Source: a virus. From it: a DNA stretch of 64,000 nucleotides. The notes below the pieces were generated by a model, which was given only the letters and a program-made list of their open reading frames with translations, was not told the origin of the DNA and searched no databases. Positions 1 to 64,000 of this stretch are shown piece by piece. The stretch is from positions 1 through 64,000 of IMG/VR virus record IMGVR_UViG_3300035162_002243. The stretch is one strand, 5' to 3'. How positions within the stretch are numbered: the stretch's first letter is position 1; every line of letters starts with the position of its first letter. The position numbers and the translations under genes are program-made.

Positions 1-51
1 GGGAGGTCGTTCGAAAAAGTCCAAGGATATCAAGAGGTTACGCCGGGGCCG

Positions 52-93
52 TTTTGCATACGTATGCAAGAGAACCTCCGCGCATCGGTAGTG
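52..93. repeat. 42-bp direct repeat, copy A, with 16-bp palindrome
   Basis: Copy A of a 42-bp element whose copy B is at 242-283; about 34 of 42 positions match. The core is the perfect palindrome TTGCATACGTATGCAA (54-69), followed at the same distance in both copies by GCATCGG. No coding sequence is supported here. It could be a protein-binding site, or an RNA hairpin in transcripts from the leftward promoters at 186-214 and 290-319. Confidence 0.75.
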
Positions 94-185
94 TTTGTCT
101 TCTACTTGCGGATTTCAGTAGCCCTAACCGTTTACCTTATTTTATTTTTTTAGTGTTTACCCTCTATTGCCTAACTGTTATATAC

Positions 186-214
186 AGTATACTATCGCTA
201 GCCACATTTGTCAA
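186..214 (-). promoter_or_regulatory. Leftward sigma70-type promoter
   Basis: On the minus strand, TTGACA (214-209), a 17-base spacer and TATACT (191-186), preceded by ATTAGGGG exactly as in the rightward early promoters. It fires out of the left edge of the window. The gene it serves is not visible; the 180 bases to the left edge hold only repeat copy A and no convincing start of a protein. Confidence 0.8.
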
Positions 215-241
215 CCCCTAATTGCCATTTTGTTTAAATCT

Positions 242-283
242 TTTTGCATACGTATGCAAGCGACCGTCCAGGCATCGGGAGCG
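242..283. repeat. 42-bp direct repeat, copy B, with 16-bp palindrome
   Basis: Copy B of the element at 52-93, with the identical palindrome TTGCATACGTATGCAA at 244-259. Its right edge coincides with the predicted transcription start of the leftward promoter at 290-319, so a transcript would begin with this element. A 12-codon minus-strand reading frame beginning inside the palindrome ends within the next leftward promoter; I do not call it a gene. Confidence 0.75.
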
Positions 284-289
284 TAGTTT

Positions 290-319
290 ATTATAACATA
301 TTTTTTTGAGGTTGTCAAC
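290..319 (-). promoter_or_regulatory. Leftward sigma70-type promoter
   Basis: Minus strand TTGACA (319-314), 18-base spacer, TATAAT (295-290). It reads left into repeat copy B and then into the second leftward promoter. It is divergent from the rightward promoter at 374-402. Confidence 0.75.
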
Positions 320-348
320 CATTTTTGGAGGTTAATTTTACCAAAAAA

Positions 349-402
349 TTTACAAAACGTTACAAAAGTATGCTTGCTAGTTTTGCTGTATTTTGCTATA
401 AT
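349..402 (+). promoter_or_regulatory. Upstream box plus promoter, copy 1
   Basis: TTTACAAAACGTTACAAAA (349-367), then TTGCTA (374-379), 17 bases, TATAAT (397-402). The same box recurs before three more small genes, always starting 25 bases before the -35 element, which puts it around -60 to -42, where an activator or an UP element would act. Confidence 0.8.
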
Positions 403-432
403 AGCTTTACATTAAACAAACAGGAAAAAACT

Positions 433-684
433 ATGCAAACATACAACAACGCTGTCGCAAACGTTATACAGCAATATGCCTCGCAAATTGCAAACTGCGC
501 ACAAGACAGCATAAATGAAAATAATGACTATTGTCTTATTGACAACTGTGCAAAAATAAAATTTTTGTTTACAAATAGCACTAGCTATACAACTATTCCG
601 CAACTTGCAAGCGCATGTTTAAACAGCAATATGGATACAGCAGTGCGGGAATGCATGTATAACTGTTTGCTGTATCCGCAATAA
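433..684 (+). CDS. Small hypothetical protein (83 aa), first of four tandem units
   Basis: I do not recognise this 83-aa protein. It is rich in Asn, Gln, Ala and Cys (seven cysteines) and has no membrane segment. The start at 433 is chosen because it follows AGGAAA at a normal distance and lies downstream of the promoter at 374-402; a longer frame from 325 would start upstream of that promoter. Codons are strongly A-ending (GCA, ACA, CAA), unlike the genes from 1731 on. It is the first of four promoter-plus-tiny-gene units between 349 and 1564, all with starts of the ATGCAAA or ATGCTAA type. The cysteines could bind metal, but no CxxC-type motif is clear. Function unknown. Confidence 0.6.
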   Translation: MQTYNNAVANVIQQYASQIANCAQDSINENNDYCLIDNCAKIKFLFTNSTSYTTIPQLASACLNSNMDTAVRECMYNCLLYPQ

Positions 685-685
685 C

Positions 686-739
686 TTTACAAAACGTTAC
701 AAAAGTATGCTTGCGCATTTTGTGCGCAAGTGTTATACT
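686..739 (+). promoter_or_regulatory. Upstream box plus promoter, copy 2
   Basis: TTTACAAAACGTTACAAAA (686-704), TTGCGC (711-716), 17 bases, TATACT (734-739). The -35 to spacer region also contains an inverted repeat, CTTGCGCA...TGCGCAAG, which looks like a repressor operator. The box begins immediately after the stop of the preceding gene. Confidence 0.8.
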
Positions 740-770
740 AGTTTTACATTAATTAAATAGGGGCACTGCT

Positions 771-950
771 ATGCTAAAAAACAAATTTGCATTTACAGTA
801 ATTAATTTTAATACGTTGCTAATTGTTAACAGTAACACAGGGGAGCAACGTTATGCAAACAATGTTACACTGCCGTCGCTGTATGCTGTAACACAAAAGC
901 AACTTGCAAAATTATTTAAAACTGCAACACATGCAGACGTTTGGTCTTAG
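771..950 (+). CDS. Small hypothetical protein (59 aa)
   Basis: A 59-aa frame that starts with ATG after AGGGGCAC and ends with TAG at 948-950, just before the next upstream box. Unknown function; no cysteine and no membrane segment, with a hydrophobic beta-like stretch near residues 6-19. A segment resembling NTLLIVN also occurs near the N-terminus of the fourth gene of this array (NTLIVTN), hinting at distant relationship. Support comes from its own promoter copy, an SD-like GGGGCA and tight packing between promoter units rather than from homology. Confidence 0.55.
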   Translation: MLKNKFAFTVINFNTLLIVNSNTGEQRYANNVTLPSLYAVTQKQLAKLFKTATHADVWS

Positions 951-954
951 TAAC

Positions 955-1008
955 TTTACAAAACGTTACAAAATAACGCTTGTGTATTTTATACGCAAGT
1001 GTTATAAT
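955..1008 (+). promoter_or_regulatory. Upstream box plus promoter, copy 3
   Basis: TTTACAAAACGTTACAAAA (955-973), TTGTGT (980-985), 17 bases, TATAAT (1003-1008). The imperfect inverted repeat CTTGTGTAT / ATACGCAAG covers the -35 and spacer. Confidence 0.8.
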
Positions 1009-1040
1009 AGTTTTACATTAATTAACAAAGTAAAAAAATT

Positions 1041-1229
1041 ATGCAAAACTTACAAGTGCATTATACGTACAAAACTAAAAACGCAATTATCTCAGACCTG
1101 TGCGTTGTACAAAGTAAAACAAAACGTTTTACAAAAACGCAACAACTTAACACGCAATTAAAACTTGCAAAGCAATTAAACTTAAAACATTTTTATGCTG
1201 TAACGCTTACACACTATTCTGTAGTGTAG
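1041..1229 (+). CDS. Small basic hypothetical protein (62 aa)
   Basis: A 62-aa Lys/Thr/Gln-rich basic protein of unknown function. The start at 1041 (ATGCAAAAC) lies about 25 bases after the predicted transcription start. There is no good Shine-Dalgarno sequence, only an A-rich stretch, so translation may be weak. Third member of the tandem promoter-gene array, with the same A-ending codon preference. Its basic character would suit nucleic acid binding, but there is no motif to support that. Confidence 0.5.
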   Translation: MQNLQVHYTYKTKNAIISDLCVVQSKTKRFTKTQQLNTQLKLAKQLNLKHFYAVTLTHYSVV

Positions 1230-1283
1230 TTTACAAAACTTTACAAAATAACGCTTGTGTATTTTATATGCAAGTGTTATAAT
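1230..1283 (+). promoter_or_regulatory. Upstream box plus promoter, copy 4
   Basis: TTTACAAAACTTTACAAAA (1230-1248, one change from the other copies), TTGTGT (1255-1260), 17 bases, TATAAT (1278-1283). The box-to-(-35) distance is again 25 bases. Confidence 0.8.
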
Positions 1284-1312
1284 AGTTTACAAACTAAAAA
1301 AAGGGCACTACT

Positions 1313-1564
1313 ATGCAAAACACTATTACTAGTACTAATACGCTAATTGTAACTAATCCTATTATGTCTCCGTTGTTTACTGCGCAACTAATAACTGTCG
1401 CAAGTTATAATAAACTTAACGCACAAACAAAAGCAGACATTAGTGTTTGTGCATATAGCAAGCAAGCATATTCTAACGCAATGTCTCAAAGTTATAACGC
1501 ACAAGCAAACGTCAATGTCGTTTACAATGTTACAAAAAACTTGTCTTATAGCATTGCAAATTAA
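1313..1564 (+). CDS. Small hypothetical protein (83 aa), last of the tandem units
   Basis: 83 aa, Asn/Ser/Thr/Ala-rich, unknown function. The start follows AAAGGGCACTACT, the GGGCA-type ribosome-binding sequence shared by the larger early region. The C-terminal half (YSKQAYSNAMSQ, YNAQANV) is polar and repetitive in character, with little predicted hydrophobic core. It has its own copy of the array promoter and is followed by a 20-bp palindrome rather than a clear terminator. Confidence 0.6.
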   Translation: MQNTITSTNTLIVTNPIMSPLFTAQLITVASYNKLNAQTKADISVCAYSKQAYSNAMSQSYNAQANVNVVYNVTKNLSYSIAN

Positions 1565-1580
1565 TTTAAACTAACTTAAA

Positions 1581-1610
1581 CGCAAGTGTTATGTTATAAC
1601 ATAACATTTG
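1581..1610. repeat. 20-bp perfect palindrome in a degenerate promoter copy
   Basis: TGTTATGTTATAACATAACA at 1587-1606 is a perfect palindrome; the flanks GCAAG/TTTGC nearly extend it to 30 bases. The left part (CGCAAGTGTTAT) matches the spacer/-10 region of promoter copies 2-4, so this looks like a fifth, rearranged copy. No T-run follows, so it is not a standard terminator; an operator is more likely. Confidence 0.6.
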
Positions 1611-1660
1611 CACCACCCTGTTTTCGTGCGACAAAATGCGGCTCGGGGCAGTCTTTTTAA

Positions 1661-1697
1661 ATTAGGGGTTGACAACCCAACATTGCGGTGCTATACT
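1661..1697 (+). promoter_or_regulatory. Early promoter 1 (TTAGGGG class)
   Basis: ATTAGGGG then TTGACA (1669-1674), 17 bases, TATACT (1692-1697), followed by TGTATATAC. First of eleven rightward promoters sharing this layout. Confidence 0.9.
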
Positions 1698-1730
1698 GTA
1701 TATACAAATTAGGCATTAGAGGAGCACACA

Positions 1731-1982
1731 ATGTCCACACAATTAAGAAACGTACCAAACTGCCACGCACAGAACGAATTGACCCAGACTAGGTTCTGGG
1801 GTGGCAAGAATCGTATGCAATGTGTACAGGTTACGCAACGCAAACCCAAATACGATACGGACGCCGGCGGTGACTTCTTTAATCATTTGCAATTGACCAA
1901 AGAGCAGGCTAAGAACTTGGCTGTGGAGTTGATGTTGTTTGCAGAAGATCGCGAAGTGACAGAGATGGAGGAGATGGAATGA
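1731..1982 (+). CDS. Conserved small phage protein (83 aa)
   Basis: 83 aa. It resembles a widespread small phage protein with the pattern QTRFWGGK...C(V/L)Q(V/L)TQ and a C-terminal stretch like F-x6-LTKEQAKNLAxEL (residues about 47-70), probably a helical hairpin. Function unknown. The start has a strong GAGGAG six bases upstream. The gene ends with ATGA, overlapping the next start, so the two are translationally coupled. From here on codon use is less A-rich and GC content is visibly higher than in the preceding tandem array. Confidence 0.8.
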   Translation: MSTQLRNVPNCHAQNELTQTRFWGGKNRMQCVQVTQRKPKYDTDAGGDFFNHLQLTKEQAKNLAVELMLFAEDREVTEMEEME

Positions 1983-2176
1983 ACACTGTAGAGCAGTATG
2001 CGGAAGAGAAGCAACGGGTAGTTGATGCAGTCCTAAAGGAGATCAAAGAGGATCTCGCCAATGGGGCCAACCAATCCGTCAAAGGTCTACTTATGTTGCT
2101 TCCAGTAGAGAAGCTCAAAGGCTATTTGACCGAAGAACAGATAAAGAAGATTAATTGGCAAACAATTTGTAATTAG
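1979..2176 (+). CDS. Small hypothetical protein (65 aa)
   Basis: A 65-aa charged, helical protein, coupled to the preceding gene through an ATGA overlap (1979-1982). The ribosome-binding sequence GGAGGAGATGGA lies inside the upstream gene. No recognised family. Its TAG stop is part of the TTAGGGGTTGACA block of the next promoter, so gene end and promoter are fused. Confidence 0.7.
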   Translation: MNTVEQYAEEKQRVVDAVLKEIKEDLANGANQSVKGLLMLLPVEKLKGYLTEEQIKKINWQTICN

Positions 2177-2208
2177 GGGTTGACAACTTGGCATTAGTTT
2201 GCTATAAT
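2172..2208 (+). promoter_or_regulatory. Early promoter 2 (TTAGGGG class)
   Basis: TTGACA (2180-2185), 17 bases, TATAAT (2203-2208). The TAG stop of the upstream gene (2174-2176) lies in its conserved 5' block. Confidence 0.9.
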
Positions 2209-2246
2209 GTATGTATAAGTTAAACAAAACGCAAGGGGCATTGCAC

Positions 2247-2549
2247 ATGAAATTTGTTATCTCAACTCAGTATTTAGAAAACTACGGCGCTCACTCAGAG
2301 GACGGCAAGTTCTCCAGTGGTAATGCGTACTGGAAGATGAAGGGTGGGAGCGATTACATCGTGTCCGGCCTAACACGAATCCAGGATGCGGTTGCATTCG
2401 TAATGGCCAAGTTCGGAGAGAACGATCTCTACGGCAAGGCGTTCCCCACAGCGTACCGCACGTTTGAACAGTGGGAGGACGAGTTGGAAGAGATGGACGG
2501 CGAGTATGCCGAGTTCCTCATAGGGCAGGCCAAGGAGGTGTGCCCATGA
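2247..2549 (+). CDS. Small hypothetical protein (100 aa)
   Basis: 100 aa, beginning MKFVISTQYLENYGAHSEDG; of a type seen in many phage genomes (an N-terminal beta strand followed by an ENYG-like turn), function unknown. The ATG at 2247 is preferred over an in-frame ATG at 2211, because 2211 lies right at the promoter and 2247 follows AAGGGGCA. It ends in ATGA overlapping the next gene, and the region just upstream of that overlap supplies AAGGAGG as its ribosome-binding site. Confidence 0.75.
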   Translation: MKFVISTQYLENYGAHSEDGKFSSGNAYWKMKGGSDYIVSGLTRIQDAVAFVMAKFGENDLYGKAFPTAYRTFEQWEDELEEMDGEYAEFLIGQAKEVCP

Positions 2550-2809
2550 GCAAGGAACATTTGGCCGATGTGGCCGCGCTGGCAGAGAACGCTATCATCT
2601 ACATTCAGCATGACAGCGGCCAGGCCGACTACGAGAGCATGCGGATCATAACCAGCATGTCCGAAGAGAACTATTTCCTAGCTGAAGGCGAGGAGACTGG
2701 TGAACAGTATCAAATTGAATATGCTGATGTGGACCTAGAGAACGATACCTTCTACCGCTTGCAGAAGATGGACAACGAATCTCCATTACTTTACAATCAG
2801 GGATATTAG
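2546..2809 (+). CDS. Small acidic hypothetical protein (87 aa)
   Basis: 87 aa, strongly acidic, unknown function. The start at 2546 is defined by AAGGAGG inside the preceding gene and by the ATGA overlap. Its TAG stop (2807-2809) is embedded in the next promoter. It could be an inhibitor or DNA mimic on charge alone, but nothing in the sequence proves it. Confidence 0.7.
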   Translation: MSKEHLADVAALAENAIIYIQHDSGQADYESMRIITSMSEENYFLAEGEETGEQYQIEYADVDLENDTFYRLQKMDNESPLLYNQGY

Positions 2810-2841
2810 GGGTTGACAAGACTGCAAGACGATAGTATAAT
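2805..2841 (+). promoter_or_regulatory. Early promoter 3 (TTAGGGG class)
   Basis: TTGACA (2813-2818), 17 bases, TATAAT (2836-2841), followed by GTATATAC. It overlaps the stop codon of the upstream gene. Confidence 0.9.
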
Positions 2842-2873
2842 GTATATACACAATTAGGAAAAGGGCAAACAAC

Positions 2874-3131
2874 ATGATAGACTACAGAGATTTCGCAATT
2901 GAACTAACCGAAGATATGGGTTTCTCCACAGAGCAGATGCTAGTGGCGGCGCTGAAGTGGATGTCACAGGACGATGTCAAGGGCATGCTAGAAGCTAACG
3001 AGTATCCTATGAGCTGTGAAGAGGACGATGAGGTCGAAGACTTTGCACCTCCGAGCACTAGGGTCAAAGCTGAGGCTGATCGAGTATTTGGAGCTGTGGC
3101 TGATCGAATATTTGGATCTAATGCAATTTAG
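2874..3131 (+). CDS. Small acidic hypothetical protein with C-terminal 8-residue tandem repeat
   Basis: 85 aa, unknown function. The first 45 residues are a helical, acidic domain; an acidic linker follows. The C-terminus carries two copies of an 8-residue unit (ADRVFGAV, ADRIFGSN) encoded by a 24-base tandem duplication (3074-3092 and 3098-3116, one mismatch). The start follows AAGGGCAAACAAC. Its TAG stop lies inside the next promoter. The repeat looks recent and may vary between related phages. Confidence 0.75.
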   Translation: MIDYRDFAIELTEDMGFSTEQMLVAALKWMSQDDVKGMLEANEYPMSCEEDDEVEDFAPPSTRVKAEADRVFGAVADRIFGSNAI

Positions 3132-3163
3132 GGGTTGACAAGCCAGCACTCCGGTGCTATACT
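3127..3163 (+). promoter_or_regulatory. Early promoter 4 (TTAGGGG class)
   Basis: TTGACA (3135-3140), 17 bases, TATACT (3158-3163), then GTATATAC. The upstream stop TAG is at 3129-3131. Confidence 0.9.
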
Positions 3164-3200
3164 GTATATACATTAACAACATAGATAAGGGCTACACACT

Positions 3201-3674
3201 ATGGGAACTAGATCAACTATCGCAATGAAGACTGAAGAAGGTAAGCTACGGACCATCTATTGTCACTGGGACGGCTACGTAGACCACAACGGTCGCATCC
3301 TACTTAATAACTACACAACCCCAGAGAAGGTTAAGGCACTCATCGACTTAGGTGACTTGAGCCAGCTGAGCACTGAGGTAGGTGATGTGCGCACGTTTGG
3401 CATTGATGGCCAAGGTGAGCAACCAGAGCTTCCAATGTTTGGTAACTGGTGTACAGCATACCACAGAGACCGAGGCGAGGACTGGACCAACGTTGCACCA
3501 CAGACGTTCGACAATGCCCAAGAGATGGTAGAGCACTATGCAGAGGCTTGGTGCGAGTTCTTTTACATCTTCAATGGCCAGGACTGGTTAGTCAGCAACG
3601 GCAAGAAGGACGCCAAGGGTTATCCAATCTTCGATTATGTCGAAGTAGCCATCCTAGAAGAAATTGTAGGATAA
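3201..3674 (+). CDS. Conserved phage protein, MGTRS-type (157 aa)
   Basis: 157 aa, with the N-terminal signature MGTRSTIAMKTEEG...IYCHWDGYVDHNG, a widespread phage and plasmid family with no assigned function; I recognise the family but not an activity. The conserved CHWDGY block (residues about 20-26) followed by an AL-x-LGDLS motif is characteristic. Single promoter, start behind AAGGGCTACACACT. Probably expressed early. Confidence 0.85.
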   Translation: MGTRSTIAMKTEEGKLRTIYCHWDGYVDHNGRILLNNYTTPEKVKALIDLGDLSQLSTEVGDVRTFGIDGQGEQPELPMFGNWCTAYHRDRGEDWTNVAPQTFDNAQEMVEHYAEAWCEFFYIFNGQDWLVSNGKKDAKGYPIFDYVEVAILEEIVG

Positions 3675-3683
3675 GGCAAATAA

Positions 3684-3716
3684 AAGGTTGACAGTGTAGC
3701 ATTGCGGTGCTATACT
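3684..3716 (+). promoter_or_regulatory. Early promoter 5
   Basis: TTGACA (3688-3693), 17 bases, TATACT (3711-3716), then GTATATAC. The 5' block is degenerate (AAAAGG instead of TAGGGG). Confidence 0.9.
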
Positions 3717-3748
3717 GTATATACATTAACAAACAAAGGGCAAACAAT

Positions 3749-4054
3749 ATGACACAGAAAACTTTTAGCGTAGCAGGCACTAGCACCAATAACGGCATTA
3801 CGAAGATTCGATTCGCAAATGACTTTGTAGGTCGCTTGAAGATCCTCTACAAGAACGGACACGAGAACGTGGAACTGATGGAGTTGGGACGTGAGCTGAC
3901 CAAGGCACAGATATGCCAAGTGTTGATGAGCCATCCTAAGTACCAAACAGATGAGCAACAAGATGCCATCTACGAATTCGTCCTACGCAACTGCAAAGAG
4001 ATCAAAGCAGAGATCATGGAAGTGATCGACTCCAAAGAAGAAATTGAGGCCTAA
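3749..4054 (+). CDS. Small hypothetical protein (101 aa)
   Basis: 101 aa, unknown function, with a beta-rich N-terminal half and a charged helical C-terminus. The ATG at 3749 is chosen over an in-frame ATG at 3707 that lies upstream of the promoter -10. The ribosome-binding sequence is AAAGGGCAAACAAT. It is followed by the tRNA-Arg gene, so both may be on the same transcript from promoter 5. Confidence 0.7.
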   Translation: MTQKTFSVAGTSTNNGITKIRFANDFVGRLKILYKNGHENVELMELGRELTKAQICQVLMSHPKYQTDEQQDAIYEFVLRNCKEIKAEIMEVIDSKEEIEA

Positions 4055-4070
4055 GGCCTAACCCAAGTAC

Positions 4071-4147
4071 GTCTCCTTAGCTCAGCTGGATAGAGCAACA
4101 GCCTTCTAAGCTGTAGGTCGCAGGTTCGAATCCTGCAGGGGACGCCA
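4071..4147 (+). tRNA. tRNA-Arg (anticodon TCT)
   Basis: A complete 77-nt cloverleaf: acceptor GTCTCCT/AGGGGAC, D-stem GCTC/GAGC, anticodon stem ACAGC/GCTGT with loop CTTCTAA (anticodon TCT), T-arm GCAGG-TTCGAAT-CCTGC, and an encoded CCA end. It reads AGA codons (and AGG with wobble), which AT-rich phage genes use more than most hosts do. Confidence 0.95.
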
Positions 4148-4161
4148 ATCAAGTTGTCGGG

Positions 4162-4203
4162 CGGCGAAGCAAGGTTGTGCCCTCATCCTAGAAGACTTCG
4201 TCG
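4162..4203 (+). ncRNA. Hairpin with GUGCCCUC loop downstream of the tRNA
   Basis: An 8-bp stem (4162-4169 with 4196-4203, one G-U) encloses a loop in which AGG/CCU pairing leaves exactly UUGUGCCCUCAU unpaired (4175-4186). The same 12 bases recur in the loop of a hairpin at 5872-5904. The loop is complementary to the GAGGGCA-type ribosome-binding sequence of nearby early genes. Whether it is a separate RNA or the 3' end of the tRNA transcript is not visible. Confidence 0.5.
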
Positions 4204-4226
4204 TCCAGCGGCGCAATTAGTTTTAA

Positions 4227-4263
4227 ATTAGGGGTTGACAAGTACCGCAGAACTTGCTATAAT
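4227..4263 (+). promoter_or_regulatory. Early promoter 6 (TTAGGGG class)
   Basis: TTGACA (4235-4240), 17 bases, TATAAT (4258-4263), then GTATGTATAAG as in promoter 2. Confidence 0.9.
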
Positions 4264-4298
4264 GTATGTATAAGTTAAACAAAACAAGGGCAAACAAA

Positions 4299-4502
4299 AT
4301 GATAAAAACAATTATAACAGGTACAGTGGTAGCAGGTTTATTTGGAATCGTAGCATATGCGGGCGTAGGCGCAATTATGTTACCTGATGTTGAAATGAGT
4401 TATGAGACTGGTTACTGCACTAAGGTGATCAACTATGCTCAGGGCGATGCTTACAACTGCGAGAACATGCCTATCAAGTTCAACCATGTGTGGGTGAAGT
4501 AA
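4299..4502 (+). CDS. Small exported or membrane protein (67 aa)
   Basis: 67 aa with an N-terminal hydrophobic segment at residues about 4-27 (ITGTVVAGLFGIVAYAGVGA) followed by a short polar part with two cysteines, consistent with a membrane-anchored or exported peptide whose cysteines could pair in the periplasm. The ATG at 4299 follows CAAGGGCAAACAAA; an upstream in-frame ATG at 4266 lies within the promoter. Ends one base before the next gene. Function unknown. Confidence 0.65.
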   Translation: MIKTIITGTVVAGLFGIVAYAGVGAIMLPDVEMSYETGYCTKVINYAQGDAYNCENMPIKFNHVWVK

Positions 4503-4503
4503 G

Positions 4504-4752
4504 ATGGTAAAGACTTGGATGTTGTTAACATTGTTTACTGCGGATCCGATCATGTATGCGGACCAACAGACTTGTGAGGTCGCTATGTCGAAGTTGAACA
4601 CTGCGTACCCAGAGAACGAAAGCATATGTATCCCAGCTGGTATCCAGGAAGTGTCAAAGGATCCAATTGAGTTGTTTGAACAGATGTTGAACATGGTTAC
4701 GGAGATGAATATTAATTTAAATAATCCTCCAAAAGTGGTTGACAACAACTAG
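4504..4752 (+). CDS. Small hypothetical protein (82 aa)
   Basis: 82 aa, unknown. It starts one base after the TAA of the preceding gene, so it is probably translated by coupling; GTGAAG lies just upstream. The hydrophobic N-terminus (residues 5-12) is short and may be a weak export signal; two cysteines. The 3' end contains promoter 7. With the preceding gene it may form a two-component envelope pair, by position only. Confidence 0.6.
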   Translation: MVKTWMLLTLFTADPIMYADQQTCEVAMSKLNTAYPENESICIPAGIQEVSKDPIELFEQMLNMVTEMNINLNNPPKVVDNN

Positions 4753-4767
4753 ATAATTTGTTATAAT
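4733..4767 (+). promoter_or_regulatory. Early promoter 7, inside the 3' end of the preceding gene
   Basis: TTGACA (4739-4744), 17 bases, TATAAT (4762-4767). The 5' block is AAAGTGG rather than TAGGGG. Confidence 0.85.
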
Positions 4768-4814
4768 AGTAATACGAAATAAGGCAGTACTAATTAACAC
4801 AAAGGGCAAAACAC

Positions 4815-5819
4815 ATGAAGATTAGAATACTTGAAGGCACATATAAGATCCGTGGTAAAGATGTAGAACTAGCAGGAATGGTCTTTCCACTAGTAGAAGG
4901 TTTCAAAGTTGGAGCCAAAGGCGGATACGTAACCGTAGATGGTAAGAGCATCCAAGGGTTTCCAGATCGTAACATTAAAATCACATGCGAAGGTGAACAT
5001 GCATATGAAAGCTGTGCAGAAGGCACAGCAACAACCATCCGTGAAGAGACGGATGAAGAGACCATCGAAAGACTGCGTGAGCGATTTGACATGTTAGAAG
5101 ACATGACACGTGCCACAAAGAAAGGCGATGTTCGAGCTATGATTGTATCAGGACCTCCGGGTGTTGGTAAGAGTCATGGTGTAGAGAAGGTACTTGGTAA
5201 GCACGATCTAATAGCCACGCTAGGCGATCGACCTGCGAAGTACGAAGTTGTCAAAGGTGCTATGTCCGCAATTGGACTCTACTGTAAGCTGTACAAGATG
5301 GCAGACAAAGACAATGTGATTGTATTCGATGACTGTGATTCAATATTCAGCGATGAGCTATCGTTAAACATATTGAAGGCCGCGCTAGACTCTAAGAAGA
5401 CTAGACGCATATGCTGGAACACAGACTCGTTCAAGTTGCGCAATGAAGGTGTGCCTGATGCATTTGAATTCAAAGGATCAGCAATCTTTATCACCAACAT
5501 CAAGTTCGACAACGTTAAGTCGGCTAAGATGCGTGATCACCTAACTGCACTTGAGTCACGTTGTCACTATATCGATCTAGCAATTGACACAGACAGAGAG
5601 AAAATGTTACGTATAAAGCAGATTACCAATGATGGTATGCTTGACAACTATAAACTAGATGAAGAAACCATACAAGACATTGTGGACTTCATTGACATTA
5701 ATAAGAAGAGACTGCGTGAACTGTCATTACGTACAGTACTTAAAGTAGCCGACTTGGCCAAGGCATTCCCAACTAAATGGGAAGCTATGGCAGAGAACAC
5801 TGTGATGCGTCGAGCATAA
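4815..5819 (+). CDS. AAA+ ATPase (334 aa)
   Basis: AAA-family ATPase. The Walker A GPPGVGKS is at residues 113-120 and the Walker B VIVFDDCD around 168-174; sensor-like FITNIKFDN follows, and the C-terminal part is an alpha-helical lid. The N-terminal 100 residues form a separate domain, unlike any I recognise. Similar stand-alone ATPases occur in marine T4-like phages; the substrate is unknown. It is the largest protein of the rightward early region, starts behind AAAGGGCAAAACAC and has a dedicated promoter. It is not gp44 (clamp loader). Its 3' untranslated region folds into the candidate RNA at 5821-5953. Confidence 0.85.
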   Translation: MKIRILEGTYKIRGKDVELAGMVFPLVEGFKVGAKGGYVTVDGKSIQGFPDRNIKITCEGEHAYESCAEGTATTIREETDEETIERLRERFDMLEDMTRATKKGDVRAMIVSGPPGVGKSHGVEKVLGKHDLIATLGDRPAKYEVVKGAMSAIGLYCKLYKMADKDNVIVFDDCDSIFSDELSLNILKAALDSKKTRRICWNTDSFKLRNEGVPDAFEFKGSAIFITNIKFDNVKSAKMRDHLTALESRCHYIDLAIDTDREKMLRIKQITNDGMLDNYKLDEETIQDIVDFIDINKKRLRELSLRTVLKVADLAKAFPTKWEAMAENTVMRRA

Positions 5820-5820
5820 C

Positions 5821-5953
5821 GCTCCGCTGAACAGTGGGACTAGCTGACGCCCTGTTAGCAGTCCAAACAGGTAGTAGAAGTTTTGTGCCCTCATGCATCT
5901 ACTATCGAACCTGAGCCCTACTAGTGTGCCCTCGCTAGTAGGGCTTTCTTTTA
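5821..5953 (+). ncRNA. Candidate three-hairpin regulatory RNA with GCCCU loops
   Basis: Three consecutive hairpins follow the ATPase stop: 5837-5864 (loop GACGCCCUGUU), 5872-5904 (7-bp stem, loop containing GUGCCCUC at 5885-5892) and 5915-5944 (10-bp stem, GUGCCCUC at 5926-5933 in the loop, then a U-rich tail). All three loops expose GCCCU. The loops are complementary to the GGGCA sequence that serves as ribosome-binding site for most early genes of this region. This would suit a 3'-UTR-derived small RNA acting on phage mRNAs; expression and targets are inferred. No promoter of its own was found. Confidence 0.5.
5915..5953 (+). terminator. Rho-independent terminator
   Basis: Perfect 10-bp stem GCCCTACTAG/CTAGTAGGGC with a 10-base loop, followed by TTTCTTTTA. 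It ends the ATPase transcript and forms the last hairpin of the candidate RNA. Confidence 0.9.
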
Positions 5954-5958
5954 TCTAA

Positions 5959-5995
5959 ATTAGGGGTTGACAACCGTTCTAGTGTGTGCTATAAC
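5959..5995 (+). promoter_or_regulatory. Early promoter 8 (TTAGGGG class)
   Basis: TTGACA (5967-5972), 17 bases, TATAAC (5990-5995). Confidence 0.85.
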
Positions 5996-6027
5996 TAGTA
6001 TATAGAAACACAGTAAGGGCAAACACA

Positions 6028-6225
6028 ATGACACAGAATTTAAACGTACACTTTGTAAACCGCGGATACGGAACAGACGACGGTGTTAAGACAGTAGAGC
6101 TAGTTAAGTTAGACATATATGAGCGCACAGGCCAACCTATGGCGGCTGTTAAAAGCCCATACTTCCCCGGCGATACATTGGTTGCAATGTTTGAAAACAA
6201 TGAATGGTTGTGTGACTTAGATTAA
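6028..6225 (+). CDS. Small hypothetical protein (65 aa)
   Basis: 65 aa, predicted mostly beta (alternating hydrophobic residues, a GDTLVAMF-like strand), no recognised family. Start behind TAAGGGCAAACACA, single promoter. It ends at TAA directly before the ATTAGGGG block of promoter 9. Confidence 0.7.
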   Translation: MTQNLNVHFVNRGYGTDDGVKTVELVKLDIYERTGQPMAAVKSPYFPGDTLVAMFENNEWLCDLD

Positions 6226-6261
6226 TTAGGGGTTGACAACCCTGCGTAATGATAGTATAAT
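6225..6261 (+). promoter_or_regulatory. Early promoter 9 (TTAGGGG class)
   Basis: TTGACA (6233-6238), 17 bases, TATAAT (6256-6261), then GTATATAC. Nearly identical to promoter 3. Confidence 0.9.
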
Positions 6262-6293
6262 GTATATACAAACTAAGCAAAAGGGCAAAGCAT

Positions 6294-6602
6294 ATGAATT
6301 ATCTTACAGTAGACGTTTACCGTAGCGCAGGCATTGATTGCACCAACAATGGTGTGACCAGTGAAACATCACCAACTTTCGTTGTTCCTTGTGAGCACGG
6401 ACCAATCAGCGGTGACTGGGCAGAGGAGCAGGAGTATGTGATCCTAGTTCCTGGAACAGCTGGCAACAGGATGCACATGAAACCACAAGGTGTTAGCGGA
6501 CACACCATGTTTGGTGGTAACTTTGTTTACACCAGTGACAGCCGCTTTGGTGAACTGTATGGTAGCCACCCAATCCATGTACATGATAGAATTGAAAATT
6601 AG
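6294..6602 (+). CDS. Small hypothetical protein (102 aa)
   Basis: 102 aa, beta-rich with several histidines near the C-terminus (GSHPIHVHD). No family recognised; the central GDWAEEQEYVILVPGTAGNRMHMKPQG region looks like a compact barrel fold. Start after AAAGGGCAAAGCAT. Its TAG stop (6600-6602) is inside promoter 10. Confidence 0.7.
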   Translation: MNYLTVDVYRSAGIDCTNNGVTSETSPTFVVPCEHGPISGDWAEEQEYVILVPGTAGNRMHMKPQGVSGHTMFGGNFVYTSDSRFGELYGSHPIHVHDRIEN

Positions 6603-6634
6603 GGGTTGACATCGGCCACAAAAGGCTGTATAAT
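6598..6634 (+). promoter_or_regulatory. Early promoter 10 (TTAGGGG class)
   Basis: TTGACA (6606-6611), 17 bases, TATAAT (6629-6634). The leader to the next gene is longer (about 50 bases). Confidence 0.9.
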
Positions 6635-6690
6635 ACATAGTATATTAAGTAAGAAACTTAATACTTTTTTATAACTTGAGGGCAAACAAC

Positions 6691-6942
6691 ATGGCAACAT
6701 TAATTAAGCGTTACGGAATGTTCACTACAAATGGCAACAAGATGGTAGGCCGCATTGCAGAGGCAGGCAAGAAGCTGGCCGCTGAAGATGGCTGTGGCAA
6801 GAACGCATGGGCATTCGCATACAGGGAACTGCAGAAGTTATCCTATGCAAAGGACTTTGAAGAGTGTACTGACACTGATGTGCGTGAGCAGGTGTTCAGC
6901 TATGTGACTGCTGACTATCCAACAAGTAATTTTTACATCTAA
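6691..6942 (+). CDS. Small hypothetical protein (83 aa)
   Basis: 83 aa, alpha-helical, unknown. The ATG at 6691 follows TGAGGGCAAACAAC; a longer frame from 6676 would skip this ribosome-binding site. The AKDFEECTDTDVREQVFSYV part suggests a helical bundle. No partner evident. Confidence 0.7.
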   Translation: MATLIKRYGMFTTNGNKMVGRIAEAGKKLAAEDGCGKNAWAFAYRELQKLSYAKDFEECTDTDVREQVFSYVTADYPTSNFYI

Positions 6943-6946
6943 ATGA

Positions 6947-6979
6947 GAGGTTGACAGCGTACCTCAAACGCTGTATACT
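6947..6979 (+). promoter_or_regulatory. Early promoter 11
   Basis: TTGACA (6951-6956), 17 bases, TATACT (6974-6979). Serves the last two genes of the rightward early region. Confidence 0.9.
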
Positions 6980-7015
6980 ATAAGAGTAAGTTAATTAAAC
7001 ATTCGAGGGCATCAA

Positions 7016-7273
7016 ATGAATATACAACTAGAAGCATATGTAGCACAAAAGAACAGCTGGAACGCTATCTTCGGAGGCACACCACTAGACCTAAACAACG
7101 CAGAGGACCGTGTAAAGATTGCTGATATGATCGACTGTGATCTATCGCCAGAGAACCTAGCATGTGATGGCGAAGCAAGCCCACAACATGTACGCACACA
7201 GGGCCGCATGCTACGTGACTGCGCTCGTCAGTTACTAGCAATTGACTCAACTGTAACCATATATGAACTGTAG
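7016..7273 (+). CDS. Small hypothetical protein (85 aa)
   Basis: 85 aa, helical, acidic, with an NAEDRVKIADMIDCDLSPENLACDGEAS motif resembling proteins that appear in many phages next to small early genes; function unknown. Start after CGAGGGCATCAA. Followed within 11 bases by the next gene, which has GGGAGAA as ribosome-binding site, so the two form an operon. Confidence 0.7.
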   Translation: MNIQLEAYVAQKNSWNAIFGGTPLDLNNAEDRVKIADMIDCDLSPENLACDGEASPQHVRTQGRMLRDCARQLLAIDSTVTIYEL

Positions 7274-7283
7274 GGAGAACACT

Positions 7284-7643
7284 ATGAACACACTAACTGT
7301 ATCAAACGTTAATGAATACACTGTGGAAGACATCACTAACATCCTAGCTGAAGCCAAGCAGGAAGCACGTGACGCGGCAGTACAACATCTAAGCCTACAT
7401 GGTGAGCAGGCCTACTGTGGCTTTGCTTGGGTCAACATATGGAAGATCAAAGGCAACACCAAGCTGGGCAAGCGCATGAAGAGTGCAGGACTAAGCAAAG
7501 ACTACTCAGGTGCATACAACATATGGAACCCTTCAACACTAGGGACACAGTGTATGAGCACTAAGGAAGCGGGTGCCCGAGCATGTGCTAGTGTGTTTAA
7601 GAAGTACGGCTTTGAATGTAGCGCAGGATCAAGAGCAGACTAA
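7284..7643 (+). CDS. Conserved hypothetical protein (119 aa)
   Basis: 119 aa. Middle segment CGFAWVNIWKIKGNTKLGKRMKSAGLSKDYSGAYNIWNP (residues about 48-86) is a pattern I associate with small conserved phage proteins; function unknown. The start at 7284 follows GGGAGAACACT; the upstream in-frame ATG at 7263 lies inside the preceding gene. Last gene before the strong terminator at 7676-7710. Confidence 0.75.
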   Translation: MNTLTVSNVNEYTVEDITNILAEAKQEARDAAVQHLSLHGEQAYCGFAWVNIWKIKGNTKLGKRMKSAGLSKDYSGAYNIWNPSTLGTQCMSTKEAGARACASVFKKYGFECSAGSRAD

Positions 7644-7675
7644 ACTCTAGATAAGAATCAAAAACGATCCCCCGG

Positions 7676-7710
7676 GGTATAGTATTAAGTTACTATACCT
7701 TTTTTCTTTT
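7676..7710 (+). terminator. Rho-independent terminator of the rightward early region
   Basis: 9-bp stem GGTATAGTA/TACTATACC with a 6-base loop (7685-7690), followed by TTTTTTTCTTTT. Ends transcripts from the early promoters. Confidence 0.95.
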
Positions 7711-8002
7711 GTGCTAATAAAATAAAATAAAAAAAATTTCTCGAGGGGCGGGGCGTAATAGTCAATATTATAATAACACTTTTTTACTAGCTAATGGTTG
7801 TAAATCACCACCTCACTTCTGTAAGTACTTCACCAGTATTTTTTGCGCGGCAATTTTTTTAAGAGTGCAGGACCCATTTCGGCCTAAACAACAAACAGTG
7901 AGTGCAAACGAACTGTAGATAGAATCGTAGATTCTTTCTCATACTACTACGCTAGTGTTAGTTACGCACACTATCTTATAGTTACTAATACAATAGTGTT
8001 AG
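7711..8002. other. Non-coding gap between convergent gene groups
   Basis: About 290 bases without a supported gene. It holds an A-rich stretch (7715-7738), a GC-rich island CGAGGGGCGGGGCG (7742-7755), and one copy of a 15-base repeat TAGTGTTAGTTACGC (7953-7967); the second copy at 7994-8008 overlaps the end of the leftward gene. No promoter with a good -35/-10 pair was found on either strand. Confidence 0.6.
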
Positions 8003-8287
8003 TTACGCTATGTTGCGTAGTGCAAAGTCTCGGTCCGGGTACTGTGCATCAACGTAAGCCATGAATGCATCAGCTTGCTCTACCAACTCGAACATAAAGG
8101 TATGCTCATACACGTTAGTATACAGTGTGCAACTCCAGCTCCAACGATCTAGGTTGCGTCTACACCATGTCTTAGCGTAGTCTACTATGTCACTGTGTGT
8201 TCTAACTGTGATTGCATTTGTACGCCAACTGTTCTTATAGTCCACTACTTCCAATGGCGTCAATGGTGCTCTGCTTGCTTTGTTCAT
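8003..8287 (-). CDS. Small hypothetical protein (94 aa)
   Basis: 94 aa, unknown. The C-terminal half (FELVEQADAFMAYVDAQYPDRDFALRN) suggests a ferredoxin-like alpha-beta arrangement, with an aromatic, basic middle part. The start at 8287 is set by the ATGA overlap with the upstream gene stop. Third gene of a three-gene leftward operon. Confidence 0.7.
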   Translation of the reverse strand: MNKASRAPLTPLEVVDYKNSWRTNAITVRTHSDIVDYAKTWCRRNLDRWSWSCTLYTNVYEHTFMFELVEQADAFMAYVDAQYPDRDFALRNIA

Positions 8288-8472
8288 TCTGTTACTTCCC
8301 AATTGAAATCATAGAGGTCGGGTATAACACCTTGGTATGGACAGTCGTGCTGTTCGTAGTGTTCCCATTCATAGAACACGTCAGCGCATGTTATGCACTC
8401 ACACCAACCCATTCTATTAAAGTAGTCACGCTTGCTTTCTAACTCTGGAGTTACTTTGTCGGCGTCACTCAT
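8284..8472 (-). CDS. Small putative zinc-binding protein (62 aa)
   Basis: 62 aa with CECITC followed by H and HDC (residues about 24-43): a C-x2-C...H-x3-H/C arrangement that could bind zinc. No enzyme or DNA-binding family can be named. Overlaps the preceding gene by eight bases (ATGAGTGA) and the next by four, so the three genes are translated as a unit. Confidence 0.65.
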   Translation of the reverse strand: MSDADKVTPELESKRDYFNRMGWCECITCADVFYEWEHYEQHDCPYQGVIPDLYDFNWEVTE

Positions 8473-8734
8473 TGCGCATTAGATCCAGCATGTGTGGATA
8501 GTCTTTGATAAACTCCCTTGGGTCTACAGGGTCACATCCTACGGCCTTTAGTATGTCCACGCCTTTGCGAGTGAGCCATATGTCACCGTTTACATTACCC
8601 TCGAGATACCCTTTGTCAAAGTAAGGTTGTAGTTGTGCTAGTTCATCCTTGTGCGTCTTGCTCCAGTGCCCGTTCTTGGCTTTGAGAATACGATCGTAAT
8701 CTGCGTAAGTTAACTCTTCGTCTATCTTTAACAA
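8465..8734 (-). CDS. Hypothetical protein (89 aa) with a TTG start
   Basis: 89 aa, first gene of a leftward trio. The start is TTG at 8734-8732, following GGAGACAACA; no in-frame ATG precedes the conserved region. The sequence (YADYDRILKAKNGHWSKTHKDELAQLQPYFDKGYL...WLTRKGVDIL) looks like a winged-helix-type domain, so DNA binding is possible. A late-like AATAAATA element lies upstream at 8758-8765. Confidence 0.65.
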   Translation of the reverse strand: MLKIDEELTYADYDRILKAKNGHWSKTHKDELAQLQPYFDKGYLEGNVNGDIWLTRKGVDILKAVGCDPVDPREFIKDYPHMLDLMRNE

Positions 8735-8757
8735 TGTTGTCTCCTATGTGATACAAG

Positions 8758-8765
8758 TATTTATT
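8758..8765 (-). promoter_or_regulatory. Late-type promoter element AATAAATA
   Basis: AATAAATA on the minus strand, 23 bases before the TTG start of the 89-aa gene; matches the T4 late -10 consensus TATAAATA in seven of eight positions. Confidence 0.5.
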
Positions 8766-8901
8766 ACGCTAGGTCTAGTGTGATTTAAATTTGGCTCCTA
8801 ATTTTCTGCGAAAACTCTTCGAGCTCGTTTTTTAGCTGTACCACTTCGTGGCTTCTTGGATCTAGGTGAGGCTAAGTATTGTTACCAAGGAGATTATTAT
8901 T

Positions 8902-9249
8902 ATGAAAAATTTTATTATTGTACTCTTATTTATTTTACCACTGTCACCTGTGCTGGCCAAGACCATTACTGGACAGACACTCACTAAGCCTGTTAACGCA
9001 CGTTTTATGGCAGTACAAGAGTGTGACAACGTACAAGCACTTACTCAACGCACTGTTATCAACTGGGGCGAGAAGCCTTTGATTAAAGCAATAGGTGTAC
9101 AGACTGCTCCCAATGGTAAAAAGTACCAAAGCAGTATGATGTATTTTGTTAACCAAGACACGGGCACATGGAGTTTGATTGCTCTATATCCTAACCAATG
9201 GGCATGCATCATCGCGGCTGGCACCAAGATGGAACCATACTCCGACTGA
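8902..9249 (+). CDS. Small secreted protein (115 aa)
   Basis: 115 aa with a classical signal peptide (MKNFIIVLLFILPLSPVLA, cleavage after residue 19). The mature part has two cysteines (in QECDN and WACII) that could form a disulfide, plus a VNQDTGTWSLIALYPN segment shared with small periplasmic proteins of marine phages. Probably exported during infection; function unknown. The ATG at 8902 follows AAGGAG; the longer frame from 8866 would bury the signal peptide. Only 13 bases separate it from the HNH gene. Confidence 0.8.
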   Translation: MKNFIIVLLFILPLSPVLAKTITGQTLTKPVNARFMAVQECDNVQALTQRTVINWGEKPLIKAIGVQTAPNGKKYQSSMMYFVNQDTGTWSLIALYPNQWACIIAAGTKMEPYSD

Positions 9250-9262
9250 AGAGGACCCTGTA

Positions 9263-9772
9263 ATGGGACAAGTACTACTATTAAATGCAGACGCTCAACC
9301 TGTGAGTTATCTGCCGTTGAGTGCCATTGCATGGAAAGACGCCATCACATACCTGTGGCTGGACAAGGTCACAGTACTAGAATGGTATGACGATTGGATG
9401 GTACATTCAGCCACATGGGAAACTCGTGTGCCGGCTGTTATCATGCTCAAAGAAATGCAACGTCGACGTACTAAGCCACGCTTCTCTAAACACAATCTAA
9501 TGATTCGTGACCTGTACACCTGTCAGTACTGCAACACTCCCTATACCAAGCACAACCTAACCATGGATCATGTGTTGCCCATCAAGCTGGGTGGTAAGCT
9601 ACGTTGGGATAACATAGTAGCCGCGTGTGGGCCATGCAACAATCGCAAAGGGTCAAATACTAGCATGAAGCCTCGGCGAGCACCCTATGCACCTGACTAC
9701 TGGGACCTGGTTGCTAAACGCAAACAACTGCAAGTAGACGTAGCTCATCCTAGTTGGAATGCATACCTTTAA
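9263..9772 (+). CDS. HNH endonuclease (169 aa)
   Basis: HNH nuclease with the zinc-ribbon form of the motif: CQYCN (residues about 91-95), the metal-binding DHVLPIKLGG (about 104-113), and CGPCNNRKG (about 124-132). These endonucleases nick or cut DNA with a single metal ion; phage members act in homing or packaging. The N-terminal 80 residues (LLLNADAQPVSYLPLSAIAWKDA) are the typical partner domain of bacterial and phage stand-alone HNH proteins. The start at 9263 has only weak GAGG upstream. A bidirectional terminator follows. It is not inside another gene, so a homing role is not evident. Confidence 0.9.
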   Translation: MGQVLLLNADAQPVSYLPLSAIAWKDAITYLWLDKVTVLEWYDDWMVHSATWETRVPAVIMLKEMQRRRTKPRFSKHNLMIRDLYTCQYCNTPYTKHNLTMDHVLPIKLGGKLRWDNIVAACGPCNNRKGSNTSMKPRRAPYAPDYWDLVAKRKQLQVDVAHPSWNAYL

Positions 9773-9832
9773 ACACGCATATAACCTTCTTAAAACACTG
9801 CAAATCATTTAAACAACACTATGTAAGCGAAA

Positions 9833-9873
9833 ACACCTTAACAGCATTTTAAGAGCCATTAAGGTGTGTTTTT
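9833..9873. terminator. Bidirectional terminator between convergent genes
   Basis: ACACCTTAA (9833-9841) pairs with TTAAGGTGT (9859-9867), flanked by A-run on the left and GTTTTTCG on the right. Serves the HNH gene from one side and the SGNH operon from the other. Confidence 0.75.
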
Positions 9874-9925
9874 CGTGCAATCTAAGTGTCTGTCGCAGTG
9901 GTGGGTTTTGTTCGTGGAGTTTGTT

Positions 9926-10705
9926 TTACAAGCAATCTTGAGGAATAGTATTGCCTGGTGCTCGAGCCATATCTACCAGCTCTTTACACAACCCTGGATG
10001 GGTAACTTTGTTGCGATGTGTGAGCATGTGTGTTTCAAATCCGTTTTCTAGATCCAAAGGTACTTGTGTCTTTAGACTTTGTTCTAGCTTGTCAACAAAC
10101 ACTAGATGATTGTTACGTGTCATGTGATTGGCTCTAGTGTCTATGCTTTGTGCATACCACTTGACCATTTCTGCATCACTTTGAAACTCTTGGTCGCATA
10201 CGTTCCAAGTCATTGATCCATGTGTAACTGTAAGGTCAGTCCATGTCATGTTTATATTAAAGCTAGGAATTATCTGTAGATGAATCTCACGTTCAATCTG
10301 TTTGACTCGTATGCTGTCGATCATATGCTCTAGTCTAAGTTCATCTATGTCATCACGCTGTAGGTGTAACCAGTAGTCTTGCACAGCCCTAAACTTGTCA
10401 GGGTCTTTCTTTTCTAAATCTTTTGCATCTTGTATGTCTAGGAGACTCATTAGGTTACTCAAATAGGGACGGTCTTCAAAGAACCATTGTCTGCTCATCT
10501 CAGTAACAAAGAACACAACAATGTCTCCAGGCTGATGTGAGTCGTCTCTAAACTGTTTAGCACTCCACTCGTTGCTTGATCCTGCACATGCCTGATTGAC
10601 CACACGGTCTACATCTAAACGTGTAGATAGCAGTCTAGTCCAGCACCAATCTTCTTTCCAGTCAACAGCAAAACTATCACCGTATATCCATAGGGTCTGA
10701 CTCAT
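9926..10705 (-). CDS. SGNH/GDSL-like hydrolase (259 aa)
   Basis: Putative SGNH-fold hydrolase: LWIYGDSFAVDW gives the GDS nucleophile block (residues 8-13), AGSSNEW (about 41-47) supplies the Gly/Asn-type block, and THPGLCKELVDMA near the C-terminus the His block. Such enzymes remove acyl groups from glycans or lipids. Overlaps the nitrilase gene by four bases and is the last gene of the operon starting with the gp41 helicase. A second SGNH-type gene is at 35617-36306. Substrate unknown. Confidence 0.65.
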   Translation of the reverse strand: MSQTLWIYGDSFAVDWKEDWCWTRLLSTRLDVDRVVNQACAGSSNEWSAKQFRDDSHQPGDIVVFFVTEMSRQWFFEDRPYLSNLMSLLDIQDAKDLEKKDPDKFRAVQDYWLHLQRDDIDELRLEHMIDSIRVKQIEREIHLQIIPSFNINMTWTDLTVTHGSMTWNVCDQEFQSDAEMVKWYAQSIDTRANHMTRNNHLVFVDKLEQSLKTQVPLDLENGFETHMLTHRNKVTHPGLCKELVDMARAPGNTIPQDCL

Positions 10706-11481
10706 AAGTCTAACTCCATTGTAACACTGTCCATACCTTCGTCGTTACACTTAGCAAGCCAAGTTCCGTTTGGTCCAATGATGCCACTAGGTGCTTGCAT
10801 ATGATTAACTGTTCCGCCTATCATATCTGTACTGGCACTAGCTACTACAATATGCATTTGGTGTAGTTCAGCAAATGTTAATAAATGATTCTCATGCCAG
10901 GTGTAAAGGTTCTTGCTGTACTTGTCAGTATTACAGTTAGCACTTACAAACACACAACACGCACCATTATCTGCAAGTTTGTTAAACAAGTAGTCGTCGC
11001 CTTGAGGACTTGCAGTAGGCATTGCCCAAGCATCATTACAAATTAGTGTACCTGTTCTGGGACCTGTTCCGCTAAGTTCTATTAGACTAGATTCTATCCC
11101 CATCATATAGTAATAGTATTCGCCTAGTCCGTTTGTTGTACGTGTAAGTCGTTGTTTGTTATACGCTCCTACTAGCTGACCTTCTCGGTAGTAACGCACT
11201 TGGTTGTAAGGAAACTCGTCTTGTTCATAGTGTCCTGTGCCCAGTGCCATACTACGTTTGTTTTGTTGTAGATAAGTTTCTAACGTAGTTAGTGCAGTAA
11301 AGTATTCAGCCTTCTGTTCAGCTGTTCCTTCGTGACACACGTTAGCACAATACCCACTTAGGCTACCTTCGGGTGTTAAAATCCAATCGCTGTCTGGATG
11401 TGTATCAAGTACATTAATTAAACATTCTAAGTTTTCTTTGATGCTCGCAAACACCGGTTGTTGACTTGCTGTTATTTTCAT
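10702..11481 (-). CDS. Nitrilase-superfamily carbon-nitrogen hydrolase (259 aa)
   Basis: Carbon-nitrogen hydrolase with the complete Glu-Lys-Cys triad: TPEGSLSGY (E38), AYNKQRL (K109), LICNDAWAM (C148). These enzymes hydrolyse amides or nitriles, or transfer acyl groups. Length and motif order match the family (about 260-280 aa). ATGA overlaps with neighbours on both sides place it in the helicase operon, an unusual setting. Possible roles are nitrogen salvage or modification of a small molecule or polyamine-type metabolite; the sequence does not tell which. Confidence 0.85.
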   Translation of the reverse strand: MKITASQQPVFASIKENLECLINVLDTHPDSDWILTPEGSLSGYCANVCHEGTAEQKAEYFTALTTLETYLQQNKRSMALGTGHYEQDEFPYNQVRYYREGQLVGAYNKQRLTRTTNGLGEYYYYMMGIESSLIELSGTGPRTGTLICNDAWAMPTASPQGDDYLFNKLADNGACCVFVSANCNTDKYSKNLYTWHENHLLTFAELHQMHIVVASASTDMIGGTVNHMQAPSGIIGPNGTWLAKCNDEGMDSVTMELDL

Positions 11482-12164
11482 TTAAACTTTTTCTTCCTGT
11501 GAAATATTTTTGAGTACGCATCACTTAGATAAAACTTTAATGCACTATCTCGCTTGATGCCTTCTTCGTTAATCTCAGTTTCCATTTCCCAGTCTTCTCT
11601 CTTGAACGGAATGATTTGTGCAAGTGGCTCGCCGGGTGCTAAAATAAAATCGTCTTGCATAGCAACGCCGGGCCAGTTGTTCCAAGGAACATCAATAGTG
11701 TCTGTGTCAATAATAGCTGGATATAATTTAAACCGCTCCTCAAAATGATAAAACGGACTTTGGATAATACAACTATAGCCAGGTGGTGTTTCAATACGCC
11801 ACGGCACACTAAATGTTATATAATCTTTTTTTGTGCCATTCACGGCAACAGGGCATTGCGAATGTTCGTGTCCTTCTTGTGGGCTTTGATTCTGCCACCC
11901 CTGTGGATATGTTCTGCTGAACCCTTCATGCTCTTCGTCACGTTGATACGTTTGAATACGTTGCTCTACAGGGTTGAATATAATGTATCCACTAGTGATA
12001 GTATCGTATACTGGCATACATTTTTTAATTGTAGGAGGACTGTTATGTGGTTGTCCTACCCACGGTGTTGTTTTATTATACCAATCAGGTCTAACTTTGC
12101 TCGCTGGCTGTGGCGGATAGTTGTTGTGTACAGCGGCATCACCACATATGAATTTAATTTTCAT
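11478..12164 (-). CDS. Conserved hypothetical protein (228 aa)
   Basis: 228 aa, unknown. Features: VRPDWYNKTTPW near residue 25, a PVYDTITSGYIIFNP segment, and a SVPWRIETPPGYSCIIQSPFYHFEERF core that is typical of a conserved cupin-like protein of unknown function in phages and proteobacteria. The second half contains DDFILAPGEPLAQIIPFKREDW, again cupin/double-stranded beta-helix-like. Coupled to helicase and nitrilase genes by four-base overlaps. Confidence 0.7.
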   Translation of the reverse strand: MKIKFICGDAAVHNNYPPQPASKVRPDWYNKTTPWVGQPHNSPPTIKKCMPVYDTITSGYIIFNPVEQRIQTYQRDEEHEGFSRTYPQGWQNQSPQEGHEHSQCPVAVNGTKKDYITFSVPWRIETPPGYSCIIQSPFYHFEERFKLYPAIIDTDTIDVPWNNWPGVAMQDDFILAPGEPLAQIIPFKREDWEMETEINEEGIKRDSALKFYLSDAYSKIFHRKKKFK

Positions 12165-13609
12165 TCGTCATCGCCACCTAGGTTGTTAATAAAGCTACGC
12201 AATTTAGTTGAGTCAATCTCTGCACCTTTAACTTTGCCTACCCTGTCACCTTGTTTAGGATCTACGTGTGTAGACTCCATTGAACTACTGCGTTTCAAAT
12301 TACTTACAATACTGTTAGTAGCACTAGCACTACCGTGCCCACTGTTACTATAACCATCATCATCGTCATCATCGTCACAGTCTACAATGCGTAGTGTGTC
12401 TACATCAAAGCCTAGATCAATCTTTTGTCCTACGCCGCCACTGTTACGTGTCTTCATTAACTGTAGTTGATAGCGCCCGCGTTCACGCATTGCTCTGCTT
12501 GTAAAGATACCAAACACGTTGTCTGCTGTTTGTATCTTACTCAAGCCACCACTAATGTGCGAGTGATCAAATTCAATCTCCTCAACAGCACCACGGTTCA
12601 ACTGTGCCGCTGTAACAAACACACAGTTCAATTCCATTGCTAAGTTACGCAACTCTTCTGATACGTACTTGTCTTTGATGTACAAGTTCTCTGCACTAAT
12701 CTTTGCACCGTTGGGCATAAGCAAATCTAAGTAGTCAATTAACAGTACGTCTACTTTGCGTCCTGTTTTAATTTCTAATTCTTTAATATAGCTACGTACA
12801 TCATTAGGTGTTTTGCCACTTGGCATATACTTAACTTGGAATGCACCTGCCTTCTTGCCAATCATCTTAACTTTCATTTCAACATCGTCAATGCTCTTAA
12901 ACACATCTCGACTTGGAATACCAGTTATCATACTGTCAACACGCATACTAACAAGACTTTCACTAAGCTCTAATGTTAGATACAAAACGTTCATACCTTG
13001 TAGTGCCCAGTTAACTCCTAGATTAGCTAAGAACAAACTCTTACCTGCACCCGAACCACCTGCAAAGATATTCAGTTCGCCTCTGTTAAAGCCACCAAAT
13101 AGTTTCTTATCGATAGCAGACCAGCCTGTGCTTACTTGTCCGTTACTGCTCTTAATGCTTTCTAGTCTAGCTCTTGGATCTTTAAAGTAATCTGTACCCA
13201 AGTCTTTTTGTAGACCAATTTGCACAGCCTTCTTAACTAGATCTTCTACTGGTCCATACTCACCTTTCTCAAGCAAGTCTGCACTTTGTAAGATAGCACT
13301 CTCTAATGCCTTATGTCTACTAAATGTTTCAAACTCTGAAAGCAACCAATCATAATGTGTTTCTTGTAAATCACCTGGATGTTTTAAGTCGCTGTGTGTT
13401 GCCGCATTAATCATATCAAATGTAGGCAATGCATTATGCTCAGTCACGTACTCATTAAGAAACTTTGCAGGGTCCTGCAAGCGTCTATCAAATGCCATTG
13501 GATCAAACACTGCCTGACAGCGTACAAAGCTCTCGGCATCTGTCATCATCATTTCAAGATATACTCGTTGTATATCATGCCCATAGTCTGTGTTTTGTCG
13601 TGTGCTCAT
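12161..13609 (-). CDS. gp41: Replicative DNA helicase, gp41/DnaB type (482 aa)
   Basis: Hexameric 5'-3' replicative helicase of the phage replisome, T4 gp41 family. RecA-like motor with Walker A AGGSGAGKSLFLA (about residues 183-194) and Walker B LLIDYLDLL (about 297-305); the N-terminal 150 residues are the DnaB-type helical domain. The C-terminal tail carries seven consecutive Asp and a Ser/Gly-rich linker (encoded at about 12336-12385), which is unusual. I start it at 13609 (MSTRQ): the promoter -10 (13621-13616) lies six bases upstream, so an earlier in-frame ATG at 13645 would be outside the transcript. There is no Shine-Dalgarno, so the mRNA should be leaderless. Confidence 0.95.
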   Translation of the reverse strand: MSTRQNTDYGHDIQRVYLEMMMTDAESFVRCQAVFDPMAFDRRLQDPAKFLNEYVTEHNALPTFDMINAATHSDLKHPGDLQETHYDWLLSEFETFSRHKALESAILQSADLLEKGEYGPVEDLVKKAVQIGLQKDLGTDYFKDPRARLESIKSSNGQVSTGWSAIDKKLFGGFNRGELNIFAGGSGAGKSLFLANLGVNWALQGMNVLYLTLELSESLVSMRVDSMITGIPSRDVFKSIDDVEMKVKMIGKKAGAFQVKYMPSGKTPNDVRSYIKELEIKTGRKVDVLLIDYLDLLMPNGAKISAENLYIKDKYVSEELRNLAMELNCVFVTAAQLNRGAVEEIEFDHSHISGGLSKIQTADNVFGIFTSRAMRERGRYQLQLMKTRNSGGVGQKIDLGFDVDTLRIVDCDDDDDDDGYSNSGHGSASATNSIVSNLKRSSSMESTHVDPKQGDRVGKVKGAEIDSTKLRSFINNLGGDDE

Positions 13610-13615
13610 ATTACT

Positions 13616-13645
13616 ATTATACAGCCTTATACCATTGTTTGTCAA
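13616..13645 (-). promoter_or_regulatory. Early promoter of the gp41 operon (AACACTTGACA class)
   Basis: Minus strand AACACTTGACA with TTGACA at 13645-13640, 18-base spacer, TATAAT at 13621-13616. The TAA stop of the carbamoyltransferase gene is part of the -10 hexamer. Confidence 0.9.
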
Positions 13646-14609
13646 GTGTTACTTTGGTTTTTGTTTGTGCAAGTACTGCACCTATACAACTTCCTGGGTC
13701 ACCTGGATTGTGCGGAACATGTACGTTCTTCCATTTACGACTTATTAAATCAACTGCTTGGCGGTTAAGTGCGCCACCGCCTGCTAGTGCTAAGTTAGCA
13801 GAGCCTGTTTCTTTCTTTGCCCACTTTGATAAGTGTTTAAGACTAAGTTCAAATATACGTTGCGTAGCCGCGGCAATATCTGCTATGTCTTGTTCAGATG
13901 TTAGTTCAGGTCTCCACCAGTTGCACCCTCTGTGTAAGTTTTCTCTCATACTAATCTTAGCAGTTCTATGAGGCGGAGTAACAATTTCATTTAGCATCAT
14001 TTTACTAAAGCGTTTGTAATTGCCGTTAGCCGCTAGTTGTGCCATCATATATTCATCACGCTGTGGAACTAGTCCGCATCGCTGTGTCATAGCACTGTAG
14101 AATAATCCTAAGCTATGCGGATAGCCTTGACTGTGTATCTTCTTTAGCTTATTGTCCTTACCGTGCCATATAGTCAGTGTTTCAAACTCGCCTATGCTGT
14201 CTATACATATCACAGCACAATCATCATGTGGTTGAGTGTAGTAAGCATATGCCGCATGACTTAAATGATGTTGTGTGTATTGAATTGGACAAGTAATATC
14301 CCAACGCTTGAGATATTCTTTAATATTATTTTCAGCATACAACCAACCTTGTCCGGCACGCCATTGGCGTAGTGTCTTTAAGAACGGACGCTCGTACCAA
14401 ACTATTTTGCTAGGGGAGCCAAAACTTTCTATTGCTGTCTTGAGCTGTGCTTCAGCAAAGTCAGGGTTATTAGGTAACCCTGTAAAGTCCTTCGCAAGAC
14501 TTGCCCATAACAGTTTAGTTTTCTTGTTGCTAGTTAGCCCTGCAACCTTTGTTTCAAAGACTGCTAGGCTGGCATCATGACTGTTACCAACCATACCCCA
14601 TGTAATCAT
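13617..14609 (-). CDS. Carbamoyltransferase N-domain protein (330 aa, lacks C-domain)
   Basis: Related to the NodU/TobZ carbamoyltransferase family, which moves a carbamoyl group from carbamoyl phosphate through a carbamoyl-adenylate to a hydroxyl of a sugar or antibiotic. Family signatures: HHLSHA (residues 114-119, metal-binding His block), AGGGALN (about 275-281) and NPGDPGSCIGAV. Length is 330 aa compared with about 550-600 for full-length members: the usual C-terminal domain is absent, as in a Kae1-like core alone. The gene ends within the helicase promoter and is preceded by AGGAG from the 40-aa gene. Activity without the C-domain is uncertain. Confidence 0.8.
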   Translation of the reverse strand: MITWGMVGNSHDASLAVFETKVAGLTSNKKTKLLWASLAKDFTGLPNNPDFAEAQLKTAIESFGSPSKIVWYERPFLKTLRQWRAGQGWLYAENNIKEYLKRWDITCPIQYTQHHLSHAAYAYYTQPHDDCAVICIDSIGEFETLTIWHGKDNKLKKIHSQGYPHSLGLFYSAMTQRCGLVPQRDEYMMAQLAANGNYKRFSKMMLNEIVTPPHRTAKISMRENLHRGCNWWRPELTSEQDIADIAAATQRIFELSLKHLSKWAKKETGSANLALAGGGALNRQAVDLISRKWKNVHVPHNPGDPGSCIGAVLAQTKTKVTLDKQWYKAV

Positions 14610-14620
14610 ATATATTTCTC

Positions 14621-14743
14621 CTACTTGTATATAAATGGATCGCGTTTTTGTAATTCTTCAAGTTTCTTTTTTAGTGCTTGTTTGCGCTTCCATTTTGTAT
14701 ACGGAGTTTTAATCCAACTCCAAAAGTTTTTTAAGTAAACCAT
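14621..14743 (-). CDS. Small basic protein (40 aa)
   Basis: A 40-aa frame (MVYLKNFWSWIKTPYTKW...) overlapping the end of the primase gene by 13 bases and ending just before the carbamoyltransferase start, whose ribosome-binding site TAGGAG includes its stop. Very basic and Trp-rich with an amphipathic helix (residues 4-38), so it could associate with membrane or DNA. Support: full occupation of the primase-carbamoyltransferase gap and codon use like its neighbours. Function unknown. Confidence 0.65.
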   Translation of the reverse strand: MVYLKNFWSWIKTPYTKWKRKQALKKKLEELQKRDPFIYK

Positions 14744-15714
14744 TTTTTTGCTCTCAATCTAATTTTTAGTTCGTTTGACTCAGCGGCATTAGCAATGCTA
14801 TACAATGTATATAGTCTACCGTATTTTGCAACTGCGTCACCAATGTCATTAATTGTACTATCCCAGTCTGGTAAACTTACAGACCAACCTAGTTCGATTG
14901 CTTGGTCAATTAATTTACTTCCTGCTTCATCTCTATCAGGTACAACAATAACTTGCTTGCCTACTCTATTAATTAGCATAGCTTGCTGGTCTTTTATTTC
15001 ACTTCCGAGTAATGCACACCCATCTACGTGTATGGCATCCATTGGTCCTTCACACACAATAACAAACGCTTTGTTTTGAGTTTGCTCGTCGAGTCCGTAT
15101 ACATATCCAACTTGTTGTTCACTCATGTACTTGTATTTGCTATCTGGTTGCACTGTTCTGCCAGTCCATCCCACAATACGCTTTTCAAAGTAAAACGGAA
15201 TAATTAGTCTCTCACGGTATGCTAAACTAGGACACCAGTAGTATGATGTGTCATCTAAGTTAAGATTGCGCTCACTCATGTATTCTAGTATTTTTAAACT
15301 ATGCTTATTGAAGTCTGTTATATCTGTAATTTTTATAGCATTGTCTGGCAACGGTACAGTGTTGAACTTAGGCAGTTCGATTACTTGTTGTGTTATTGCA
15401 AAGCCTTCATTCTCTTGCATAACTTGTAATGCAAGTTTATTAATAACATCGTCGGGTGCATTCATCCATTGCAACAGTTTGCGCAATTTGCCGCTGATGT
15501 TACGACCTTGTTGCCAGCTTGCTTTGAATCCACAGTTGAAACAGTGATAGCTCACACCGTCATCTGCATTAGCTATTAGTCCGCCACGCTGTCTAGTGTC
15601 AGCAGTATTGCTATTGTGTACACAACAGGGTGCATTAAACGAAACCCACCCACTAGGAGTTTGTTTGCGCTTTGCTGGCAAGTATGCTGTAAGTGTTTCA
15701 TAGACAATGCTCAT
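14731..15714 (-). CDS. gp61: DNA primase, gp61 type (327 aa)
   Basis: Primase that makes RNA primers for lagging-strand synthesis together with gp41. N-terminal zinc-binding site with cysteine/histidine ligands around residues 30-33 and CFNC at 58-61, then a TOPRIM domain: VIVCEGPMDAI (E221) and VVPDRDEAG (D259, D261). Length (327 aa) agrees with T4 gp61 (342 aa). The start codon is six bases downstream of TATAAT at 15726-15721, with no Shine-Dalgarno, indicating a leaderless mRNA. It heads an operon with the 40-aa gene and carbamoyltransferase. Confidence 0.92.
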   Translation of the reverse strand: MSIVYETLTAYLPAKRKQTPSGWVSFNAPCCVHNSNTADTRQRGGLIANADDGVSYHCFNCGFKASWQQGRNISGKLRKLLQWMNAPDDVINKLALQVMQENEGFAITQQVIELPKFNTVPLPDNAIKITDITDFNKHSLKILEYMSERNLNLDDTSYYWCPSLAYRERLIIPFYFEKRIVGWTGRTVQPDSKYKYMSEQQVGYVYGLDEQTQNKAFVIVCEGPMDAIHVDGCALLGSEIKDQQAMLINRVGKQVIVVPDRDEAGSKLIDQAIELGWSVSLPDWDSTINDIGDAVAKYGRLYTLYSIANAAESNELKIRLRAKKWFT

Positions 15715-15720
15715 AGTATT

Positions 15721-15749
15721 ATTATACTATCGTTTGTCTCTAATGTCAA
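15721..15749 (-). promoter_or_regulatory. Early promoter of the primase operon (AACACTTGACA class)
   Basis: AACACTTGACA with TTGACA at 15749-15744, 17-base spacer, TATAAT at 15726-15721; the ATG follows after six bases. Confidence 0.92.
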
Positions 15750-15758
15750 GTGTTTTTT

Positions 15759-16526
15759 TTAATTTCTTAGTAGAATTTTATCTACAGTTCCAATGTTGCC
15801 AGAATCATTTGCTTTGACAAACCGTAAGTGATTAAAGATACCATTGAAGTTTACATAATGAGGCGCAGTCGGATTTGATAATGTTTCAGTTGCAATATCA
15901 AACCAACTAGCAGAATCATTAGGTCCTAGTGTTCCTTGGACTTTTACAGTTCCAGTAAACTGAGAAGTGTATATTGCCGCAGTGTGTAACGCCTCGTTAC
16001 TATTAATTTGTGGTTGTGCATCAACTACTGAACTAGTGTTGTTCATCCAAGTAGTTACCGATACAGAGTCAATCGGACCCGGAAAGGCTCTTCCGGACAG
16101 TTCGATAGTGCCGGACATTCCGTACTGCGTATCAGCATAGGTTAGTGCGTTTGTGCCGTCTGCTGTTTTATTAAGATACACTACGTAGCTCATATACTGG
16201 CCGTCTAAGTTGAGGGTGTCGTTATCACTAATGTTGATAGTGAACTGCCCTTTGTATAACGGTGTACTTGTTTCTTTAATAGTTCCTGTATACCGTTTGA
16301 GCAATACCTTATCTTCAGTGAACACTTCAACATACGGTGTGTATGTATTCAGTATCGATACTGGTTTATGATCGCCGTTTTTAATTTCAAAAGAAATGAC
16401 ATTGTCTATTCCTTTAGTTACTTTTATATTTCTCTGGTACAATTTGCTATACTCCACGTTGCCGGAAAAGCCATCTAAGACGACTACCGATTTGTTAACT
16501 GCTAAATATCTTGATACTAGTTGCAT
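15759..16526 (-). CDS. Putative virion protein with beta-structure (255 aa)
   Basis: 255 aa, predicted almost entirely beta strand. N-terminal half resembles a baseplate/tail-fibre attachment domain: an immunoglobulin-like block with VSFEIKNGDHKPVSI near residue 44 and an LKRYTGTIKE...GQFTINISDNDTLNL segment. The C-terminal half ends in VKVQGTLGPNDSASWFDI..., like surface-binding domains. A structural or adhesion role fits, but no family is certain. A late-like AATAAATA element at 16553-16560 and a TTAGGGA ribosome-binding region precede the start. Isolated from the main structural cluster. Confidence 0.6.
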   Translation of the reverse strand: MQLVSRYLAVNKSVVVLDGFSGNVEYSKLYQRNIKVTKGIDNVISFEIKNGDHKPVSILNTYTPYVEVFTEDKVLLKRYTGTIKETSTPLYKGQFTINISDNDTLNLDGQYMSYVVYLNKTADGTNALTYADTQYGMSGTIELSGRAFPGPIDSVSVTTWMNNTSSVVDAQPQINSNEALHTAAIYTSQFTGTVKVQGTLGPNDSASWFDIATETLSNPTAPHYVNFNGIFNHLRFVKANDSGNIGTVDKILLRN

Positions 16527-16552
16527 AATAATTTTATCCCTAACACTAGTTG

Positions 16553-16560
16553 TATTTATT
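16553..16560 (-). promoter_or_regulatory. Late-type promoter element AATAAATA
   Basis: AATAAATA on the minus strand, 26 bases before the start of the 255-aa gene. Confidence 0.55.
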
Positions 16561-16565
16561 GGATT

Positions 16566-16937
16566 ATGTTGAGAAAAGATATAGAAGAAAAGTTTCCGTT
16601 TTTAAGTGTCGTTACATACGGCGGTTTAGAATACATAGGAATCATTAACAATCAAGATGCATACATTACAAGTATGTATATCTACACCGATCTGCGTACC
16701 GACGAAGACCGGTCCGCGTTTGTGGCATTGGGCGAAGCATGGTGGTGGGAGTCAAATAGAATGATTCCAATTAACATATTCCTTAATAGTGATATGCAAC
16801 GTTTTAAGTATGTGATGATGACTATGAATAGTAAAGATGTTAAAGTGTCTTTAGGACCTACAGTTAACCTTAATAAGTTATCTGTCAAACGGGTGAAACG
16901 TAAAAGTGTACAGCTACTTAAGAAACCTTCTAAGTAG
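16566..16937 (+). CDS. Conserved hypothetical protein (123 aa)
   Basis: 123 aa, rightward gene alone among leftward ones. Mixed alpha-beta: LRKDIEEKFPFLSVVTYGGLEYIGIINNQD, then ALGEAWWWESNRMIPINIFL (residues about 60-78), ending in a basic tail (VKRVKRKSVQLLKKPSK). Similar small proteins occur in marine T4-like phages; function unknown. The start at 16566 is inside the divergent promoter region; no strong Shine-Dalgarno. Its 3' end overlaps the converging gene by eight bases. Confidence 0.7.
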   Translation: MLRKDIEEKFPFLSVVTYGGLEYIGIINNQDAYITSMYIYTDLRTDEDRSAFVALGEAWWWESNRMIPINIFLNSDMQRFKYVMMTMNSKDVKVSLGPTVNLNKLSVKRVKRKSVQLLKKPSK

Positions 16938-17493
16938 TTTTAGCTAAACTTTCGCAAATCAAATTCATGTGGACTACGCAAGCCATTGCGTAAGAAACTG
17001 CGTGGGCCTTTTTGAAGTAGTAACCTTCTTCAGGCTTTATCCACACCTCTGAATGAATAGTATTCCAATCGTTGTCTGATAGGTATCTTTTTGCTGGACG
17101 AATAATAGCTAAAGTTGCGGCAAGCTCTTTTACTGAGGTTGGCTTTAGTTTTTTCAATAAATCATTATGTCCATTAAGGTGGAATACTTTATCACTAAAG
17201 TCTTGATGCTCAAGTAATTCCCACATAGGTTGTGTGTTCATTAATTTAGTTAGGTGCGCTTCGTCTCTAACGTCTTTGTATATACTTACATTAAGAAAGT
17301 CTAGTTTAAAGTAACCACGTGCATCTGCTGTCTTATGTTCAACTGTAGCTAAGTTGTCAATAGGGTTGTGCGGAATCTCCGTTGCGTAGACTCCGGTGTT
17401 GTGCTTCTTACCTGTGTTTAACTTTGCCACACGATGTTTTAATTGTGCAAGCACAATAGTTCTATCTGCAAAGTCAATATCAATATCAGGCAT
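16930..17493 (-). CDS. Mini DnaE-like (DNA polymerase III alpha-like) protein (187 aa)
   Basis: Looks like a shrunken bacterial DnaE palm. MPDIDIDFADR (residues 1-11) matches the DnaE motif with the two catalytic aspartates; GYFKLDFLNVSIYKDV (about 60-75) matches the FDFLGL motif with the third; LLKKLKPTSVKELAATLAIIRPAKRYL and the YFKKAHAVSYAMAC segment match later DnaE blocks (LLKxLxP...RPGP; FNKSHAAAYA). DnaE itself is about 1,150 aa, so fingers, PHP, clamp- and DNA-binding parts are missing. A polymerase of its own is unlikely; a regulatory or structural role is possible. Last gene of the operon from the 20977 promoter. Confidence 0.75.
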   Translation of the reverse strand: MPDIDIDFADRTIVLAQLKHRVAKLNTGKKHNTGVYATEIPHNPIDNLATVEHKTADARGYFKLDFLNVSIYKDVRDEAHLTKLMNTQPMWELLEHQDFSDKVFHLNGHNDLLKKLKPTSVKELAATLAIIRPAKRYLSDNDWNTIHSEVWIKPEEGYYFKKAHAVSYAMACVVHMNLICESLAKTT

Positions 17494-17700
17494 TTAGTAC
17501 TGTACTCCGTTTATGATGTCATCTAGTGCTTTTATTGTTACATTGTAATGTAACGAATCTTCTTCACCCCATGTTTCACAATAGTCTTTTCCTGCCTTGT
17601 CTGCAAGTTCTTTACTGCTGTACACTCCGTGGAAACGATTCCCAACAGACTCTATTTTTTTAAAGGTATGCACGATATATATGTTAGTAGTTGTATTCAT
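17494..17700 (-). CDS. Small hypothetical protein (68 aa)
   Basis: 68 aa, unknown; predicted beta-alpha (YIVHTFKKIESVGNRFHGVYSSKELADKAGKDYCE), of a type seen as small stand-alone phage genes. The start at 17700 (MNTTTN) lies eleven bases after the deformylase stop; a longer frame reaching 17817 runs inside the deformylase gene and was rejected. It ends next to the mini-DnaE start. Confidence 0.65.
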   Translation of the reverse strand: MNTTTNIYIVHTFKKIESVGNRFHGVYSSKELADKAGKDYCETWGEEDSLHYNVTIKALDDIINGVQY

Positions 17701-17711
17701 TTTGTAATTTT

Positions 17712-18224
17712 CTAACTGACATGCCCGGCTTTTGCCATTGCTTCTTTCCAAACTCTTGGAGACACATGCTCGTCCATAGTTATTCCATTTAGGTGATCCA
17801 TTTCGTGCATAAAGCATCTAGCCGAATATCCATCTAGTACAAATGATCTATCCGATCCTTGATGGTCCAACCATCTAGCTGTAATTTTATTCGGTCTAGA
17901 TATTTGTAAATTTATTCCTGGATAACTTAAACACCCTTCAAACATATCAATATCAACAGACTCTTCATGTACAGTGTAACTAGGATTAAGTGCAAGAACT
18001 TGTTGCCTATCACTATTAGTGTCAACTGTGTTTCGAAAAACAAATACTCGCACATTAAGGCCGACTTGGTTAGCCGCCAACCCAATTCCTTGATGAGCAC
18101 TCATAGTTTTCCACATTGACTGGCGCAACTCTACAGCATCGTACTGCGGGTTTTCTAAATCCCATTCTTCAGTAATAGGTGTGTGTAAAATATCATTAGG
18201 ATATGTAATTAATTGTAGTTCCAT
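17712..18224 (-). CDS. def: Peptide deformylase (170 aa)
   Basis: Metal-dependent removal of the formyl group from new bacterial proteins. All three motifs are present: GIGLAANQ (residues 46-53), EGCLSYPG (96-103) and HEMDHLNG (140-147), so the Cys and two His metal ligands and the catalytic Glu are intact. Length is normal (about 165-190 aa). Phage deformylases are known from marine T4-like phages, where they may keep host or phage proteins processed during infection. Two bases separate it from the upstream oxygenase gene. Confidence 0.95.
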   Translation of the reverse strand: MELQLITYPNDILHTPITEEWDLENPQYDAVELRQSMWKTMSAHQGIGLAANQVGLNVRVFVFRNTVDTNSDRQQVLALNPSYTVHEESVDIDMFEGCLSYPGINLQISRPNKITARWLDHQGSDRSFVLDGYSARCFMHEMDHLNGITMDEHVSPRVWKEAMAKAGHVS

Positions 18225-18225
18225 T

Positions 18226-18795
18226 TTATTCTCCTTTGTCTTTATAAAAGTAGTCTATTACAAATACTCGCTTGTGTTCTCGTGTCGGGTACGATCCGTG
18301 CAACACAGTGCTTTTAAATAGTAGCACATCGCCCCTACTTGGTTTATAACATAAGTCATGTGTGTTACCAGTGCCGTCATACAAGTATGCAAATGTGCCG
18401 CCGTGCCAGGTAGTTTCATCACTGTCGGGCTCTGTCAAGTAACATATTGCACTAATTTTTTTAACTGTAGTGTCGCTGTGCCGGTGTGCTTTTTGCCAGC
18501 CGCCCTTTTTATAATCGATTGCCCACAATGCACACAACTCTGTTAACTCTATATTTAACCCAACCTTGTCTATTTGGGCTTGTAAAAATGGCTTGTACTT
18601 CCATTCATTTAAGTATGTTGCTGGATGCACGTTAAACTGTTTACCTCGATACGTAGTAGTTTGATCACTTACGTCTTCTCTAGTATCGCTTGGGAATACT
18701 TTTTTATCCCAGTGAAAATCAAATTCTTCGCAGTCTTCATAATGCGCTTCAATGATCCATTGATGTTCTGTGCCTAATAAATGCGTCTTCATCAT
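18226..18795 (-). CDS. Putative 2OG-Fe(II) oxygenase (189 aa)
   Basis: Resembles phage 2-oxoglutarate/Fe(II) oxygenases. The HRHSD (residues about 100-104) supplies the HxD iron ligands, LHGSYPTREHKRVFVIDYF (about 164-182) the distal His and the Arg that holds 2-oxoglutarate, on a double-stranded beta-helix. Substrate unknown; phage relatives hydroxylate proteins or nucleobases. The start at 18795 (ATGATG) is set by AAGGAG and an overlap with the preceding stop; a longer frame to 18843 lies within that gene. Confidence 0.65.
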   Translation of the reverse strand: MMKTHLLGTEHQWIIEAHYEDCEEFDFHWDKKVFPSDTREDVSDQTTTYRGKQFNVHPATYLNEWKYKPFLQAQIDKVGLNIELTELCALWAIDYKKGGWQKAHRHSDTTVKKISAICYLTEPDSDETTWHGGTFAYLYDGTGNTHDLCYKPSRGDVLLFKSTVLHGSYPTREHKRVFVIDYFYKDKGE

Positions 18796-19817
18796 AAGTT
18801 CGACTCCTTTATTTTTTGTTCCCAAGACTCTTGATCTTTCCAAGTATAATTGTAAGTTCTTTCAAGTCCGTCTATACTAAACTTATATACATCATTTCTT
18901 TTTAATAGTTCTTGAATTAGAATCTCTTTGTTGTCATATTGTAATTCGGCAACAACTCCATTGTTAAGAGCAAGTGCGGGATCGTCTTTATCAAAGTTGT
19001 TTTCTTTCAACCAAGTAACAAAATTAGGATCATTTAACATACCTCGTGACTCATTAAAAGTAATAGTACCTTCTCCGGTGACATATCTAATTCCTGAAAT
19101 GTTTTCATGGTCGATGTCAGAGTCGTTATCTATATATGCTTCTGCGTGACTTTTTCCTAGTTGAGCATAGTATAACATTATACTACCAAATGGACGTTCT
19201 GAAACAAAGTCTTTATATTCGTCTAAAATTAATTCAGTGCTTACTTTATGCTCACCAATATAATATCCGTCTTTATTAATACCATTTTGGGAAAGGAATA
19301 TCGAAGCGTTATTATTTTTAGATGTTATCTGTTTTATAGAAAATTCTATTTCGTGACAGAAGTTATTAAGCATCCTAATTGCAAATTTTGTTTCATGTTT
19401 AAGATCTAACTTCCACCACTTAGAATGATTCCAACTTTGTCCTATAAGTAATTCAAAATGATGATGAACTTTATTCATTAATTCGTCTTGTGTGTTACTA
19501 TTTTGTAATGCTTCAACAGTAAAGTTTAAATCTATTTTAGGATATCCTCTTGTTGGCATTTCTTTATTTACAACAGAAATATAGTAATTTAATCTATCAC
19601 ATAGAAAATTAAGATTTCTAGGATAGTCCGATTCCCATTCCGACTGCCAGCCGTGTAAGCAATAAGTTTTTTCTATTGGATGATCGCTTTCAATAAAGTT
19701 TTTTATAAAATGATTTTTCCAAGCACTACCTAGTGCATTATCCTTAATCTTATAGTTAAGATCATAGTTGTCAAATTCTTTGTTTATATCTCTTAAGGTA
19801 ATAACTAAGTCATTCAT
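18792..19817 (-). CDS. Conserved hypothetical protein (341 aa)
   Basis: 341 aa, unknown function. No nucleotide-binding motif. Distinct segments: CLHGWQSEWESDYPRNLNFLCDRLN near residue 53, KVHHHFELLIGQSW (about 117) and GSIMLYYAQLGKSHAEAY (about 211). The high aromatic content and the HHHFE region suggest a folded enzyme or binding protein rather than a structural repeat. Both this gene and the one before end in ESNL, with the sequence AAGGAGTCxAACTTATGA serving as ribosome-binding site, stop and next start at once. Confidence 0.65.
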   Translation of the reverse strand: MNDLVITLRDINKEFDNYDLNYKIKDNALGSAWKNHFIKNFIESDHPIEKTYCLHGWQSEWESDYPRNLNFLCDRLNYYISVVNKEMPTRGYPKIDLNFTVEALQNSNTQDELMNKVHHHFELLIGQSWNHSKWWKLDLKHETKFAIRMLNNFCHEIEFSIKQITSKNNNASIFLSQNGINKDGYYIGEHKVSTELILDEYKDFVSERPFGSIMLYYAQLGKSHAEAYIDNDSDIDHENISGIRYVTGEGTITFNESRGMLNDPNFVTWLKENNFDKDDPALALNNGVVAELQYDNKEILIQELLKRNDVYKFSIDGLERTYNYTWKDQESWEQKIKESNL

Positions 19818-20500
19818 AAGTTTGACTCCTTTGCAACTTGTTTAATAACTTCGACATCGCCCGGTTGTCTTCTAAATCTTAGTGCCCAATGCTTGGGATC
19901 AAGTACCTCATATACAAAGCCTAGTTGCTCGTCATTAAACTTGCCTAACATTTCTTTTCCGCTTTTACAATTTAATAGTAACCAAGGACTTACCTTGCCG
20001 TCTTTAACATCACGTGTTACTCTGTTTAAACTTGCATATCTAAAATAGTCATTCCACGGAGAGCTAATGTCCTCGCTCCATTCCATCATAGTTTCTATTG
20101 AACGCTCAATAGCAGTTTCCATACTTTCTTTTAAAATTAATTGGTTAACATATTTTTCATACAGTTCATCGCGGCACCAGTGATCTAATTTAACTCCACT
20201 GCATACTACCCAGTCGATATACTTTTCTGTATACAAAGGTTTTACATTACTAATAAAACTTCCAAACTTAACAAATGCATTATAGTATGGGCTGTTACAA
20301 AACTGTGCATATGTTTTCTCAGTTTTGTTTCCTGCACTTAACTTATAAAATCTACCAAACGAATAAAACCCCAACTGTACACGCTTCTCATTCTTTTGCA
20401 ATGCACGTCTTTTCTTTTCGCACATATGTACAATGAGTGTTTTCTCTTTGGTGTAACTAGTTCCGCAGTATTCACACTTGTATGGTTTAGATGTTGACAT
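19814..20500 (-). CDS. C2H2 zinc-finger protein (228 aa)
   Basis: The N-terminus contains CEYCGTSYTKEKTLIVHMC (residues about 9-27), a C-x2-C...H-x-C type zinc finger, followed by about 200 residues without a named domain (YSFGRFYKLSAGNKTEKTYAQF, WVVCSGVKLDHWC). Such proteins occur in marine T4-like phages, function unknown; binding of nucleic acid is plausible. I start it at 20500 (MSTSKPYKC), since the longer frame overlaps the preceding gene. The end overlaps the next start (ATGA). Confidence 0.65.
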   Translation of the reverse strand: MSTSKPYKCEYCGTSYTKEKTLIVHMCEKKRRALQKNEKRVQLGFYSFGRFYKLSAGNKTEKTYAQFCNSPYYNAFVKFGSFISNVKPLYTEKYIDWVVCSGVKLDHWCRDELYEKYVNQLILKESMETAIERSIETMMEWSEDISSPWNDYFRYASLNRVTRDVKDGKVSPWLLLNCKSGKEMLGKFNDEQLGFVYEVLDPKHWALRFRRQPGDVEVIKQVAKESNL

Positions 20501-20942
20501 CTTTTTTATCGATCCCATAGTCTGCGGCAAGCGCGAAGATTTCTTTTTTTGTAGATATTCTAGCAAGTAATTCCACCTCATCTGTTTTCATATTCGGAAA
20601 CATCTTCATTAAGTACTTTACACTCTTGGAGTTATCGCCTGTTTTCTTTTTGTATCCAATCCACTCGTGATACATAATATTTTTAGTGTTGCCGCTCAAA
20701 CAAAGCAACTGCCATAATAATTTTTTATGTTTTTGTAATGTGTAGAAGTGTTTGTTGTAGTATTCGTTTGTTTTAAATACTGCAAGTTCTTGTGAATCTC
20801 TATTACTCTTTACACTGCTAACATATCTGTTAAGCAAGAAGAAACTAACTTGTTTGCGTTCTTCATCAGATAGTTCGTCCCAAACTTCTAAGGCGCCCAT
20901 GTCAATTGCCGCAAGTATATCTTTAATTGGAAGTTTACTCAT
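20487..20942 (-). CDS. Conserved hypothetical protein (151 aa)
   Basis: 151 aa, alpha-helical. N-terminal pattern MSKLPIKDILAAIDMGALEVWDELSDEERKQVSFFLLNRYVSSV then TNEYYNKHFYTLQKHKKLLWQLLCL is shared with a family in marine T4-like phages. Given its place at the head of an operon it might be a replication accessory, for instance a clamp-loader small subunit (gp62-like), but no motif proves it. Its promoter at 20977-21005 gives a 28-base leader with GGTGG before the ATG. Confidence 0.6.
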   Translation of the reverse strand: MSKLPIKDILAAIDMGALEVWDELSDEERKQVSFFLLNRYVSSVKSNRDSQELAVFKTNEYYNKHFYTLQKHKKLLWQLLCLSGNTKNIMYHEWIGYKKKTGDNSKSVKYLMKMFPNMKTDEVELLARISTKKEIFALAADYGIDKKDVNI

Positions 20943-20976
20943 AATATGCCACCGTATTGCTTCTGTATTGTATTAT

Positions 20977-21005
20977 ATTATAACTGAGATCTTTGAAGAA
21001 GTCAA
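20977..21005 (-). promoter_or_regulatory. Early-type promoter of the deformylase operon
   Basis: GTGGTTGACT with TTGACT at 21005-21000, 17-base spacer, TATAAT at 20982-20977. Drives the operon from the 151-aa gene to the mini-DnaE gene. Confidence 0.85.
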
Positions 21006-21040
21006 CCACTAATTTGTTTGCAATTACCAATTGATTAATT

Positions 21041-21715
21041 TTAAGTTCGCTCATTCCATGCCTTTAAGTCTTCAGGTGAATTAATTTCAATGCCATTAAA
21101 TTCTACACAACTGCAACCTATATCCCAACCAGCTTTAAGCCAACGCAACTGTTCTAGTTTTTCAACCTGTTCTTCTTGTGTAACTTCCATGCCTCTATAG
21201 AATAGTAACGGATTGCGTTTGTATCCGTAAACTCCTAAATGCCAATGTCCGTATCCAGTTAGTCCTCTACCAAACCACAGAGCTTTGTCACCAGCACGTA
21301 CCATCTTAACCGAGTTAGGATCGTCTTGCATTGCTTTAGGCATTTCTGCGTATACTGTGCTTATTTGATAATACTTGAGCCATTCTACACAACGTTCAAT
21401 CATTTGTAGTGTTACGTCAGGCATATCGCCTTGTACATTAATAAATTGATCGTACTCATTAAAGAAGTCGTTCTGTATTGCGCCTGCAACACGCTCTGTG
21501 CCGTTGTCGTACTCTTTTTGGTCAATCCAACATTTATCCGAACCAAACAAATTAAAGATACGCATGTCATCAGTAAGCACATATGTTGGTATCTTAGACG
21601 CAACACAAGCGTCATACACACGTTTAATCATAGGAACGCCATCTAACATAGCTAGTGGCTTTCCAGGAAAGCGTGTGCTTGCATACCTAGCAGGTATAAG
21701 GATAGCAGTATTCAT
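21041..21715 (-). CDS. kdsB: CMP-Kdo synthetase (3-deoxy-manno-octulosonate cytidylyltransferase, 224 aa)
   Basis: Activates Kdo with CTP to CMP-Kdo, donor for lipopolysaccharide core and capsule. Signatures: IPARYASTRFPGKPL (residues 7-21, CTP-binding loop), NGTERVA (about 71-77), NVQGDMP (metal/CTP site) and a C-terminal EKLEQLRWL. 224 aa compared with about 245 usual. Overlaps hemE by four bases (ATGA). The kdsA gene sits two genes upstream, so the phage supplies two consecutive-pathway enzymes of Kdo activation; the phosphatase KdsC and the isomerase KdsD are not seen in the window. Confidence 0.92.
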   Translation of the reverse strand: MNTAILIPARYASTRFPGKPLAMLDGVPMIKRVYDACVASKIPTYVLTDDMRIFNLFGSDKCWIDQKEYDNGTERVAGAIQNDFFNEYDQFINVQGDMPDVTLQMIERCVEWLKYYQISTVYAEMPKAMQDDPNSVKMVRAGDKALWFGRGLTGYGHWHLGVYGYKRNPLLFYRGMEVTQEEQVEKLEQLRWLKAGWDIGCSCVEFNGIEINSPEDLKAWNERT

Positions 21716-22689
21716 TTAAATCGCTCCCTTACCATATCTACAAACAGCTTTACATTTTCTTCAGGTGTAGTTTTTTGGATGCCGTGACCAAGTCCACATA
21801 TCCATCCTGTACGATCAACAGTTTCCATTTTATCTAAAAACAAATTAATTTCTTTCCTGCATTCCATAGTCGATGATAGTAGCATTAACTTTTCATCAAA
21901 GTTGCCCTGTACAAATCCAGTTGTGTACTTTTTCATAGTTTTTGTAATATCAACTCCGCTATCAATGCCAATTCCCTTCCATTCCATTTTAAGTAAAGAA
22001 GGCATACATTTAGGATTTAAATGCTGTGTATAATATCCAACGTTGGCCATTATCATAGACTGTAATAATTCTTTGTAATGATCTTTAAAGAACCCTTCAC
22101 TCATATTACCTACACCGCTATCAAGTATCATAACTTTTTCAGCGCCTGCTCGTAACTGTAAATGTATATTACGGTTCAGCAACGGAATAATAACTTCACG
22201 CAAGTATTCTACTTTAAACTTAGTACTTGTTTTTTGTTTACCAGTTGCATAATTTAATAGTGTCCACGGACCGCCTACAAATCCAATAAGACTTTTGTTA
22301 GAAGGCAACATTTCTTTTGTTGCAGTAATAGCACGACTTTGAAAATCCATATGTTCAATTGCGGCTTCTACATCCATGTGATTTTTATAATTCTCTTCTG
22401 TAAGTAGCCATTCAAACTTTGGACCCGGGTCAAACTTTAGAGGAATACCTAATCCTTCAATAGGAAAAAGTATGTCACTAAAAAGTATTGCAATGTCAAA
22501 ATCAAATTGGTTAATTGGTAGCATTGCAACCTCTGCGGCTACTTTAGGCAACTTACACATTTGTTCAAATGTAAAATTTTGCTTTAGTTCCATGTAACCT
22601 TTTTGATATCGTCCGGCCTGCCGCATCATCCAAATTGGAGGAGTTGGCTGTTCTACTCTGTTACAAGCATTTTCAAATAGTTTATTCAT
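21712..22689 (-). CDS. hemE: Uroporphyrinogen decarboxylase-like protein (325 aa)
   Basis: Matches HemE, which decarboxylates uroporphyrinogen III to coproporphyrinogen III in haem and chlorophyll synthesis. Signatures: PIWMMRQAGRYQ (residues 18-29, both substrate-binding Arg), FDIAILFSDIL (about 63-73, catalytic Asp), FVGGPWTLLNYATG (the conserved Tyr) and the C-terminal GLGHGIQKTTPEENV (conserved His). Length 325 aa compared with about 350. Full motif set argues for an active enzyme. It lies between kdsB and kdsA with short overlaps. Haem enzymes are rare in phages; the benefit is unclear. Confidence 0.88.
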   Translation of the reverse strand: MNKLFENACNRVEQPTPPIWMMRQAGRYQKGYMELKQNFTFEQMCKLPKVAAEVAMLPINQFDFDIAILFSDILFPIEGLGIPLKFDPGPKFEWLLTEENYKNHMDVEAAIEHMDFQSRAITATKEMLPSNKSLIGFVGGPWTLLNYATGKQKTSTKFKVEYLREVIIPLLNRNIHLQLRAGAEKVMILDSGVGNMSEGFFKDHYKELLQSMIMANVGYYTQHLNPKCMPSLLKMEWKGIGIDSGVDITKTMKKYTTGFVQGNFDEKLMLLSSTMECRKEINLFLDKMETVDRTGWICGLGHGIQKTTPEENVKLFVDMVRERFK

Positions 22690-23461
22690 ATTGATATTTA
22701 ACTATATCTGCTACTACTTTTTCAAAGTCATCTAGTCGTAACATGTTAGGTCCGTCACTTGGTGCATTGTCCGGGTTAGGGTGTACTTCTAGAAAGAAAT
22801 TCCTAATACCCAAAGCACTACCTGCGCGACATAGACCAGGAACGTAATCCCTATTGCCACCGCTACTGCTTCCGTTGCCGCCAGGTTTCTGTACGCTGTG
22901 TGTGGCATCAAGTACAACAGGATAATCATAATTATTAAGCATGTAGTCCAAGCCAGTAAAATCAACGACCAAAGTATTATATCCAAAACTAGTTCCTCTC
23001 TCGGTTATCCAAACCTCTTTAGCACCTTCTGTCTTAGTTAATATACCCTTCATATCCCACGGTGCAAGGAACTGTCCTTTTTTAATATTAACAATCTTAT
23101 CTGTTTCACAAGCCGCTTGTAACAAGTCAGTTTGTCTACAAAGGAATGCAGGAATTTGTAATACATCTACACACTCATTAAAGTACGTTGTGATCATTTC
23201 AATTTGATCAATATCGTGTACATCTGTTAGTGTTTTAACACCATGCACTTCTTTAATTAGCTTAAAGTCATTTAGAGTGTTAGCAAGTCCTACACCTCGT
23301 TTATTACCTAGGCTAGAACGATTTGCTTTATCGAAACTTGCTTTAAAGATATATTCTACACCGTGTTTGTCGCATATTGCTTTACACTTCTCTGCAATAT
23401 GTGATGACTGACTTAATGACTCATGCTGGCACGGTCCTGCTATAATTCTCAGTTGATACAT
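22682..23461 (-). CDS. kdsA: Kdo-8-phosphate synthase (259 aa)
   Basis: Condenses phosphoenolpyruvate with arabinose-5-phosphate to Kdo-8-phosphate. Signatures: AGPCQHES (residues 8-15), KASFDKANRSS (40-50), TDVHDIDQ, DVLQIPAFLCRQTDLL, KKGQFLAPWDM, TERGTSFGYNTLVVD, DATHSVQKPGG and EVHPNPDNAPSDGPNML: the complete family set. 259 aa is slightly short of the usual 280. The start at 23461 follows AAAGGAAAAACAA; a longer frame to 23506 runs through a hairpin region and lacks a ribosome-binding site. Overlaps hemE by eight bases. Confidence 0.95.
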   Translation of the reverse strand: MYQLRIIAGPCQHESLSQSSHIAEKCKAICDKHGVEYIFKASFDKANRSSLGNKRGVGLANTLNDFKLIKEVHGVKTLTDVHDIDQIEMITTYFNECVDVLQIPAFLCRQTDLLQAACETDKIVNIKKGQFLAPWDMKGILTKTEGAKEVWITERGTSFGYNTLVVDFTGLDYMLNNYDYPVVLDATHSVQKPGGNGSSSGGNRDYVPGLCRAGSALGIRNFFLEVHPNPDNAPSDGPNMLRLDDFEKVVADIVKYQYE

Positions 23462-23488
23462 TTGTTTTTCCTTTATAAGAAGCAGTGG

Positions 23489-23511
23489 CGAGTGTGGCAT
23501 TGCCACACTCG
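23489..23511. repeat. Perfect 11-bp inverted repeat upstream of kdsA
   Basis: CGAGTGTGGCA (23489-23499) and TGCCACACTCG (23501-23511) separated by one base. It would form a very stable hairpin in the mRNA between the H1-like gene and kdsA. No T-run follows on either strand, so it is more likely an mRNA-processing or attenuation element than a terminator. Confidence 0.6.
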
Positions 23512-23533
23512 TATAGTAATGCCCATTATAGGT

Positions 23534-23788
23534 TTACTGCGTTACTGCTTTTGCTTTAGCTCGTGCTTCGCGTTGCTTAATAGCAGTTGGCGTCATACTT
23601 AGTTCGCCTTTTTTCTTGCCACCAGTTTTGGCCGGTGCTTTGGCTTTGGCTTTAGCTTTGGCTGGTGCTTTTGCTTTAGCTTTAGCTGGTGCTTTAGCTG
23701 GTGCTTTTGCTTTTACTTCAGTTACTGGGCGTTCTTCTACTTCGTCAATCACACTCCAACCGAACATACCTTTGATCCAATTTAGCAT
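23534..23788 (-). CDS. Histone H1-like Lys/Ala/Pro-rich protein (84 aa)
   Basis: 84 aa. Residues 1-19 form an amphipathic start (MLNWIKGMFGWSVIDEVEE); residues 25-56 are a low-complexity run of KAPAKAKA-type repeats as in the C-terminal tail of histone H1 and bacterial H1-like proteins; the end is again basic with alternating KA. Such tails bind nucleic acid non-specifically, so DNA compaction or virion DNA neutralisation is plausible. The ribosome-binding site AAAGGAGTAAAG is good. Repeat-rich DNA may change length between relatives. Confidence 0.75.
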   Translation of the reverse strand: MLNWIKGMFGWSVIDEVEERPVTEVKAKAPAKAPAKAKAKAPAKAKAKAKAPAKTGGKKKGELSMTPTAIKQREARAKAKAVTQ

Positions 23789-23800
23789 ACTTTACTCCTT

Positions 23801-24157
23801 TTATTTTTTAGTTTCGGTGCCACTAGTACGACGAACAATATCATCGTGATTAAATTCAGCCCAGTATAGTTCAAAAGCGACACCGTCTTCTAAACCTTCA
23901 AACTGGTGAATCTTGCCTGGCTTCACTTGCGTAAAGTCTCCTGCTTCAAGAATAGTTTCATCAACTAGTCCTTGATCATCTTGCCAAACTCGAACAATCA
24001 TCTTGCCCGATTCAACAAAGAATCCGTTCCATTTAAATTCATGCTCGTGTTCTGAACATTTGTATCCTGCTTTGTATTCAATACGGTGAAACTCTAGTAC
24101 ACCGTTTGCGTGAACCAACTCTGTTGATCCCCAAATTTTTCCTGCTTTGATTCCCAT
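23801..24157 (-). CDS. Cupin-domain protein (118 aa)
   Basis: Single cupin barrel: HEHEFKWNGFFVESGKM (residues about 37-53) supplies His/Glu metal ligands, and GDFTQVKPGKIHQFEG (about 78-93) the second motif with a His. Family members range from metabolic enzymes to sugar isomerases; the closeness to kdsA and hemE suggests small-molecule chemistry. The start at 24157 follows the upstream stop by one base; an alternative ATG at 24175 overlaps that gene. Confidence 0.75.
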   Translation of the reverse strand: MGIKAGKIWGSTELVHANGVLEFHRIEYKAGYKCSEHEHEFKWNGFFVESGKMIVRVWQDDQGLVDETILEAGDFTQVKPGKIHQFEGLEDGVAFELYWAEFNHDDIVRRTSGTETKK

Positions 24158-24158
24158 C

Positions 24159-24665
24159 TTACAATAATTCTCCATATTTAATTACTTCTGTTTGTCTTGT
24201 GATGTCTTTAATGAAAAATGCACATAGTGGTTCATCACATGTTTCAAGTGGGATGCTTAGTAGCTGTCCGTTCCGCATTTTAGGGAAGTACCACTTCACA
24301 TCATTATAATAATTAATTACCTGCACTTCAGCAAATTCTGCCTTAAAGCTGGCCATAGGATTAAACAAAAATGCTTCAAATCCTCTATCGCCAATACTTG
24401 TTAGTGGCAAGATTTCTAAATCGTTTCCGCTGTCACTACATCCAACAGCAATATGCCAGTCAATTGGCATTTGTACTTCTACTGTGCCAATCCTCAATAC
24501 TACACTAGGTGAACTAAATGATTCTAAAAAGATCAACGGTATAAAAAAGAAATCAGGAACATCAGGATTGCTGTTATCCAGTACACTAAATCTTATGTCT
24601 TCTTCAATTGTGTCTGGTAATGTGTTTAAGTCCAGCGCCTTATTTTCTAATGTTAAAATTTGCAT
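24159..24665 (-). CDS. Conserved hypothetical protein (168 aa)
   Basis: 168 aa, mostly beta with aromatic clusters (PDFFFIPLIFLESF, PIDWHIAVGCSDSG, DVKWYFPKMRNGQLLSIPL). It sits directly after uvsW; relatives occur beside uvsW in marine T4-like phages. Function not assigned; a DNA- or replisome-associated factor is only a guess from position. Starts three bases after the uvsW stop, without a clear Shine-Dalgarno, so probably coupled. Confidence 0.6.
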   Translation of the reverse strand: MQILTLENKALDLNTLPDTIEEDIRFSVLDNSNPDVPDFFFIPLIFLESFSSPSVVLRIGTVEVQMPIDWHIAVGCSDSGNDLEILPLTSIGDRGFEAFLFNPMASFKAEFAEVQVINYYNDVKWYFPKMRNGQLLSIPLETCDEPLCAFFIKDITRQTEVIKYGELL

Positions 24666-24668
24666 AAT

Positions 24669-26186
24669 TTAATTCCAGTCTATTTTTTCGATTGTAAACG
24701 GGTACTCTGCTTCTTTGTAAAATTTCTTACGCTGAGTTAGATGTCGCTTCGCGTACTTGCATGTTGATGTCAAGTCCCATATTTGTACGAAGTCTTTGTC
24801 TTTCGCAATACGAACTCCACGTCCGATTGATTGTATTACTCTTACGAAACTCTTTCCAGGCTCAAGCAGAACCATGTTAAAGATGCGTGGTATATTAAGG
24901 CCTACTGCCGCAACACCGTATGTCGCAATAATAACTTCATTAGTGCCTTCTTTAATTGTGTCGTAAGTTTGTTTCCTGTCCTTTACTTTTACTGCACCGC
25001 TTACAAACGTGCTGTTAGGTATTAGTTCTGCTAACATTTGTCCTGCACTAATCCTGTCTACTAGTATTAGCGTGTTACCTGATTGCGAAACTTGATTCAT
25101 CATTTTAGCAATATATGTTAGTCTTGCTTCATTTGTTGTTAGATACTTTAGTTCGCTTTGGTAATCACTGTGTGCCACTGTGTCTATTAGTTGACATACG
25201 TTAACATGACATTTTGATAATACACCTTTGTCTTGTAATGACTTAGCACTGATGCTACCAATTACTGGACCTAGACTTGCATGAATACTTTCAAACTCAA
25301 ACTTCTCTCTAGGCACAGTGCCTGTTAGTCCCCAACGTATTGGAGCATTCTTTAAGTTGCGAGTAAGCAAGTTCTTAAGAACTTCTGCTTTTGCCATGTG
25401 TACTTCGTCGACAATAACTGTGCTTACACCATCTAGAAACTCTGCTAGTGATAACACTGCTGAGCCATCTTTGTGCTTCTTGTCAAGTATATTTAAACTT
25501 TGCCAAGTGCAAATAGTGTGAGTCTTACCTAGGTTCTTTCTGTCGCCGAAGTACACACCAACATCAAGCCCACAGTTAATATAGTCTTCTTCAGTTTGTT
25601 CTACTAACGACTTGTTAGGAACAATAACTAGACTACGACCGTAAGGCTCAGTTATATGTGATAAGGTTGCTGTGGTAATTGTTTTACCTGCGCCAGTAGC
25701 AATCTGTTGCAGGCTTTGCGGGTTATCAAGGAAGTTGTTAATAGCTTCCACTTGATAGTCACGCAATATAATTTCAGTGCCTTCTACAGGATGCCCTTCA
25801 GGCCATACTACACCTTGGTCTGCCCAATAGCGTTCTGTAACAGGAGTAAAGTCTAAACTAATAGGATGCCTGCGATCATCAATAGCTGTAATTTGCACAT
25901 CATTGCGTTCTAGTACTCCTTGTACTACGTCAAGATGGTTGACATATCCTGTGCCGCCAATACCAAAGAAAGCAACCTTGCCATCCCATCGTCCTAGCTT
26001 ATACTGAGGCATGTGCTTTGCATACGGCACTTCGAACTTTAGTGCGGCTGAAATCTTGCGCCGCATGTCTACATCAAGTCCTTCTAACTTAATGTTTACT
26101 TCATCTTCAATAATTAATTTACACGAACGCACGTATGTATTTCCTCTCGTTTCGATCCCAAAGTCCACCAACTGCAATATTGTCAT
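24669..26186 (-). CDS. uvsW: ATP-dependent DNA/RNA helicase UvsW (up to 505 aa)
   Basis: Superfamily 2 helicase that in T4 unwinds branched DNA and R-loops, ending origin-dependent replication. Motifs: LRDYQVEAINNFL (residues about 141-153, Q-type motif), ATGAGKTIT (Walker A, 163-171), VDEVHMAKA (DEVH box, about 265), LTGTV (motif III), then ATYGVAAVGLNIP and QSIGRGVRI (motif VI). The N-terminal YKLGRWDGK block matches the UvsW DNA-binding domain. Two starts are possible: ATG at 26186, which overlaps the upstream gene by 68 bases, or GTG at 26132, preceded by GAGAGG and overlapping it by 14 bases. The second looks better. Confidence 0.95.
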   Translation of the reverse strand: MTILQLVDFGIETRGNTYVRSCKLIIEDEVNIKLEGLDVDMRRKISAALKFEVPYAKHMPQYKLGRWDGKVAFFGIGGTGYVNHLDVVQGVLERNDVQITAIDDRRHPISLDFTPVTERYWADQGVVWPEGHPVEGTEIILRDYQVEAINNFLDNPQSLQQIATGAGKTITTATLSHITEPYGRSLVIVPNKSLVEQTEEDYINCGLDVGVYFGDRKNLGKTHTICTWQSLNILDKKHKDGSAVLSLAEFLDGVSTVIVDEVHMAKAEVLKNLLTRNLKNAPIRWGLTGTVPREKFEFESIHASLGPVIGSISAKSLQDKGVLSKCHVNVCQLIDTVAHSDYQSELKYLTTNEARLTYIAKMMNQVSQSGNTLILVDRISAGQMLAELIPNSTFVSGAVKVKDRKQTYDTIKEGTNEVIIATYGVAAVGLNIPRIFNMVLLEPGKSFVRVIQSIGRGVRIAKDKDFVQIWDLTSTCKYAKRHLTQRKKFYKEAEYPFTIEKIDWN

Positions 26187-27354
26187 ATACTATACGCAGA
26201 TCGGTGTGTTCTGCATACTGTGATACGTTATTAAAAGTTAACTGCATAGTTTCAAATGACACTGTACAGCTAGGAACCCATTGGGATTTTAGTATTGGCT
26301 TAGGTAACTTGTTATTACTAATATACACTACTTTTGTATTTTTGTCAAGAGGATTATTTAAATTCTCCTTCTTAATGTATTCATTAAACGGATCAGCACC
26401 GTCCTTTCTAAACCATACAGTCATTTGTTCACTAGGCAAAATATACTTGAGTGCGCTGTGCATTGCTAATAGCTGATCGCTGGCTTTGTTGGGAGTTAAC
26501 ACTACTAGTATTGGAAATCTATTAATTTCTAATAATGCAGATGCAACAGTGTCCAATGTTGTTTGTTTTTTATCTATAAGAAAAACTGCATGATCTCTAT
26601 TAATAATTTGTTGTGATAGCGTACTATAGCTTTGAACACTTGGCTCAACATTATTCATATCAAAATAATGCAATCCGTACAAGTAGCGTCTTTCGTAGTA
26701 CAATGCTAAGGTGTCTTTTGTACATTCGCCTAATGTTTCTGTTAATGTATTAACAGCGTCTTGTGGAATATTTTTAATATCATATCCATATACTCCGGGA
26801 ATGTAATCAGCTTTATTATCTTCATATATTAATAACTGATTATAGATTTCAATAATGTCGTCATGTATAACAAACTTAGTTTCAAATCTATTTGCAATTT
26901 CAACTAACTTAAACACGTTACTTGGAGTAAAAGGAAAACAATGTGTGTTGTCTTTATACGAGTGTTCGTTTATGTTTAAATGGTCTATTCCGCGAAGTTC
27001 TTCAATGCGACTAATAATCTTTTTTGAGAAAGGAAATCTAATGCCAAGTACAGCCTCATCTTTGTAATCTAGTATTTTAAGCCAATGCGATCTGTCAATC
27101 TCTCGCAACTCGTGCTTTAATTGACTGGCCGCATATGCAACATTGACATCTCTTTTTTCAAATTGATCAATGTATTGAAGTAGTTTAGTTTTAACTAACT
27201 CATACTGCCTATCAGTCAATGCTATTTGCTTTCTTAACTGATTGTTAATACTATTCAATATACCTATGTCAGATTTATCAATTACAAATTCTTCATCAGG
27301 AAATAGTAAGTATGCTAAACAGTCTTCGCATGTGAGTGGTTTTTCTATTGTCAT
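26119..27354 (-). CDS. Conserved protein upstream of uvsW (411 aa)
   Basis: 411 aa, unknown function, found next to UvsW in marine T4-like phages as far as I recall. N-terminal CEDC pair (residues 9-12), helical middle, and a second half with ILVVLTPNKASDQLL and a KVVYISNNKLP strand reminiscent of an inactive helicase or RecA-like fold, without Walker A. Its promoter (27362-27390) puts TATAAT only seven bases before the ATG and there is no Shine-Dalgarno: likely leaderless. It heads the operon that carries uvsW, kdsA, hemE and kdsB. Confidence 0.65.
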   Translation of the reverse strand: MTIEKPLTCEDCLAYLLFPDEEFVIDKSDIGILNSINNQLRKQIALTDRQYELVKTKLLQYIDQFEKRDVNVAYAASQLKHELREIDRSHWLKILDYKDEAVLGIRFPFSKKIISRIEELRGIDHLNINEHSYKDNTHCFPFTPSNVFKLVEIANRFETKFVIHDDIIEIYNQLLIYEDNKADYIPGVYGYDIKNIPQDAVNTLTETLGECTKDTLALYYERRYLYGLHYFDMNNVEPSVQSYSTLSQQIINRDHAVFLIDKKQTTLDTVASALLEINRFPILVVLTPNKASDQLLAMHSALKYILPSEQMTVWFRKDGADPFNEYIKKENLNNPLDKNTKVVYISNNKLPKPILKSQWVPSCTVSFETMQLTFNNVSQYAEHTDLRIVYDNIAVGGLWDRNERKYIRAFV

Positions 27355-27361
27355 ACTTACT

Positions 27362-27390
27362 ATTATACATGATTATAACTTAGAAGTCAA
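27362..27390 (-). promoter_or_regulatory. Early promoter of the uvsW-kds operon (AACACTTGAC class)
   Basis: AACACTTGACT with TTGACT at 27390-27385, 17-base spacer, TATAAT at 27367-27362. Overlaps the end of the glycan cluster. Confidence 0.9.
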
Positions 27391-28248
27391 GTGTTTAAGT
27401 GGAATTCCTTGAGATATTTCTTCAAGTGTATATTCAGTATGTGCGTAATCGTTAAGCCATTGTTGTCTGTCTGGCATTATTGGATTCTCAATATCGTGCA
27501 TGAAGTCTATGTCGTTAGCAACGTCATACGCTAACGAGCTGGTGCCTACAAACGCTGGAATGCCGTTAATGATACTATGCACACCCGGGTTGCTAGAGTA
27601 GCTTACAGTAGCATGTACGTTGTCAAATCCCATGTCAAAGTCATCGTAACTGTTTGGTAGTTGTACTGGTTGCTGTCTGTAAACATTTTTAAATTCGTTT
27701 TCAATAGTCGGTAACGGGCATCTAGGATGTGGTCGGAATAGTATAGGGCGTTTACTATGTGTTCGAATAGTATCAATAGTGTTCATCAGCCAATGGCTCA
27801 TGCTAGGCATACCTTGCCATTGCAGGCTCTTATCGTGTTGTCCTGTTATAAGAATAAACTCTCCACTAGTACGCCAAGGCTTTAGTTTTAACCCCAGTGA
27901 TAATAAGCGAGTATCATCATTCCTATCAGGCCCAAAAAAAGCATCTCTATTAATCCCATTTAGTCCTACCTTCCATGTTGTACCTCTGTTAATGCCACCA
28001 ACTTCTAACACTATAACAGGCTTATTTAATAATCTGTTTTGTTCCCATACATCCTTGTTCTTTGCCATCCGTCCGTGCCAAAGCACACTCCATATGACAG
28101 CAACATCATAATTGTCATAATGACCAAAAACCTGGTAAGGCTCATTATACACAACACTATGTCCTGCATCAACTAAACTTTTAGCAAATGCTTCAAACAC
28201 AGGCTTACTATTAAGGGCACCGTGATTAGTATATAAACTAAATCTCAT
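27373..28248 (-). CDS. Putative GT-B glycosyltransferase, paralogue 1 (291 aa)
   Basis: First of four related proteins in this window (27373, 29083, 30017, 41618). The shared C-terminal block is VSYSSNPGVHSIINGIPAFVG followed by DVANDIDFMHDIENP and a helix ending EEISQGI (residues about 205-285), a GT-B-like donor-site arrangement reminiscent of capsule enzymes such as KpsS/KpsC and of glycerophosphotransferases. The middle RPILFRPHPRCPLP is also typical. Donor unknown; Kdo is a candidate because kdsA/kdsB are close. Overlaps the next gene by 11 bases. Confidence 0.6.
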   Translation of the reverse strand: MRFSLYTNHGALNSKPVFEAFAKSLVDAGHSVVYNEPYQVFGHYDNYDVAVIWSVLWHGRMAKNKDVWEQNRLLNKPVIVLEVGGINRGTTWKVGLNGINRDAFFGPDRNDDTRLLSLGLKLKPWRTSGEFILITGQHDKSLQWQGMPSMSHWLMNTIDTIRTHSKRPILFRPHPRCPLPTIENEFKNVYRQQPVQLPNSYDDFDMGFDNVHATVSYSSNPGVHSIINGIPAFVGTSSLAYDVANDIDFMHDIENPIMPDRQQWLNDYAHTEYTLEEISQGIPLKHLTSKL

Positions 28249-29086
28249 TCCAATATGTTTCCGTACGTTGAACTGTAATATCTTTCTTTTGTGACTTGCC
28301 TGTATCCTTACGGCCGCCTTTCATATGATCAATCCATTTACCTAACGGTCCGTTAATTAACGGATGACCGCCACCGCCTGACTTAGCTTCACGCAAATAC
28401 ATATCTGCTGAGTAGTCAAGGAAGTTAGGACTAATTGGTTTTAGATTTTCTAAAATCTTTCCAAACACATAACTGTCATGCCATTCTTCTAGTTCAAAAA
28501 TACCATTATTGGCATCTTCATAATAACGTTCAAATTCTTTTAAGAACTGTATACACACAGGATGGTTTAAGTTTAATCCGTAAAACCCGCACTCGGGCCA
28601 TGTCTGTGAGCCTTTCCCCCTACCAACATATGTAATCCACTTGTCGTCTGGCAATAGGTCCGCAAAGTCTTCGTAAGTCCAATTACTGTGTACAAATGTA
28701 TCTGCATCCATCCATACAACCCAGTCGGTTCCATTTTCGCAAGCGTCAAATACTGCATACACTTTGTTAGCAAAACGCACTGCGTCCCACTTAAATTCTT
28801 TGTGCCAATCACGAGGGCGCCGTGCTTTGATATCATCTGGTGGAATGCCATTAGCTTTTGGATCATTGCCCCAACGTGCTTTGAAAGCATTTAGTTTGGG
28901 TAATACTTGCTTTGCATCTAATATTTGAATTTGCTCTGTATTAGGATTATCAGGTGTACAATCTTCTGCATACACAATTAATTTAATCCTATCGTCAACA
29001 CTTTCAGCAAAACTATTAATCATACGTTGTCCGTATTTTTCTAATCCAGGTTGATGAAATGTTGTTAATACTGTTATATTTTTCAT
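28238..29086 (-). CDS. GT-A type glycosyltransferase (282 aa)
   Basis: Glycosyltransferase of the GT-A fold: WVVWMDADTFVH (residues about 120-131) contains the DxD metal motif that binds the nucleotide sugar. FYGLNLNHPVCIQFLKEFERYY and EEWHDSYVFGKIL are acceptor-side blocks typical of phage and LPS transferases. The start at 29086 (MKNITVLTTF) is fixed by the ATGA overlap with the upstream gene; the longer frame to 29149 lies inside it. Sugar and acceptor unknown. Confidence 0.75.
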   Translation of the reverse strand: MKNITVLTTFHQPGLEKYGQRMINSFAESVDDRIKLIVYAEDCTPDNPNTEQIQILDAKQVLPKLNAFKARWGNDPKANGIPPDDIKARRPRDWHKEFKWDAVRFANKVYAVFDACENGTDWVVWMDADTFVHSNWTYEDFADLLPDDKWITYVGRGKGSQTWPECGFYGLNLNHPVCIQFLKEFERYYEDANNGIFELEEWHDSYVFGKILENLKPISPNFLDYSADMYLREAKSGGGGHPLINGPLGKWIDHMKGGRKDTGKSQKKDITVQRTETYWNEI

Positions 29087-30024
29087 TGGTAAGCCCACTC
29101 TCTCATATGTTTCCAGCACTCTCCTGAGCGCACTTCGTCTAATCTCCAATGCATCATTGACAGTCTACGCAACCACGCTTCTCTATCAAATTCGTAAATG
29201 GGGTCATCTATTCTAGTTAGGTCAGTGTTTGCAACCTCAGATGCTTGACTTCTATTAGGATCCAATACAAAGATCGGAACACCTTCAATTGCCGCAACTA
29301 CTGCCGGACTGCTGTTGTAACTTACAACACAATATGCATCGTGTAAATCTTTTAATAACGAACTTGTAGGCGATGACACGTCTACTTTATGTCCGATTGC
29401 TTTTAATTGTTGTACATGCTTTATAGCTTTTTTATCACCTGGATGAAATCTTACAACTATTTTTCTGTCACTTGTTTTTCTTATTTTAATGATTAATAAG
29501 TGCAACCAATTAATAAGTGCAACTCCGTCCATACTCCATCCACCGTCTCGTTGACAAGTAATTAAAATATAGTCACCATATTTTTTCCAAGGTTTTATCG
29601 CAAGTCCTAAATTATCTCTTAACTCTGCCCAGCGTCGAGGATAAATTTTACTATCACAATATTCGCCAGTAGTTGGAAAGATACCGTCATAACTATATCT
29701 CAAATATGTTTTTGTATTGCCTTTATCGTAAGCAAGAAATAAATTACTATCAGCAATAATAGTACGTCTGCCAATTTCTTGCTGTCCTTGTAGCACCGCT
29801 CTTCTTAAATTTAAGTGCGGTACATGTTTACTTTCTGGATGCACAAAGCCTTGCAATATAGCAACGTCTGAAGGCTGATAAGTAGTTGAATTAATAACTT
29901 GTCCCTTATCTCCTTGCGCATGTACTCCTTCAATAAAGTATTCTAATAGCTTGGGCTTCTCTGGATTTTTATTACCAGGTGGAATAGCCGCCATATACGC
30001 ATTAACTTTAAACGGATTAGTCAT
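29083..30024 (-). CDS. Putative GT-B glycosyltransferase, paralogue 2 (313 aa)
   Basis: Second member of the four-paralogue family: VVSYNSSPAVVAAIEGVPIFVLDPN (about 225-249), then ASEVANTDLTRIDDP and a terminal ALDEVRSGECWKHM-like helix. RKIVVRFHPGDKKAIK (about 185-200) corresponds to the FRPHP block of paralogue 1. Donor binding in a cleft between two Rossmann domains is likely. Flanked by a GT-A enzyme and paralogue 3 with 4- and 8-base overlaps. Confidence 0.6.
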   Translation of the reverse strand: MTNPFKVNAYMAAIPPGNKNPEKPKLLEYFIEGVHAQGDKGQVINSTTYQPSDVAILQGFVHPESKHVPHLNLRRAVLQGQQEIGRRTIIADSNLFLAYDKGNTKTYLRYSYDGIFPTTGEYCDSKIYPRRWAELRDNLGLAIKPWKKYGDYILITCQRDGGWSMDGVALINWLHLLIIKIRKTSDRKIVVRFHPGDKKAIKHVQQLKAIGHKVDVSSPTSSLLKDLHDAYCVVSYNSSPAVVAAIEGVPIFVLDPNRSQASEVANTDLTRIDDPIYEFDREAWLRRLSMMHWRLDEVRSGECWKHMREWAYQ

Positions 30025-30886
30025 GCAATTTCATCCTCTCGATCATATTATATGCTGTACCGTTAGACATCTCTTCTAAGTTGTATTGACAGTATGCAAG
30101 ATAGTGTAATACATTTCTAAACTCTGCAGATGTTGGATACTTAGGGGTTTCAATATCAGCTAAGTCTCTGTTTGCTACTGAGTCAACACAACTAGGAGCC
30201 ATTGTAAATGCAGGAATACCGTAATGTATTGCTTCTAGTGCGGCCATACTTTGATATGTAACTACAGAGTGAATTCTTTCTCTATAACACTGTGCGGCAA
30301 CACTATTATCTTTAATTCTAGCAGGCCGTAATCCCTTTTCACGTATGATAATTGGTCTGTCAGTATGTTTCTTAAGCGTAGCAATAGTTTCTTTAAGCCA
30401 CGTATCTTTTTCAATTTTGTAAAACTGACACGGTTTTTCGCTCGGTGTAACTATTAAAATTGCACCGTCTTGATATGCAGGATCTTTGCGTCCATGATAC
30501 AGCATGTATGGTGCAAAATCACAAAGTGCATTATATCTGTCCGAAGGCATGTCGGGTTTAATTTTTGTATGTTGAATATTATTTTTAACAATTCTATAAA
30601 AATGTTTCTTCTTCATTAAATTGCCCATGTATCCATTATCAATATAATAGAAAGGTCTACCAGTTTCCCAACATTTCCAAATCTCTTTACGCTTGGTCAT
30701 GCTTCTGAACGATACCGGAATATTATTGTCCCAAGGAGACTCTGAAATTTTACTACTGATTTCTTTTCTGTCAATGGTAATAGCCCCAGTACCTGCTTTC
30801 CAATGCTTCATAATCTCATCATCGTCGTTTAGCATTAACATCTTAGGTGGTACTGTGTCGTCTGGTTTCTTTACATACCTATTCAT
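30017..30886 (-). CDS. Putative GT-B glycosyltransferase, paralogue 3 (289 aa)
   Basis: Third paralogue: VVTYQSMAALEAIHYGIPAFTMAPS (about 204-228), SVANRDLADIETPKYP, and LEEMSNGTAYNMI at the end. N-terminal half has the motif FYYIDNGYMGN (about 78-88), also present in paralogue 4 (FFHLDNGYIGNHL), so these two are closest. RPIIIREKGLRPARIKDN corresponds to the FRPHP block. Function as in paralogue 1; likely part of surface-glycan assembly. Confidence 0.6.
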   Translation of the reverse strand: MNRYVKKPDDTVPPKMLMLNDDDEIMKHWKAGTGAITIDRKEISSKISESPWDNNIPVSFRSMTKRKEIWKCWETGRPFYYIDNGYMGNLMKKKHFYRIVKNNIQHTKIKPDMPSDRYNALCDFAPYMLYHGRKDPAYQDGAILIVTPSEKPCQFYKIEKDTWLKETIATLKKHTDRPIIIREKGLRPARIKDNSVAAQCYRERIHSVVTYQSMAALEAIHYGIPAFTMAPSCVDSVANRDLADIETPKYPTSAEFRNVLHYLAYCQYNLEEMSNGTAYNMIERMKLHD

Positions 30887-31562
30887 TCATCATATCCTGT
30901 AGTTCCTGTTTCCATTCTTTGTTATATTCACAGTCCCTGTAGTTTTCAAACCAAGGGCCGCCTTCTGTGTAGTGTAATAGTTTTGGTGTACCATCCTTTG
31001 GCTCTTCGTAGTGTCCTACTAACCAATTCCATTCAGGTGATATCTCACCAATTAAGTCATCACTTTCTAGCCAACTAAATCTGTGAAAGTATGCTCCGTT
31101 AAGTTCTTTCTCATTTACTAAGTCAATGTTAAGTCTTTTGTTAGCAGGATGGCCGCAGTTAATAAGCATCATACTAGACCAATTTTTACGTGGATAAACT
31201 GTTTGTCGTTGTCCATCCATCTTCGTAGCTTCTTTAGGTGCGTAGTCGTGTTGTACACACATAACCGCTTTTGTATCATCTGCTTGTGCAAACAACTCTG
31301 TAATATCTGTTCTAAGCAACATGTCGCAATCCATAAATACTGCCCAGCCACTAAAGTTAGCAAGTTCAGGAACTAAAAAACGAGTAAATGTAAATTCAGT
31401 ACTAGCAAGTTTGTCCGGCGATCTTGAATACCAGCCTTGGCGTTTAAGATCATTTTGCTTCAGCGGTTTGACTTCAGCGGTTGGACTGTGCCTAAGTATA
31501 CTATGTTTGCACACTTGGTATGCCATATCTTCTCTTGTGTCGTAACCTACAAATACTTTCAT
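30879..31562 (-). CDS. GT8-like glycosyltransferase (227 aa)
   Basis: Starts MKVFVGYDTREDMAYQVCKHSI, typical of GT8-like phage and LPS transferases. Metal-binding DxD in GWAVFMDCDMLLRTD (residues about 72-86); RKNWSSMMLINC and LLHYTEGGPWFENYRDC near the C-terminus complete the donor and acceptor site. 227 aa is the usual size of these short enzymes. Four-base overlap with the nucleotidyltransferase fusion gene. Confidence 0.8.
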   Translation of the reverse strand: MKVFVGYDTREDMAYQVCKHSILRHSPTAEVKPLKQNDLKRQGWYSRSPDKLASTEFTFTRFLVPELANFSGWAVFMDCDMLLRTDITELFAQADDTKAVMCVQHDYAPKEATKMDGQRQTVYPRKNWSSMMLINCGHPANKRLNIDLVNEKELNGAYFHRFSWLESDDLIGEISPEWNWLVGHYEEPKDGTPKLLHYTEGGPWFENYRDCEYNKEWKQELQDMMNE

Positions 31563-32323
31563 GTGTTTCTTCTTTCTATATCTTCTTCAATGCACTCACT
31601 GCCCCATTGTATTTCAAGGATGTGTGCGTTTTCTGTACCAGTGTTAGATGCTAAGTGCCAAACTTCTTTGCCTATTTCATAAGGCATACCGTGTTGCTTT
31701 AACTGTAAATCACCTGTCTGGCCGTTCCATTCAGTCTTCATATCGACTACGCCTTCAAGCACTATCCATTGCTCTGAACGTTTAAAATGTTTTTGATCAC
31801 TAAGTGATTTGCCTGGATATATTACAAGTTCTTTTACTTTGTACCCTTGCGCAGGCTTGTGATCTAGCACACGCCAGTAACCCCAATCACGCTCAGTCTT
31901 TTGTGTTTTCCATTCGTCTAGTATCCAGCTTGAACTGTTAGCTTTGTTTTCTCCACCGACACCAAATACAAACTCTACACCTTCAACTGCCATCTCGGGA
32001 ATGTTCTCAGAGGTTCGATCGCCGCCATTGGCAAATATTATTTTATCGTTGGGATAGTGTGCTTTAACTTGTTTTATAAAATTTATAGCAGAATCATCAT
32101 CGTCCATAAATGTAAAAACTTCGTCTACCATTTGTAAGTTGTTTACAATGCATAGGCGTTCATTCCAAGGCATAAATGCCCTGCCCTTCTTACGCTCAAG
32201 CCATTCGTCTGAATTTAGGCCAACGATTAATCGATCGCCTAATTTCTTTGCTTCTTTAAAATATTTAACATGGCCGCTATGTAGTGGGTCAAATCCACCT
32301 GTGACTAATACTACTTTGTTCAT
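31559..32323 (-). CDS. Nucleotidyltransferase fused to a sugar-isomerase-type cupin (254 aa)
   Basis: Residues 1-130 are a cytidylyl/adenylyltransferase: GGFDPLHSGHVKYFKEAKKLG (9-29, with the HxGH-type active site) and NGGDRTSENIPE, like the C-terminal domain of HldE (RfaE), which activates heptose-1-phosphate. Residues about 145-254 are a cupin like the C-terminus of mannose-1-phosphate guanylyltransferases (WGYWRVLDHKPAQGYKVKELVIYPGKSLS...QWIVLEGVV). The fusion could convert and activate one sugar in a single protein. Its start is five bases after a late-type CATAAATA element, suggesting a leaderless late mRNA. It heads the operon down to 27373. Confidence 0.85.
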   Translation of the reverse strand: MNKVVLVTGGFDPLHSGHVKYFKEAKKLGDRLIVGLNSDEWLERKKGRAFMPWNERLCIVNNLQMVDEVFTFMDDDDSAINFIKQVKAHYPNDKIIFANGGDRTSENIPEMAVEGVEFVFGVGGENKANSSSWILDEWKTQKTERDWGYWRVLDHKPAQGYKVKELVIYPGKSLSDQKHFKRSEQWIVLEGVVDMKTEWNGQTGDLQLKQHGMPYEIGKEVWHLASNTGTENAHILEIQWGSECIEEDIERRNT

Positions 32324-32328
32324 ATAGA

Positions 32329-32336
32329 TATTTATG
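32329..32336 (-). promoter_or_regulatory. Late-type promoter CATAAATA, five bases before the start codon
   Basis: CATAAATA on the minus strand, then TCTAT and ATG. In T4 the late element occupies -13 to -6, which would put +1 on the A of the start codon. Confidence 0.7.
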
Positions 32337-32371
32337 TATGCATTTAATTAAGACTTTGTAAAATGGTAAAT

Positions 32372-33019
32372 TTAAAATTGATATTTGTAAGTATTAATAT
32401 CTTTTTTATACATTTTGTATACTGTATCAATGAGTTCAGACGTGTAATATTCTTGATATTGTATTCTACTTTTTGTTTTATTTTTAACTGGCAAAGGTGT
32501 ATAACAGTTTAATTTCTCTTGTATCTTTACAAAATCTTCGTTAATGTTTTCTAACTTCATTACATAATCACAGCTACTAGCCCACTCACTTTGCATCATA
32601 TGTAAGTATCTATGATTGTGTGCATTTTCAATAAAATGTTTAATGCCAGTATCTTGTAAATGTTTCAAACGCATCTGCTGAAACTTTAGGTTATATTTTT
32701 CTTTTGTAGGATGTTTCCATTTAGTATCTGTTTCACATCTATATATGTTTTGCTTACACAGTCTTATTTCAAATGTATACCAACTAACTACATAGTCCCA
32801 AGGGTTTCTTACTACACAAAACTTCCATCCAAGATCTTGCATTTGCATGGGACCTAAACTATGATTGCCCTCAAGTACTTCTTGTACAGTAGCATGTTGA
32901 TTTCTTTTTGTTACTTTTGTTGTTGCAGTTTGTTTAAGCCAAGACGTAATACTATTGCCGGCTGTTTTAGGAATGTGGATGTATGTACAGTTAATAGGGT
33001 GTGTTACTCTTACAGCCAT
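32372..33019 (-). CDS. Sulfotransferase 1 (215 aa)
   Basis: PAPS-dependent sulfotransferase fold: TYIHIPKTAGNSITSWL (residues about 12-28) is the 5'-phosphosulfate loop, and CVVRNPWDYVVSWYTF (about 69-84) is the 3'-phosphate-binding block. Transfers sulfate to a hydroxyl, probably of a glycan. Its start lies in the overlap with the methyltransferase end (ATGGCTGTAA). A second member of the family is at 36282-36974. Confidence 0.8.
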   Translation of the reverse strand: MAVRVTHPINCTYIHIPKTAGNSITSWLKQTATTKVTKRNQHATVQEVLEGNHSLGPMQMQDLGWKFCVVRNPWDYVVSWYTFEIRLCKQNIYRCETDTKWKHPTKEKYNLKFQQMRLKHLQDTGIKHFIENAHNHRYLHMMQSEWASSCDYVMKLENINEDFVKIQEKLNCYTPLPVKNKTKSRIQYQEYYTSELIDTVYKMYKKDINTYKYQF

Positions 33020-33687
33020 GTCTGCGTCTTTTCAAAGAAGTACGTGTAGCTGTTAAAGCCTTTAATTGGCTTACCAAATGCTTTCATTATTTCTGTTTGC
33101 ATTCCGCCTATAACTGATTTTTGAAACTTAAGATTTGTTTTTAAAAATATCTGTCCACCGGGGTTAAGATAATCAAACATATTATCTTTCCAGTAGTGCC
33201 AGTCTGCTTCTTTATATTCTCGTGTACGTATGTCGTTAAACTGTGTACGTAGTAATGTTATAACATCGTATGTGTCAGGTAACTTAACATATTCACTAGG
33301 CATAAGTTGTAGTTCAAACAAGTTTAAATTATAGTGCTGATGTATTTTATATACAGGATCGTCTAAACGTTTTTGTACTTCTGTTCCTGTTGCAGTGTGG
33401 CCTAGTGTATTACATAGTTTTACAAACTGTCCTGAACCTGTACCAATGTCTAATATTTTACATTTACTTCTATTCTTTAAATTTAAGTAGTTTATAAAAG
33501 CAACCTTTTCTGCTGTCTTTCGATCTTTAGGTGGAAAATAACCTTCCATAGCATATACTGTATCGCTATGTTCTTTGCTCCATTGTTCAGTAAAGTCGTT
33601 GAATAAGATATCCCTCGCCCATTCAAGCTCTCCGCCTGTGGGATTTTGTAAGTGTCTGTCGCTTCTATATTCTGGTAAATTTATCAT
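33010..33687 (-). CDS. SAM-dependent methyltransferase (225 aa)
   Basis: Class I methyltransferase: KCKILDIGTGSGQFVKLC (residues about 76-93) is the SAM-binding motif I, followed by TGTEVQKR (acidic end of the second strand) and YDVITLLRTQF (motif IV-type). C-terminal LNPGGQIFLKTNL completes the fold. Substrate unknown; its neighbours are glycan genes. Ends overlapping the sulfotransferase start and begins with an ATGA overlap. Confidence 0.8.
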   Translation of the reverse strand: MINLPEYRSDRHLQNPTGGELEWARDILFNDFTEQWSKEHSDTVYAMEGYFPPKDRKTAEKVAFINYLNLKNRSKCKILDIGTGSGQFVKLCNTLGHTATGTEVQKRLDDPVYKIHQHYNLNLFELQLMPSEYVKLPDTYDVITLLRTQFNDIRTREYKEADWHYWKDNMFDYLNPGGQIFLKTNLKFQKSVIGGMQTEIMKAFGKPIKGFNSYTYFFEKTQTWL

Positions 33688-34343
33688 TTGCTTGTTGTTG
33701 ATTTAATCCCTTGTACTTTTGTAAAATATGGTTTGTATGCACGTAACCACGGACATAGTTGTTTACACATAATAGCATCATTTGGCCACCAGCCTATAGT
33801 ATCTTGAAGATCTATTATTTTCTTTGCGGCTTCGGGCTTAATAATATATGCACTATGCCCCGGTAATCCTTGTGGTATAATTTGGTCAGCTACCCACGGA
33901 ACTTCTTGTTCACCTGAATCGTCTAACTTATTATAAAGTTTCCAATTAAACGTAGCATGATCAGGATTGTTAATACTAATAGCACCACCTTCAAATTCAA
34001 ATGGCTTAAACTGTCTTGTAAAAATAGCATCATGCTCTAGTATCATAATAGTTCTATTTGTGTCAGCACATAACTTCCACAAAGCATAATGGCTTCCTGC
34101 GGCCGCAATACGCTTTGTCATGTCGTATGTTTTATACGCTTTCAATCTCATGCCTGTTGTTGGACAAGTTGCCTTTTTAGTGTGCGGCCATTTCCAATCT
34201 ACATCCCACATTGTGTCAGGAGTAATTGCATCAAACTTTTCAATGTCTAACCAAGACTGTGTATCAATGACCGACTGTATACAGTTATTAGCGTGTAGCT
34301 GACTGTCTTCATGCCCCGGGATGGATATTACGAATGCTTTCAT
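33684..34343 (-). CDS. GT25-family-like glycosyltransferase 1 (219 aa)
   Basis: GT25 (LPS biosynthesis) type: AGSHYALWKLC (residues about 83-93), ILEHDAIFTRQF (about 101-112, ExD metal site) and GHSAYIIKPEAAKKII (about 160-175), all in family order; N-terminus MKAFVISIPGHEDS matches the donor strand. Usually adds galactose or glucose to LPS. The related gene at 39526-40101 has the same plan. Confidence 0.75.
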   Translation of the reverse strand: MKAFVISIPGHEDSQLHANNCIQSVIDTQSWLDIEKFDAITPDTMWDVDWKWPHTKKATCPTTGMRLKAYKTYDMTKRIAAAGSHYALWKLCADTNRTIMILEHDAIFTRQFKPFEFEGGAISINNPDHATFNWKLYNKLDDSGEQEVPWVADQIIPQGLPGHSAYIIKPEAAKKIIDLQDTIGWWPNDAIMCKQLCPWLRAYKPYFTKVQGIKSTTSK

Positions 34344-34915
34344 TTTGTTAATACATATACTCTACAAGGCACTTTGCCTTTTAATCCAGTTGACTCAAAT
34401 GTTGATTCTAACTGTAAGCCTGTATTATTAAACAGTTGGCGCAACTCGTCATCATAAATTTCTACAGGATCCCATGGTCTTGCGTTATTGTCATCTGGTC
34501 CATACCCGTGTTCTAGATATAGTTTTCCAGTCGGCGACATCTGATCTGCCCATACCTTAATAGTGCTAATAGGATCAAAACAATGATCAAACGCATTTGA
34601 ATAAACAACATCAAAGTAACCTACCCAATCTTCACGCACATTATTAAAATCGTGTTGTACAGTCATAGGAAATTTAGATGCTGTATGAGAAACTTCTGTA
34701 CCTATAATTTCTGCGTCAGGAAAACTTTCTTTAAAATAGAATTGCTCTGCCGCATTGCGAGTGCCATGACAAAGTATCTTTCCTGCTACTGTTTTATCTT
34801 CACAAATTTTTCTAATAGTTTTCTTCTCAACATAAATGTTTTTAAGTTTTTTTACATTGGCTTCAATTTGGTTATCTAGATACTCTTCGTAATTTTTATA
34901 TTCATATATTTTCAT
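34340..34915 (-). CDS. Methyltransferase-like protein (191 aa)
   Basis: Methyltransferase-like alpha-beta fold with a weak motif I (GKILCHGTRNAAEQF), an acidic strand AEIIGTEVS (residues about 69-77) and FDVVYSNAFDHCFDP (about 97-111), then a LSPTGKLYLEHG-like strand. The canonical glycine-rich loop is absent, so SAM binding is uncertain; cyanophage and LPS clusters contain similar proteins. Ribosome-binding site AGTAGGAGTTATT. Confidence 0.65.
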   Translation of the reverse strand: MKIYEYKNYEEYLDNQIEANVKKLKNIYVEKKTIRKICEDKTVAGKILCHGTRNAAEQFYFKESFPDAEIIGTEVSHTASKFPMTVQHDFNNVREDWVGYFDVVYSNAFDHCFDPISTIKVWADQMSPTGKLYLEHGYGPDDNNARPWDPVEIYDDELRQLFNNTGLQLESTFESTGLKGKVPCRVYVLTK

Positions 34916-34933
34916 AATAACTCCTACTTCTAT

Positions 34934-35620
34934 TTAATTAATTCTTTTTGCAAAGCCGTGCATACTGGTATGTATGTCGTTAGTCCATTCACTCATTACT
35001 TGATACCATCCCCATTCATTAGGATATAATTTTGATTCATTAACAAATTGACGTACTAATGCTGTATTAAAATGCTTACGGTGGTGTATTAAAACATCAC
35101 TAGGTAAAAACCCATACCAATCGTCATGTGGGTTAGTTTTGTCAACTTCCTCAACTAATCCTGAACCAAACTTTGGACCACGCTTTGGTCTAGTCATAAA
35201 CCCAACTGGGCCTTTCTCGTGTGCTTTGCGTAACCAATTTTGTAGATCAACTTGTCTGTCTATTTGTGTGTTCCAGTCAACACGAATAATTAGATCATGA
35301 TGAGCAGGTATTTTATTAACTAAGTCGGCGTGTGCAATTATTGGAACTATTCCAAAATATAGTTCGTCAGTTAATTCTCGTGAATTAACATATTTCTCAA
35401 ACTTAGCATGCTTCGACGGCGGCTGTGATTCCATTGGATGATAGTGCCACGTTGGATAGTGCATTGTAGAAAGTCTATCGTGATATTCTACTGGTACTAA
35501 GTGTGTTTTATTACTAAAGGTATGAAAGTAAAAATTACAACCCGGCAAGTATCGTTTTAGTTGTTCTACAATATTATTACCTTTGTCGTTTACTCCACTA
35601 ACACATATTGCTATATTCAT
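34934..35620 (-). CDS. Putative glycosyltransferase-like protein (228 aa)
   Basis: Begins MNIAICVSGVNDKGNNIVEQLKRYLPGCNFYFHTFSN, a start typical of proteins encoded in surface-polysaccharide clusters of phages; then HHDLIIRVDWNTQID (residues about 109-123), a DxN-type acidic site that could take the place of DxD. Ends with a C-terminal helix. I cannot assign a reaction. The start at 35620 is set by the ATGA overlap. Confidence 0.55.
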   Translation of the reverse strand: MNIAICVSGVNDKGNNIVEQLKRYLPGCNFYFHTFSNKTHLVPVEYHDRLSTMHYPTWHYHPMESQPPSKHAKFEKYVNSRELTDELYFGIVPIIAHADLVNKIPAHHDLIIRVDWNTQIDRQVDLQNWLRKAHEKGPVGFMTRPKRGPKFGSGLVEEVDKTNPHDDWYGFLPSDVLIHHRKHFNTALVRQFVNESKLYPNEWGWYQVMSEWTNDIHTSMHGFAKRIN

Positions 35621-36306
35621 GAGAAAAACCAACGTCTTAGATTAGTTGCTATAAGTGCATGACTTTTTGGACCCGGGTGTGGGTTTGGTACATCTAATGC
35701 ATCGTCGATGTGGAAGTGATCACTCCAATTGAAACGTTTTAAATTTAAGTCTCTTACATTAAATTTTTTAAAGTAATTGAAATCTTCATGATAATGTTCA
35801 CAGTATACATGAAAACTTTGTATGCCTTTACTTTTAAGGAATGCATGTACAAAATTCATTCTAATCATTTGATTTAATGTTGCATTCCAGTCTTCATGAA
35901 AGGTTTCGTAATATGTTGTCACATCTTTCTTGAAAGTGTCTTCTTTATCCCACCAAAAATCTTTTGGCATTCCAGCATTTAAAAATCCAGGTAACATATG
36001 TAATTTTTCTTCGCCGCCGTCTTTGTAAATAGTTTCTCTATTATTATGTGACCACATGATCACTACTACTGTATTTTTATCATACTTAGAATAATCAACT
36101 ATTGCTTTAGTGATCATTAAGTTGCCTGCTCCTGGCCTTGATGCATTATCAACTTTCATGTCTGTTAGTCCACCCAATATGATAGGCCAGGCCTGTTGAC
36201 TAGCTGTTGGTCCGTTTGAACCATCTTCAGCTATACAATCTGACAGTCCGTGTCCGTATGTGTGGCTACATCCAAACGTAACTAATTTGTAACTGTTCCA
36301 GCCCAT
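35617..36306 (-). CDS. SGNH-like hydrolase 2 (229 aa)
   Basis: LVTFGCSHTYGHGL (residues about 8-21) is the Ser block in the GCSHT form; ASRPGAGNLMITKAIVDY (about 55) the Gly/Asn block; PNPHPGPKSHALIATNL the terminal D/N-x-x-H block. Likely an acyl- or acetyl-esterase/transferase-type SGNH protein acting on glycans. It overlaps the upstream sulfotransferase by 25 bases with AAGGA as ribosome-binding site. The sequence is distinct from the SGNH protein at 9926. Confidence 0.65.
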   Translation of the reverse strand: MGWNSYKLVTFGCSHTYGHGLSDCIAEDGSNGPTASQQAWPIILGGLTDMKVDNASRPGAGNLMITKAIVDYSKYDKNTVVVIMWSHNNRETIYKDGGEEKLHMLPGFLNAGMPKDFWWDKEDTFKKDVTTYYETFHEDWNATLNQMIRMNFVHAFLKSKGIQSFHVYCEHYHEDFNYFKKFNVRDLNLKRFNWSDHFHIDDALDVPNPHPGPKSHALIATNLRRWFFS

Positions 36307-36974
36307 ATGTTTTTCCTTGCAGTTGTATCGAAATCAAAGTCCCAATACTCTATATCTTTTTTATACCAATCGGCAACAATTTGAATTGTTTGCGGAGTGT
36401 ATACGTCTTTGTATGAATCAACTAAGCCAGTAACATTTCTAGACCGTGGCATACTAGGTAAGTCTAAATACTTAGGAAGATCGTTACTAAGTTTTTCTTG
36501 TCTTAAAATGTCGCAACGAAGATTATTATTTTCATCAGTAACATAATCAATTTGATTATACCATCCCCTAACTGCTCGGTGCCACATAAATTCTTTACCA
36601 CCCCACTTATGTCGTTCTTCTAAAAATGCTTCAAAAGATGATATGTCGGCATAATCTGTTGGAGTTGTCTTTTCAACTTCGATTACTTTTTTAGCAAAGA
36701 AATATCTAGATACTACTCTTGCCCAAGGATTTCGAACAATAGTAAATGCTTGATGGTTCGCTCTTAGATCTCCTCTAAAATCTCTCCAACGTGCATGTGC
36801 ATGCCCGTGATGGTCTCCTAGTGTATTCATTGTATCTAAAAGAGACGCTGTGTATGCTTTGCTAATATGTGTCTTGGGGCTTGCATCAATTATTTTATTT
36901 TTTAACTCTTTGTTAAGTCTAATTGTACACCCTGCATTTTTTGGTATATGTATAAAAAGTTTTTTAAGTGTCAT
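36282..36974 (-). CDS. Sulfotransferase 2 (230 aa)
   Basis: Second PAPS-type sulfotransferase: LFIHIPKNAGCTIRLN (residues about 6-21, phosphosulfate loop) and FTIVRNPWARVVSRYFFAKK (about 83-102, 3'-phosphate-binding). The start at 36974 (MTLKKL) overlaps the DUF6165 stop; a longer frame begins with TTG at 36998. Two sulfotransferases in one cluster point to a sulfated glycan. Confidence 0.8.
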   Translation of the reverse strand: MTLKKLFIHIPKNAGCTIRLNKELKNKIIDASPKTHISKAYTASLLDTMNTLGDHHGHAHARWRDFRGDLRANHQAFTIVRNPWARVVSRYFFAKKVIEVEKTTPTDYADISSFEAFLEERHKWGGKEFMWHRAVRGWYNQIDYVTDENNNLRCDILRQEKLSNDLPKYLDLPSMPRSRNVTGLVDSYKDVYTPQTIQIVADWYKKDIEYWDFDFDTTARKNIWAGTVTN

Positions 36975-37347
36975 ACCGTGTATAATCCTTTTCTTCAACT
37001 ATGTTTGACTTTGTAATTACATTAATTAATTTTTTAATTGTTGCACGATCGTCGTTCTTAATATAAACATTTCTAGCAAGTTCTACAAACTTTGATCCAA
37101 AACTTTTATCAGCTTCGCACTTACGTTTTCCGTTTTCAATATCCCATAACGCTTCGTTAATCTCTTGTAGTTGTTCTACCAATACATTAACTTCTGGATT
37201 GTCAGTAAATGCTCTTTCTTCTAAAGATGTTAACTCTTTATTAACGTTAGCAAGTTGACTTGCGTTTGTTAATTTCTTTTGTTTAATTCGAAGTATTGTA
37301 ATCCTGTCAAATAATTCTCCAACAGATACTTCAACTGATACCATCAT
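36964..37347 (-). CDS. DUF6165-family protein (127 aa)
   Basis: Highly conserved small protein of polysaccharide gene clusters: SVEVSVGELFDRITILRIKQKKL at the start, LANVNKELTSLEERA, ALWDIENGKRKCE, and ARNVYIKNDDRATIKKLINVITKSNIVEEKDYTRY at the end. Helical, no enzymatic motif; the function is not known, and its constant presence near LPS genes suggests a scaffold or regulator. A methionine doublet leaves two start choices (37347 or 37344). Confidence 0.8.
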   Translation of the reverse strand: MMVSVEVSVGELFDRITILRIKQKKLTNASQLANVNKELTSLEERAFTDNPEVNVLVEQLQEINEALWDIENGKRKCEADKSFGSKFVELARNVYIKNDDRATIKKLINVITKSNIVEEKDYTRYDT

Positions 37348-38089
37348 TAATTTTAATCCCGTTATCTTTAGCCCTATGCATGTGATGACTCCAGCGGTCT
37401 TTAGGGCTCAGTGTATATATGTGAATGTTCTCTGGAGCAAAGTAAACTTGTGACATATGCATAAAGCCACTGTCAACGCCAACATGATAAGTTGCCTTTG
37501 ACATAGCGTATGCAATATGTTTTAAACTGTCTCTTAATAATATGTCTTTTGACTCACCGCCTACTACAACTATTTCATAGTCTTTATACTTGTCTAGTAT
37601 TGCTTGACGTTGCTTAGGTTTAATCATACGTTTCTTAGACGTACTGTCAAACTGTACTGTAATAAACTTTTTAGGAAGTTTAATGTCTTGTGGCTCTGCG
37701 TCTAATTGCGGAAAGTATCTTAGATACGGTGTAAGATCAATACCCTCTTTTGGTTCAAATCTCTGTGGGTGATCCGCATAAATCTGTGCATGCCCGTCGT
37801 ATGTGCGTCTTACATAGTTTACAAAGTCTAAATTATCTATAGGTTCGCAATCAAGGTGTGGCATAATTGCAACACTTCCTTTAGGAAATAAACTTACTAT
37901 TTCTGGCCAACTTTCTGGCTTGTGTCTATTCCATTGATACTTTGTAAGATGTAAAGTTACAGGAGTGTTTTCCATTAGCCCATAATTGTATGCTACTAAT
38001 ACAGCATGTATTCTATCTCCTAGACCAGGTGCACCATAATGAAAGTTTTTCTTTATAGTGCTATATGCTCTCATTACTATGTGTGTCAT
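37331..38089 (-). CDS. GT9-like glycosyltransferase (252 aa)
   Basis: Resembles heptosyltransferase-type GT-B enzymes (GT9). KKFITVQFDSTSKKRMIK at the donor-domain start, YEIVVVGGESKDILLRDSLKHIAYAMSKATYHVGVDSGFMHMSQVYF (residues about 170-216) with the HVGVDSG-H motif that binds the nucleotide part. N-terminal half contains GAPGLGDRIHAVL, the acceptor-domain glycine loop. Possible donor: an ADP-heptose-like sugar. Confidence 0.75.
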   Translation of the reverse strand: MTHIVMRAYSTIKKNFHYGAPGLGDRIHAVLVAYNYGLMENTPVTLHLTKYQWNRHKPESWPEIVSLFPKGSVAIMPHLDCEPIDNLDFVNYVRRTYDGHAQIYADHPQRFEPKEGIDLTPYLRYFPQLDAEPQDIKLPKKFITVQFDSTSKKRMIKPKQRQAILDKYKDYEIVVVGGESKDILLRDSLKHIAYAMSKATYHVGVDSGFMHMSQVYFAPENIHIYTLSPKDRWSHHMHRAKDNGIKINDGIS

Positions 38090-38718
38090 TAGTTTACTCT
38101 AATTTCAAATTGTGTCATTCCGTGTCTATGAAAATTGCCTCGCAAATTATTTTCATCTACAAATTGATTAACTGCTTTTGTTACACCTGGCTTACTCCAA
38201 GTTGCTTTAGGCCATTTAAAATCGTCACCTAGAATTAATCCACCCGGCTTAACTTTTTTATGTGCTTGTACTAGATCAGCATAGCATCCTTCATATGAAT
38301 GTTCACCGTCAACATAAATCCAATCAAGGTGGTTGTCTGGACACGAATTAAACCATTCGTTTGATGTTTGTCGTACTAGATGTACTTCTGGATTAGCAAC
38401 AAATTTTTCTTTTACTTTTTGATATACGTTCTCGTAATAAAGAACAAATTCTTTCTCCATATCAACATTAGAAAGTCCTTTAGGAGCAATGTTAAGTAGC
38501 TTTCTATATTTCTTTAGCCACACATTATATGGCATTTCGCTGTTATTTTTAAACGGTTCAACTGAATACGGATCTACTAGATATAATTTTGTTAAATTTT
38601 TCTTTTGAAATTCTGCTGATGTATTTGCCATCCACACACCTATTTCAGCACCAATTGTACCTTCTTTAATTAAGTGTAAAATGTTTGGTGCATCACTATT
38701 TCTTTCCTTACCCATCAT
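38089..38718 (-). CDS. Class I methyltransferase (209 aa)
   Basis: Methyltransferase of the Methyltransf_24 type: GTIGAEIGVWMANTSAEF (residues about 17-34, motif I), LYLVDPYSVEPF (acidic strand), LDWIYVDGEHSYEGCYADL (about 133-151, motif with Asp/His for metal or substrate) and KPGGLILGDDF. Its relatives methylate sugars or nucleotide sugars. Stop and the next start share one base (TAATG). A GGAG site precedes the start. Confidence 0.8.
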   Translation of the reverse strand: MMGKERNSDAPNILHLIKEGTIGAEIGVWMANTSAEFQKKNLTKLYLVDPYSVEPFKNNSEMPYNVWLKKYRKLLNIAPKGLSNVDMEKEFVLYYENVYQKVKEKFVANPEVHLVRQTSNEWFNSCPDNHLDWIYVDGEHSYEGCYADLVQAHKKVKPGGLILGDDFKWPKATWSKPGVTKAVNQFVDENNLRGNFHRHGMTQFEIRVN

Positions 38719-38743
38719 TGTATTATTTCTCCTATCAATGTGT

Positions 38744-39529
38744 TTAGTTTATAATCTTCATTAAGTCTGATACGTTTTCGCCTTTTTGTGGTAACAAATC
38801 TTTTAAGAAAAAATGCACAAAGTATGCTTTGGGAATTTGATTATCTTCAATTCCTTTGAATAATCCGTTCCACCGCCAGTCCATATTAAGTGTAGCAATC
38901 TTTTCTTTCTTAACCCAGTAGTTAAGCAACATTTGATCTGTTGACCATTTGCGGTAACCAATGCCGTCTACAAAGTCTTTAAACTCTGGTCTACGTATAA
39001 ACTGTTCTGCTGTTTGGCCATTTAAGTATGGTAGAAACTTTTGGCAATTAATAACCATCATCCCCATATTGTAAAACTCAGCACCAAGTGCATTCCATTT
39101 CCAATCTACATCTGTAAGATTTTCAAATGCGGCTTTTGAATATTTTCTAATTTTACTTTTATACTTTTTACCACAAGGCAGTTCACGCTCTGCTACTGCA
39201 CCAAACGCATACTCACTTGTTAAGTCTTCAAATATATTTGGAGCAGTTGATCTAATATAAATGTCACTATCAACTATGGCTACTTGATCATATTCGTGTA
39301 AGTGCGAAAATGCGTTTTCTTTTTCGTAAATGGGCATGTAACCTAAGCGTTCAACTGCTTCTTTACTGCGGCCAGTTACTGCCATATCTGGTCTAATTTT
39401 AAGTATAGGCTCGTATTGTACTATGTGCTTAATGTTATATTTTTTGCAGTACTGCGATACACTTTCGATACAGTGTAAATACAATTGGCTTTGGGCGCCA
39501 ACTGCTACTTGATAAATCATACGCTTCAT
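38744..39529 (-). CDS. GT-A glycosyltransferase (261 aa)
   Basis: GT8-like enzyme with EYDQVAIVDSDIYIRSTA (residues about 86-103, DxD) and GAEFYNMGMMVINCQKFLPYL (about 149-169). The STDQMLLNYWVKKEKIATLNMDWRWNG region is the usual acceptor block. Fits the pattern of the phage glycosyltransferase cluster; sugar unknown. Overlaps the GT25-like gene by four bases. Confidence 0.75.
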   Translation of the reverse strand: MKRMIYQVAVGAQSQLYLHCIESVSQYCKKYNIKHIVQYEPILKIRPDMAVTGRSKEAVERLGYMPIYEKENAFSHLHEYDQVAIVDSDIYIRSTAPNIFEDLTSEYAFGAVAERELPCGKKYKSKIRKYSKAAFENLTDVDWKWNALGAEFYNMGMMVINCQKFLPYLNGQTAEQFIRRPEFKDFVDGIGYRKWSTDQMLLNYWVKKEKIATLNMDWRWNGLFKGIEDNQIPKAYFVHFFLKDLLPQKGENVSDLMKIIN

Positions 39530-40101
39530 GATAGGTCCTTTGTAAAACTAACTTCTGTTTTATATGTAACTTTATTATACTTATCAAACTGCATTTTAAC
39601 GATTCCGTCGCATAGCATCCAATCCGAAGGCATAGCGCCGTTGGTGTGTACCCAGTTAATAATCTTCTTTGCACCCGCCGGTGTTATTCTATATGCCCTA
39701 GCACCTTCGTACCAGTTACCTGCAGGAATAGGCTTTGCTTTATTAAATCCTTCAAACTTGTATACATCACAATCTTCATATTCGCCCATGGGCTGTTTGA
39801 AAACTACGTCATGTTCAAATATACATATTGGTGTATTTGTTTCGTGGCATTTTTGCCACAAGAGATATTGGCTTAAAAAACATCCTTGTGTGCCTGGTCG
39901 TTGCAATAGTTTTTTTGCTTTTTTGCTTTGAGCTGTTGGTACTAAGTTGTAATCAACTAAGCCTGTCTTCATTCCATTTACACCTTCGTGCAACTGCAAC
40001 TTCCAGCCGTGTGCAAGTCCAGTCTCCAATGCACGATTTGCCATTCGTACACTTTCTGGATAGTCAGGCAAGTAAATTATATATCCTAAATTAAGATCCA
40101 T
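39526..40101 (-). CDS. GT25-family-like glycosyltransferase 2 (191 aa)
   Basis: GT25-like: LGYIIYLPDYPESVRMANRAL at the start, GCFLSQYLLWQKC (residues about 73-85), ICIFEHDVVFKQPM (about 91-104, ExD) and YRITPAGAKKIINW (about 136-149). Short for a GT25, but all motif blocks are present. Related in plan to 33684-34343, though divergent in sequence. Confidence 0.72.
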   Translation of the reverse strand: MDLNLGYIIYLPDYPESVRMANRALETGLAHGWKLQLHEGVNGMKTGLVDYNLVPTAQSKKAKKLLQRPGTQGCFLSQYLLWQKCHETNTPICIFEHDVVFKQPMGEYEDCDVYKFEGFNKAKPIPAGNWYEGARAYRITPAGAKKIINWVHTNGAMPSDWMLCDGIVKMQFDKYNKVTYKTEVSFTKDLS

Positions 40102-40948
40102 CTTTTTCTTGAATCTCTTTTAGTGTAGCATTATACAAGTCATCGGGCATCCATTTAAGTTGGGCTTTTCTGTATTTTGTAGTTTCTTTTTTATTACCCT
40201 TGCCTGTTGAAAAGATATCGTCTTTCTTAATCCCCCAACAGTTCCATTTAAACGGAATGTTATTGTGTGGTTTGTTGCGCACTACCTTCCACTCTTTCAT
40301 TACATCTTTAAGTACATGTTGATCAATATACCAATAGCAACCTTTTTCAAACCCTTCGATAAGCCGTGTAGAAAACAACTCTCTAAACTCTAACCCTACT
40401 GGGCCAGTACCTAATGTCACTGCACTTGCAATAAAGGTAGCAGGATCCTTAGGCTTAGGCATAACGCCAACGTGTTTAGCAAGCTCTCTAAATACAGATT
40501 GATGGAATGCAGTACGTAGCACACTATCACAATCTATTTGTAATACATGTGTATCTTCATTTTTAAATAACTGAGGTAACCTCATAAATCGCACACTTGC
40601 TAGATATGTACGTCTTGCAACGTAGTCAGGATCTGCAATATTAAATATCGAATATCCGTCTCTCATCTGATGTAATCGTTTTGGTAAATCTATATAAAAT
40701 TGCGGAGTAACATCTTCCCAAGTATATGTAAAGGAATGTAACTTAGTAAACTCTTTTAGTACCACATGATCAATATTGCCTTCATTAATAATATGAACGT
40801 GTACATGCATCCAGCCTAATGTGCCAAATATACTTTTAGCTAATGCATATCCGTGTTTATAAAAGTACTCATAGTCGCAACTAAAGTAAATAACATCCTT
40901 GTATTCTTTTGGACAAATGTGCCCTTGTATTTCAGGGAGTTTAAACAT
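40091..40948 (-). CDS. GT8-like glycosyltransferase (285 aa)
   Basis: DVIYFSCDYEYFYKHGYALAKSI (residues about 18-40) is the typical start of this phage group; DTHVLQIDCDSVLRTAF (about 132-148) holds the DxD; GCYWYIDQHVLKDVM and NNIPFKWNCWGIK complete the acceptor site. I start it at 40948 (MFKLPEIQGH), which overlaps the FkbM stop by eight bases; the longer frame to 40996 lies inside that gene. Confidence 0.72.
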   Translation of the reverse strand: MFKLPEIQGHICPKEYKDVIYFSCDYEYFYKHGYALAKSIFGTLGWMHVHVHIINEGNIDHVVLKEFTKLHSFTYTWEDVTPQFYIDLPKRLHQMRDGYSIFNIADPDYVARRTYLASVRFMRLPQLFKNEDTHVLQIDCDSVLRTAFHQSVFRELAKHVGVMPKPKDPATFIASAVTLGTGPVGLEFRELFSTRLIEGFEKGCYWYIDQHVLKDVMKEWKVVRNKPHNNIPFKWNCWGIKKDDIFSTGKGNKKETTKYRKAQLKWMPDDLYNATLKEIQEKDGS

Positions 40949-41618
40949 CCGATGCCATTCCCGGGCGGAACCCGATAACTGCATTTTTCTCTCCACGTCC
41001 TATTTTTCTAATCATCCTATATCCTAACGGTGCAAGTATATGTCTAATAGTATCGGCATTGTGTCCATAGCGTTGCGGATGGTCCTTGCACTCGTAAAGA
41101 ATAATCGGTAAGCAACGTTTGATAGTTTCATATCCTCCTTGTGCAACAAATGGTTCATATCCTTCTGCGTCTATTTTAATAAAGTCAACGTCTTGTATAT
41201 TATAGAAGTCTAATGGCATTACTGGTATCTTGCCGCCTTCTTCGTCTGGGTTTACATGTGTACTAAAACTTTTATTTGTTGTTCTAATCGAAACGTTTTC
41301 TTTTTTTGCACCTAGTCCTACTGGGTAAGTTGTTACGTTTGTAACATCTCTAGTATGTAAATTGTGTATCATGCAGTTATAAATCTTTGGATTGATTTCA
41401 AACGCATGTACATGCTCAAAACTTTTTGATAATTGATACGCTGTAATACCAACATGCGCACCTACGTCAATAGCAACTCTCCATTTTGCACAATGACTAA
41501 ATGCTGTTGATAGTTCTATATTTTGATAATTGTCAATATTTCCTGCACTTTGTTTTTTTGCACTTTTAAGACATATGTCATTTTTAATTGAGCGCCACCC
41601 ATCTATTTCTGTATACAT
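40941..41618 (-). CDS. FkbM-family methyltransferase (225 aa)
   Basis: FkbM-type SAM methyltransferase: RVAIDVGAHVGITAYQLSKSF (residues about 48-68, motif I), VHAFEINPKIYNCM (acidic strand), PLDFYNIQDVDFIKIDAEGYEPFVAQGG (about 134-161, the family hallmark KIDxEGxE) and LPIILYECKDH. Methylates a hydroxyl of a sugar. Shares a base with the paralogue-4 stop, so the genes are coupled. Confidence 0.88.
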   Translation of the reverse strand: MYTEIDGWRSIKNDICLKSAKKQSAGNIDNYQNIELSTAFSHCAKWRVAIDVGAHVGITAYQLSKSFEHVHAFEINPKIYNCMIHNLHTRDVTNVTTYPVGLGAKKENVSIRTTNKSFSTHVNPDEEGGKIPVMPLDFYNIQDVDFIKIDAEGYEPFVAQGGYETIKRCLPIILYECKDHPQRYGHNADTIRHILAPLGYRMIRKIGRGEKNAVIGFRPGMASDV

Positions 41619-42391
41619 TATATCTCCACTTGATATTCATTTGTTATTTTCCAAGCCTCGCCGCTTGCATATTCATCTCGACTAAACTGACTATGTGCAA
41701 TATGTTCTAACATTGGAGTGCGATCAAACCCGTATTGGTTCTGCCAATTCTGTACTGCACTTTGTCCTAATACTTCAATGGGCTTTCCTAAGCATAATGC
41801 TTCGACAACAGCCATACTATGATATGTAATTACCTTTTTAGCATTTAACATCATAGGCAATATTTCTTTAAATCGTTGTCTGCGCTTACCTTCTTTTTCT
41901 CGTATAATTAATTTTGTTGGGAGACTTTCATAATGTTTAATAGTGTCTCTCCTCCAAGTATCATAATCTTCACCTAAGTATTTAAAGATATTACTCTTGT
42001 TGGGCATCACTAAAAGGTTGTAGTCGCCATTGCTATTCCATTCATTCCACAAATTACTGTCTAGTGCAAGACAATCAATTCTACTATTCTTAATTGGGCG
42101 TACTTGTGTATTTTGTAAACAGTTATAACTAATTCTATAGTATTCAGGAGTCTTGTGTAAATGGTTGCCTATGTATCCGTTATCTAAATGGAAAAACTTT
42201 AAACTAGGATCTTTAATAATAGCATCAAATACCCAGTCGTCAAATGGATGGCTAAACGCCAAGTATCTATCTTGTTCTATTTCATTAGGATGTGATATTG
42301 TTTTTACATCACAGTTGTCGTAGAGATACGAGAACAGTTGTCCTCGTAACTCTTTTGAACGTACTGGTATTTGAAATTTAAAGTGATGCAT
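41618..42391 (-). CDS. Putative GT-B glycosyltransferase, paralogue 4 (257 aa)
   Basis: Fourth paralogue: VITYHSMAVVEALCLGKPIEVLG (residues about 187-209), then a terminal RDEYASGEAWKI helix. FFHLDNGYIGNHL (about 66-78) matches paralogue 3. TKLIIREKEGKRRQRFKE is the counterpart of the RPHP block. This copy is separated from the others by 11 kb and lies against the recombination genes. The start at 42391 overlaps the UvsY-like stop; a longer frame to 42451 is unlikely. Confidence 0.6.
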   Translation of the reverse strand: MHHFKFQIPVRSKELRGQLFSYLYDNCDVKTISHPNEIEQDRYLAFSHPFDDWVFDAIIKDPSLKFFHLDNGYIGNHLHKTPEYYRISYNCLQNTQVRPIKNSRIDCLALDSNLWNEWNSNGDYNLLVMPNKSNIFKYLGEDYDTWRRDTIKHYESLPTKLIIREKEGKRRQRFKEILPMMLNAKKVITYHSMAVVEALCLGKPIEVLGQSAVQNWQNQYGFDRTPMLEHIAHSQFSRDEYASGEAWKITNEYQVEI

Positions 42392-42833
42392 CTTCCATAC
42401 CCGCAACTCGCAATTTGACAACATTAGTAATTTGCCATTGCTTCTGATCAAGCCCTTTTAGTAAGCCTAACCACTTGTTACGCATAAGTGCAAACTCGTT
42501 AATAATCTTTTCGTAGTCAACAACATCTGTTTCACCGTCTACGTATTTTTCAACGTCACGACTTGACAGAGCTCGTTGGTAGTTTTCGAGATATTTCTTA
42601 AAAAAAGAACTACGCAATCTGCGTAGCTCAATGTTTAAGTAGTTAAGGATTGCTTCTATCTCTTGAAGTTGATTAAAACGTTGTTCAACGATACCGGGCA
42701 TATTTGCCGCGGCACGTTCAACATTGCCTTTCAGCTTTACATCAAGACGAGCTTCAATTAGCTCGTCTTCAAAGTATTGAATAGCTTCTGGGATTTTACT
42801 AATGTCTCTAGAAACTTCAGAGTAGTAACCCAT
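42378..42833 (-). CDS. Putative UvsY-like recombination mediator (151 aa)
   Basis: Helical, basic and coiled-coil-prone protein two genes downstream of uvsX. The segment FKKYLENYQRALSSRDVEKYVDGETDVVDYEKIINEFALMRNKWLGLLKGLDQKQWQ (residues about 78-133) is characteristic of proteins at this place in marine T4-like phages that I take as UvsY counterparts; in T4 UvsY loads UvsX onto gp32-coated DNA. Sequence similarity to T4 UvsY itself is weak, so the name rests on position and type. Start at 42833 shares a base with the upstream stop. Confidence 0.5.
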   Translation of the reverse strand: MGYYSEVSRDISKIPEAIQYFEDELIEARLDVKLKGNVERAAANMPGIVEQRFNQLQEIEAILNYLNIELRRLRSSFFKKYLENYQRALSSRDVEKYVDGETDVVDYEKIINEFALMRNKWLGLLKGLDQKQWQITNVVKLRVAGMEDASL

Positions 42834-43069
42834 CACTCATCCCAATCGTCTAATATACTATCTTCATCATCTTCTTCGGTGACATCTAAATAATAATTAA
42901 TTGCATGGTCTAAGTGTTCGTCAGTACCCATAGCATCTCTAAAAGTTTGATCATCTGCACCGTAGTCAGCACATGTATCAATATAGCTTTCAGCTACACT
43001 CTCGAGATTTTTCTTATCAATATCAGCTTTAAACGCATTCCAAATATCAACAATTTGCGCACTTTCCAT
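42833..43069 (-). CDS. Small acidic protein between uvsX and uvsY-like gene (78 aa)
   Basis: 78 aa, strongly acidic C-terminus (VTEEDDEDSILDDWDE). The helical first half (IVDIWNAFKADIDKKNLESVAESYIDTCADYGADDQTFRDAMGTD) has no known motif. Encoded directly after uvsX (five bases). An acidic tail of this kind occurs in partners that compete for ssDNA-binding proteins, but no activity is evident. Confidence 0.7.
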   Translation of the reverse strand: MESAQIVDIWNAFKADIDKKNLESVAESYIDTCADYGADDQTFRDAMGTDEHLDHAINYYLDVTEEDDEDSILDDWDE

Positions 43070-43074
43070 TATTG

Positions 43075-44169
43075 CTACTCCTGTCCTGTAAGTTCTAATT
43101 CAACATTATCGTTAATATCAACATCAACGACTTCTTCGGTATTTACCACAGGCTTCATCTTCTCGTTATATTCCATCATAATCGAGTCAAGTTTGCCACC
43201 GATCATCCATGCTTTACGATATTCAAGAATCTCTTCGCCTGCTAGATTAATGTACTTGAGTCGATTGCCTTGCTTAACTAACAAGTTCTTCTTCTCAAAC
43301 AATTCAACCAAACCACTGTACGGATTCATACCAGTCTCATAAGGAATCTTAACTTGCACACCTTCGAAAGGTTTTGCATAGCGTGTCTTCATTACTTTAC
43401 AACCAGCACGTATACCCATAACTTCTGAGATTTTATTACCGTCTTCATCTTCTTTCAACTTCATCTTTTTCATTGCAACAACAATACTTGATGCATAGAT
43501 AAAGCCTGCGCCACCACTAATCTTATCATCTGGATCAAACATATCCTGTGATGCATAAGTGTGGTTAGTACATACTAAGCCTACGTTAAGTGAGCCAATC
43601 ATGTTAACTGTGTTACGAACAAGTGAAGTCAACGCCTTAGGCTTACGACCCATATCACCTTTCATATCACCCTTGTTAAACTGATCAACGTCAGTAGGTG
43701 TTAGTAGCATACCCAACGAGTCAATAACAAACAATACTTTAGGACGATCTTCTTCATCCATAGCACGATAGTCGTTAACAAATGTTGAGATAGTTTTTGC
43801 CACATCGTCAATCATACTCATATTAAGTTTGAGTAACTTCTCTGGACTTGTGTCTACTTGTAGAGCTTGTAGCCAGCTTTCGTCAAGTGCATTTTCTGTG
43901 TCAATTAATACTACAAAAATGTCTTGGTCTTGTGCGTGTTTTACAATATTGCCAGCGCAGAAATAACTCTTACCTGCTCCTGATTCACCTGCAAACACTG
44001 TAACCTTACCTAGCGGAACACCTTTGTGAAAGTCTCCTGAGATAAGATAGTTTAGTGCGTATGAACCTGTTGAAATCCAATCTGTAGGATCGTTAAAGCC
44101 TGAGCTCATACCTGTTATGCTTTTTGTTAAGTCCTTACGGAACTTACTTACGTCAAATGATTTAGCCAT
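43075..44169 (-). CDS. uvsX: RecA-like recombinase UvsX (364 aa)
   Basis: Strand-exchange recombinase. Walker A FAGESGAGKSYF (residues about 59-70), catalytic and sensor regions VLIDTENALDESW (about 89-101) and VLFVIDSLGMLLTPTDVDQF (about 145-164, Walker B), GFIYASSIVVAMKKMK. 364 aa, close to T4 UvsX (391). Ribosome-binding site AAGGAG. Lies in the gp32-uvsX operon, as in other T4-like phages where recombination drives replication. Confidence 0.97.
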   Translation of the reverse strand: MAKSFDVSKFRKDLTKSITGMSSGFNDPTDWISTGSYALNYLISGDFHKGVPLGKVTVFAGESGAGKSYFCAGNIVKHAQDQDIFVVLIDTENALDESWLQALQVDTSPEKLLKLNMSMIDDVAKTISTFVNDYRAMDEEDRPKVLFVIDSLGMLLTPTDVDQFNKGDMKGDMGRKPKALTSLVRNTVNMIGSLNVGLVCTNHTYASQDMFDPDDKISGGAGFIYASSIVVAMKKMKLKEDEDGNKISEVMGIRAGCKVMKTRYAKPFEGVQVKIPYETGMNPYSGLVELFEKKNLLVKQGNRLKYINLAGEEILEYRKAWMIGGKLDSIMMEYNEKMKPVVNTEEVVDVDINDNVELELTGQE

Positions 44170-44191
44170 TGTTACTCCTTATAAAAGCTAA

Positions 44192-44215
44192 TGTAGGGGA
44201 CGTTAATCCCCTACA
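44192..44215 (-). terminator. Hairpin between gp32 and uvsX
   Basis: TGTAGGGG/CCCCTACA 8-bp stem with an 8-base loop. On the minus strand it follows the gp32 stop; only a short T-run (TTAGCTTTT) follows, so it may be a partial terminator that sets a higher level of gp32 than of uvsX. Confidence 0.6.
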
Positions 44216-44231
44216 TGGTTATTTTAACTTA

Positions 44232-45221
44232 TTAAGACTGTCTTGAACGGATCATTGCAAGAATGTCTTCAGCTTTATTTTCACCTGCTGGTGCCGCCGC
44301 CGGAGTTGCCTCTGGAGTTGGAGCCGCTTCTGCTACTGGAGCAGTTGGAGCCGCTTCTGCTACTGGAGCAGTCGGAGCTGGTGTTGCTGGAGTTGTTGCT
44401 ACTGGAGCGCGGTTTTGTGGATCACCGGTTCTAGCCGCCATTCCTGCTGGACGGAAGTATTGGCCAAAGCGTTCCATGTCGTATGCTTCACCGTCTACTG
44501 ACGCTTCAAACATCTCTTTCATCACTTTAACTTCAATGTCACTTGGCTTCTTTGGAAGAAAGTCACTCATATTAAACAATCCGTTAGTGTTAACACCGTT
44601 CATTTCAGCATCAGTTAATGGACGCTCTCTACGAGCCCAATTTGATGTTGAATAATCTGCGTATCCACCTTTAGATGTTTTGTTAAGACGGAAGTCTACA
44701 CCAGCAGTATAATCTGTTGGTAATTCTTCCATGTCTGGATCCATAAGTGCCTGCTTAATGATCTGAAAGATCTGCGGGCCAATAATGAATCTACGTACTG
44801 GATTTTCTGGTGACTCTTCTTGTAGAACGTTATCTACTACAAAGCCTTGGAACACATACGAACGCTTCTTCCAATATTTACGACCCATATCTTCAAGTGT
44901 AGGATCTTTGAACCATGCACGTACTTCGTTAAGAATATCGCATGTTTCACCGTACATTTCCATACATGGAATTTGTACTTGTACTGGACGTGAGTCTGTC
45001 TCACCTTTGATACCCGCAAATGGTAGCTTGATCATCAAACGTTCTTTCCAAAAGAAAGTGTTTGTGTCATCGCCGTCTGGTAGGAATCGCAGAGTTGAAC
45101 TCTGTCCTTCTTGCATGTTCCAAAATGGGTAAATTGCGTTGTCACCGCCTGAACGATTGTTACCGCCGGTGTTTGTTTCTTGTTCCTTGAGCTTCGCTCG
45201 GATTTCTGCTAATGATGCCAT
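44232..45221 (-). CDS. gp32: Single-stranded DNA-binding protein gp32 (329 aa)
   Basis: Coats ssDNA during replication and recombination. The N-terminal basic LAST-like region (MASLAEIRAKLKEQE) matches T4 gp32; the core has FWNMQEGQSSTLRFLPDGDD and WKKRSYVFQGFVV (residues about 106-118). The C-terminus (about 275-315) is a Pro/Ala/Glu/Thr-rich linker with internal repeats APVAEAAPT, ending in an acidic, helical tip (ENKAEDILAMIRSRQS) used to recruit partners. The linker is longer and more repetitive than in T4. It has its own promoter with an 80-base leader. Confidence 0.93.
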   Translation of the reverse strand: MASLAEIRAKLKEQETNTGGNNRSGGDNAIYPFWNMQEGQSSTLRFLPDGDDTNTFFWKERLMIKLPFAGIKGETDSRPVQVQIPCMEMYGETCDILNEVRAWFKDPTLEDMGRKYWKKRSYVFQGFVVDNVLQEESPENPVRRFIIGPQIFQIIKQALMDPDMEELPTDYTAGVDFRLNKTSKGGYADYSTSNWARRERPLTDAEMNGVNTNGLFNMSDFLPKKPSDIEVKVMKEMFEASVDGEAYDMERFGQYFRPAGMAARTGDPQNRAPVATTPATPAPTAPVAEAAPTAPVAEAAPTPEATPAAAPAGENKAEDILAMIRSRQS

Positions 45222-45253
45222 AGTTTAATGCCTCCTGTTAGTGCCTATGATTT

Positions 45254-45269
45254 GTAGCTACATTGCTAC
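45254..45269 (-). promoter_or_regulatory. Leader hairpin of the gp32 mRNA
   Basis: GTAGC (45254-45258) and GCTAC (45265-45269) form a 5-bp stem in the 80-base leader; the leader also carries AGGCACTAA twice. T4 gp32 represses its own mRNA by binding a leader pseudoknot; this hairpin could be an equivalent, but a pseudoknot is not shown. Confidence 0.4.
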
Positions 45270-45310
45270 GGTCTTACTTTAGTGCCTGTTTATATTGTAG
45301 CACAGTTACT

Positions 45311-45339
45311 ATTATATACTGTTCTACTTAGTTTGTCAA
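45311..45339 (-). promoter_or_regulatory. Promoter of the gp32-uvsX operon (AACACTTGACA class)
   Basis: AACACTTGACA with TTGACA at 45339-45334, 17-base spacer, TATAAT at 45316-45311. Confidence 0.92.
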
Positions 45340-45368
45340 GTGTTATTTTGACTTAATTATGAAATAGT

Positions 45369-47528
45369 TTATCTTAATCCAGCTAAATGTTGGATTCTTG
45401 CCATTTCATCATCGTTCCCACTGAGTAATTGTGACATTACACCGTGAGCTTGTTCAACATTATGCTCGCCATAGTCTTTTTCGACTGCGGTTAGCACTGC
45501 TGTTTCACCTTTTGGAAAAGCATTTGTAGTATAATCGTACATACTCTTAATATACTCTTCTAAAGGAATCTCTTCGTTCTTTTGTTCCTGTTCGCCTTCT
45601 TCTGACTCGTGGTCCTTGTCCTTCATCACAGTGCCATCAGGCATTGTGTGTGTAGGCTCTTTACCGAATGCCATATCTAGTAGTTTATAACCACCGTATA
45701 TTGCCGCTACTACTGCCGCAATAGGAAGCGCATTACGTGCCGCCATTGTAGCAATTTGGTTAATATTTGGAATATTAGCTAGTGCGCCTTTGCCAAATGC
45801 CATTAAGTCATCTGCGCTAGACACAATTTTATCGCCAGCCGCCGCCAGTGCATCTGGTATTGCATCCATGGCATCGCCTACTTTGTCTACTACATATGCA
45901 CCACCGCCTATTGCGGCTGATTTTCCTGGATTTTTAACTATTGTTTTAGCTGTGCCTGCAACACCTTTGCCTGCTAAATTAGCAATAGTACTAAGTGTTT
46001 CTTTATTGCCGCCAATTTTTGGAAGTACTTTTGCAAGTGCGCCACCAACAATTTTTAATAAATTTTCATCTAGTTGACTTTCAGCTACTAATTCTTCTAA
46101 TGTAGTCTGCGGTCCACGTTCGTGATTTGAACTAGAAATAATAGTATCTAAGTGTTCAGCATAATCGTGATCCATGTCAACTACACCTTCGTCAGCATCG
46201 TGAATCCCGTTGCCATTATCGTCAACCCAATGATCGCCATTTTCGTCGTGTACATCATGTGAACAATTTGTAGTTGGATTATGTGGTGTATCTCCGCAAT
46301 CTTTACAGTGATACTCACTACCCATAGCTTCGTTTTGTTTTGCATCTTGAGTTGTTTGATCATTTTCGCGATTAATAATAGATAAAACTACATCACTGCC
46401 AGGTCCTTGATCGCCCCAATCATCTGTAACAACATCTACTATTTTTTCAATTTTTAGTTCTGCTATTGGAAATGTTATGTTTCGATTAGTGATTGCACCA
46501 ACTACTTCATCATACCAAGAATCGATCATTTGTTCATCAGCTTCTGATCCACCTTCGCCTAATAACTCTTCCGGTCCTAGATCTACTACTTTATTTGCTT
46601 CACTTACTAACTTATAAATGTACGGAAATACATCTTTTAATTCTTCGTTAAACTGTTTGATAGTAAGTTGAGCAGTCCAGTCAGTTGCAATGTCTTCTGG
46701 AACATCTTCCATTACAGTTTGTTCAAAGTTTGCAAATGACTCTTTGTAATATGATTCTCTTTGAAGCATTTCTACAGTCTTCTTAACTGTATTAAGTCTT
46801 TCGTTAACTGTGTCCATATACCCTGCTAAACCTTCAGCCATTACACTTGAGCGATTCATGTATGTTTTAAATTTACGTAGGTTTGCTAATTCTTCTGAAA
46901 GACCTGTAATATGCTTGCCGAATACATCGTAAGCATTGCCACCTTCTGCAACGTGACGAGCCATTGCTCTGGCACCGTTTAAGTGTCTGAATGGATATTT
47001 AAATCTTTCACCGGCATCACTTTCAATATAAATGCTGTGTACGTTTTGTGTACGTCCTGCGGCATTTTCCATATTAACTGGGCCTGCGTGTTTAACAACT
47101 AGTCTTGCTGTTCCTACATTCTGGTAGCTAGTTCTGCTAGTACCATACATTTTTGATTCGCTCATTTGTTTCTCCGTGCTAAGGTATTCGTAATCTCGTT
47201 TATCTAAGTTTGATTTAGTAATATCTCGTGTGTCAAAATTTAACATTCTTTTCTTTGCAAATACCCGCAATTCTTTTAAGAAGTCATACCATTTAGATTT
47301 AAGTACATTTTCGTCTTCTGAAAACAAGTCTTGCCCGTACATAATTGTAAGACTATCTTGATCAATGTTTACATTAACCTTTTTACCGTCTGCAAAATCA
47401 AATTCAAAGAATCTAGCTTCGTTAGGTTTATTAGTGATAGTTGCTGACTCGTCACCTACTGTTATGTTAGGAAAACGTCCACGTATTTTATTAAATAGTT
47501 CTGTCGAAATAGTTTCAAGGTTTTTCAT
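45369..47528 (-). CDS. Large conserved virion-associated protein (719 aa)
   Basis: 719 aa, next to the terminase. The N-terminal half (KMYGTSRTSYQNVGTARLVVKHAGPVN, YPFRHLNGARAMARHVAEGGNAYDVFG) is seen in marine T4-like phages as a structural protein of unknown function. Residues about 395-440 hold CKDCGDTPHNPTTNCSHDVHDENGDHWVDDNGNGIHDADEG: a cysteine/histidine cluster followed by EF-hand-like DxNG/DxD loops that could bind zinc and calcium. Residues 515-610 are Gly/Ala-rich with a hydrophobic segment (LPIAAVVAAIYGGYKLLDM). Its start is five bases after GATAAATA, so leaderless late expression is likely. Confidence 0.65.
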   Translation of the reverse strand: MKNLETISTELFNKIRGRFPNITVGDESATITNKPNEARFFEFDFADGKKVNVNIDQDSLTIMYGQDLFSEDENVLKSKWYDFLKELRVFAKKRMLNFDTRDITKSNLDKRDYEYLSTEKQMSESKMYGTSRTSYQNVGTARLVVKHAGPVNMENAAGRTQNVHSIYIESDAGERFKYPFRHLNGARAMARHVAEGGNAYDVFGKHITGLSEELANLRKFKTYMNRSSVMAEGLAGYMDTVNERLNTVKKTVEMLQRESYYKESFANFEQTVMEDVPEDIATDWTAQLTIKQFNEELKDVFPYIYKLVSEANKVVDLGPEELLGEGGSEADEQMIDSWYDEVVGAITNRNITFPIAELKIEKIVDVVTDDWGDQGPGSDVVLSIINRENDQTTQDAKQNEAMGSEYHCKDCGDTPHNPTTNCSHDVHDENGDHWVDDNGNGIHDADEGVVDMDHDYAEHLDTIISSSNHERGPQTTLEELVAESQLDENLLKIVGGALAKVLPKIGGNKETLSTIANLAGKGVAGTAKTIVKNPGKSAAIGGGAYVVDKVGDAMDAIPDALAAAGDKIVSSADDLMAFGKGALANIPNINQIATMAARNALPIAAVVAAIYGGYKLLDMAFGKEPTHTMPDGTVMKDKDHESEEGEQEQKNEEIPLEEYIKSMYDYTTNAFPKGETAVLTAVEKDYGEHNVEQAHGVMSQLLSGNDDEMARIQHLAGLR

Positions 47529-47533
47529 ATTAA

Positions 47534-47541
47534 TATTTATC
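47534..47541 (-). promoter_or_regulatory. Late-type promoter GATAAATA before the 719-aa gene
   Basis: GATAAATA on the minus strand, then TTAAT and ATG; overlaps the terminase stop (47537). Confidence 0.75.
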
Positions 47542-49123
47542 CATAACCGCCACTAATGAAGATAGGCATTGGCGGCTCGTAGTCACTTTCGTTATCTGCT
47601 TGTGTAAAGGTATTATAGATTCTTGGATCCCAGTCTTTAAGTACTGCCATCATGCGCAATGCAAGTAGCGTAGCACTAACTAAGTCGTCATTAGATCCTG
47701 GTTTAGCACCAAAACTTGTACCAGTAGCAACATATGCTTTTAATTCTGATAATAATGCGGCACTGTTAATAGTAATTTTGTCGTTCTCGATCATTGTTTT
47801 AAGTCTACTACATGCTGTAATTTTAGTACCATGTGTAGTGTTAAATCCTTTACGGAACTTTCTCACATGTCCTTTGCGCATAGGTTCACTTACAAATAAC
47901 CCTGGAATGTTTTCTTCACCTACATCATTAATAACAATTAATGCGGCTTCGCCAATACTGTTGTTTTCAACACTCCAGTATATGTTACTGCCATTTGTTC
48001 CGCAACTGTCTTTTAGGTGTGTACATATATCTTTTAGTATCCTAATTTGTGCAGGAATAGGAGTTTCGTTATGGCGCCATTCTCCAATTTGTTTATAACT
48101 AGGAAGCTCAAATATTTGTATGGCCGCAAAGTCACCACCTGTACCCATACTTGGATCTAGTGCTACTGCATAATTTTCATCAGGAGTAGGCTTTCCAAAC
48201 CAACGTGTTTGCCCCATATTTAATATAGGAGTAGTTGATTCCATTGATGCTAACTTAATACTATTAATTAATGTTTCGTCGAATACAAGGAATTCACAGC
48301 CATACTCACGACGGAACTTTTCTTCACCAATTCGACCAATTTCGTTACGCTTCCATTCTTCGTCTCTATCTGGATGCTCGTCCCAACTACAGGTAAATCC
48401 ATGAAATCCGTTTGAGCCGATGTTGCCTTCGTTACCGTGTGCATCAAACTTGTTTTGCGATTCTTTCCAGATAATAGCAAATGTATCTTCATCACTGTTT
48501 GGTGTACTTGTAATAATAGCGCGGCCACCTGTTGCTAGTGTAGGCGATATTGATGTCCAAAATTCTTCTGCAATGTTTGGATTAACAAATGCAAACTCGT
48601 CACAGTATAGTAATGATATGGACATACCACGTCCTGTATTACCTGTTGTGGTAGCACTAACAATACGAGAACCGTTTTCAAATTCCATACTACCTTTGTT
48701 GTAGTTTGTAACACCTGCACGTATATGGTCTGGACAACTTTCGTATACATACCTAATACGTTGCATAATTTCTTGTGCGCCTGTGTACTTGTGTGCGGCA
48801 ATTAGAATAGTTTGATCTGCAAAAAACATTGCATACCAAGCAAGGTATATTGCGGCAGTAGTAGTCTTTCCTGTTTGTCTTGGTAACATGTTAACATTAA
48901 ATCTATGATCGTGATAAGATTTAAGTAGTCGTGTTTGGTACTCAAATGGATCAAACAATAGTTTACCTTTTACAGGATGCTGAATAAAAGAAAACTTTCT
49001 AGCAAAGTGCATGTATCCGTTAACAGGATCCATACATTTCATTAAGTCTTCAACTTGTGCATCCGTAAATGTTTCTGTTTTATTCGCCTTCTTGATTAAG
49101 ACGCCGTCTAATGATGTACTCAT
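47537..49123 (-). CDS. gp17: Terminase large subunit gp17 (528 aa)
   Basis: ATP-driven DNA packaging motor and headful nuclease. ATPase domain: NMLPRQTGKTTTAAIYL (residues about 78-94, Walker A), LLYCDEFAFV (about 172-181, Walker B). Nuclease domain: YAVALDPSMGTGGDFAAIQIF (about 310-330), the RNase H-like site. 528 aa, typical for marine T4-like gp17. The small subunit gene is at 51065. The ATG follows AGTAAATA by five bases and has no Shine-Dalgarno. Confidence 0.97.
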   Translation of the reverse strand: MSTSLDGVLIKKANKTETFTDAQVEDLMKCMDPVNGYMHFARKFSFIQHPVKGKLLFDPFEYQTRLLKSYHDHRFNVNMLPRQTGKTTTAAIYLAWYAMFFADQTILIAAHKYTGAQEIMQRIRYVYESCPDHIRAGVTNYNKGSMEFENGSRIVSATTTGNTGRGMSISLLYCDEFAFVNPNIAEEFWTSISPTLATGGRAIITSTPNSDEDTFAIIWKESQNKFDAHGNEGNIGSNGFHGFTCSWDEHPDRDEEWKRNEIGRIGEEKFRREYGCEFLVFDETLINSIKLASMESTTPILNMGQTRWFGKPTPDENYAVALDPSMGTGGDFAAIQIFELPSYKQIGEWRHNETPIPAQIRILKDICTHLKDSCGTNGSNIYWSVENNSIGEAALIVINDVGEENIPGLFVSEPMRKGHVRKFRKGFNTTHGTKITACSRLKTMIENDKITINSAALLSELKAYVATGTSFGAKPGSNDDLVSATLLALRMMAVLKDWDPRIYNTFTQADNESDYEPPMPIFISGGYG

Positions 49124-49128
49124 ACTAC

Positions 49129-49164
49129 TATTTACTCAAAAAAATAGAGCCCGGAGGCTCTATT
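49129..49164 (-). promoter_or_regulatory. Stem-loop plus late promoter cassette before the terminase
   Basis: Minus strand: AATAGAGCC/GGCTCTATT hairpin (49164-49143) followed by a run of seven T, then AGTAAATA (49136-49129) and GTAGT ATG. A terminator of the upstream gene and the late promoter of gp17 are fused. Confidence 0.8.
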
Positions 49165-49189
49165 GAAATAATACTACTATTTGTAATTG

Positions 49190-49603
49190 TTATGTTGCTG
49201 TTAGTGTTGCGGCCGCTGTTACTAGTGACCCACTTGTATCAATTGTATTTGGTCCAACTGCTGTAACTGTACTTGTCGGATAGTTTGCCGCTTTACCAAT
49301 TATTCTAATACGACTTTGTATATCACCTGCTGATGCACTTGAATCACATACAACAGTCATTGTACCACTGTTGTCGTTAGTAGTCATATACACTATAGGA
49401 TTAATTTCTCTAACAATAGCTTCTACTGTTTCAATAGCAATAACACTAGGAGATCCAGCGTTCTCTGCATCATCTTCTGCTCTTAGATCAACTGCTGTAC
49501 CGTTTGCAATTTTTACTAAAATTTTAAATGCTTTTGCTCCCGGAGTATATACTGTACCAGCCGCTACTTGTAACGATCCTGTTTTTCTTGCTATAGCTAC
49601 CAT
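49190..49603 (-). CDS. Small putative virion protein (137 aa)
   Basis: 137 aa, beta-rich with Thr/Ala/Val-rich C-terminus. No named family. Located between the Gly/Ala-rich protein gene and the terminase, so a head decoration or internal protein is possible. The IVYMTTNDNSGTMTVVCDSSASAGDIQSRIRIIG region (residues about 69-102) is a likely beta-sandwich. Stop codon shares bases with the preceding gene start region; a terminator hairpin follows. Confidence 0.6.
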   Translation of the reverse strand: MVAIARKTGSLQVAAGTVYTPGAKAFKILVKIANGTAVDLRAEDDAENAGSPSVIAIETVEAIVREINPIVYMTTNDNSGTMTVVCDSSASAGDIQSRIRIIGKAANYPTSTVTAVGPNTIDTSGSLVTAAATLTAT

Positions 49604-50490
49604 TAGTTATTCTCCTCAGCGTTATCTTTAATGTCTTGCTTAACCTCAGCATAGTCTGCGCCAGGGTATTTCTTCTCAAATTCTGCTTTGCTCATGCCTT
49701 CTTCGCAATCCTGCATCATGGCTTTTACACCGCCTTCTTTAACAATAGATTCGCCTGTGTACTCTTTGTATAATGTAGAAAGCTCTTCTTTAATCTTACT
49801 TGCTAGTGCCATTGGATTGTCTCCACCTGCTACTGGTGCATGTGATTTCTTAGATTTGTTAAGATCTGTGCCGCCTCTAATTACGTCACTTACATCACCG
49901 TACTGCTCATCTGGTGCGTTAGCATAGTCTTCATCAGTTTCTTCGCCAGTAACTTTATCACCTAATGCTCCGCCGATTGCCGCGCCTGCTACTTTTGGAG
50001 CCATTTTACCTGCAATGCCACCTAATGCTCCGCCGATTGCCGCGCCAGCTGGGCCAGCCAAACTTCCTAGTGCCGCACCTGCTTTTGCACCCATAGCACC
50101 TGTTGCAGTCGAAGCTACTCCGCCTGTTGCTGTATCCAGTGCGTCTGCACCCGCCGCTCCTGCGGCACCGCCTGCTAGTGTTCCTAGTACGCCTGCTTGT
50201 AGATCTTGGTCACCTGGTACATTGTCTTGTCCTGGAATACCCGGATCATCATTTGCACCGTCTACGGTTGCTCTAAATTTTTCAATGTCTGCTCTTGGAT
50301 TAAGTGAATGCATTGCATCTACTGGCTTTGCGTCCATGCCAGCGTTACGCATCATTGCCATAAGCTGACCAACTTGTCCTGCGTCATCTGCTGTCATTGA
50401 GATGTTCATTGATGCAGATTCTGTTAGTTCTTGTTTTTTGCTAGGTGCGTCAATAGCATCCATTTTAGCAATCATGTCTTTAATGTTCAT
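49603..50490 (-). CDS. Glycine-zipper virion-associated protein (295 aa)
   Basis: 295 aa with a long Gly/Ala-rich central part (residues about 99-180: repeats GALGGIAGK, GAAIGGALG, AGAALGSLAG) of glycine-zipper type, which can form membrane-inserting helices or oligomers. Flanks are polar and helical. Two almost identical DNA blocks (50022-50041 and 49965-49984, each including AATGCTCCGCCGATTGCCGC) encode the IGGALG repeats. Location among packaging genes suggests an internal head or ejected protein; the membrane-insertion role is inferred. Confidence 0.6.
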   Translation of the reverse strand: MNIKDMIAKMDAIDAPSKKQELTESASMNISMTADDAGQVGQLMAMMRNAGMDAKPVDAMHSLNPRADIEKFRATVDGANDDPGIPGQDNVPGDQDLQAGVLGTLAGGAAGAAGADALDTATGGVASTATGAMGAKAGAALGSLAGPAGAAIGGALGGIAGKMAPKVAGAAIGGALGDKVTGEETDEDYANAPDEQYGDVSDVIRGGTDLNKSKKSHAPVAGGDNPMALASKIKEELSTLYKEYTGESIVKEGGVKAMMQDCEEGMSKAEFEKKYPGADYAEVKQDIKDNAEENN

Positions 50491-51044
50491 TATTTACTCC
50501 CTACTGGTGAAACAGTATTTTCTTTATCAGTAATGTCTTTACCTTCGCCAGGCTTAACATCTTGTATTGGATCAGCTCTTCCTGAGCGTGTACTTTCAAG
50601 TTCTTTTAGTAGTTCCATAACTCTATTTGAACCTACTTGTTCTTGAGCATTTGGATCGCCGCCCATGTCTTCTGTTTCTAGTTTACTAACATATGGCGTT
50701 TCATCGTCAATTTCTTGATATGCGATTCTTGGATCATTCTTTGTTCTTACAATAACCATTGCTCTATCTAAAGTGCAACACATTGACAAATATTCCGATA
50801 GTACTTCTGGCGTACTTGGATAGTTTAATCCCGCTTCCCAGTAAGTAACTTCGCAATTTTGTAGTTGTGGAAAATCTAGTGGTTTTTCTTGTATTGGGGT
50901 TTTCTTTCCTGCACCAAGAGAGTTTACACTGAATTTTTGTAGTGCAGTTTCCATGGTATCTTCAAAGCCCTCAGGTAACTCGCCTGCTACGCCAATTGAA
51001 AATTCATATACTTTTTTTGCTTCTGTTAGATATTTGTTAAACAT
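50490..51044 (-). CDS. Putative virion protein (184 aa)
   Basis: 184 aa: an N-terminal domain MFNKYLTEAKKVYEFSIGVAGELPEGFEDTMETALQKF (alpha-beta, residues 1-38), a short Cys pair in LSMCCTLDRAM (about 86-96) and a polar, disordered tail. Occurs near gp16/gp17 in marine T4-like phages; function unknown. Late element GATAAATA at 51066-51073, ribosome-binding site AAGGACGG. Confidence 0.6.
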   Translation of the reverse strand: MFNKYLTEAKKVYEFSIGVAGELPEGFEDTMETALQKFSVNSLGAGKKTPIQEKPLDFPQLQNCEVTYWEAGLNYPSTPEVLSEYLSMCCTLDRAMVIVRTKNDPRIAYQEIDDETPYVSKLETEDMGGDPNAQEQVGSNRVMELLKELESTRSGRADPIQDVKPGEGKDITDKENTVSPVGSK

Positions 51045-51064
51045 AATGATCCGTCCTTATAAAA

Positions 51065-51556
51065 TTATTTATCCATATTCTTTAGTTTTTCAAGTAAACT
51101 GTTCCGATCTGTTACAATATACCCTTCACCATTAAGTACATCACCCTCACCTGGAGCCTTGCCATCCTTGTCCATTTTTTCTTTTTTAAGCTGTAAGTCA
51201 ATCATTTTTAGTTTTTTATCTAGCTTTGCTACCTTAGCATCCAAACTAGTCTTCAACATTCCGCCTGCAACTTCAAAAACTCTGCCGCTATAACGACTTT
51301 CAACATTCATTCCTAGATCCATTAGATCATCATATGCATCCATAGCCTTTTGTGCAATTTCATTTAGCTCTTTATCAGCCATTTCGCCAAGGCCTTTTAC
51401 AGCTGGTAATGCACCTGCAATTTTGTCAAACTCTGCAATGTCTCTAAGAGTTTCATTCTGGAGTTCAATTACTTCTTTTTTGTCTTTTTTCTTATCTTCC
51501 TTGATAATGTCTTTACTATCAGGCAAGTCTAGGAGTTCTTCTAATTTCTTTGTCAT
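51065..51556 (-). CDS. gp16: Terminase small subunit gp16 (163 aa)
   Basis: Regulator of packaging initiation. Helical, with the pattern VAGGMLKTSLDAKVAKLDKKLKMIDLQLKKEK (residues about 96-127) that is characteristic of gp16 coiled-coil oligomerisation. Charged N-terminal part with an Asp/Lys-rich stretch. Size (163 aa) matches T4 gp16 (164). Lies close to gp4 and gp17, as expected. Late promoter GATAAATA lies upstream in the gp4 end. Confidence 0.8.
   Translation of the reverse strand: MTKKLEELLDLPDSKDIIKEDKKKDKKEVIELQNETLRDIAEFDKIAGALPAVKGLGEMADKELNEIAQKAMDAYDDLMDLGMNVESRYSGRVFEVAGGMLKTSLDAKVAKLDKKLKMIDLQLKKEKMDKDGKAPGEGDVLNGEGYIVTDRNSLLEKLKNMDK
51066..51073 (-). promoter_or_regulatory. 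Late-type promoter GATAAATA
   Basis: GATAAATA on the minus strand, 21 bases before the ATG at 51044. Confidence 0.7.
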
Positions 51557-51582
51557 TATACTCTCACATTAACTGCTACTAT

Positions 51583-51590
51583 TATTTATC
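51583..51590 (-). promoter_or_regulatory. Late-type promoter GATAAATA before gp16
   Basis: GATAAATA on the minus strand overlapping the stop region of the gp4 gene, 26 bases before the gp16 start. Confidence 0.7.
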
Positions 51591-52023
51591 GTTTTCCTTG
51601 ATGGAACATGTCCTTTTCTGTAATAACTCTAAAACTAATGCCTTTAGACTTACAGTATGCCCTTGCGGCTTCCCATTTGGCGGCATTTAAAATAGCGTGT
51701 GCTTGATTGTGTTTTGATTTACCAGCATTTTCCATAGTAGTTTGGTTATCAGGTTTTACTTCTATAAGCTCAACCATATTTTTACCTTTTTTAGTTTTAT
51801 ATTGTATGAAAAAGTCAGGTACGTAAATAGTGTGACGTCCTGTTAATGGATTTCTATAAGGAATTTTTACTGCTTCACTGGCCCATGCTTGTATAGCAGG
51901 ATTTTCATCACAAAATTTCATAAAATGAAACTCCCAACTACTACGATAAGTTGGTGATTTTTTGCCTACGTATTTTTCTGCATGTTTAGGAGTAAATTTA
52001 CCGGATGCATATTTGCGTGCCAT
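51586..52023 (-). CDS. gp4: Head completion protein gp4 (145 aa)
   Basis: Head completion protein gp4, with a nuclease-like fold. KFTPKHAEKYVGKKSPTYRSSWEFHFMKFCDENPAIQAWASEAVKIPYRNPLTGRHTIYVPDFFI (residues about 10-74) matches gp4 over its whole length; VPDFF then VELIEVKP give the PD-ExK-type catalytic residues. Normal size (T4 gp4 150 aa). Starts close to the preceding stop (three bases apart). Confidence 0.9.
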   Translation of the reverse strand: MARKYASGKFTPKHAEKYVGKKSPTYRSSWEFHFMKFCDENPAIQAWASEAVKIPYRNPLTGRHTIYVPDFFIQYKTKKGKNMVELIEVKPDNQTTMENAGKSKHNQAHAILNAAKWEAARAYCKSKGISFRVITEKDMFHQGKR

Positions 52024-52026
52024 GGG

Positions 52027-52392
52027 TTACCCCATTATGTTTCTTGATTCTACTGCACTAGCCGTGTTATCGACTCTAAATCCCATAGTGCTAATTTTCT
52101 CTCTATTAAAATTAATAACAGAAGCAACAGCATAACTTAGCTGTAGTTTTTCTAATCCTTTAAGAGTATCTAATAATTCAAATACTTTTATGTTATCAAT
52201 TTTTGCTTGTTGTAATAATACTGCTCCAGTTGACTGTGCGGCACTAGTACCAAACCCTTTTGATTCTAAAAAACCAATTACAGCATCAACTTCGTTACTA
52301 GGATAAGCTAATTGCTTTTGATAGTACGTGTTGAAATAGCGTTTAACATCTTCTTCTTTGTTAGAGATCGACTTTGGTAAATTTAATGACAT
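52027..52392 (-). CDS. Conserved small protein near the baseplate genes (121 aa)
   Basis: 121 aa, helical, with a NREKISTMGFRVDNTASAVESRNIMG tail. Similar proteins lie between gp4 and the gp54-like gene in marine T4-like phages. A structural or chaperone role is possible but not shown. Good ribosome-binding site AGGAGAA (start at 52392). Confidence 0.65.
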   Translation of the reverse strand: MSLNLPKSISNKEEDVKRYFNTYYQKQLAYPSNEVDAVIGFLESKGFGTSAAQSTGAVLLQQAKIDNIKVFELLDTLKGLEKLQLSYAVASVINFNREKISTMGFRVDNTASAVESRNIMG

Positions 52393-52407
52393 ATTATTCT
52401 CCTTCTC

Positions 52408-53580
52408 CTACTTTAAGTTTGGCCCACTAAACGCATTTTGTACGGCATTAGTAGCCTTAGAAAAGACTGCACCTACTCCGCCATTTTGTTGTACATAGTT
52501 TGATGCACCTACTACAACTGCCGCAGATGCCAGTGTAGAAATATCACCGCCGCTACCGCCTTTAGGAAATGCTATGCCTGCTACACCACTGGTATCAATG
52601 CCAGCTGATTGTCCAATTTGTCCTATTGCACTTCCAATTAATTCTTGCCCAATACCACTTCGTGTTAGCCCGCCTGCGTTTCTAAATACGTTTGCGGCTT
52701 GTAGTACAGTCCCAAAGTTTGCTGTGCCACTTGTAATTTGTCCCAGTACTCCCATGCCGCCAGCAAGTACTCCGCTACCGCCTAGTAATGCTGATGCACC
52801 ACCGCCTGCTAATGAAATAGGACTTGGTGTTTTATCATAATGCTCTTCTGCAAATCCCTTAGGACCATTTACTCCAATTGGGCCTCTGCTCATATGCACA
52901 GTTTCGTAATCTAAAGTCATTTGACTTTGCACTAAGTCACTTGCACTATGATCCATTGTGTCATGTTGCCAAGAACTTATCATAGGATTAATTAGTGTAA
53001 ATGAAGTATAAGTTTTTCTAGCTAGTTGGCTAATAGTAATACTAGTAAAAAACGGCTTATAACTATCATTATCAAGTCCGTATCTATACTGGGCACCGTT
53101 GATAGAATTTCCTCTATCATATTGAATGTTTGTTGGTTCAATAGCACCAGCAGGCCCAACACTAGCATAGTTGCCATCTCTATAGTAATACCTATAGTAT
53201 GCTTCCCACATTGCTGTAGTAACACCAAAGTTATCATCGTGAAAACTAATATTAACTGGTTGATAATCAATACGTTTTTGTACAACACGCTTTCTGTTGT
53301 ATTGATGTTTTATGTCTGTTTGAATATTATATGCAGGTAACTGCGCTGTCTTAACAAGCATATTAAGTTCATTCATATGCTTTTGTCTAAGTTGCGGAAT
53401 TACTGCTGTTACATCTGGATTAATATTAAAGGTAACGTGGTAAAGAAACTTTACTTTAGGTGTTAGTCTGTGACTATCGTCAACAAACATACGTGCGGCA
53501 TGTTGAAAGTCGCCCAGTGTACCTTTAGGGTTTAACGCACCCGATGCTAAATTGTCTAAAAAACCGTTTAAGAAGCTCAT
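52408..53580 (-). CDS. Baseplate-tail tube junction-like protein (gp54/gp48-like, 390 aa)
   Basis: N-terminal region (VKFLYHVTFNINPDVTAVIPQLRQKHMNELNMLVKTAQLPAYNIQTDIKHQYNRKRVVQ) resembles the tail-tube fold of gp19, as expected for the initiator proteins gp48/gp54 that start the tube on the baseplate. Residues about 248-345 are Gly/Ala/Ser-rich (LLGGSGVLAGGMGVL) and probably flexible. I choose gp54-like on position next to gp18-gp19, with gp48-like as alternative. Its ATG lies five bases after GCTAAATA; no Shine-Dalgarno. Confidence 0.6.
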   Translation of the reverse strand: MSFLNGFLDNLASGALNPKGTLGDFQHAARMFVDDSHRLTPKVKFLYHVTFNINPDVTAVIPQLRQKHMNELNMLVKTAQLPAYNIQTDIKHQYNRKRVVQKRIDYQPVNISFHDDNFGVTTAMWEAYYRYYYRDGNYASVGPAGAIEPTNIQYDRGNSINGAQYRYGLDNDSYKPFFTSITISQLARKTYTSFTLINPMISSWQHDTMDHSASDLVQSQMTLDYETVHMSRGPIGVNGPKGFAEEHYDKTPSPISLAGGGASALLGGSGVLAGGMGVLGQITSGTANFGTVLQAANVFRNAGGLTRSGIGQELIGSAIGQIGQSAGIDTSGVAGIAFPKGGSGGDISTLASAAVVVGASNYVQQNGGVGAVFSKATNAVQNAFSGPNLK

Positions 53581-53585
53581 ACTAA

Positions 53586-53593
53586 TATTTAGC
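53586..53593 (-). promoter_or_regulatory. Late-type promoter GCTAAATA before the gp54-like gene
   Basis: GCTAAATA on the minus strand, then TTAGT and ATG. The second base deviates from the TATAAATA consensus. Confidence 0.6.
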
Positions 53594-53624
53594 CTTTTCT
53601 GTTAACTACGTAGATAATTAGATC

Positions 53625-53650
53625 ATAAAAAAAGGGACAATTAAGCCCCT
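53625..53650 (-). terminator. Terminator after gp19
   Basis: AGGGGC/GTCCCT stem (one G-U) with a 6-base loop, then TTTTTTT on the minus strand; lies between gp19 and the gp54-like promoter. Confidence 0.8.
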
Positions 53651-53672
53651 CAATTTAATAATATTAGTCGCT

Positions 53673-54302
53673 TTAGATTGCGCCGCCACCTGTAATAGCT
53701 GTGTTGATTGTTCTACCAACTGCTGTACCAATGCCAGTACCTTGTGGGCTCTGGATTGCGTTATCATAACGGATTGTTAGTGCCACTGTAACTACATCTG
53801 ATGTAGCATAGTTAAGTGAATTATAGTTAGTGCTTTCTAAATAACATCCGTATAGTTCAAATGTTTCTAGTACACTAGCTGTATTTGCTCCGTTGCCGCC
53901 GTCTAAAATTTCAATACGTGTAACAAACTTGTAGTCTGCGCCACTTGCCGCACTTGACTGCTCAAAGAAGTCAAACTGTTTCTGAAGCTGTTCGCCAACA
54001 AGTTTTTGTACATTGTTACTAACATCTTCACGTAAGTTAAGCGTAATTGGTTCCCAAGTGTGTTTACCTGCTAAGAATACTTTGGAGTTGTAAATATCAA
54101 CTGTCATCTGATCAAAACTAACGCTAGGGCGTGTTACATCCATAACTTGTTTAGTTAGTTCAGTTGACGGACTTGATACACCAAAGTTTTCCAAAGATAC
54201 TCTAAAACGGTATTGTAATTTTGGCATTAACAAGCCCTGATTAGATGCACTTGCGTTGCTATCTAAAGGTACTGTTAATTTTGAAAGTGTTGAAATTGCC
54301 AT
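53673..54302 (-). CDS. gp19: Tail tube protein gp19 (209 aa)
   Basis: Tube subunit of the contractile tail. MPKLQYRFRVSLENFGVSS (residues about 26-44), VMDVTRPSVSFDQMTVDIYNSKVFLAGKHTWEPITLNLREDVSNNV (about 51-96) and YKFVTRIEILDG match the gp19 family. 209 aa (T4 163 aa), as in marine relatives. Ribosome-binding site AGGAGA. Late GATAAATA lies directly upstream, after the gp18 hairpin. Confidence 0.95.
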   Translation of the reverse strand: MAISTLSKLTVPLDSNASASNQGLLMPKLQYRFRVSLENFGVSSPSTELTKQVMDVTRPSVSFDQMTVDIYNSKVFLAGKHTWEPITLNLREDVSNNVQKLVGEQLQKQFDFFEQSSAASGADYKFVTRIEILDGGNGANTASVLETFELYGCYLESTNYNSLNYATSDVVTVALTIRYDNAIQSPQGTGIGTAVGRTINTAITGGGAI

Positions 54303-54321
54303 TCTGTTCTCCTGTTACATT

Positions 54322-54361
54322 TATTTATCAAATAATAGGCTCCATTTTTCAGGAGCCTATT
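54322..54361 (-). promoter_or_regulatory. Stem-loop plus late promoter cassette between gp18 and gp19
   Basis: On the minus strand the hairpin AATAGGCTCC/GGAGCCTATT (54361-54334) ends the gp18 transcript, directly followed by GATAAATA (54329-54322), the late promoter of gp19. This is the stem-loop-promoter arrangement described for T4-type phages as a mobile cassette. Confidence 0.8.
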
Positions 54362-54369
54362 TCAGTGAA

Positions 54370-57300
54370 TTATAATCCTGAAATCTCGCCAGTGTTCTTA
54401 AGTCTTAGCGGTATGTAAATAAATTCTACTGCTTTAACTGGTTCAATAGCAATATCTAAGTAAAGCTCGTTTCTATCAATTCTACTAGGAGTATTGTTAC
54501 TTTCGTCACATACTACTAAGAAGTCATATAACGCTCTTTGACCTACTAATTCCAACATTAAACTATCTGCTTGTGCTTTGATCTCGTCACGTGTAATCTT
54601 ATCGTTTGGCTCAAAGATGTAAGGCTTAGCAAGTTTGTTAAGTTGACTACGCAAGTAAATTACTAGTCTTGCTACGTTGATTCTATCTAATGCACTTGCA
54701 TTTTTTGCACGAGTCTTTTGACCAAAGTTAACAAGACCTGCGCCTGTTAAGAACGTAATTGGGTTAATACTTTGTGAGTAAAGCGTATCACGCTGTCCTT
54801 CATTAAGTGATATTGACTTAAATTCGCCTTCTGCAGTAATGTATCCTGCGGCACTTGCGTTAGTAATTCCGCCACGTCTTGTTCCTGCTGGAGCAAACCA
54901 TGGAAAGCTAACTTGATCGCTTAGTGCTAATGTTCTTAGGATACCATGACTTGGTGGAACAACAACGTTGTTACCTGCATTATCACTTGTAAACAAGCTC
55001 GGATAAAATACACCCAAGTACTCGTCTCTTGTTGTTAATCCATTGTCGTTATCTTCAACAGCTAGTGCTACGTTTGAGCCCCAGTTGTTTAGTGTAGTTG
55101 CATCACTCTTAAGTCTCATTGGACTATCACCAACAACAAATGCTGTTAAGCCTCTATCGTTGTTAAGCGCAACCATTTCACCAATTAGTTCTGGATATCC
55201 TGGTGTTGCCATTACGTTAAATAGTCTTGATTCGTCATCTCTAATTTCTTGGTTACTATTAACCATTGCTTGTAGAGCTTGTATAACTACTTTACGCTGT
55301 GCTTTACGTCCAAAGCTACCTGCTCCGTCTGTTTGGTTAGCTGATTCAGTAACCCAACGATGTGGATAATAAGCAGTTTGAAGTACATCACCTTGACGAA
55401 CGTTTTTAGCAGTTACGTCTACGTAGTTACGTGTAAATTTCTTAACGTTAAATCCACTTCTGCGTAAATTAAACAACAACATACCTTTTGGATATAGTGC
55501 TGGATCCGGCGCATCAGTGTCTAAGAAGTCACTAACTAATAGCTCTGCAATAGTACCTGTTGGTGCTACTGTTGCTGTTCCGCCACTTGTACCGTAACGT
55601 GCATCTGCAAACAAAATACCATCTTCAGTAGTTTGATCACCTTCATCAAGTGCAATCCACTTTTGAAGATCTGCGTTATACTTGTTAACTTGTGGATAGT
55701 TTTCTAAATCTGCTGTACTAACCCAAATGTCACCAGTTACTAGTGCAGATGATCCATCTTGCTGTGTAGTAGGCTCAGTTGCTGAAACAATTGGTCCTAG
55801 CGCATCAGCTGATGAATAAACACCTTGGTAGCCTTTCCACGTAGTACCGTCGTGTACCATAATATCACACTCATCAACAATTGAATTGTACCATAGTGCG
55901 CCGTCTGCTGTTAGTGCTGTTGGAGCATTTGTACTTGCTGTTTGTGTTAAGATTTTCCAATTTGAAGCATGGAAGTCATATACACCATCGCCTGCTGGTG
56001 CCGAATATAAGTTTGCAGTTCCTGTCTTTAATGTATAGTTATATGCCGAAAGTCCAATTAATCCTAAAGCACCGTTTGTATCTTTGATGTGGATTTCTCC
56101 GCCATCGTTATGCTGGATAACAACTCTGTTACTTGCATCTACACTTGCAACAATATTAACAAAGCCTGCCGCATTAATTGAATTAGCAATTAAATCTGCA
56201 TCGCCTGCGCTTCCTAGTGCTGTAACACTTAATGCTTTGCCACCTGACATAGTTGCTACGCCAGTAGTACTTTCTGCCATGGTAAAGCCATATGACTGAC
56301 TGTTTAGTTGTGTTGCAACTGCGCTCGAAGTAATTTGCATTGCACTTGAACTATTTCTTGCAAAAATTGTAAAATCAAGTTCTTCATTTTCTGCTTCAGT
56401 AGTATGTGCTTGTACATAAAGCTGTCCTAGTGCAAGATTTAATCCGCCTTTTGCTTTATCTAAATTAAATACTGCTTCTTGGTGTGTCTTGTAAACTGGT
56501 GCTGGTTTAAGTTCCCACAATTTAGTTGTTGCGTTAAACGCTTTAACTTTCATTTGTACACCTAAGTTAGCATCAGTTGTTTTAAACCAAACACTTCCTG
56601 AAGGTCTTGACTTTGTATCAGCTACTTTAAATCCTGGAACATTTGTATGCGGAGCAATTTCTAATGCTGGAGCATAGTATGTACCTGCTGTAATTCCTAA
56701 GTCAGCTAATAGTGTGCCTGAAGCACCTGCTGTAATAGCAATCGCACCATCGTCATCAGTTGAACCATCTGTAGTTGATGAACCATCACTGTAAACATAC
56801 AATTTCCCGTCAACAACTGCCGATGTTACGCCTGTAATACCTGCACCATCAATTGCTGTTTCCATTGCCGCAACGTTTACGCCACTAATAGTAACAGTAG
56901 TTCCGTTAATAACAACAGTTTGTCCAGTTGTTAGTACTGGATTACTTTCAGTAGCACTAACTGTTGGCCAACTATTGACCCATGCCGCTGTACCTACTTT
57001 GACCCATGTGCCTGCACTATTTTTGTAGTATACTTTATTAGTAGTAGTTGTAGTTACTACTGCATAATTGCCTACTGCGCCTACTGCGCCCTTAGGAGCA
57101 CCTGTGTTAACATCGCCTTCTAAGTTTGTTTTTGACGTAATAACAATTGGAGTCTTGTTTGTGAATGACTGTCCACCAGTGACAGTAACAGCATTGCTGT
57201 TCCATTCAAAAATTCCGTATTTTGTTTGAGCTGTGTCAAACCAATATGTTCCGTTTGCTGGGTTTGCCGCCGGAGCACTTGCACTTGGCATAAGTTGACT

Positions 57301-57648
57301 TAAATCAATGTCTGCCCTTACAACAAACGCTCTGTTGCTTACACCCAAATATGAGTATGCCGCTTGTAGTCCGTATTCGTTAAGCTCACCGCCATTTACT
57401 GGGTTATTGCTTGCATCTGTTTGGAAGTATGGGTCTCCAAATGTGTCTGCTAAATCTCTCTGTGAAGTAATTAAAAAAGGAACTCCTGCGTTCGCTTTTG
57501 TTGTACCTCGTGCTGTCCCTGTTCCTGCCGCGTTTGCCTTATCTTGCTGAGAGGCAACGAACAGCATTGGGGTTGTACCTGGTTCTGCTGGTGTGTAAAA
57601 ACTTTCGTCGATTACGCTTACTTGTACACCTGGTGATATTAATGCCAT
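54370..57648 (-). CDS. gp18: Tail sheath protein gp18 (1092 aa)
   Basis: Contractile sheath subunit. The N-terminus (SPGVQVSVIDESFYTPAEPGTTPMLFVAS) and the C-terminal third (FNVKKFTRNYVDVTAK, LVNFGQKTRAKNASALDRINVARLVIYLR, IAIEPVKAVEFIYIPLRL) are the sheath core. An insert of about 600 residues (about 115-710) makes it far longer than T4 gp18 (659). It contains Trp-rich units: GTYWFDT (132-138), TWVKVG (about 214), GSVWFKT (351-357), GALWYNS (583-589) and GDIWVST (639-645), likely beta domains on the tail surface. TATAAATA lies upstream. Confidence 0.93.
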   Translation of the reverse strand: MALISPGVQVSVIDESFYTPAEPGTTPMLFVASQQDKANAAGTGTARGTTKANAGVPFLITSQRDLADTFGDPYFQTDASNNPVNGGELNEYGLQAAYSYLGVSNRAFVVRADIDLSQLMPSASAPAANPANGTYWFDTAQTKYGIFEWNSNAVTVTGGQSFTNKTPIVITSKTNLEGDVNTGAPKGAVGAVGNYAVVTTTTTNKVYYKNSAGTWVKVGTAAWVNSWPTVSATESNPVLTTGQTVVINGTTVTISGVNVAAMETAIDGAGITGVTSAVVDGKLYVYSDGSSTTDGSTDDDGAIAITAGASGTLLADLGITAGTYYAPALEIAPHTNVPGFKVADTKSRPSGSVWFKTTDANLGVQMKVKAFNATTKLWELKPAPVYKTHQEAVFNLDKAKGGLNLALGQLYVQAHTTEAENEELDFTIFARNSSSAMQITSSAVATQLNSQSYGFTMAESTTGVATMSGGKALSVTALGSAGDADLIANSINAAGFVNIVASVDASNRVVIQHNDGGEIHIKDTNGALGLIGLSAYNYTLKTGTANLYSAPAGDGVYDFHASNWKILTQTASTNAPTALTADGALWYNSIVDECDIMVHDGTTWKGYQGVYSSADALGPIVSATEPTTQQDGSSALVTGDIWVSTADLENYPQVNKYNADLQKWIALDEGDQTTEDGILFADARYGTSGGTATVAPTGTIAELLVSDFLDTDAPDPALYPKGMLLFNLRRSGFNVKKFTRNYVDVTAKNVRQGDVLQTAYYPHRWVTESANQTDGAGSFGRKAQRKVVIQALQAMVNSNQEIRDDESRLFNVMATPGYPELIGEMVALNNDRGLTAFVVGDSPMRLKSDATTLNNWGSNVALAVEDNDNGLTTRDEYLGVFYPSLFTSDNAGNNVVVPPSHGILRTLALSDQVSFPWFAPAGTRRGGITNASAAGYITAEGEFKSISLNEGQRDTLYSQSINPITFLTGAGLVNFGQKTRAKNASALDRINVARLVIYLRSQLNKLAKPYIFEPNDKITRDEIKAQADSLMLELVGQRALYDFLVVCDESNNTPSRIDRNELYLDIAIEPVKAVEFIYIPLRLKNTGEISGL

Positions 57649-57680
57649 TTAAGTTCTCCTGTTATAACAACTGTTAAAAG

Positions 57681-57688
57681 TATTTATA
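57681..57688 (-). promoter_or_regulatory. Late promoter TATAAATA of gp18
   Basis: Perfect T4 late consensus TATAAATA on the minus strand, 32 bases before the ATG of gp18, which has AGGAGA. Confidence 0.9.
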
Positions 57689-57743
57689 TGATTTGTCTAA
57701 AACCATACGTCATAACACCTAATAAAAGGGGGCATAAAGAGTA

Positions 57744-57751
57744 GGTAAATA
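57744..57751 (+). promoter_or_regulatory. Late-type promoter GGTAAATA before the HNH-like gene
   Basis: GGTAAATA then CAAT and ATG: four bases to the start codon, so nearly leaderless. No good Shine-Dalgarno is closer. Confidence 0.5.
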
Positions 57752-57755
57752 CAAT

Positions 57756-58094
57756 ATGAGACCTTTATGCGAATGCGGATACCGCCCAGCGGCAATAAAC
57801 TACAAAAAAGACAATAGAACATTCTATCGCAAGCAATGTGAAACATGCTTGCACCATGGAGAGAAGAAGTGGGGAATACCTAAATGGCATCAAGCAGGGT
57901 ATCGACAAAAAGATACATGTGAACGGTGTAGTTTTAATAGTCCGTATGTTGAGCAATTTAATGTGTATCATATAGATGGGAATCTAAACAATACACTGCC
58001 AAGTAATTTAAAAACTGTTTGTGCTAATTGCCAGCGTGTTATGCAGAAGCTAGGCGTAAAGTGGAAACAAGGCGACCTTGTACCTGACTTTTAA
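57756..58094 (+). CDS. HNH-like zinc protein (112 aa)
   Basis: Small HNH-type protein with two zinc knuckles: CECGYRPAAINY...CETCLHHGEKKWG (residues about 5-41) and CERCSFNSPY (about 56-65), then VYHIDGNLNNTLPSNLKTVCANCQR (about 72-96), the beta-beta-alpha HNH core with His and Asn. Such proteins are common in marine T4-like phages and may act as endonucleases or packaging nickases. Its end overlaps the dNMP kinase gene tail to tail by 56 bases. Confidence 0.8.
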   Translation: MRPLCECGYRPAAINYKKDNRTFYRKQCETCLHHGEKKWGIPKWHQAGYRQKDTCERCSFNSPYVEQFNVYHIDGNLNNTLPSNLKTVCANCQRVMQKLGVKWKQGDLVPDF

Positions 58095-58650
58095 GATCGT
58101 CAATAGTACCTTCGTTGTAAATATTAAAATCAAACGGTATATTTGCCCAGCGCCATTCACTAGGATGGGCGTCTGTTGGTTCAATACCCAAGTCTTGATA
58201 TTGTCTAAACCATACAGGATCTGGGCCACGTTTTACACACCAAACTTTGCCGTCTAGTCCTTTAATTACGTGTGCTTCATTCTCAAATCTAACATCAGGA
58301 ATAACAAAGTTTGTATCTGGGTTATCAATAACTGTCTTCTTTACAAAGCTAACCCATATTCCATCGTAAAAGCCATTGCGCATACAATCGGTACCAAACT
58401 CTTGAAGTACTAATCTAGGAGTAATTTTGCGGCCAGTTTCTTGAGTCCAAAAAGTATCTTCTTGTTCTCGCCAATAACGACTATCAGCAGTATCGCCTTC
58501 TAACATTTCTCGCGGCCAATCGAACATTACGCTAACTGCGTCTTTAAGTTTATCTGCAAATGAAATCTTTTTAAAGCCGTGTTCGTCAACTAGAACGTCT
58601 GCTACTGTACCTTTACCGCAACCAATTAACCCACAAACACCAATAATCAT
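58039..58650 (-). CDS. Deoxynucleoside monophosphate kinase, gp1-like (203 aa)
   Basis: P-loop kinase: MIIGVCGLIGCGKGTVADVL (residues 1-20, Walker A) and FVIPDVRFENEAHVI (about 113-127, with Arg and Asp for the nucleotide), as in T4 gp1, which phosphorylates dTMP, dGMP and hydroxymethyl-dCMP. The ATG at 58650 is chosen because GGAG lies eight bases upstream. It overlaps the convergent HNH gene at its 3' end and has a sigma70-type promoter of its own. Confidence 0.85.
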   Translation of the reverse strand: MIIGVCGLIGCGKGTVADVLVDEHGFKKISFADKLKDAVSVMFDWPREMLEGDTADSRYWREQEDTFWTQETGRKITPRLVLQEFGTDCMRNGFYDGIWVSFVKKTVIDNPDTNFVIPDVRFENEAHVIKGLDGKVWCVKRGPDPVWFRQYQDLGIEPTDAHPSEWRWANIPFDFNIYNEGTIDDLKSQVQGRLVSTLRLASA

Positions 58651-58674
58651 ATAATACACTCCTAAGTATTATTA

Positions 58675-58703
58675 AGTATACTATAAAATTTAGGTGTTGT
58701 CAA
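58675..58703 (-). promoter_or_regulatory. Early promoter of the dNMP kinase
   Basis: CGGTTGACA with TTGACA at 58703-58698, 17-base spacer, TATACT at 58680-58675, then an AGGAG ribosome-binding site. Confidence 0.88.
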
Positions 58704-58710
58704 CCGTTAA

Positions 58711-58959
58711 TTAATCAAAATGTCCGCCTTTTACAGCAACATGTTTTATTTCTTCTATTAGGAGTTGTTCTTGACGTTCTGCGTATGCTTCTTCAAACCC
58801 TTCTTCGTGGATATAACTTTCATTATTTCCCCAAGCACGTTTAAAGTATGAGTTGTAAGTTTTTTCAACGTCATCATCGGACCAGCTAATGTCAATTAGT
58901 GTGCCTTTGATTATCCAGTTAAGTCGGTTAGCTTGTTTACGAACGTACGGTGAACACAT
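58711..58959 (-). CDS. Small hypothetical protein (82 aa)
   Basis: 82 aa, helical, acidic, unknown. MCSPYVRKQANRLNWIIKGTLIDISWSDDDVEKTYNSYF: basic start, acidic end. Starts behind AAGGAGAAG and a TGTAAATA element (58981-58988) that fits the late consensus moderately. It lies between gp13-like and the dNMP kinase; no role can be assigned. Confidence 0.6.
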   Translation of the reverse strand: MCSPYVRKQANRLNWIIKGTLIDISWSDDDVEKTYNSYFKRAWGNNESYIHEEGFEEAYAERQEQLLIEEIKHVAVKGGHFD

Positions 58960-58980
58960 GAGCTTCTCCTTGTTACAATG

Positions 58981-58988
58981 TATTTACA
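58981..58988 (-). promoter_or_regulatory. Possible late-type element TGTAAATA
   Basis: TGTAAATA on the minus strand, 21 bases before the start of the 82-aa gene. Confidence 0.4.
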
Positions 58989-59022
58989 AAATAACAAAAT
59001 GTTGGCGCTAACGTTGGATCAA

Positions 59023-59784
59023 TTAGCCTATCATAAATCCGTAGCCTTGACCACCGGATATTTGCATTGATACTTCAGTTTCTAATTTGTCTAATTCCAT
59101 CTGCGCTTCTGCTTTAAGCGCATCACCGTTAAGACTCGAACCGCCTTGTGGTCCTGCAATAGTAGCAAATTTAGACCTTGCTTCGCCTAACATATACTTA
59201 CATTTAGCAAGTGTATAATCTTTAATCCATTGCACTGCCATGTAATCGTCTAACAGCTCAAAATCTGGTCTGTGATTGTAGCAGTAAAGAAGTAATTCTT
59301 CTTCAGCTCTTGGTCTTTGTAAGATAGTTAATTTCTTTTGTGATCTATTCCAAGCAAACTCAATGAAACTACCAAACATACGTCCTACTAATTCTTGATA
59401 TCCAGCAAATGCATTGTATGTTGCTAGGCCGCCCATGTTTGAACTAGCAAGTAGATACGTGTTTGTGTAAGCCATGTTGAACGGTTCAAATAATGTTCCG
59501 CCATCGCCGCCACCGGAGCGTGATCCAATACTTCTACGGAAAATTTGACGCACTTCTTGTACTTCATTAGGAAGTATATATGCGTTTTGGTCCATTACTG
59601 TAGGCATAAAAATATATGATTCTTCAACTGAGTTATCACTACGTTGCCTAAACCTTGTTAGTGCAGTGTTAAGTGCAGTTTCATAATGAATCGGGTCTAG
59701 TTCAACATCAACCATTCCGCCACCAAGCATTGCTTCAACGTATTTGTAAACTTCTTGTTTTTTTGTATCTAAATTTTCAGACAT
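59023..59784 (-). CDS. Neck protein gp13-like (253 aa)
   Basis: Likely neck protein joined with gp14 to close the filled head. GGGMVDVELDPIHYETALNTALTRFRQRSDN (residues about 21-51), SYIFMPTVMDQNAYILPNEVQEVRQIFRRSIGSRSGGG (about 56-93), LFEPFNMAYTNTYLL (about 97-111) and WNRSQKKLTILQRPRAEEELLLYCYNHRP are the blocks of marine gp13. The start at 59784 (MSENL) lies behind CGGAGAAC; the longer frame to 59814 starts at the promoter. Mirror late promoters face gp13 and gp14. Confidence 0.7.
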   Translation of the reverse strand: MSENLDTKKQEVYKYVEAMLGGGMVDVELDPIHYETALNTALTRFRQRSDNSVEESYIFMPTVMDQNAYILPNEVQEVRQIFRRSIGSRSGGGDGGTLFEPFNMAYTNTYLLASSNMGGLATYNAFAGYQELVGRMFGSFIEFAWNRSQKKLTILQRPRAEEELLLYCYNHRPDFELLDDYMAVQWIKDYTLAKCKYMLGEARSKFATIAGPQGGSSLNGDALKAEAQMELDKLETEVSMQISGGQGYGFMIG

Positions 59785-59800
59785 GTCATGTTCTCCGATA

Positions 59801-59828
59801 TAGTATTTATGCACAACGATAAATACTA
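59801..59828. promoter_or_regulatory. Mirrored divergent late promoters
   Basis: TAGTATTTAT (59801-59810) and ATAAATACTA (59819-59828) are a perfect inverted repeat: CATAAATA toward gp13-like (minus) and GATAAATA toward gp14-like (plus). The two -10 elements are six bases apart. The gp14-like ATG starts eight bases after its element. Confidence 0.8.
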
Positions 59829-59833
59829 TTACA

Positions 59834-60991
59834 ATGCCAAAACTTAGCTTATATAAACCCGAGAGAGGGAAAGACTACTCATTCTTAGACAAAAGTATTA
59901 CCGAGATGTTTACAATCGGTGGTACAGATGTTTTTGTTCATAAGTATCTTGGCCCTAAAAATCCTAGTGAAGCAGGCGCAACTGCTGACCAGCCTCGTTA
60001 TGATGCTGTAAAAGAAACCAATATACAAGATATGTTGTTCCTTGAAAACAGGGATAGAAAATACGACCCAGACATTTACACGATGCGTGGAATTTATAGC
60101 GTATCAGATGTAGACTTTGACATGAGTCAGTTTGGATTATTCTTACAAAATGATATTATATTCATGACAATCCCAATTAATTATAGTGTTAAGACACTAG
60201 GGCGTAAGATCATGTCCGGTGATGTCATCGAGTTGCCTCACTTAAAAGACGAATATGCGGCAAATGATTTTAGCGTAGCACTTAAACGGTACTACGTAGT
60301 AGAAGATGTGAATAGAGCAAGCGAAGGATTTTCGCATACTTGGTATCCACACTTGTACAGAGTTAAAATGAAGCAGATTGTTGACAGTCAAGAGTTCAAA
60401 GAGATACTTGATTTACCTGCTGAAGAGGGAAGTACACAAACGTTACGTGATGTGCTTAGTACATACGACAAAGAAATGCAAATTAATGATGCTATTCTTG
60501 AGCAAGCAGAAGCAGATGCTCCTAAGGCAGGATTTGATACTAGTCATTTGTACACATTACAGGTTGATGACGAAGGTGTTCCAGAATTAGTTACAACCGA
60601 CATTACTACACTTGATGCTAGTACAGAAAACGAATTAGCAGATCGAGTCAATCAAACTCCTGAAAGAGAAGGTTATACAGGTTACTTAATTGGTGACGGC
60701 ATTGCTCCAAACGGTGAAGCGTTTGGCAGTGGTCTTAGCTTTCCACTTAGTCAAGTTAAAGGTGATTACTTCTTAAGAGTAGATATGATGCCGAACAGAC
60801 TATTTAGATATGACGGACAACGTTGGGTTAAGATGGAAGATAATGTACGTATGACATTGACTAACACTACTGCTAAAGATACACAGCGTACAGGATTTAT
60901 TAATAATACAAAAACTTCAACTATTGGCGGCGAAACAGTTGTCGAAAGACAAGGACTTGGATCCGCACTTAGACCAAAGGCAGATAACTAA
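59834..60991 (+). CDS. Neck protein gp14-like (385 aa)
   Basis: Neck protein, partner of gp13. The N-terminus MPKLSLYKPERGKDYSFLDKSITEMFTIGGTDVFVHKYLG is the usual start, followed by DMSQFGLFLQNDIIFMTIPINYSVKTLGRKIMSGDVIELPHLKDE (residues about 95-139) and HTWYPHLYRVKMKQI (about 165-179). The C-terminal extension (about 200-385) includes NRLFRYDGQRWVKMEDN, a YDG-W motif like those in gp15 and the sheath insert. The gene starts with a nearly leaderless late mRNA (ACA ATG). Confidence 0.7.
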   Translation: MPKLSLYKPERGKDYSFLDKSITEMFTIGGTDVFVHKYLGPKNPSEAGATADQPRYDAVKETNIQDMLFLENRDRKYDPDIYTMRGIYSVSDVDFDMSQFGLFLQNDIIFMTIPINYSVKTLGRKIMSGDVIELPHLKDEYAANDFSVALKRYYVVEDVNRASEGFSHTWYPHLYRVKMKQIVDSQEFKEILDLPAEEGSTQTLRDVLSTYDKEMQINDAILEQAEADAPKAGFDTSHLYTLQVDDEGVPELVTTDITTLDASTENELADRVNQTPEREGYTGYLIGDGIAPNGEAFGSGLSFPLSQVKGDYFLRVDMMPNRLFRYDGQRWVKMEDNVRMTLTNTTAKDTQRTGFINNTKTSTIGGETVVERQGLGSALRPKADN

Positions 60992-62496
60992 TGCAACATT
61001 TTTATGATGGTCAGATTAGGCGCTATGTTACACAGTTAGTGAGACTGTTTAGTAACTTTTCTTACAAAGACGGTGACGGGAAAATAGTTCGTGTTCCAGT
61101 AACCTACGGTGACATTACTCGACAAGTTGGGCATATCATTAGAGATAATAGTGAGAACAAAATACCAAGTGCTCCGCGTATGGGCGTGTATATTACTGGA
61201 TTAGAACAAGACAGAACACGCACAAGTGACAGTTCGTTTGTTAGTAAAGTTAATATACGTGAACGTGCATACGATACTGACGGAGCAGAATACTTAAACA
61301 CACAAGGCAAAAATTACACTGTAGAACGTATAATGCCTAGTCCGTATAACCTACAAATTAATGTTGATGTTTGGTCAACTAATACTGATCAAAAATTACA
61401 AATTATGGAACAAATATTAATGTTGTTTAATCCTAGTTTGGAAATACAAACAACAGATAATTATGTTGACTGGAGTAGTTTAACCAGTGTTGAATTGTCT
61501 AGTTTAAGTTTTAGTAATAGATCTATTCCAATTGGAACAGAGTCTGAAATTGATATTGCACAACTTGGATTTACTACACCAATATACATTAACCTTCCTG
61601 CTAAAGTTAAAAAGCTAGGCGTTATTACAAATGTTATAATGAGTATATTTGACGAGTCAAACGGAACAATCGACTTAGGATTAAGTACTCCTGAATTACT
61701 TGCATACAGCGATACTGAACAAGAGCGTCCGGCAATGAATAAACAAACTACTAGAGCAGAACGACAGGGTAATAACGTACAAGTAGGTATGACTACATTT
61801 AAAGATTACGAAATTGTTGTGTTAAATAATATAGCACAAATTATAGATAAGGGTATTGCAGGCTCTGTACAGTGGAGTAAAATTATTGATGTACAACCCG
61901 GCGAATACAAAGCTGGATTATCACAGCTACAATTACAACGTAAGTTATTAACCGGCGAAAATACTAGTATTAGTGTTAATGGTGCTATAACAATTAACCC
62001 ATTGGACGAAACACAACTTATTATTGCGTGGGATGACGACACTATACCAACCAACTCATCGTTAAATTCACCCAGTGGCAGAAATAATACAGGATCAGTA
62101 GACTTTATTATTAATCCTGCCAAATACAATCCAACTACTGCAAAAGCCGCAGGGTTAAGACTGTTATTATTAGGGTCAATTAACACTAGTAGTAACGTTG
62201 GTGGACTAATGGACTTTGGTCAGGATCCAAGTGATGGTAGTTCTAAGGACCCATATGATGGTCCAGATGCCTGGAAAAATACAGACAATTCAGATTTCGT
62301 TGCTAATGAAAATGACGTTATAGAATGGGACGGCGCACAATGGCATGTAGTGTTTGATGCTAGTGCAGACGTTGGTACAACCACAAAATATCTAACAAAT
62401 CTTAACACAGGTGTTCAGTATAGATGGACTGGCACAGAATGGATATTATCGTTCGAAGGCGAATACCGAAAAGGGACCTGGCGCCTGTCACTCTAA
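60991..62496 (+). CDS. gp15: Tail completion and sheath stabiliser protein gp15 (501 aa)
   Basis: Terminates the tail and joins it to the head. HFYDGQIRRYVTQLVRLFSNFSYKDGDGKIVRVPVTYGDITRQ (residues about 3-45) matches gp15 (YFYNSSFRRYATLMGDLFSN...FIRVPITYA in T4), and NYTVERIMPSPYNLQINVDVWSTNTDQKLQIMEQIL (about 108-143) the second block. Longer than T4 gp15 (272 aa): the C-terminal part (about 400-501) carries Trp-rich repeats such as NDVIEWDGAQWHVV and YRWTGTEWILS. Stop/start overlap with the gp14-like gene (TAATG). Confidence 0.88.
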   Translation: MQHFYDGQIRRYVTQLVRLFSNFSYKDGDGKIVRVPVTYGDITRQVGHIIRDNSENKIPSAPRMGVYITGLEQDRTRTSDSSFVSKVNIRERAYDTDGAEYLNTQGKNYTVERIMPSPYNLQINVDVWSTNTDQKLQIMEQILMLFNPSLEIQTTDNYVDWSSLTSVELSSLSFSNRSIPIGTESEIDIAQLGFTTPIYINLPAKVKKLGVITNVIMSIFDESNGTIDLGLSTPELLAYSDTEQERPAMNKQTTRAERQGNNVQVGMTTFKDYEIVVLNNIAQIIDKGIAGSVQWSKIIDVQPGEYKAGLSQLQLQRKLLTGENTSISVNGAITINPLDETQLIIAWDDDTIPTNSSLNSPSGRNNTGSVDFIINPAKYNPTTAKAAGLRLLLLGSINTSSNVGGLMDFGQDPSDGSSKDPYDGPDAWKNTDNSDFVANENDVIEWDGAQWHVVFDASADVGTTTKYLTNLNTGVQYRWTGTEWILSFEGEYRKGTWRLSL

Positions 62497-62509
62497 AATA
62501 AGTACTTGC

Positions 62510-62968
62510 ATGACTCAAGAAATAATTTGTAGTGGTGCATTGTTTTATTCCCTTAAAACAAAAAGATTCTTACTCTTACATCGCACCCAAAGTAAACAGA
62601 AGCACGTATGGGGACTTGTTGGTGGAACTAATGGCAAGGATGAATTGCCGTGGCCTGCACTTGAAAGAGAAATACAAGAAGAAATTGGTGGCATTCCTAA
62701 TATAACAAAAACAATTCCTTTAGAAACATTTATAAGCACTGATGAAAAGTTTAGCTTTCATACGTATCTTGTAATAATTCAAGAAGAATTTATCCCAGAA
62801 TTAAATTATGAACATGATGGATATGCATGGGTATCTTTTGGAAGATGGCCAAAGCCCTTGCACATGGGATTACGTAACACGCTCCAAAGTAAAACTAATC
62901 AAACAAAATTTGAAACAGTTTTTAATCTAATAGACTATCTAGGACAGGAAAATAATGAAGGAAATTAA
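62510..62968 (+). CDS. NUDIX hydrolase (152 aa)
   Basis: NUDIX box GGTNGKDELPWPALEREIQEEIGG (residues about 38-61, Gx5Ex7REUxEExGU). Cuts nucleoside diphosphate derivatives; which one is not visible. The start at 62510 (MTQEII) replaces a longer frame that begins in gp15. Preceded by gp15 after 13 bases and overlapping the tryptophan halogenase start by 14. Confidence 0.88.
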   Translation: MTQEIICSGALFYSLKTKRFLLLHRTQSKQKHVWGLVGGTNGKDELPWPALEREIQEEIGGIPNITKTIPLETFISTDEKFSFHTYLVIIQEEFIPELNYEHDGYAWVSFGRWPKPLHMGLRNTLQSKTNQTKFETVFNLIDYLGQENNEGN

Positions 62969-64000
62969 AAATATTACCATCGTCGGTGGCGGTACGGCGG
63001 CATGGCTAGCGGCCGCATATATTTCACGCAACATGTGGGACATTAGTCTAACAGTTATTGATAAAGAAGCAGGAAATCCTATTGGTGTTGGCGAAGCTAC
63101 TGTATTAACGTTCCCTGCATTTTTAAGAGATTGCGGCATTGATTTATCTGATTGGTTTCAAGCTGTTGACGGCACTTATAAGTCTGGGATTGATTTCCCA
63201 GGGTGGAAAAATCCTAAAGGATCTATATACCATCCGTTTTATTTAAATAGATCGTATCAAGAACACAACTGCACACAGTATGATGTATGGGCACAAAAAC
63301 AAAGTGTAGACTTTAAGAAATCATCATTACCAACATTTGACGTAGCAATGGATAACAAAGTTGATATATGGGCATCGTTTTCTGCGTTAGCATATCATAT
63401 CGATGCTGGTAAGTTAGTGAAACAATTAGCAAAACACTGTGGACAACATCTTACTTTAATTAAAAGTGACGTAGTTGACGTTAACAGAAACGACCAAGGT
63501 GATGTTGTAAGTTTAGGATTAAAAAACGGCACAACACATACTTCAGATTTTTATATTGATTGTACAGGTTTTGCATCAGTACTAAAAAAGCCAAAGCGTG
63601 TAGAATTATTGGGCAACGGTAGACTGTTTACTAACACTGCTGTTGCAGGACATATTCCGTACGAAGATAAAGACGCCGAATGCACCCCTTATGTAAGTTG
63701 TCCTGCGGTTGATCATGGATGGATTTGGAAGATACCAACGCAAACAAGAATTGGTAGCGGTATGGTGTTTAATAAAGATATTACTGACATCGAAACAGCA
63801 AAACAATATTTTTGTGATCACTGGAACGGAAGAATTAAGCCTGAAGATTTAAAAGTTATTGACTGGCAACCATACTACAGTGAAAACTTCTGGGAGGGAA
63901 ATGTTGTATCACTAGGCCTAAGTGGTGGATTTATTGAGCCTTTAGAAAGTACTGGCATTGCTAGTATGACTACTGGTGTTTATAAATTAGTACAACGTAT
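62955..64000 (+). CDS. Tryptophan halogenase (partial, first 348 aa)
   Basis: Flavin-dependent halogenase. The FAD motif VGGGTAAWLAA is at residues 10-20, GVGEAT (about 44-49) follows, the catalytic Lys in VDGTYKSGIDF (K76), and WIWKIP (256-261), the halogenase signature. The frame runs through the right edge, so the C-terminus is missing; full length would be about 500 aa. Marine T4-like phages often carry such genes; substrate and use are unknown. Coupled to the NUDIX gene. Confidence 0.92.
   Translation, partial: MKEIKNITIVGGGTAAWLAAAYISRNMWDISLTVIDKEAGNPIGVGEATVLTFPAFLRDCGIDLSDWFQAVDGTYKSGIDFPGWKNPKGSIYHPFYLNRSYQEHNCTQYDVWAQKQSVDFKKSSLPTFDVAMDNKVDIWASFSALAYHIDAGKLVKQLAKHCGQHLTLIKSDVVDVNRNDQGDVVSLGLKNGTTHTSDFYIDCTGFASVLKKPKRVELLGNGRLFTNTAVAGHIPYEDKDAECTPYVSCPAVDHGWIWKIPTQTRIGSGMVFNKDITDIETAKQYFCDHWNGRIKPEDLKVIDWQPYYSENFWEGNVVSLGLSGGFIEPLESTGIASMTTGVYKLVQR

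Follow-up and report, generated by a model that had tools for sequence, protein, structure and literature searches.

A probable C-terminal subunit of a split, minimal DNA polymerase III alpha encoded on a fragment of an uncultured phage

The window analyzed here is a stretch of 64,000 nucleotides (positions 1 to 64,000) of the IMG/VR virus record IMGVR_UViG_3300035162_002243, which is itself 66,300 bases long and classed as linear. An open reading frame (ORF) of 187 amino acids (aa) lies at 16930-17493 on the minus strand, where a first-pass annotation of the bare sequence had placed it, with its ATG at 17493-17491 and its stop codon at 16932-16930. The protein begins with MPDIDIDF, and the stop codon of the upstream ORF immediately precedes the ATG. 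The motifs that had been read as following the DnaE order were all found: PDIDIDF (residues 2-8), FKLDFL (62-67), LLKKLKP with RPAKRYL, and FKKAHAVSYA (160-169). All three catalytic aspartates are present, as D3, D5 and D65.

The end of this gene overlaps by 8 bp with a convergent gene on the plus strand (16521-16937; phrog_11637, 4e-32), which has a TTG start in the ORF list, a probable ATG start at 16566, and no Pfam match. It is followed, on the minus strand, by genes for a probable virion structural protein (15759-16526; phrog_14467, 4e-9, and synteny), a T4 gp61-like DNA primase (14731-15714; phrog_47, 1e-37) and a DnaB/gp41-like replicative helicase (12161-13645; phrog_19, 1.5e-75). This order matches a conserved block in the relatives, with the addition of a NodU-type carbamoyltransferase gene (PF02543; 13617-14609, minus strand) inserted between primase and helicase. 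All ten annotated relatives have an opposite-strand gene at or beside the place of phrog_11637, and in nine of them the polymerase gene, the convergent gene and a structural or hypothetical gene are followed by primase and helicase, or by unnamed genes of the same size. The Phosso block has one additional gene, and the helicase or the primase is unnamed in the blocks of PA5oct, Atu_ph07, SCTP-2 and Vibrio 2.275. In XacN1, the convergent gene is one gene farther away, and a nucleotide kinase gene and a Pol III epsilon gene come after it. The CM1 record carries no annotation. Upstream of the polymerase gene, also on the minus strand, are a peptide deformylase gene (17712-18224; PF01327, 4e-38) and, a few genes away, one for a phrog_11058 protein (19814-20581) with a weak, sub-threshold match to a C2H2 zinc finger.

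Residues 3-182 of the 187-aa protein, hereafter the C-half, matched the PHROGs family phrog_11778, named "DNA polymerase" (4e-59). The Pfam model PF17657 gave an E-value of 0.0032, under its cut-off, TIGR00594 an E-value of 0.00095 with 17.3 bits (cut-off 434), and phmmer against the PDB an E-value of 0.024. The profile comparison with DnaE that the first-pass annotation had proposed was performed with hhalign. A C-half profile matched seven DnaE sequences with an E-value of 7.7e-8 and a probability of 94.5%, and the single E. coli sequence with an E-value of 0.0027 and a probability of 11%. Both alignments start only at the H31/Y36 region, and the DxD segment was therefore placed by motif and structure. 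The resemblance to DnaE exceeds chance, and a fortuitous likeness of motifs was rejected by the comparison with the seven DnaE together with the structural alignment.

An AlphaFold2 model of the C-half, built from 81 sequences, had a pLDDT of 93.2 and a pTM of 0.80. It aligned with the Pol III alpha of Taq (3e0d; Z 9.8, rmsd 3.6, 184 of 187 residues, chain positions 461-841) and of E. coli (2hnh; Z 8.9, 179 residues, positions 401-784), the structural match taking in residues 2-186 of the 187. The 14 top structural rows were all bacterial Pol III alpha or PolC, and the next, unrelated fold had a Z of 3.2, in a ranking (VIA-align) that re-orders Foldseek matches only and could miss folds outside the Foldseek list. 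Foldseek alone gave weak E-values for this model and for that of the second protein described below (best about 3e-3), so the structural case rests on the re-examination by the aligner and on the sequence profiles. D3/D5 and D65 lie on or beside two predicted strands (4-8 and 63-68) and are in register with their Pol III alpha counterparts. Structure prediction, one of the checks proposed in the first-pass annotation, did not give the palm-less fold that would have refuted the reading; the model keeps the palm of Pol III alpha, starting at the catalytic DxD strand, together with the base of the fingers. Homology to this palm, with all catalytic aspartates, is supported. Pol III also needs, for its palm, the helix with G-R-G-S that comes ahead of the DxD strand. 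This opening part is absent from the protein, as from all relatives examined, so that the protein by itself is not a whole palm.

The catalytic residues were invariant among C-half relatives. D3, D5, D7, H31, G34, P41, K63, D65, L67, R132, P133 and H164 never varied in the 160 distinct homologues among the IMG/VR matches listed, a set retrieved with peptides that held the DxD motif in one of six patterns in one scan and one of two in another, and extracted with a script that demanded D.D.D, which no locus failed. The catalytic DxD (D3 and D5; E. coli D401 and D403) is encoded at 17479-17487, K63-x-D65 with the third catalytic Asp (E. coli K553 and D555) at 17299-17307, and H31, the counterpart of E. 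coli H511 in a KHNTGV/KHAGGV alignment, at 17401-17403, all on the minus strand. The residues D401, D403, D405, H511, K553, D555 and H760, which correspond to D3, D5, D7, H31, K63, D65 and H164, were invariant in the seven DnaE. Of the two remaining positions of interest, also on the minus strand, R132 (17098-17100) is the counterpart of E. coli R639 and Mycobacterium tuberculosis (Mtb) DnaE1 R667, and H164 (17002-17004) that of E. coli H760 and Mtb H787. Arg667, His787 and Gln638 of Mtb DnaE1 are described, in the consulted part of PMC8922275, as contacting an inhibitor that occupies the position of the nascent base pair; by alignment, their C-half counterparts are R132, H164 and H105.

The C-half is under purifying selection, as revealed by a dN/dS of 0.08 against three relatives (dS was saturated for five others tried) and by a median of 0.10 and a maximum of 0.14 in 11 pairs of close relatives. 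A pseudogene was rejected on these values. Matches were found in 63 of 50,697 phage records, with identities under 60% and a query coverage of at least 80% throughout. The carriers include the jumbo phages PA5oct, RaK2, 121Q, GAP32, Atu_ph07, SCTP-2 and XacN1. At least 551 stretches in IMG/VR encode a relative.

Much of a bacterial DnaE is gone. As in the DnaE of E. coli and Taq (3e0d/2hpi), the palm has the DxD and the third Asp, and K553, H511, R639-P640 and F756/H760 have counterparts in the C-half. In bacterial DnaE, a single chain of about 1160 aa also includes PHP, thumb, complete fingers, OB and clamp/tau regions; in the phages these other parts are gone and the palm is divided in two. 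The thumb region is cut to a short loop (residues 8-31, versus E. coli 406-510), as is the index finger (residues 139-158); only about 20-25 residues separate RPAK from FKKAH. T680, E688, Q689, R709 and G423, invariant in the seven DnaE, have no counterpart in these loops. The match ends at E. coli 784, so that the OB fold, the internal beta-clamp motif (QADMF at 920) and the tau-binding region lie outside it. No Pfam PHP match was found in the window protein. The first-pass annotation had counted the fingers among the missing domains; their base is partly kept, as residues 103-135 match the finger model.

The missing part of the palm is encoded elsewhere in related phages. PF07733, run against the records of 14 relatives, picked out open frames of some 170-320 aa in 12 of them, both misses being fragments. 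These frames matched only about positions 13-125 of the profile; the C-half of one record (G002) weakly matched positions 96-196. This second protein, the N-half (phrog_11127), is about 180 aa long, and its gene is distant from that of the C-half. It contains the G-S motif that is absent from the chain of the window protein, and its C-termini read ...GVGRGSSVASYVLYLIGVHKINSIQYGLDWREFLR or similar. In the profile comparison of the N-half with DnaE (E-value 9.5e-11), the match ran to E. coli N393, where the phage protein ends. One N-half was modeled with AlphaFold2 (pLDDT 90.7); the model aligned with E. coli 276-393 at Z 9.3 and with Taq 294-455 at Z 7.6, the best row having a Z of 10.0 and the next unrelated one 2.2. 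GRGS was invariant in all 130 distinct N-halves among the matches listed, GRGSS being part of one of the two peptide patterns used for their retrieval and G.GR[GA][SC] being demanded at their extraction. DnaE R390 is replaced by Glu in the N-halves, and R396 falls in the lost linker. A PHP-bearing partner was considered and rejected, as PHP exceeded its cut-off in none of the 14 relatives' records, with two weak, sub-threshold matches. About 73 N-terminal residues without an assigned fold stand in place of the DnaE PHP domain in one N-half protein (L107, 5998-6552; residues 1-73).

The two proteins tile a single Pol III alpha. On E. coli 2hnh, the N-half covers 276-393 and the C-half 401-784, with a gap of seven residues and zero overlap. 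The same joint was seen in the gene ends. Of 172 N-half loci among the matches listed, 167 were extracted, and in these the protein stops 1-3 aa past EF[FL]; the extraction also demanded a terminal EF motif and dropped five loci (L283, L303, L334, L336 and L348). C-halves start 1-16 aa ahead of the first catalytic Asp in 171 loci among the matches listed, and in 125 of these the Asp is the third residue (M-P-D type). The open frame ahead of this Asp never exceeds 47 residues in the 171 loci, and most of it is untranslated given the start codons. The C-half as a longer gene clipped by a wrong start was rejected on the shortness of these upstream frames. As N-halves have about 180 aa, the 171-locus set contains no fused form.

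The two halves occur together. N-half matches were found in 63 of the 50,697 phage records, the same number as for the C-half. When the lists were compared, on 60 of the 63 records per half, 59 of the 60 C-half accessions occurred among the 60 N-half accessions, and these phage-record counts are independent of the retrieval patterns. The C-half accession without an N-half was PP728206.1, a 109-kb record, and OP752703.1 was in the N-half list only. Among 20 long IMG/VR contigs, the C-half was detected in 13, the N-half in 12 and both in five, where they were 121-281 kb apart. These five were among the six contigs of at least 236 kb; the sixth, G001, also had no family B polymerase and therefore looks incomplete. 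The C-half occurred alone in eight and the N-half alone in seven of the 20 contigs, all of which, except G001, were shorter than 225 kb. A family B polymerase was present in 12 of the 14 relatives' records. Neither was it found on the 66.3-kb fragment to which the window belongs, nor was the N-half, as searched with Pfam and with a family profile that matched 12 of 20 other contigs and was run on this record without a positive control in the same search.

Near the N-half, too, replication genes were found. A named clamp loader is encoded close to it in RaK2, Atu_ph07 and XacN1, and an AAA-ATPase in Phosso; the corresponding PA5oct gene is unnamed. The two halves of PA5oct are EST35_0220 and EST35_0288. 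In a marine contig (L106), the N-half is followed by genes for an exonuclease of the RNase T type (PF16473, PF00929) and for an AAA protein of the clamp-loader type.

A similar system has been described. The consulted text of Iyer et al. 2021 (PMC7824862) reports, for group 2.2 jumbo phages, a "split minimal Pol III alpha" that accompanies a family B polymerase, and proposes that the halves reconstitute an active enzyme. In the relatives examined here, the arrangement has the same two stand-alone proteins from distant genes, in a clade with family B polymerase, primase, helicase and clamp loader. The stand-alone C-terminal part, which binds Mg2+ and template in that description, is present in the window. 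The separate N-terminal, NTP-binding part from a distant gene was seen in relatives and is absent from the 66.3-kb fragment. Unlike the group described, the window represents a marine uncultured member on a fragment that yielded no partner gene and no family B polymerase; it is called marine because its nearest relatives were judged to be marine-type metagenome contigs. By sequence, the window protein is a new, marine member of the split Pol III alpha described in 2021. New here are the precise position of the joint, the tiling on the structure, the counts of co-occurrence, the neighborhoods of both genes (primase-helicase for one half, clamp loader for the other) and the list of lost parts; the precise joint, AlphaFold2 tiling and counts in current records are absent from the text of PMC7824862 as consulted. 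Our literature search, which had most subscription journals and bioRxiv outside its scope, found no experimental test of the split enzyme, and PMC7824862 was the only paper found to address it. In their consulted parts, the CBB genome paper (PMC5259590) mentions only a truncated alpha-like protein, and the Atu_ph07 paper (PMC6102473) a Pol III alpha, gp316. The latter was identified here as the N-half. The N-half query also matched the one-chain DnaE of Gordonia phage Lambo, Streptomyces phage BillNye, Lactobacillus phage ATCCB, Enterococcus phage VPE25 and Bacillus phage FADO, which, unlike the two-gene split, are single ORFs of about 1090-1290 aa.

In our view, the window protein is probably the C-terminal chain of a minimal, two-subunit DNA polymerase of the C family (DnaE type) that belongs to T4-like jumbo phages. 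That the two proteins are halves of one functional unit is the safer part of this reading, and we hold it to be highly likely. The C-half would supply the metal-binding strands of the palm (D3, D5 and D65), K63, and R132 and H164 facing the base pair. The second protein, of about 180 aa and encoded near the clamp loader, would bring the GRGS helix of the same palm and end at the equivalent of E. coli N393. In the related giant phages this other half comes from a gene far away, so that the two proteins probably join into one very small polymerase, associating non-covalently at the N393 junction to form one nucleotidyltransferase active site. The phage of the window would then carry the partner gene as well. 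The gene order suggests that the complex acts at the replication fork of the phage, alongside its primase-helicase, its clamp loader and its family B polymerase. Because the processivity and proofreading parts of Pol III are absent, short or specialized synthesis (primer extension, gap filling, repair or bypass) seems the most likely task. For templated DNA synthesis by the two-half unit, we see a chance that approaches even.

The closest competitor is that the halves assemble as a reduced nucleotidyltransferase, that is, a terminal transferase, a nucleotide-modifying enzyme or a priming aid, in which templated polymerization has been lost; we regard it as unlikely, at roughly one chance in several. 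Retention of the metal ligands, of the GS motif and of the residues that face the base pair, with thumb and index finger cut to short loops, is a pattern that fits catalysis with weak template binding. With the index-finger residues, G423, R390 and R396 missing or replaced, templated selection of dNTPs could be lost. On the other hand, the counterparts of Mtb R667 and H787, which by the consulted part of PMC8922275 contact an inhibitor at the site of the nascent base pair, are invariant and the genes of both halves adjoin replication genes, which together argue for a templated reaction. A minimal nucleotidyltransferase was also among the suggestions of the first-pass annotation. It comes close, but the 187-aa protein cannot be one on its own, because the GS part of the active site sits in the second protein.

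A non-catalytic decoy or regulator, which would mimic the host Pol III alpha and titrate its partners or primer ends, is improbable. The window protein is small and derived from DnaE, and the related phages own a family B polymerase, as would suit such a role. The surfaces of Pol III alpha for epsilon, beta and tau, however, are in domains outside the range of the palm match, and these regions are absent here, as is PHP above cut-off from all 14 records. A decoy needs no catalytic invariance, yet the active-site residues were invariant in 160 of 160 distinct sequences among the matches listed, and the second, exactly complementary gene would be left unexplained. The invariance and the absence of host-binding domains likewise disfavor an inert, exapted palm, which had been suggested along with the decoy.

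Still less probable is a phage dnaE gene that has been truncated and is decaying. The length of 187 aa, versus 1160 aa for DnaE, and the word "truncated" for the N-half in the consulted part of the CBB paper (PMC5259590) would agree with it, but a dN/dS of about 0.08 to 0.14 and the fact that length, start and end are much alike across many phages speak against it.

The two-chain polymerase is also to be set against a divided DnaE of another kind. Cyanobacterial DnaE is encoded by two distant genes, with intein halves at the split, which falls near the FNKSH motif. The least probable reading, hardly to be credited, is that the phage halves are joined in the same way by protein trans-splicing, since the two-gene arrangement is matched, but the phage joint is at PDIDIDF, the halves in the loci extracted carry no extra sequence at either end, and the N-half stop 1-3 aa past EF[FL] and the at most 47 mostly untranslated residues before the first Asp of the C-half bound the joint so closely that there is no room for intein pieces.

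If the two-chain polymerase is active, two proteins of fewer than 190 residues, with genes more than 100 kb apart, would share one active site and form the smallest C-family polymerase known to us. It would be a dedicated second replisome polymerase without PHP, full thumb, index finger and clamp-binding region, beside a family B polymerase. We advance this tentatively, at somewhat less than an even chance. Such an enzyme may resemble a pre-fusion ancestor of bacterial Pol III, as suggested in the consulted text of Iyer et al. (PMC7824862). An active complex would be a natural case of two genes sharing the active site of one polymerase, would offer a minimal C-family core for studies of mechanism, and would test which parts of Pol III are required for the chemistry. 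It would also have a bearing on the origin of Pol III and on the retention, in large T4-like phages, of a polymerase of bacterial type beside a family B enzyme of their own.

Farther upstream in the window, three further genes were found on the minus strand. A gene for HemE, uroporphyrinogen decarboxylase of the haem pathway (21712-22689; PF01208, 2.4e-61), was detected in none of the 12 relatives searched for it. It is flanked by genes for a cytidylyltransferase that is KdsB-like by sequence (21041-21715; PF02348) and for a protein of the DAHP/KDO8P-synthase family (22682-23506; PF00793). Judging from these family assignments, the products of the two flanking genes could together make CMP-KDO, a precursor of a lipopolysaccharide sugar.
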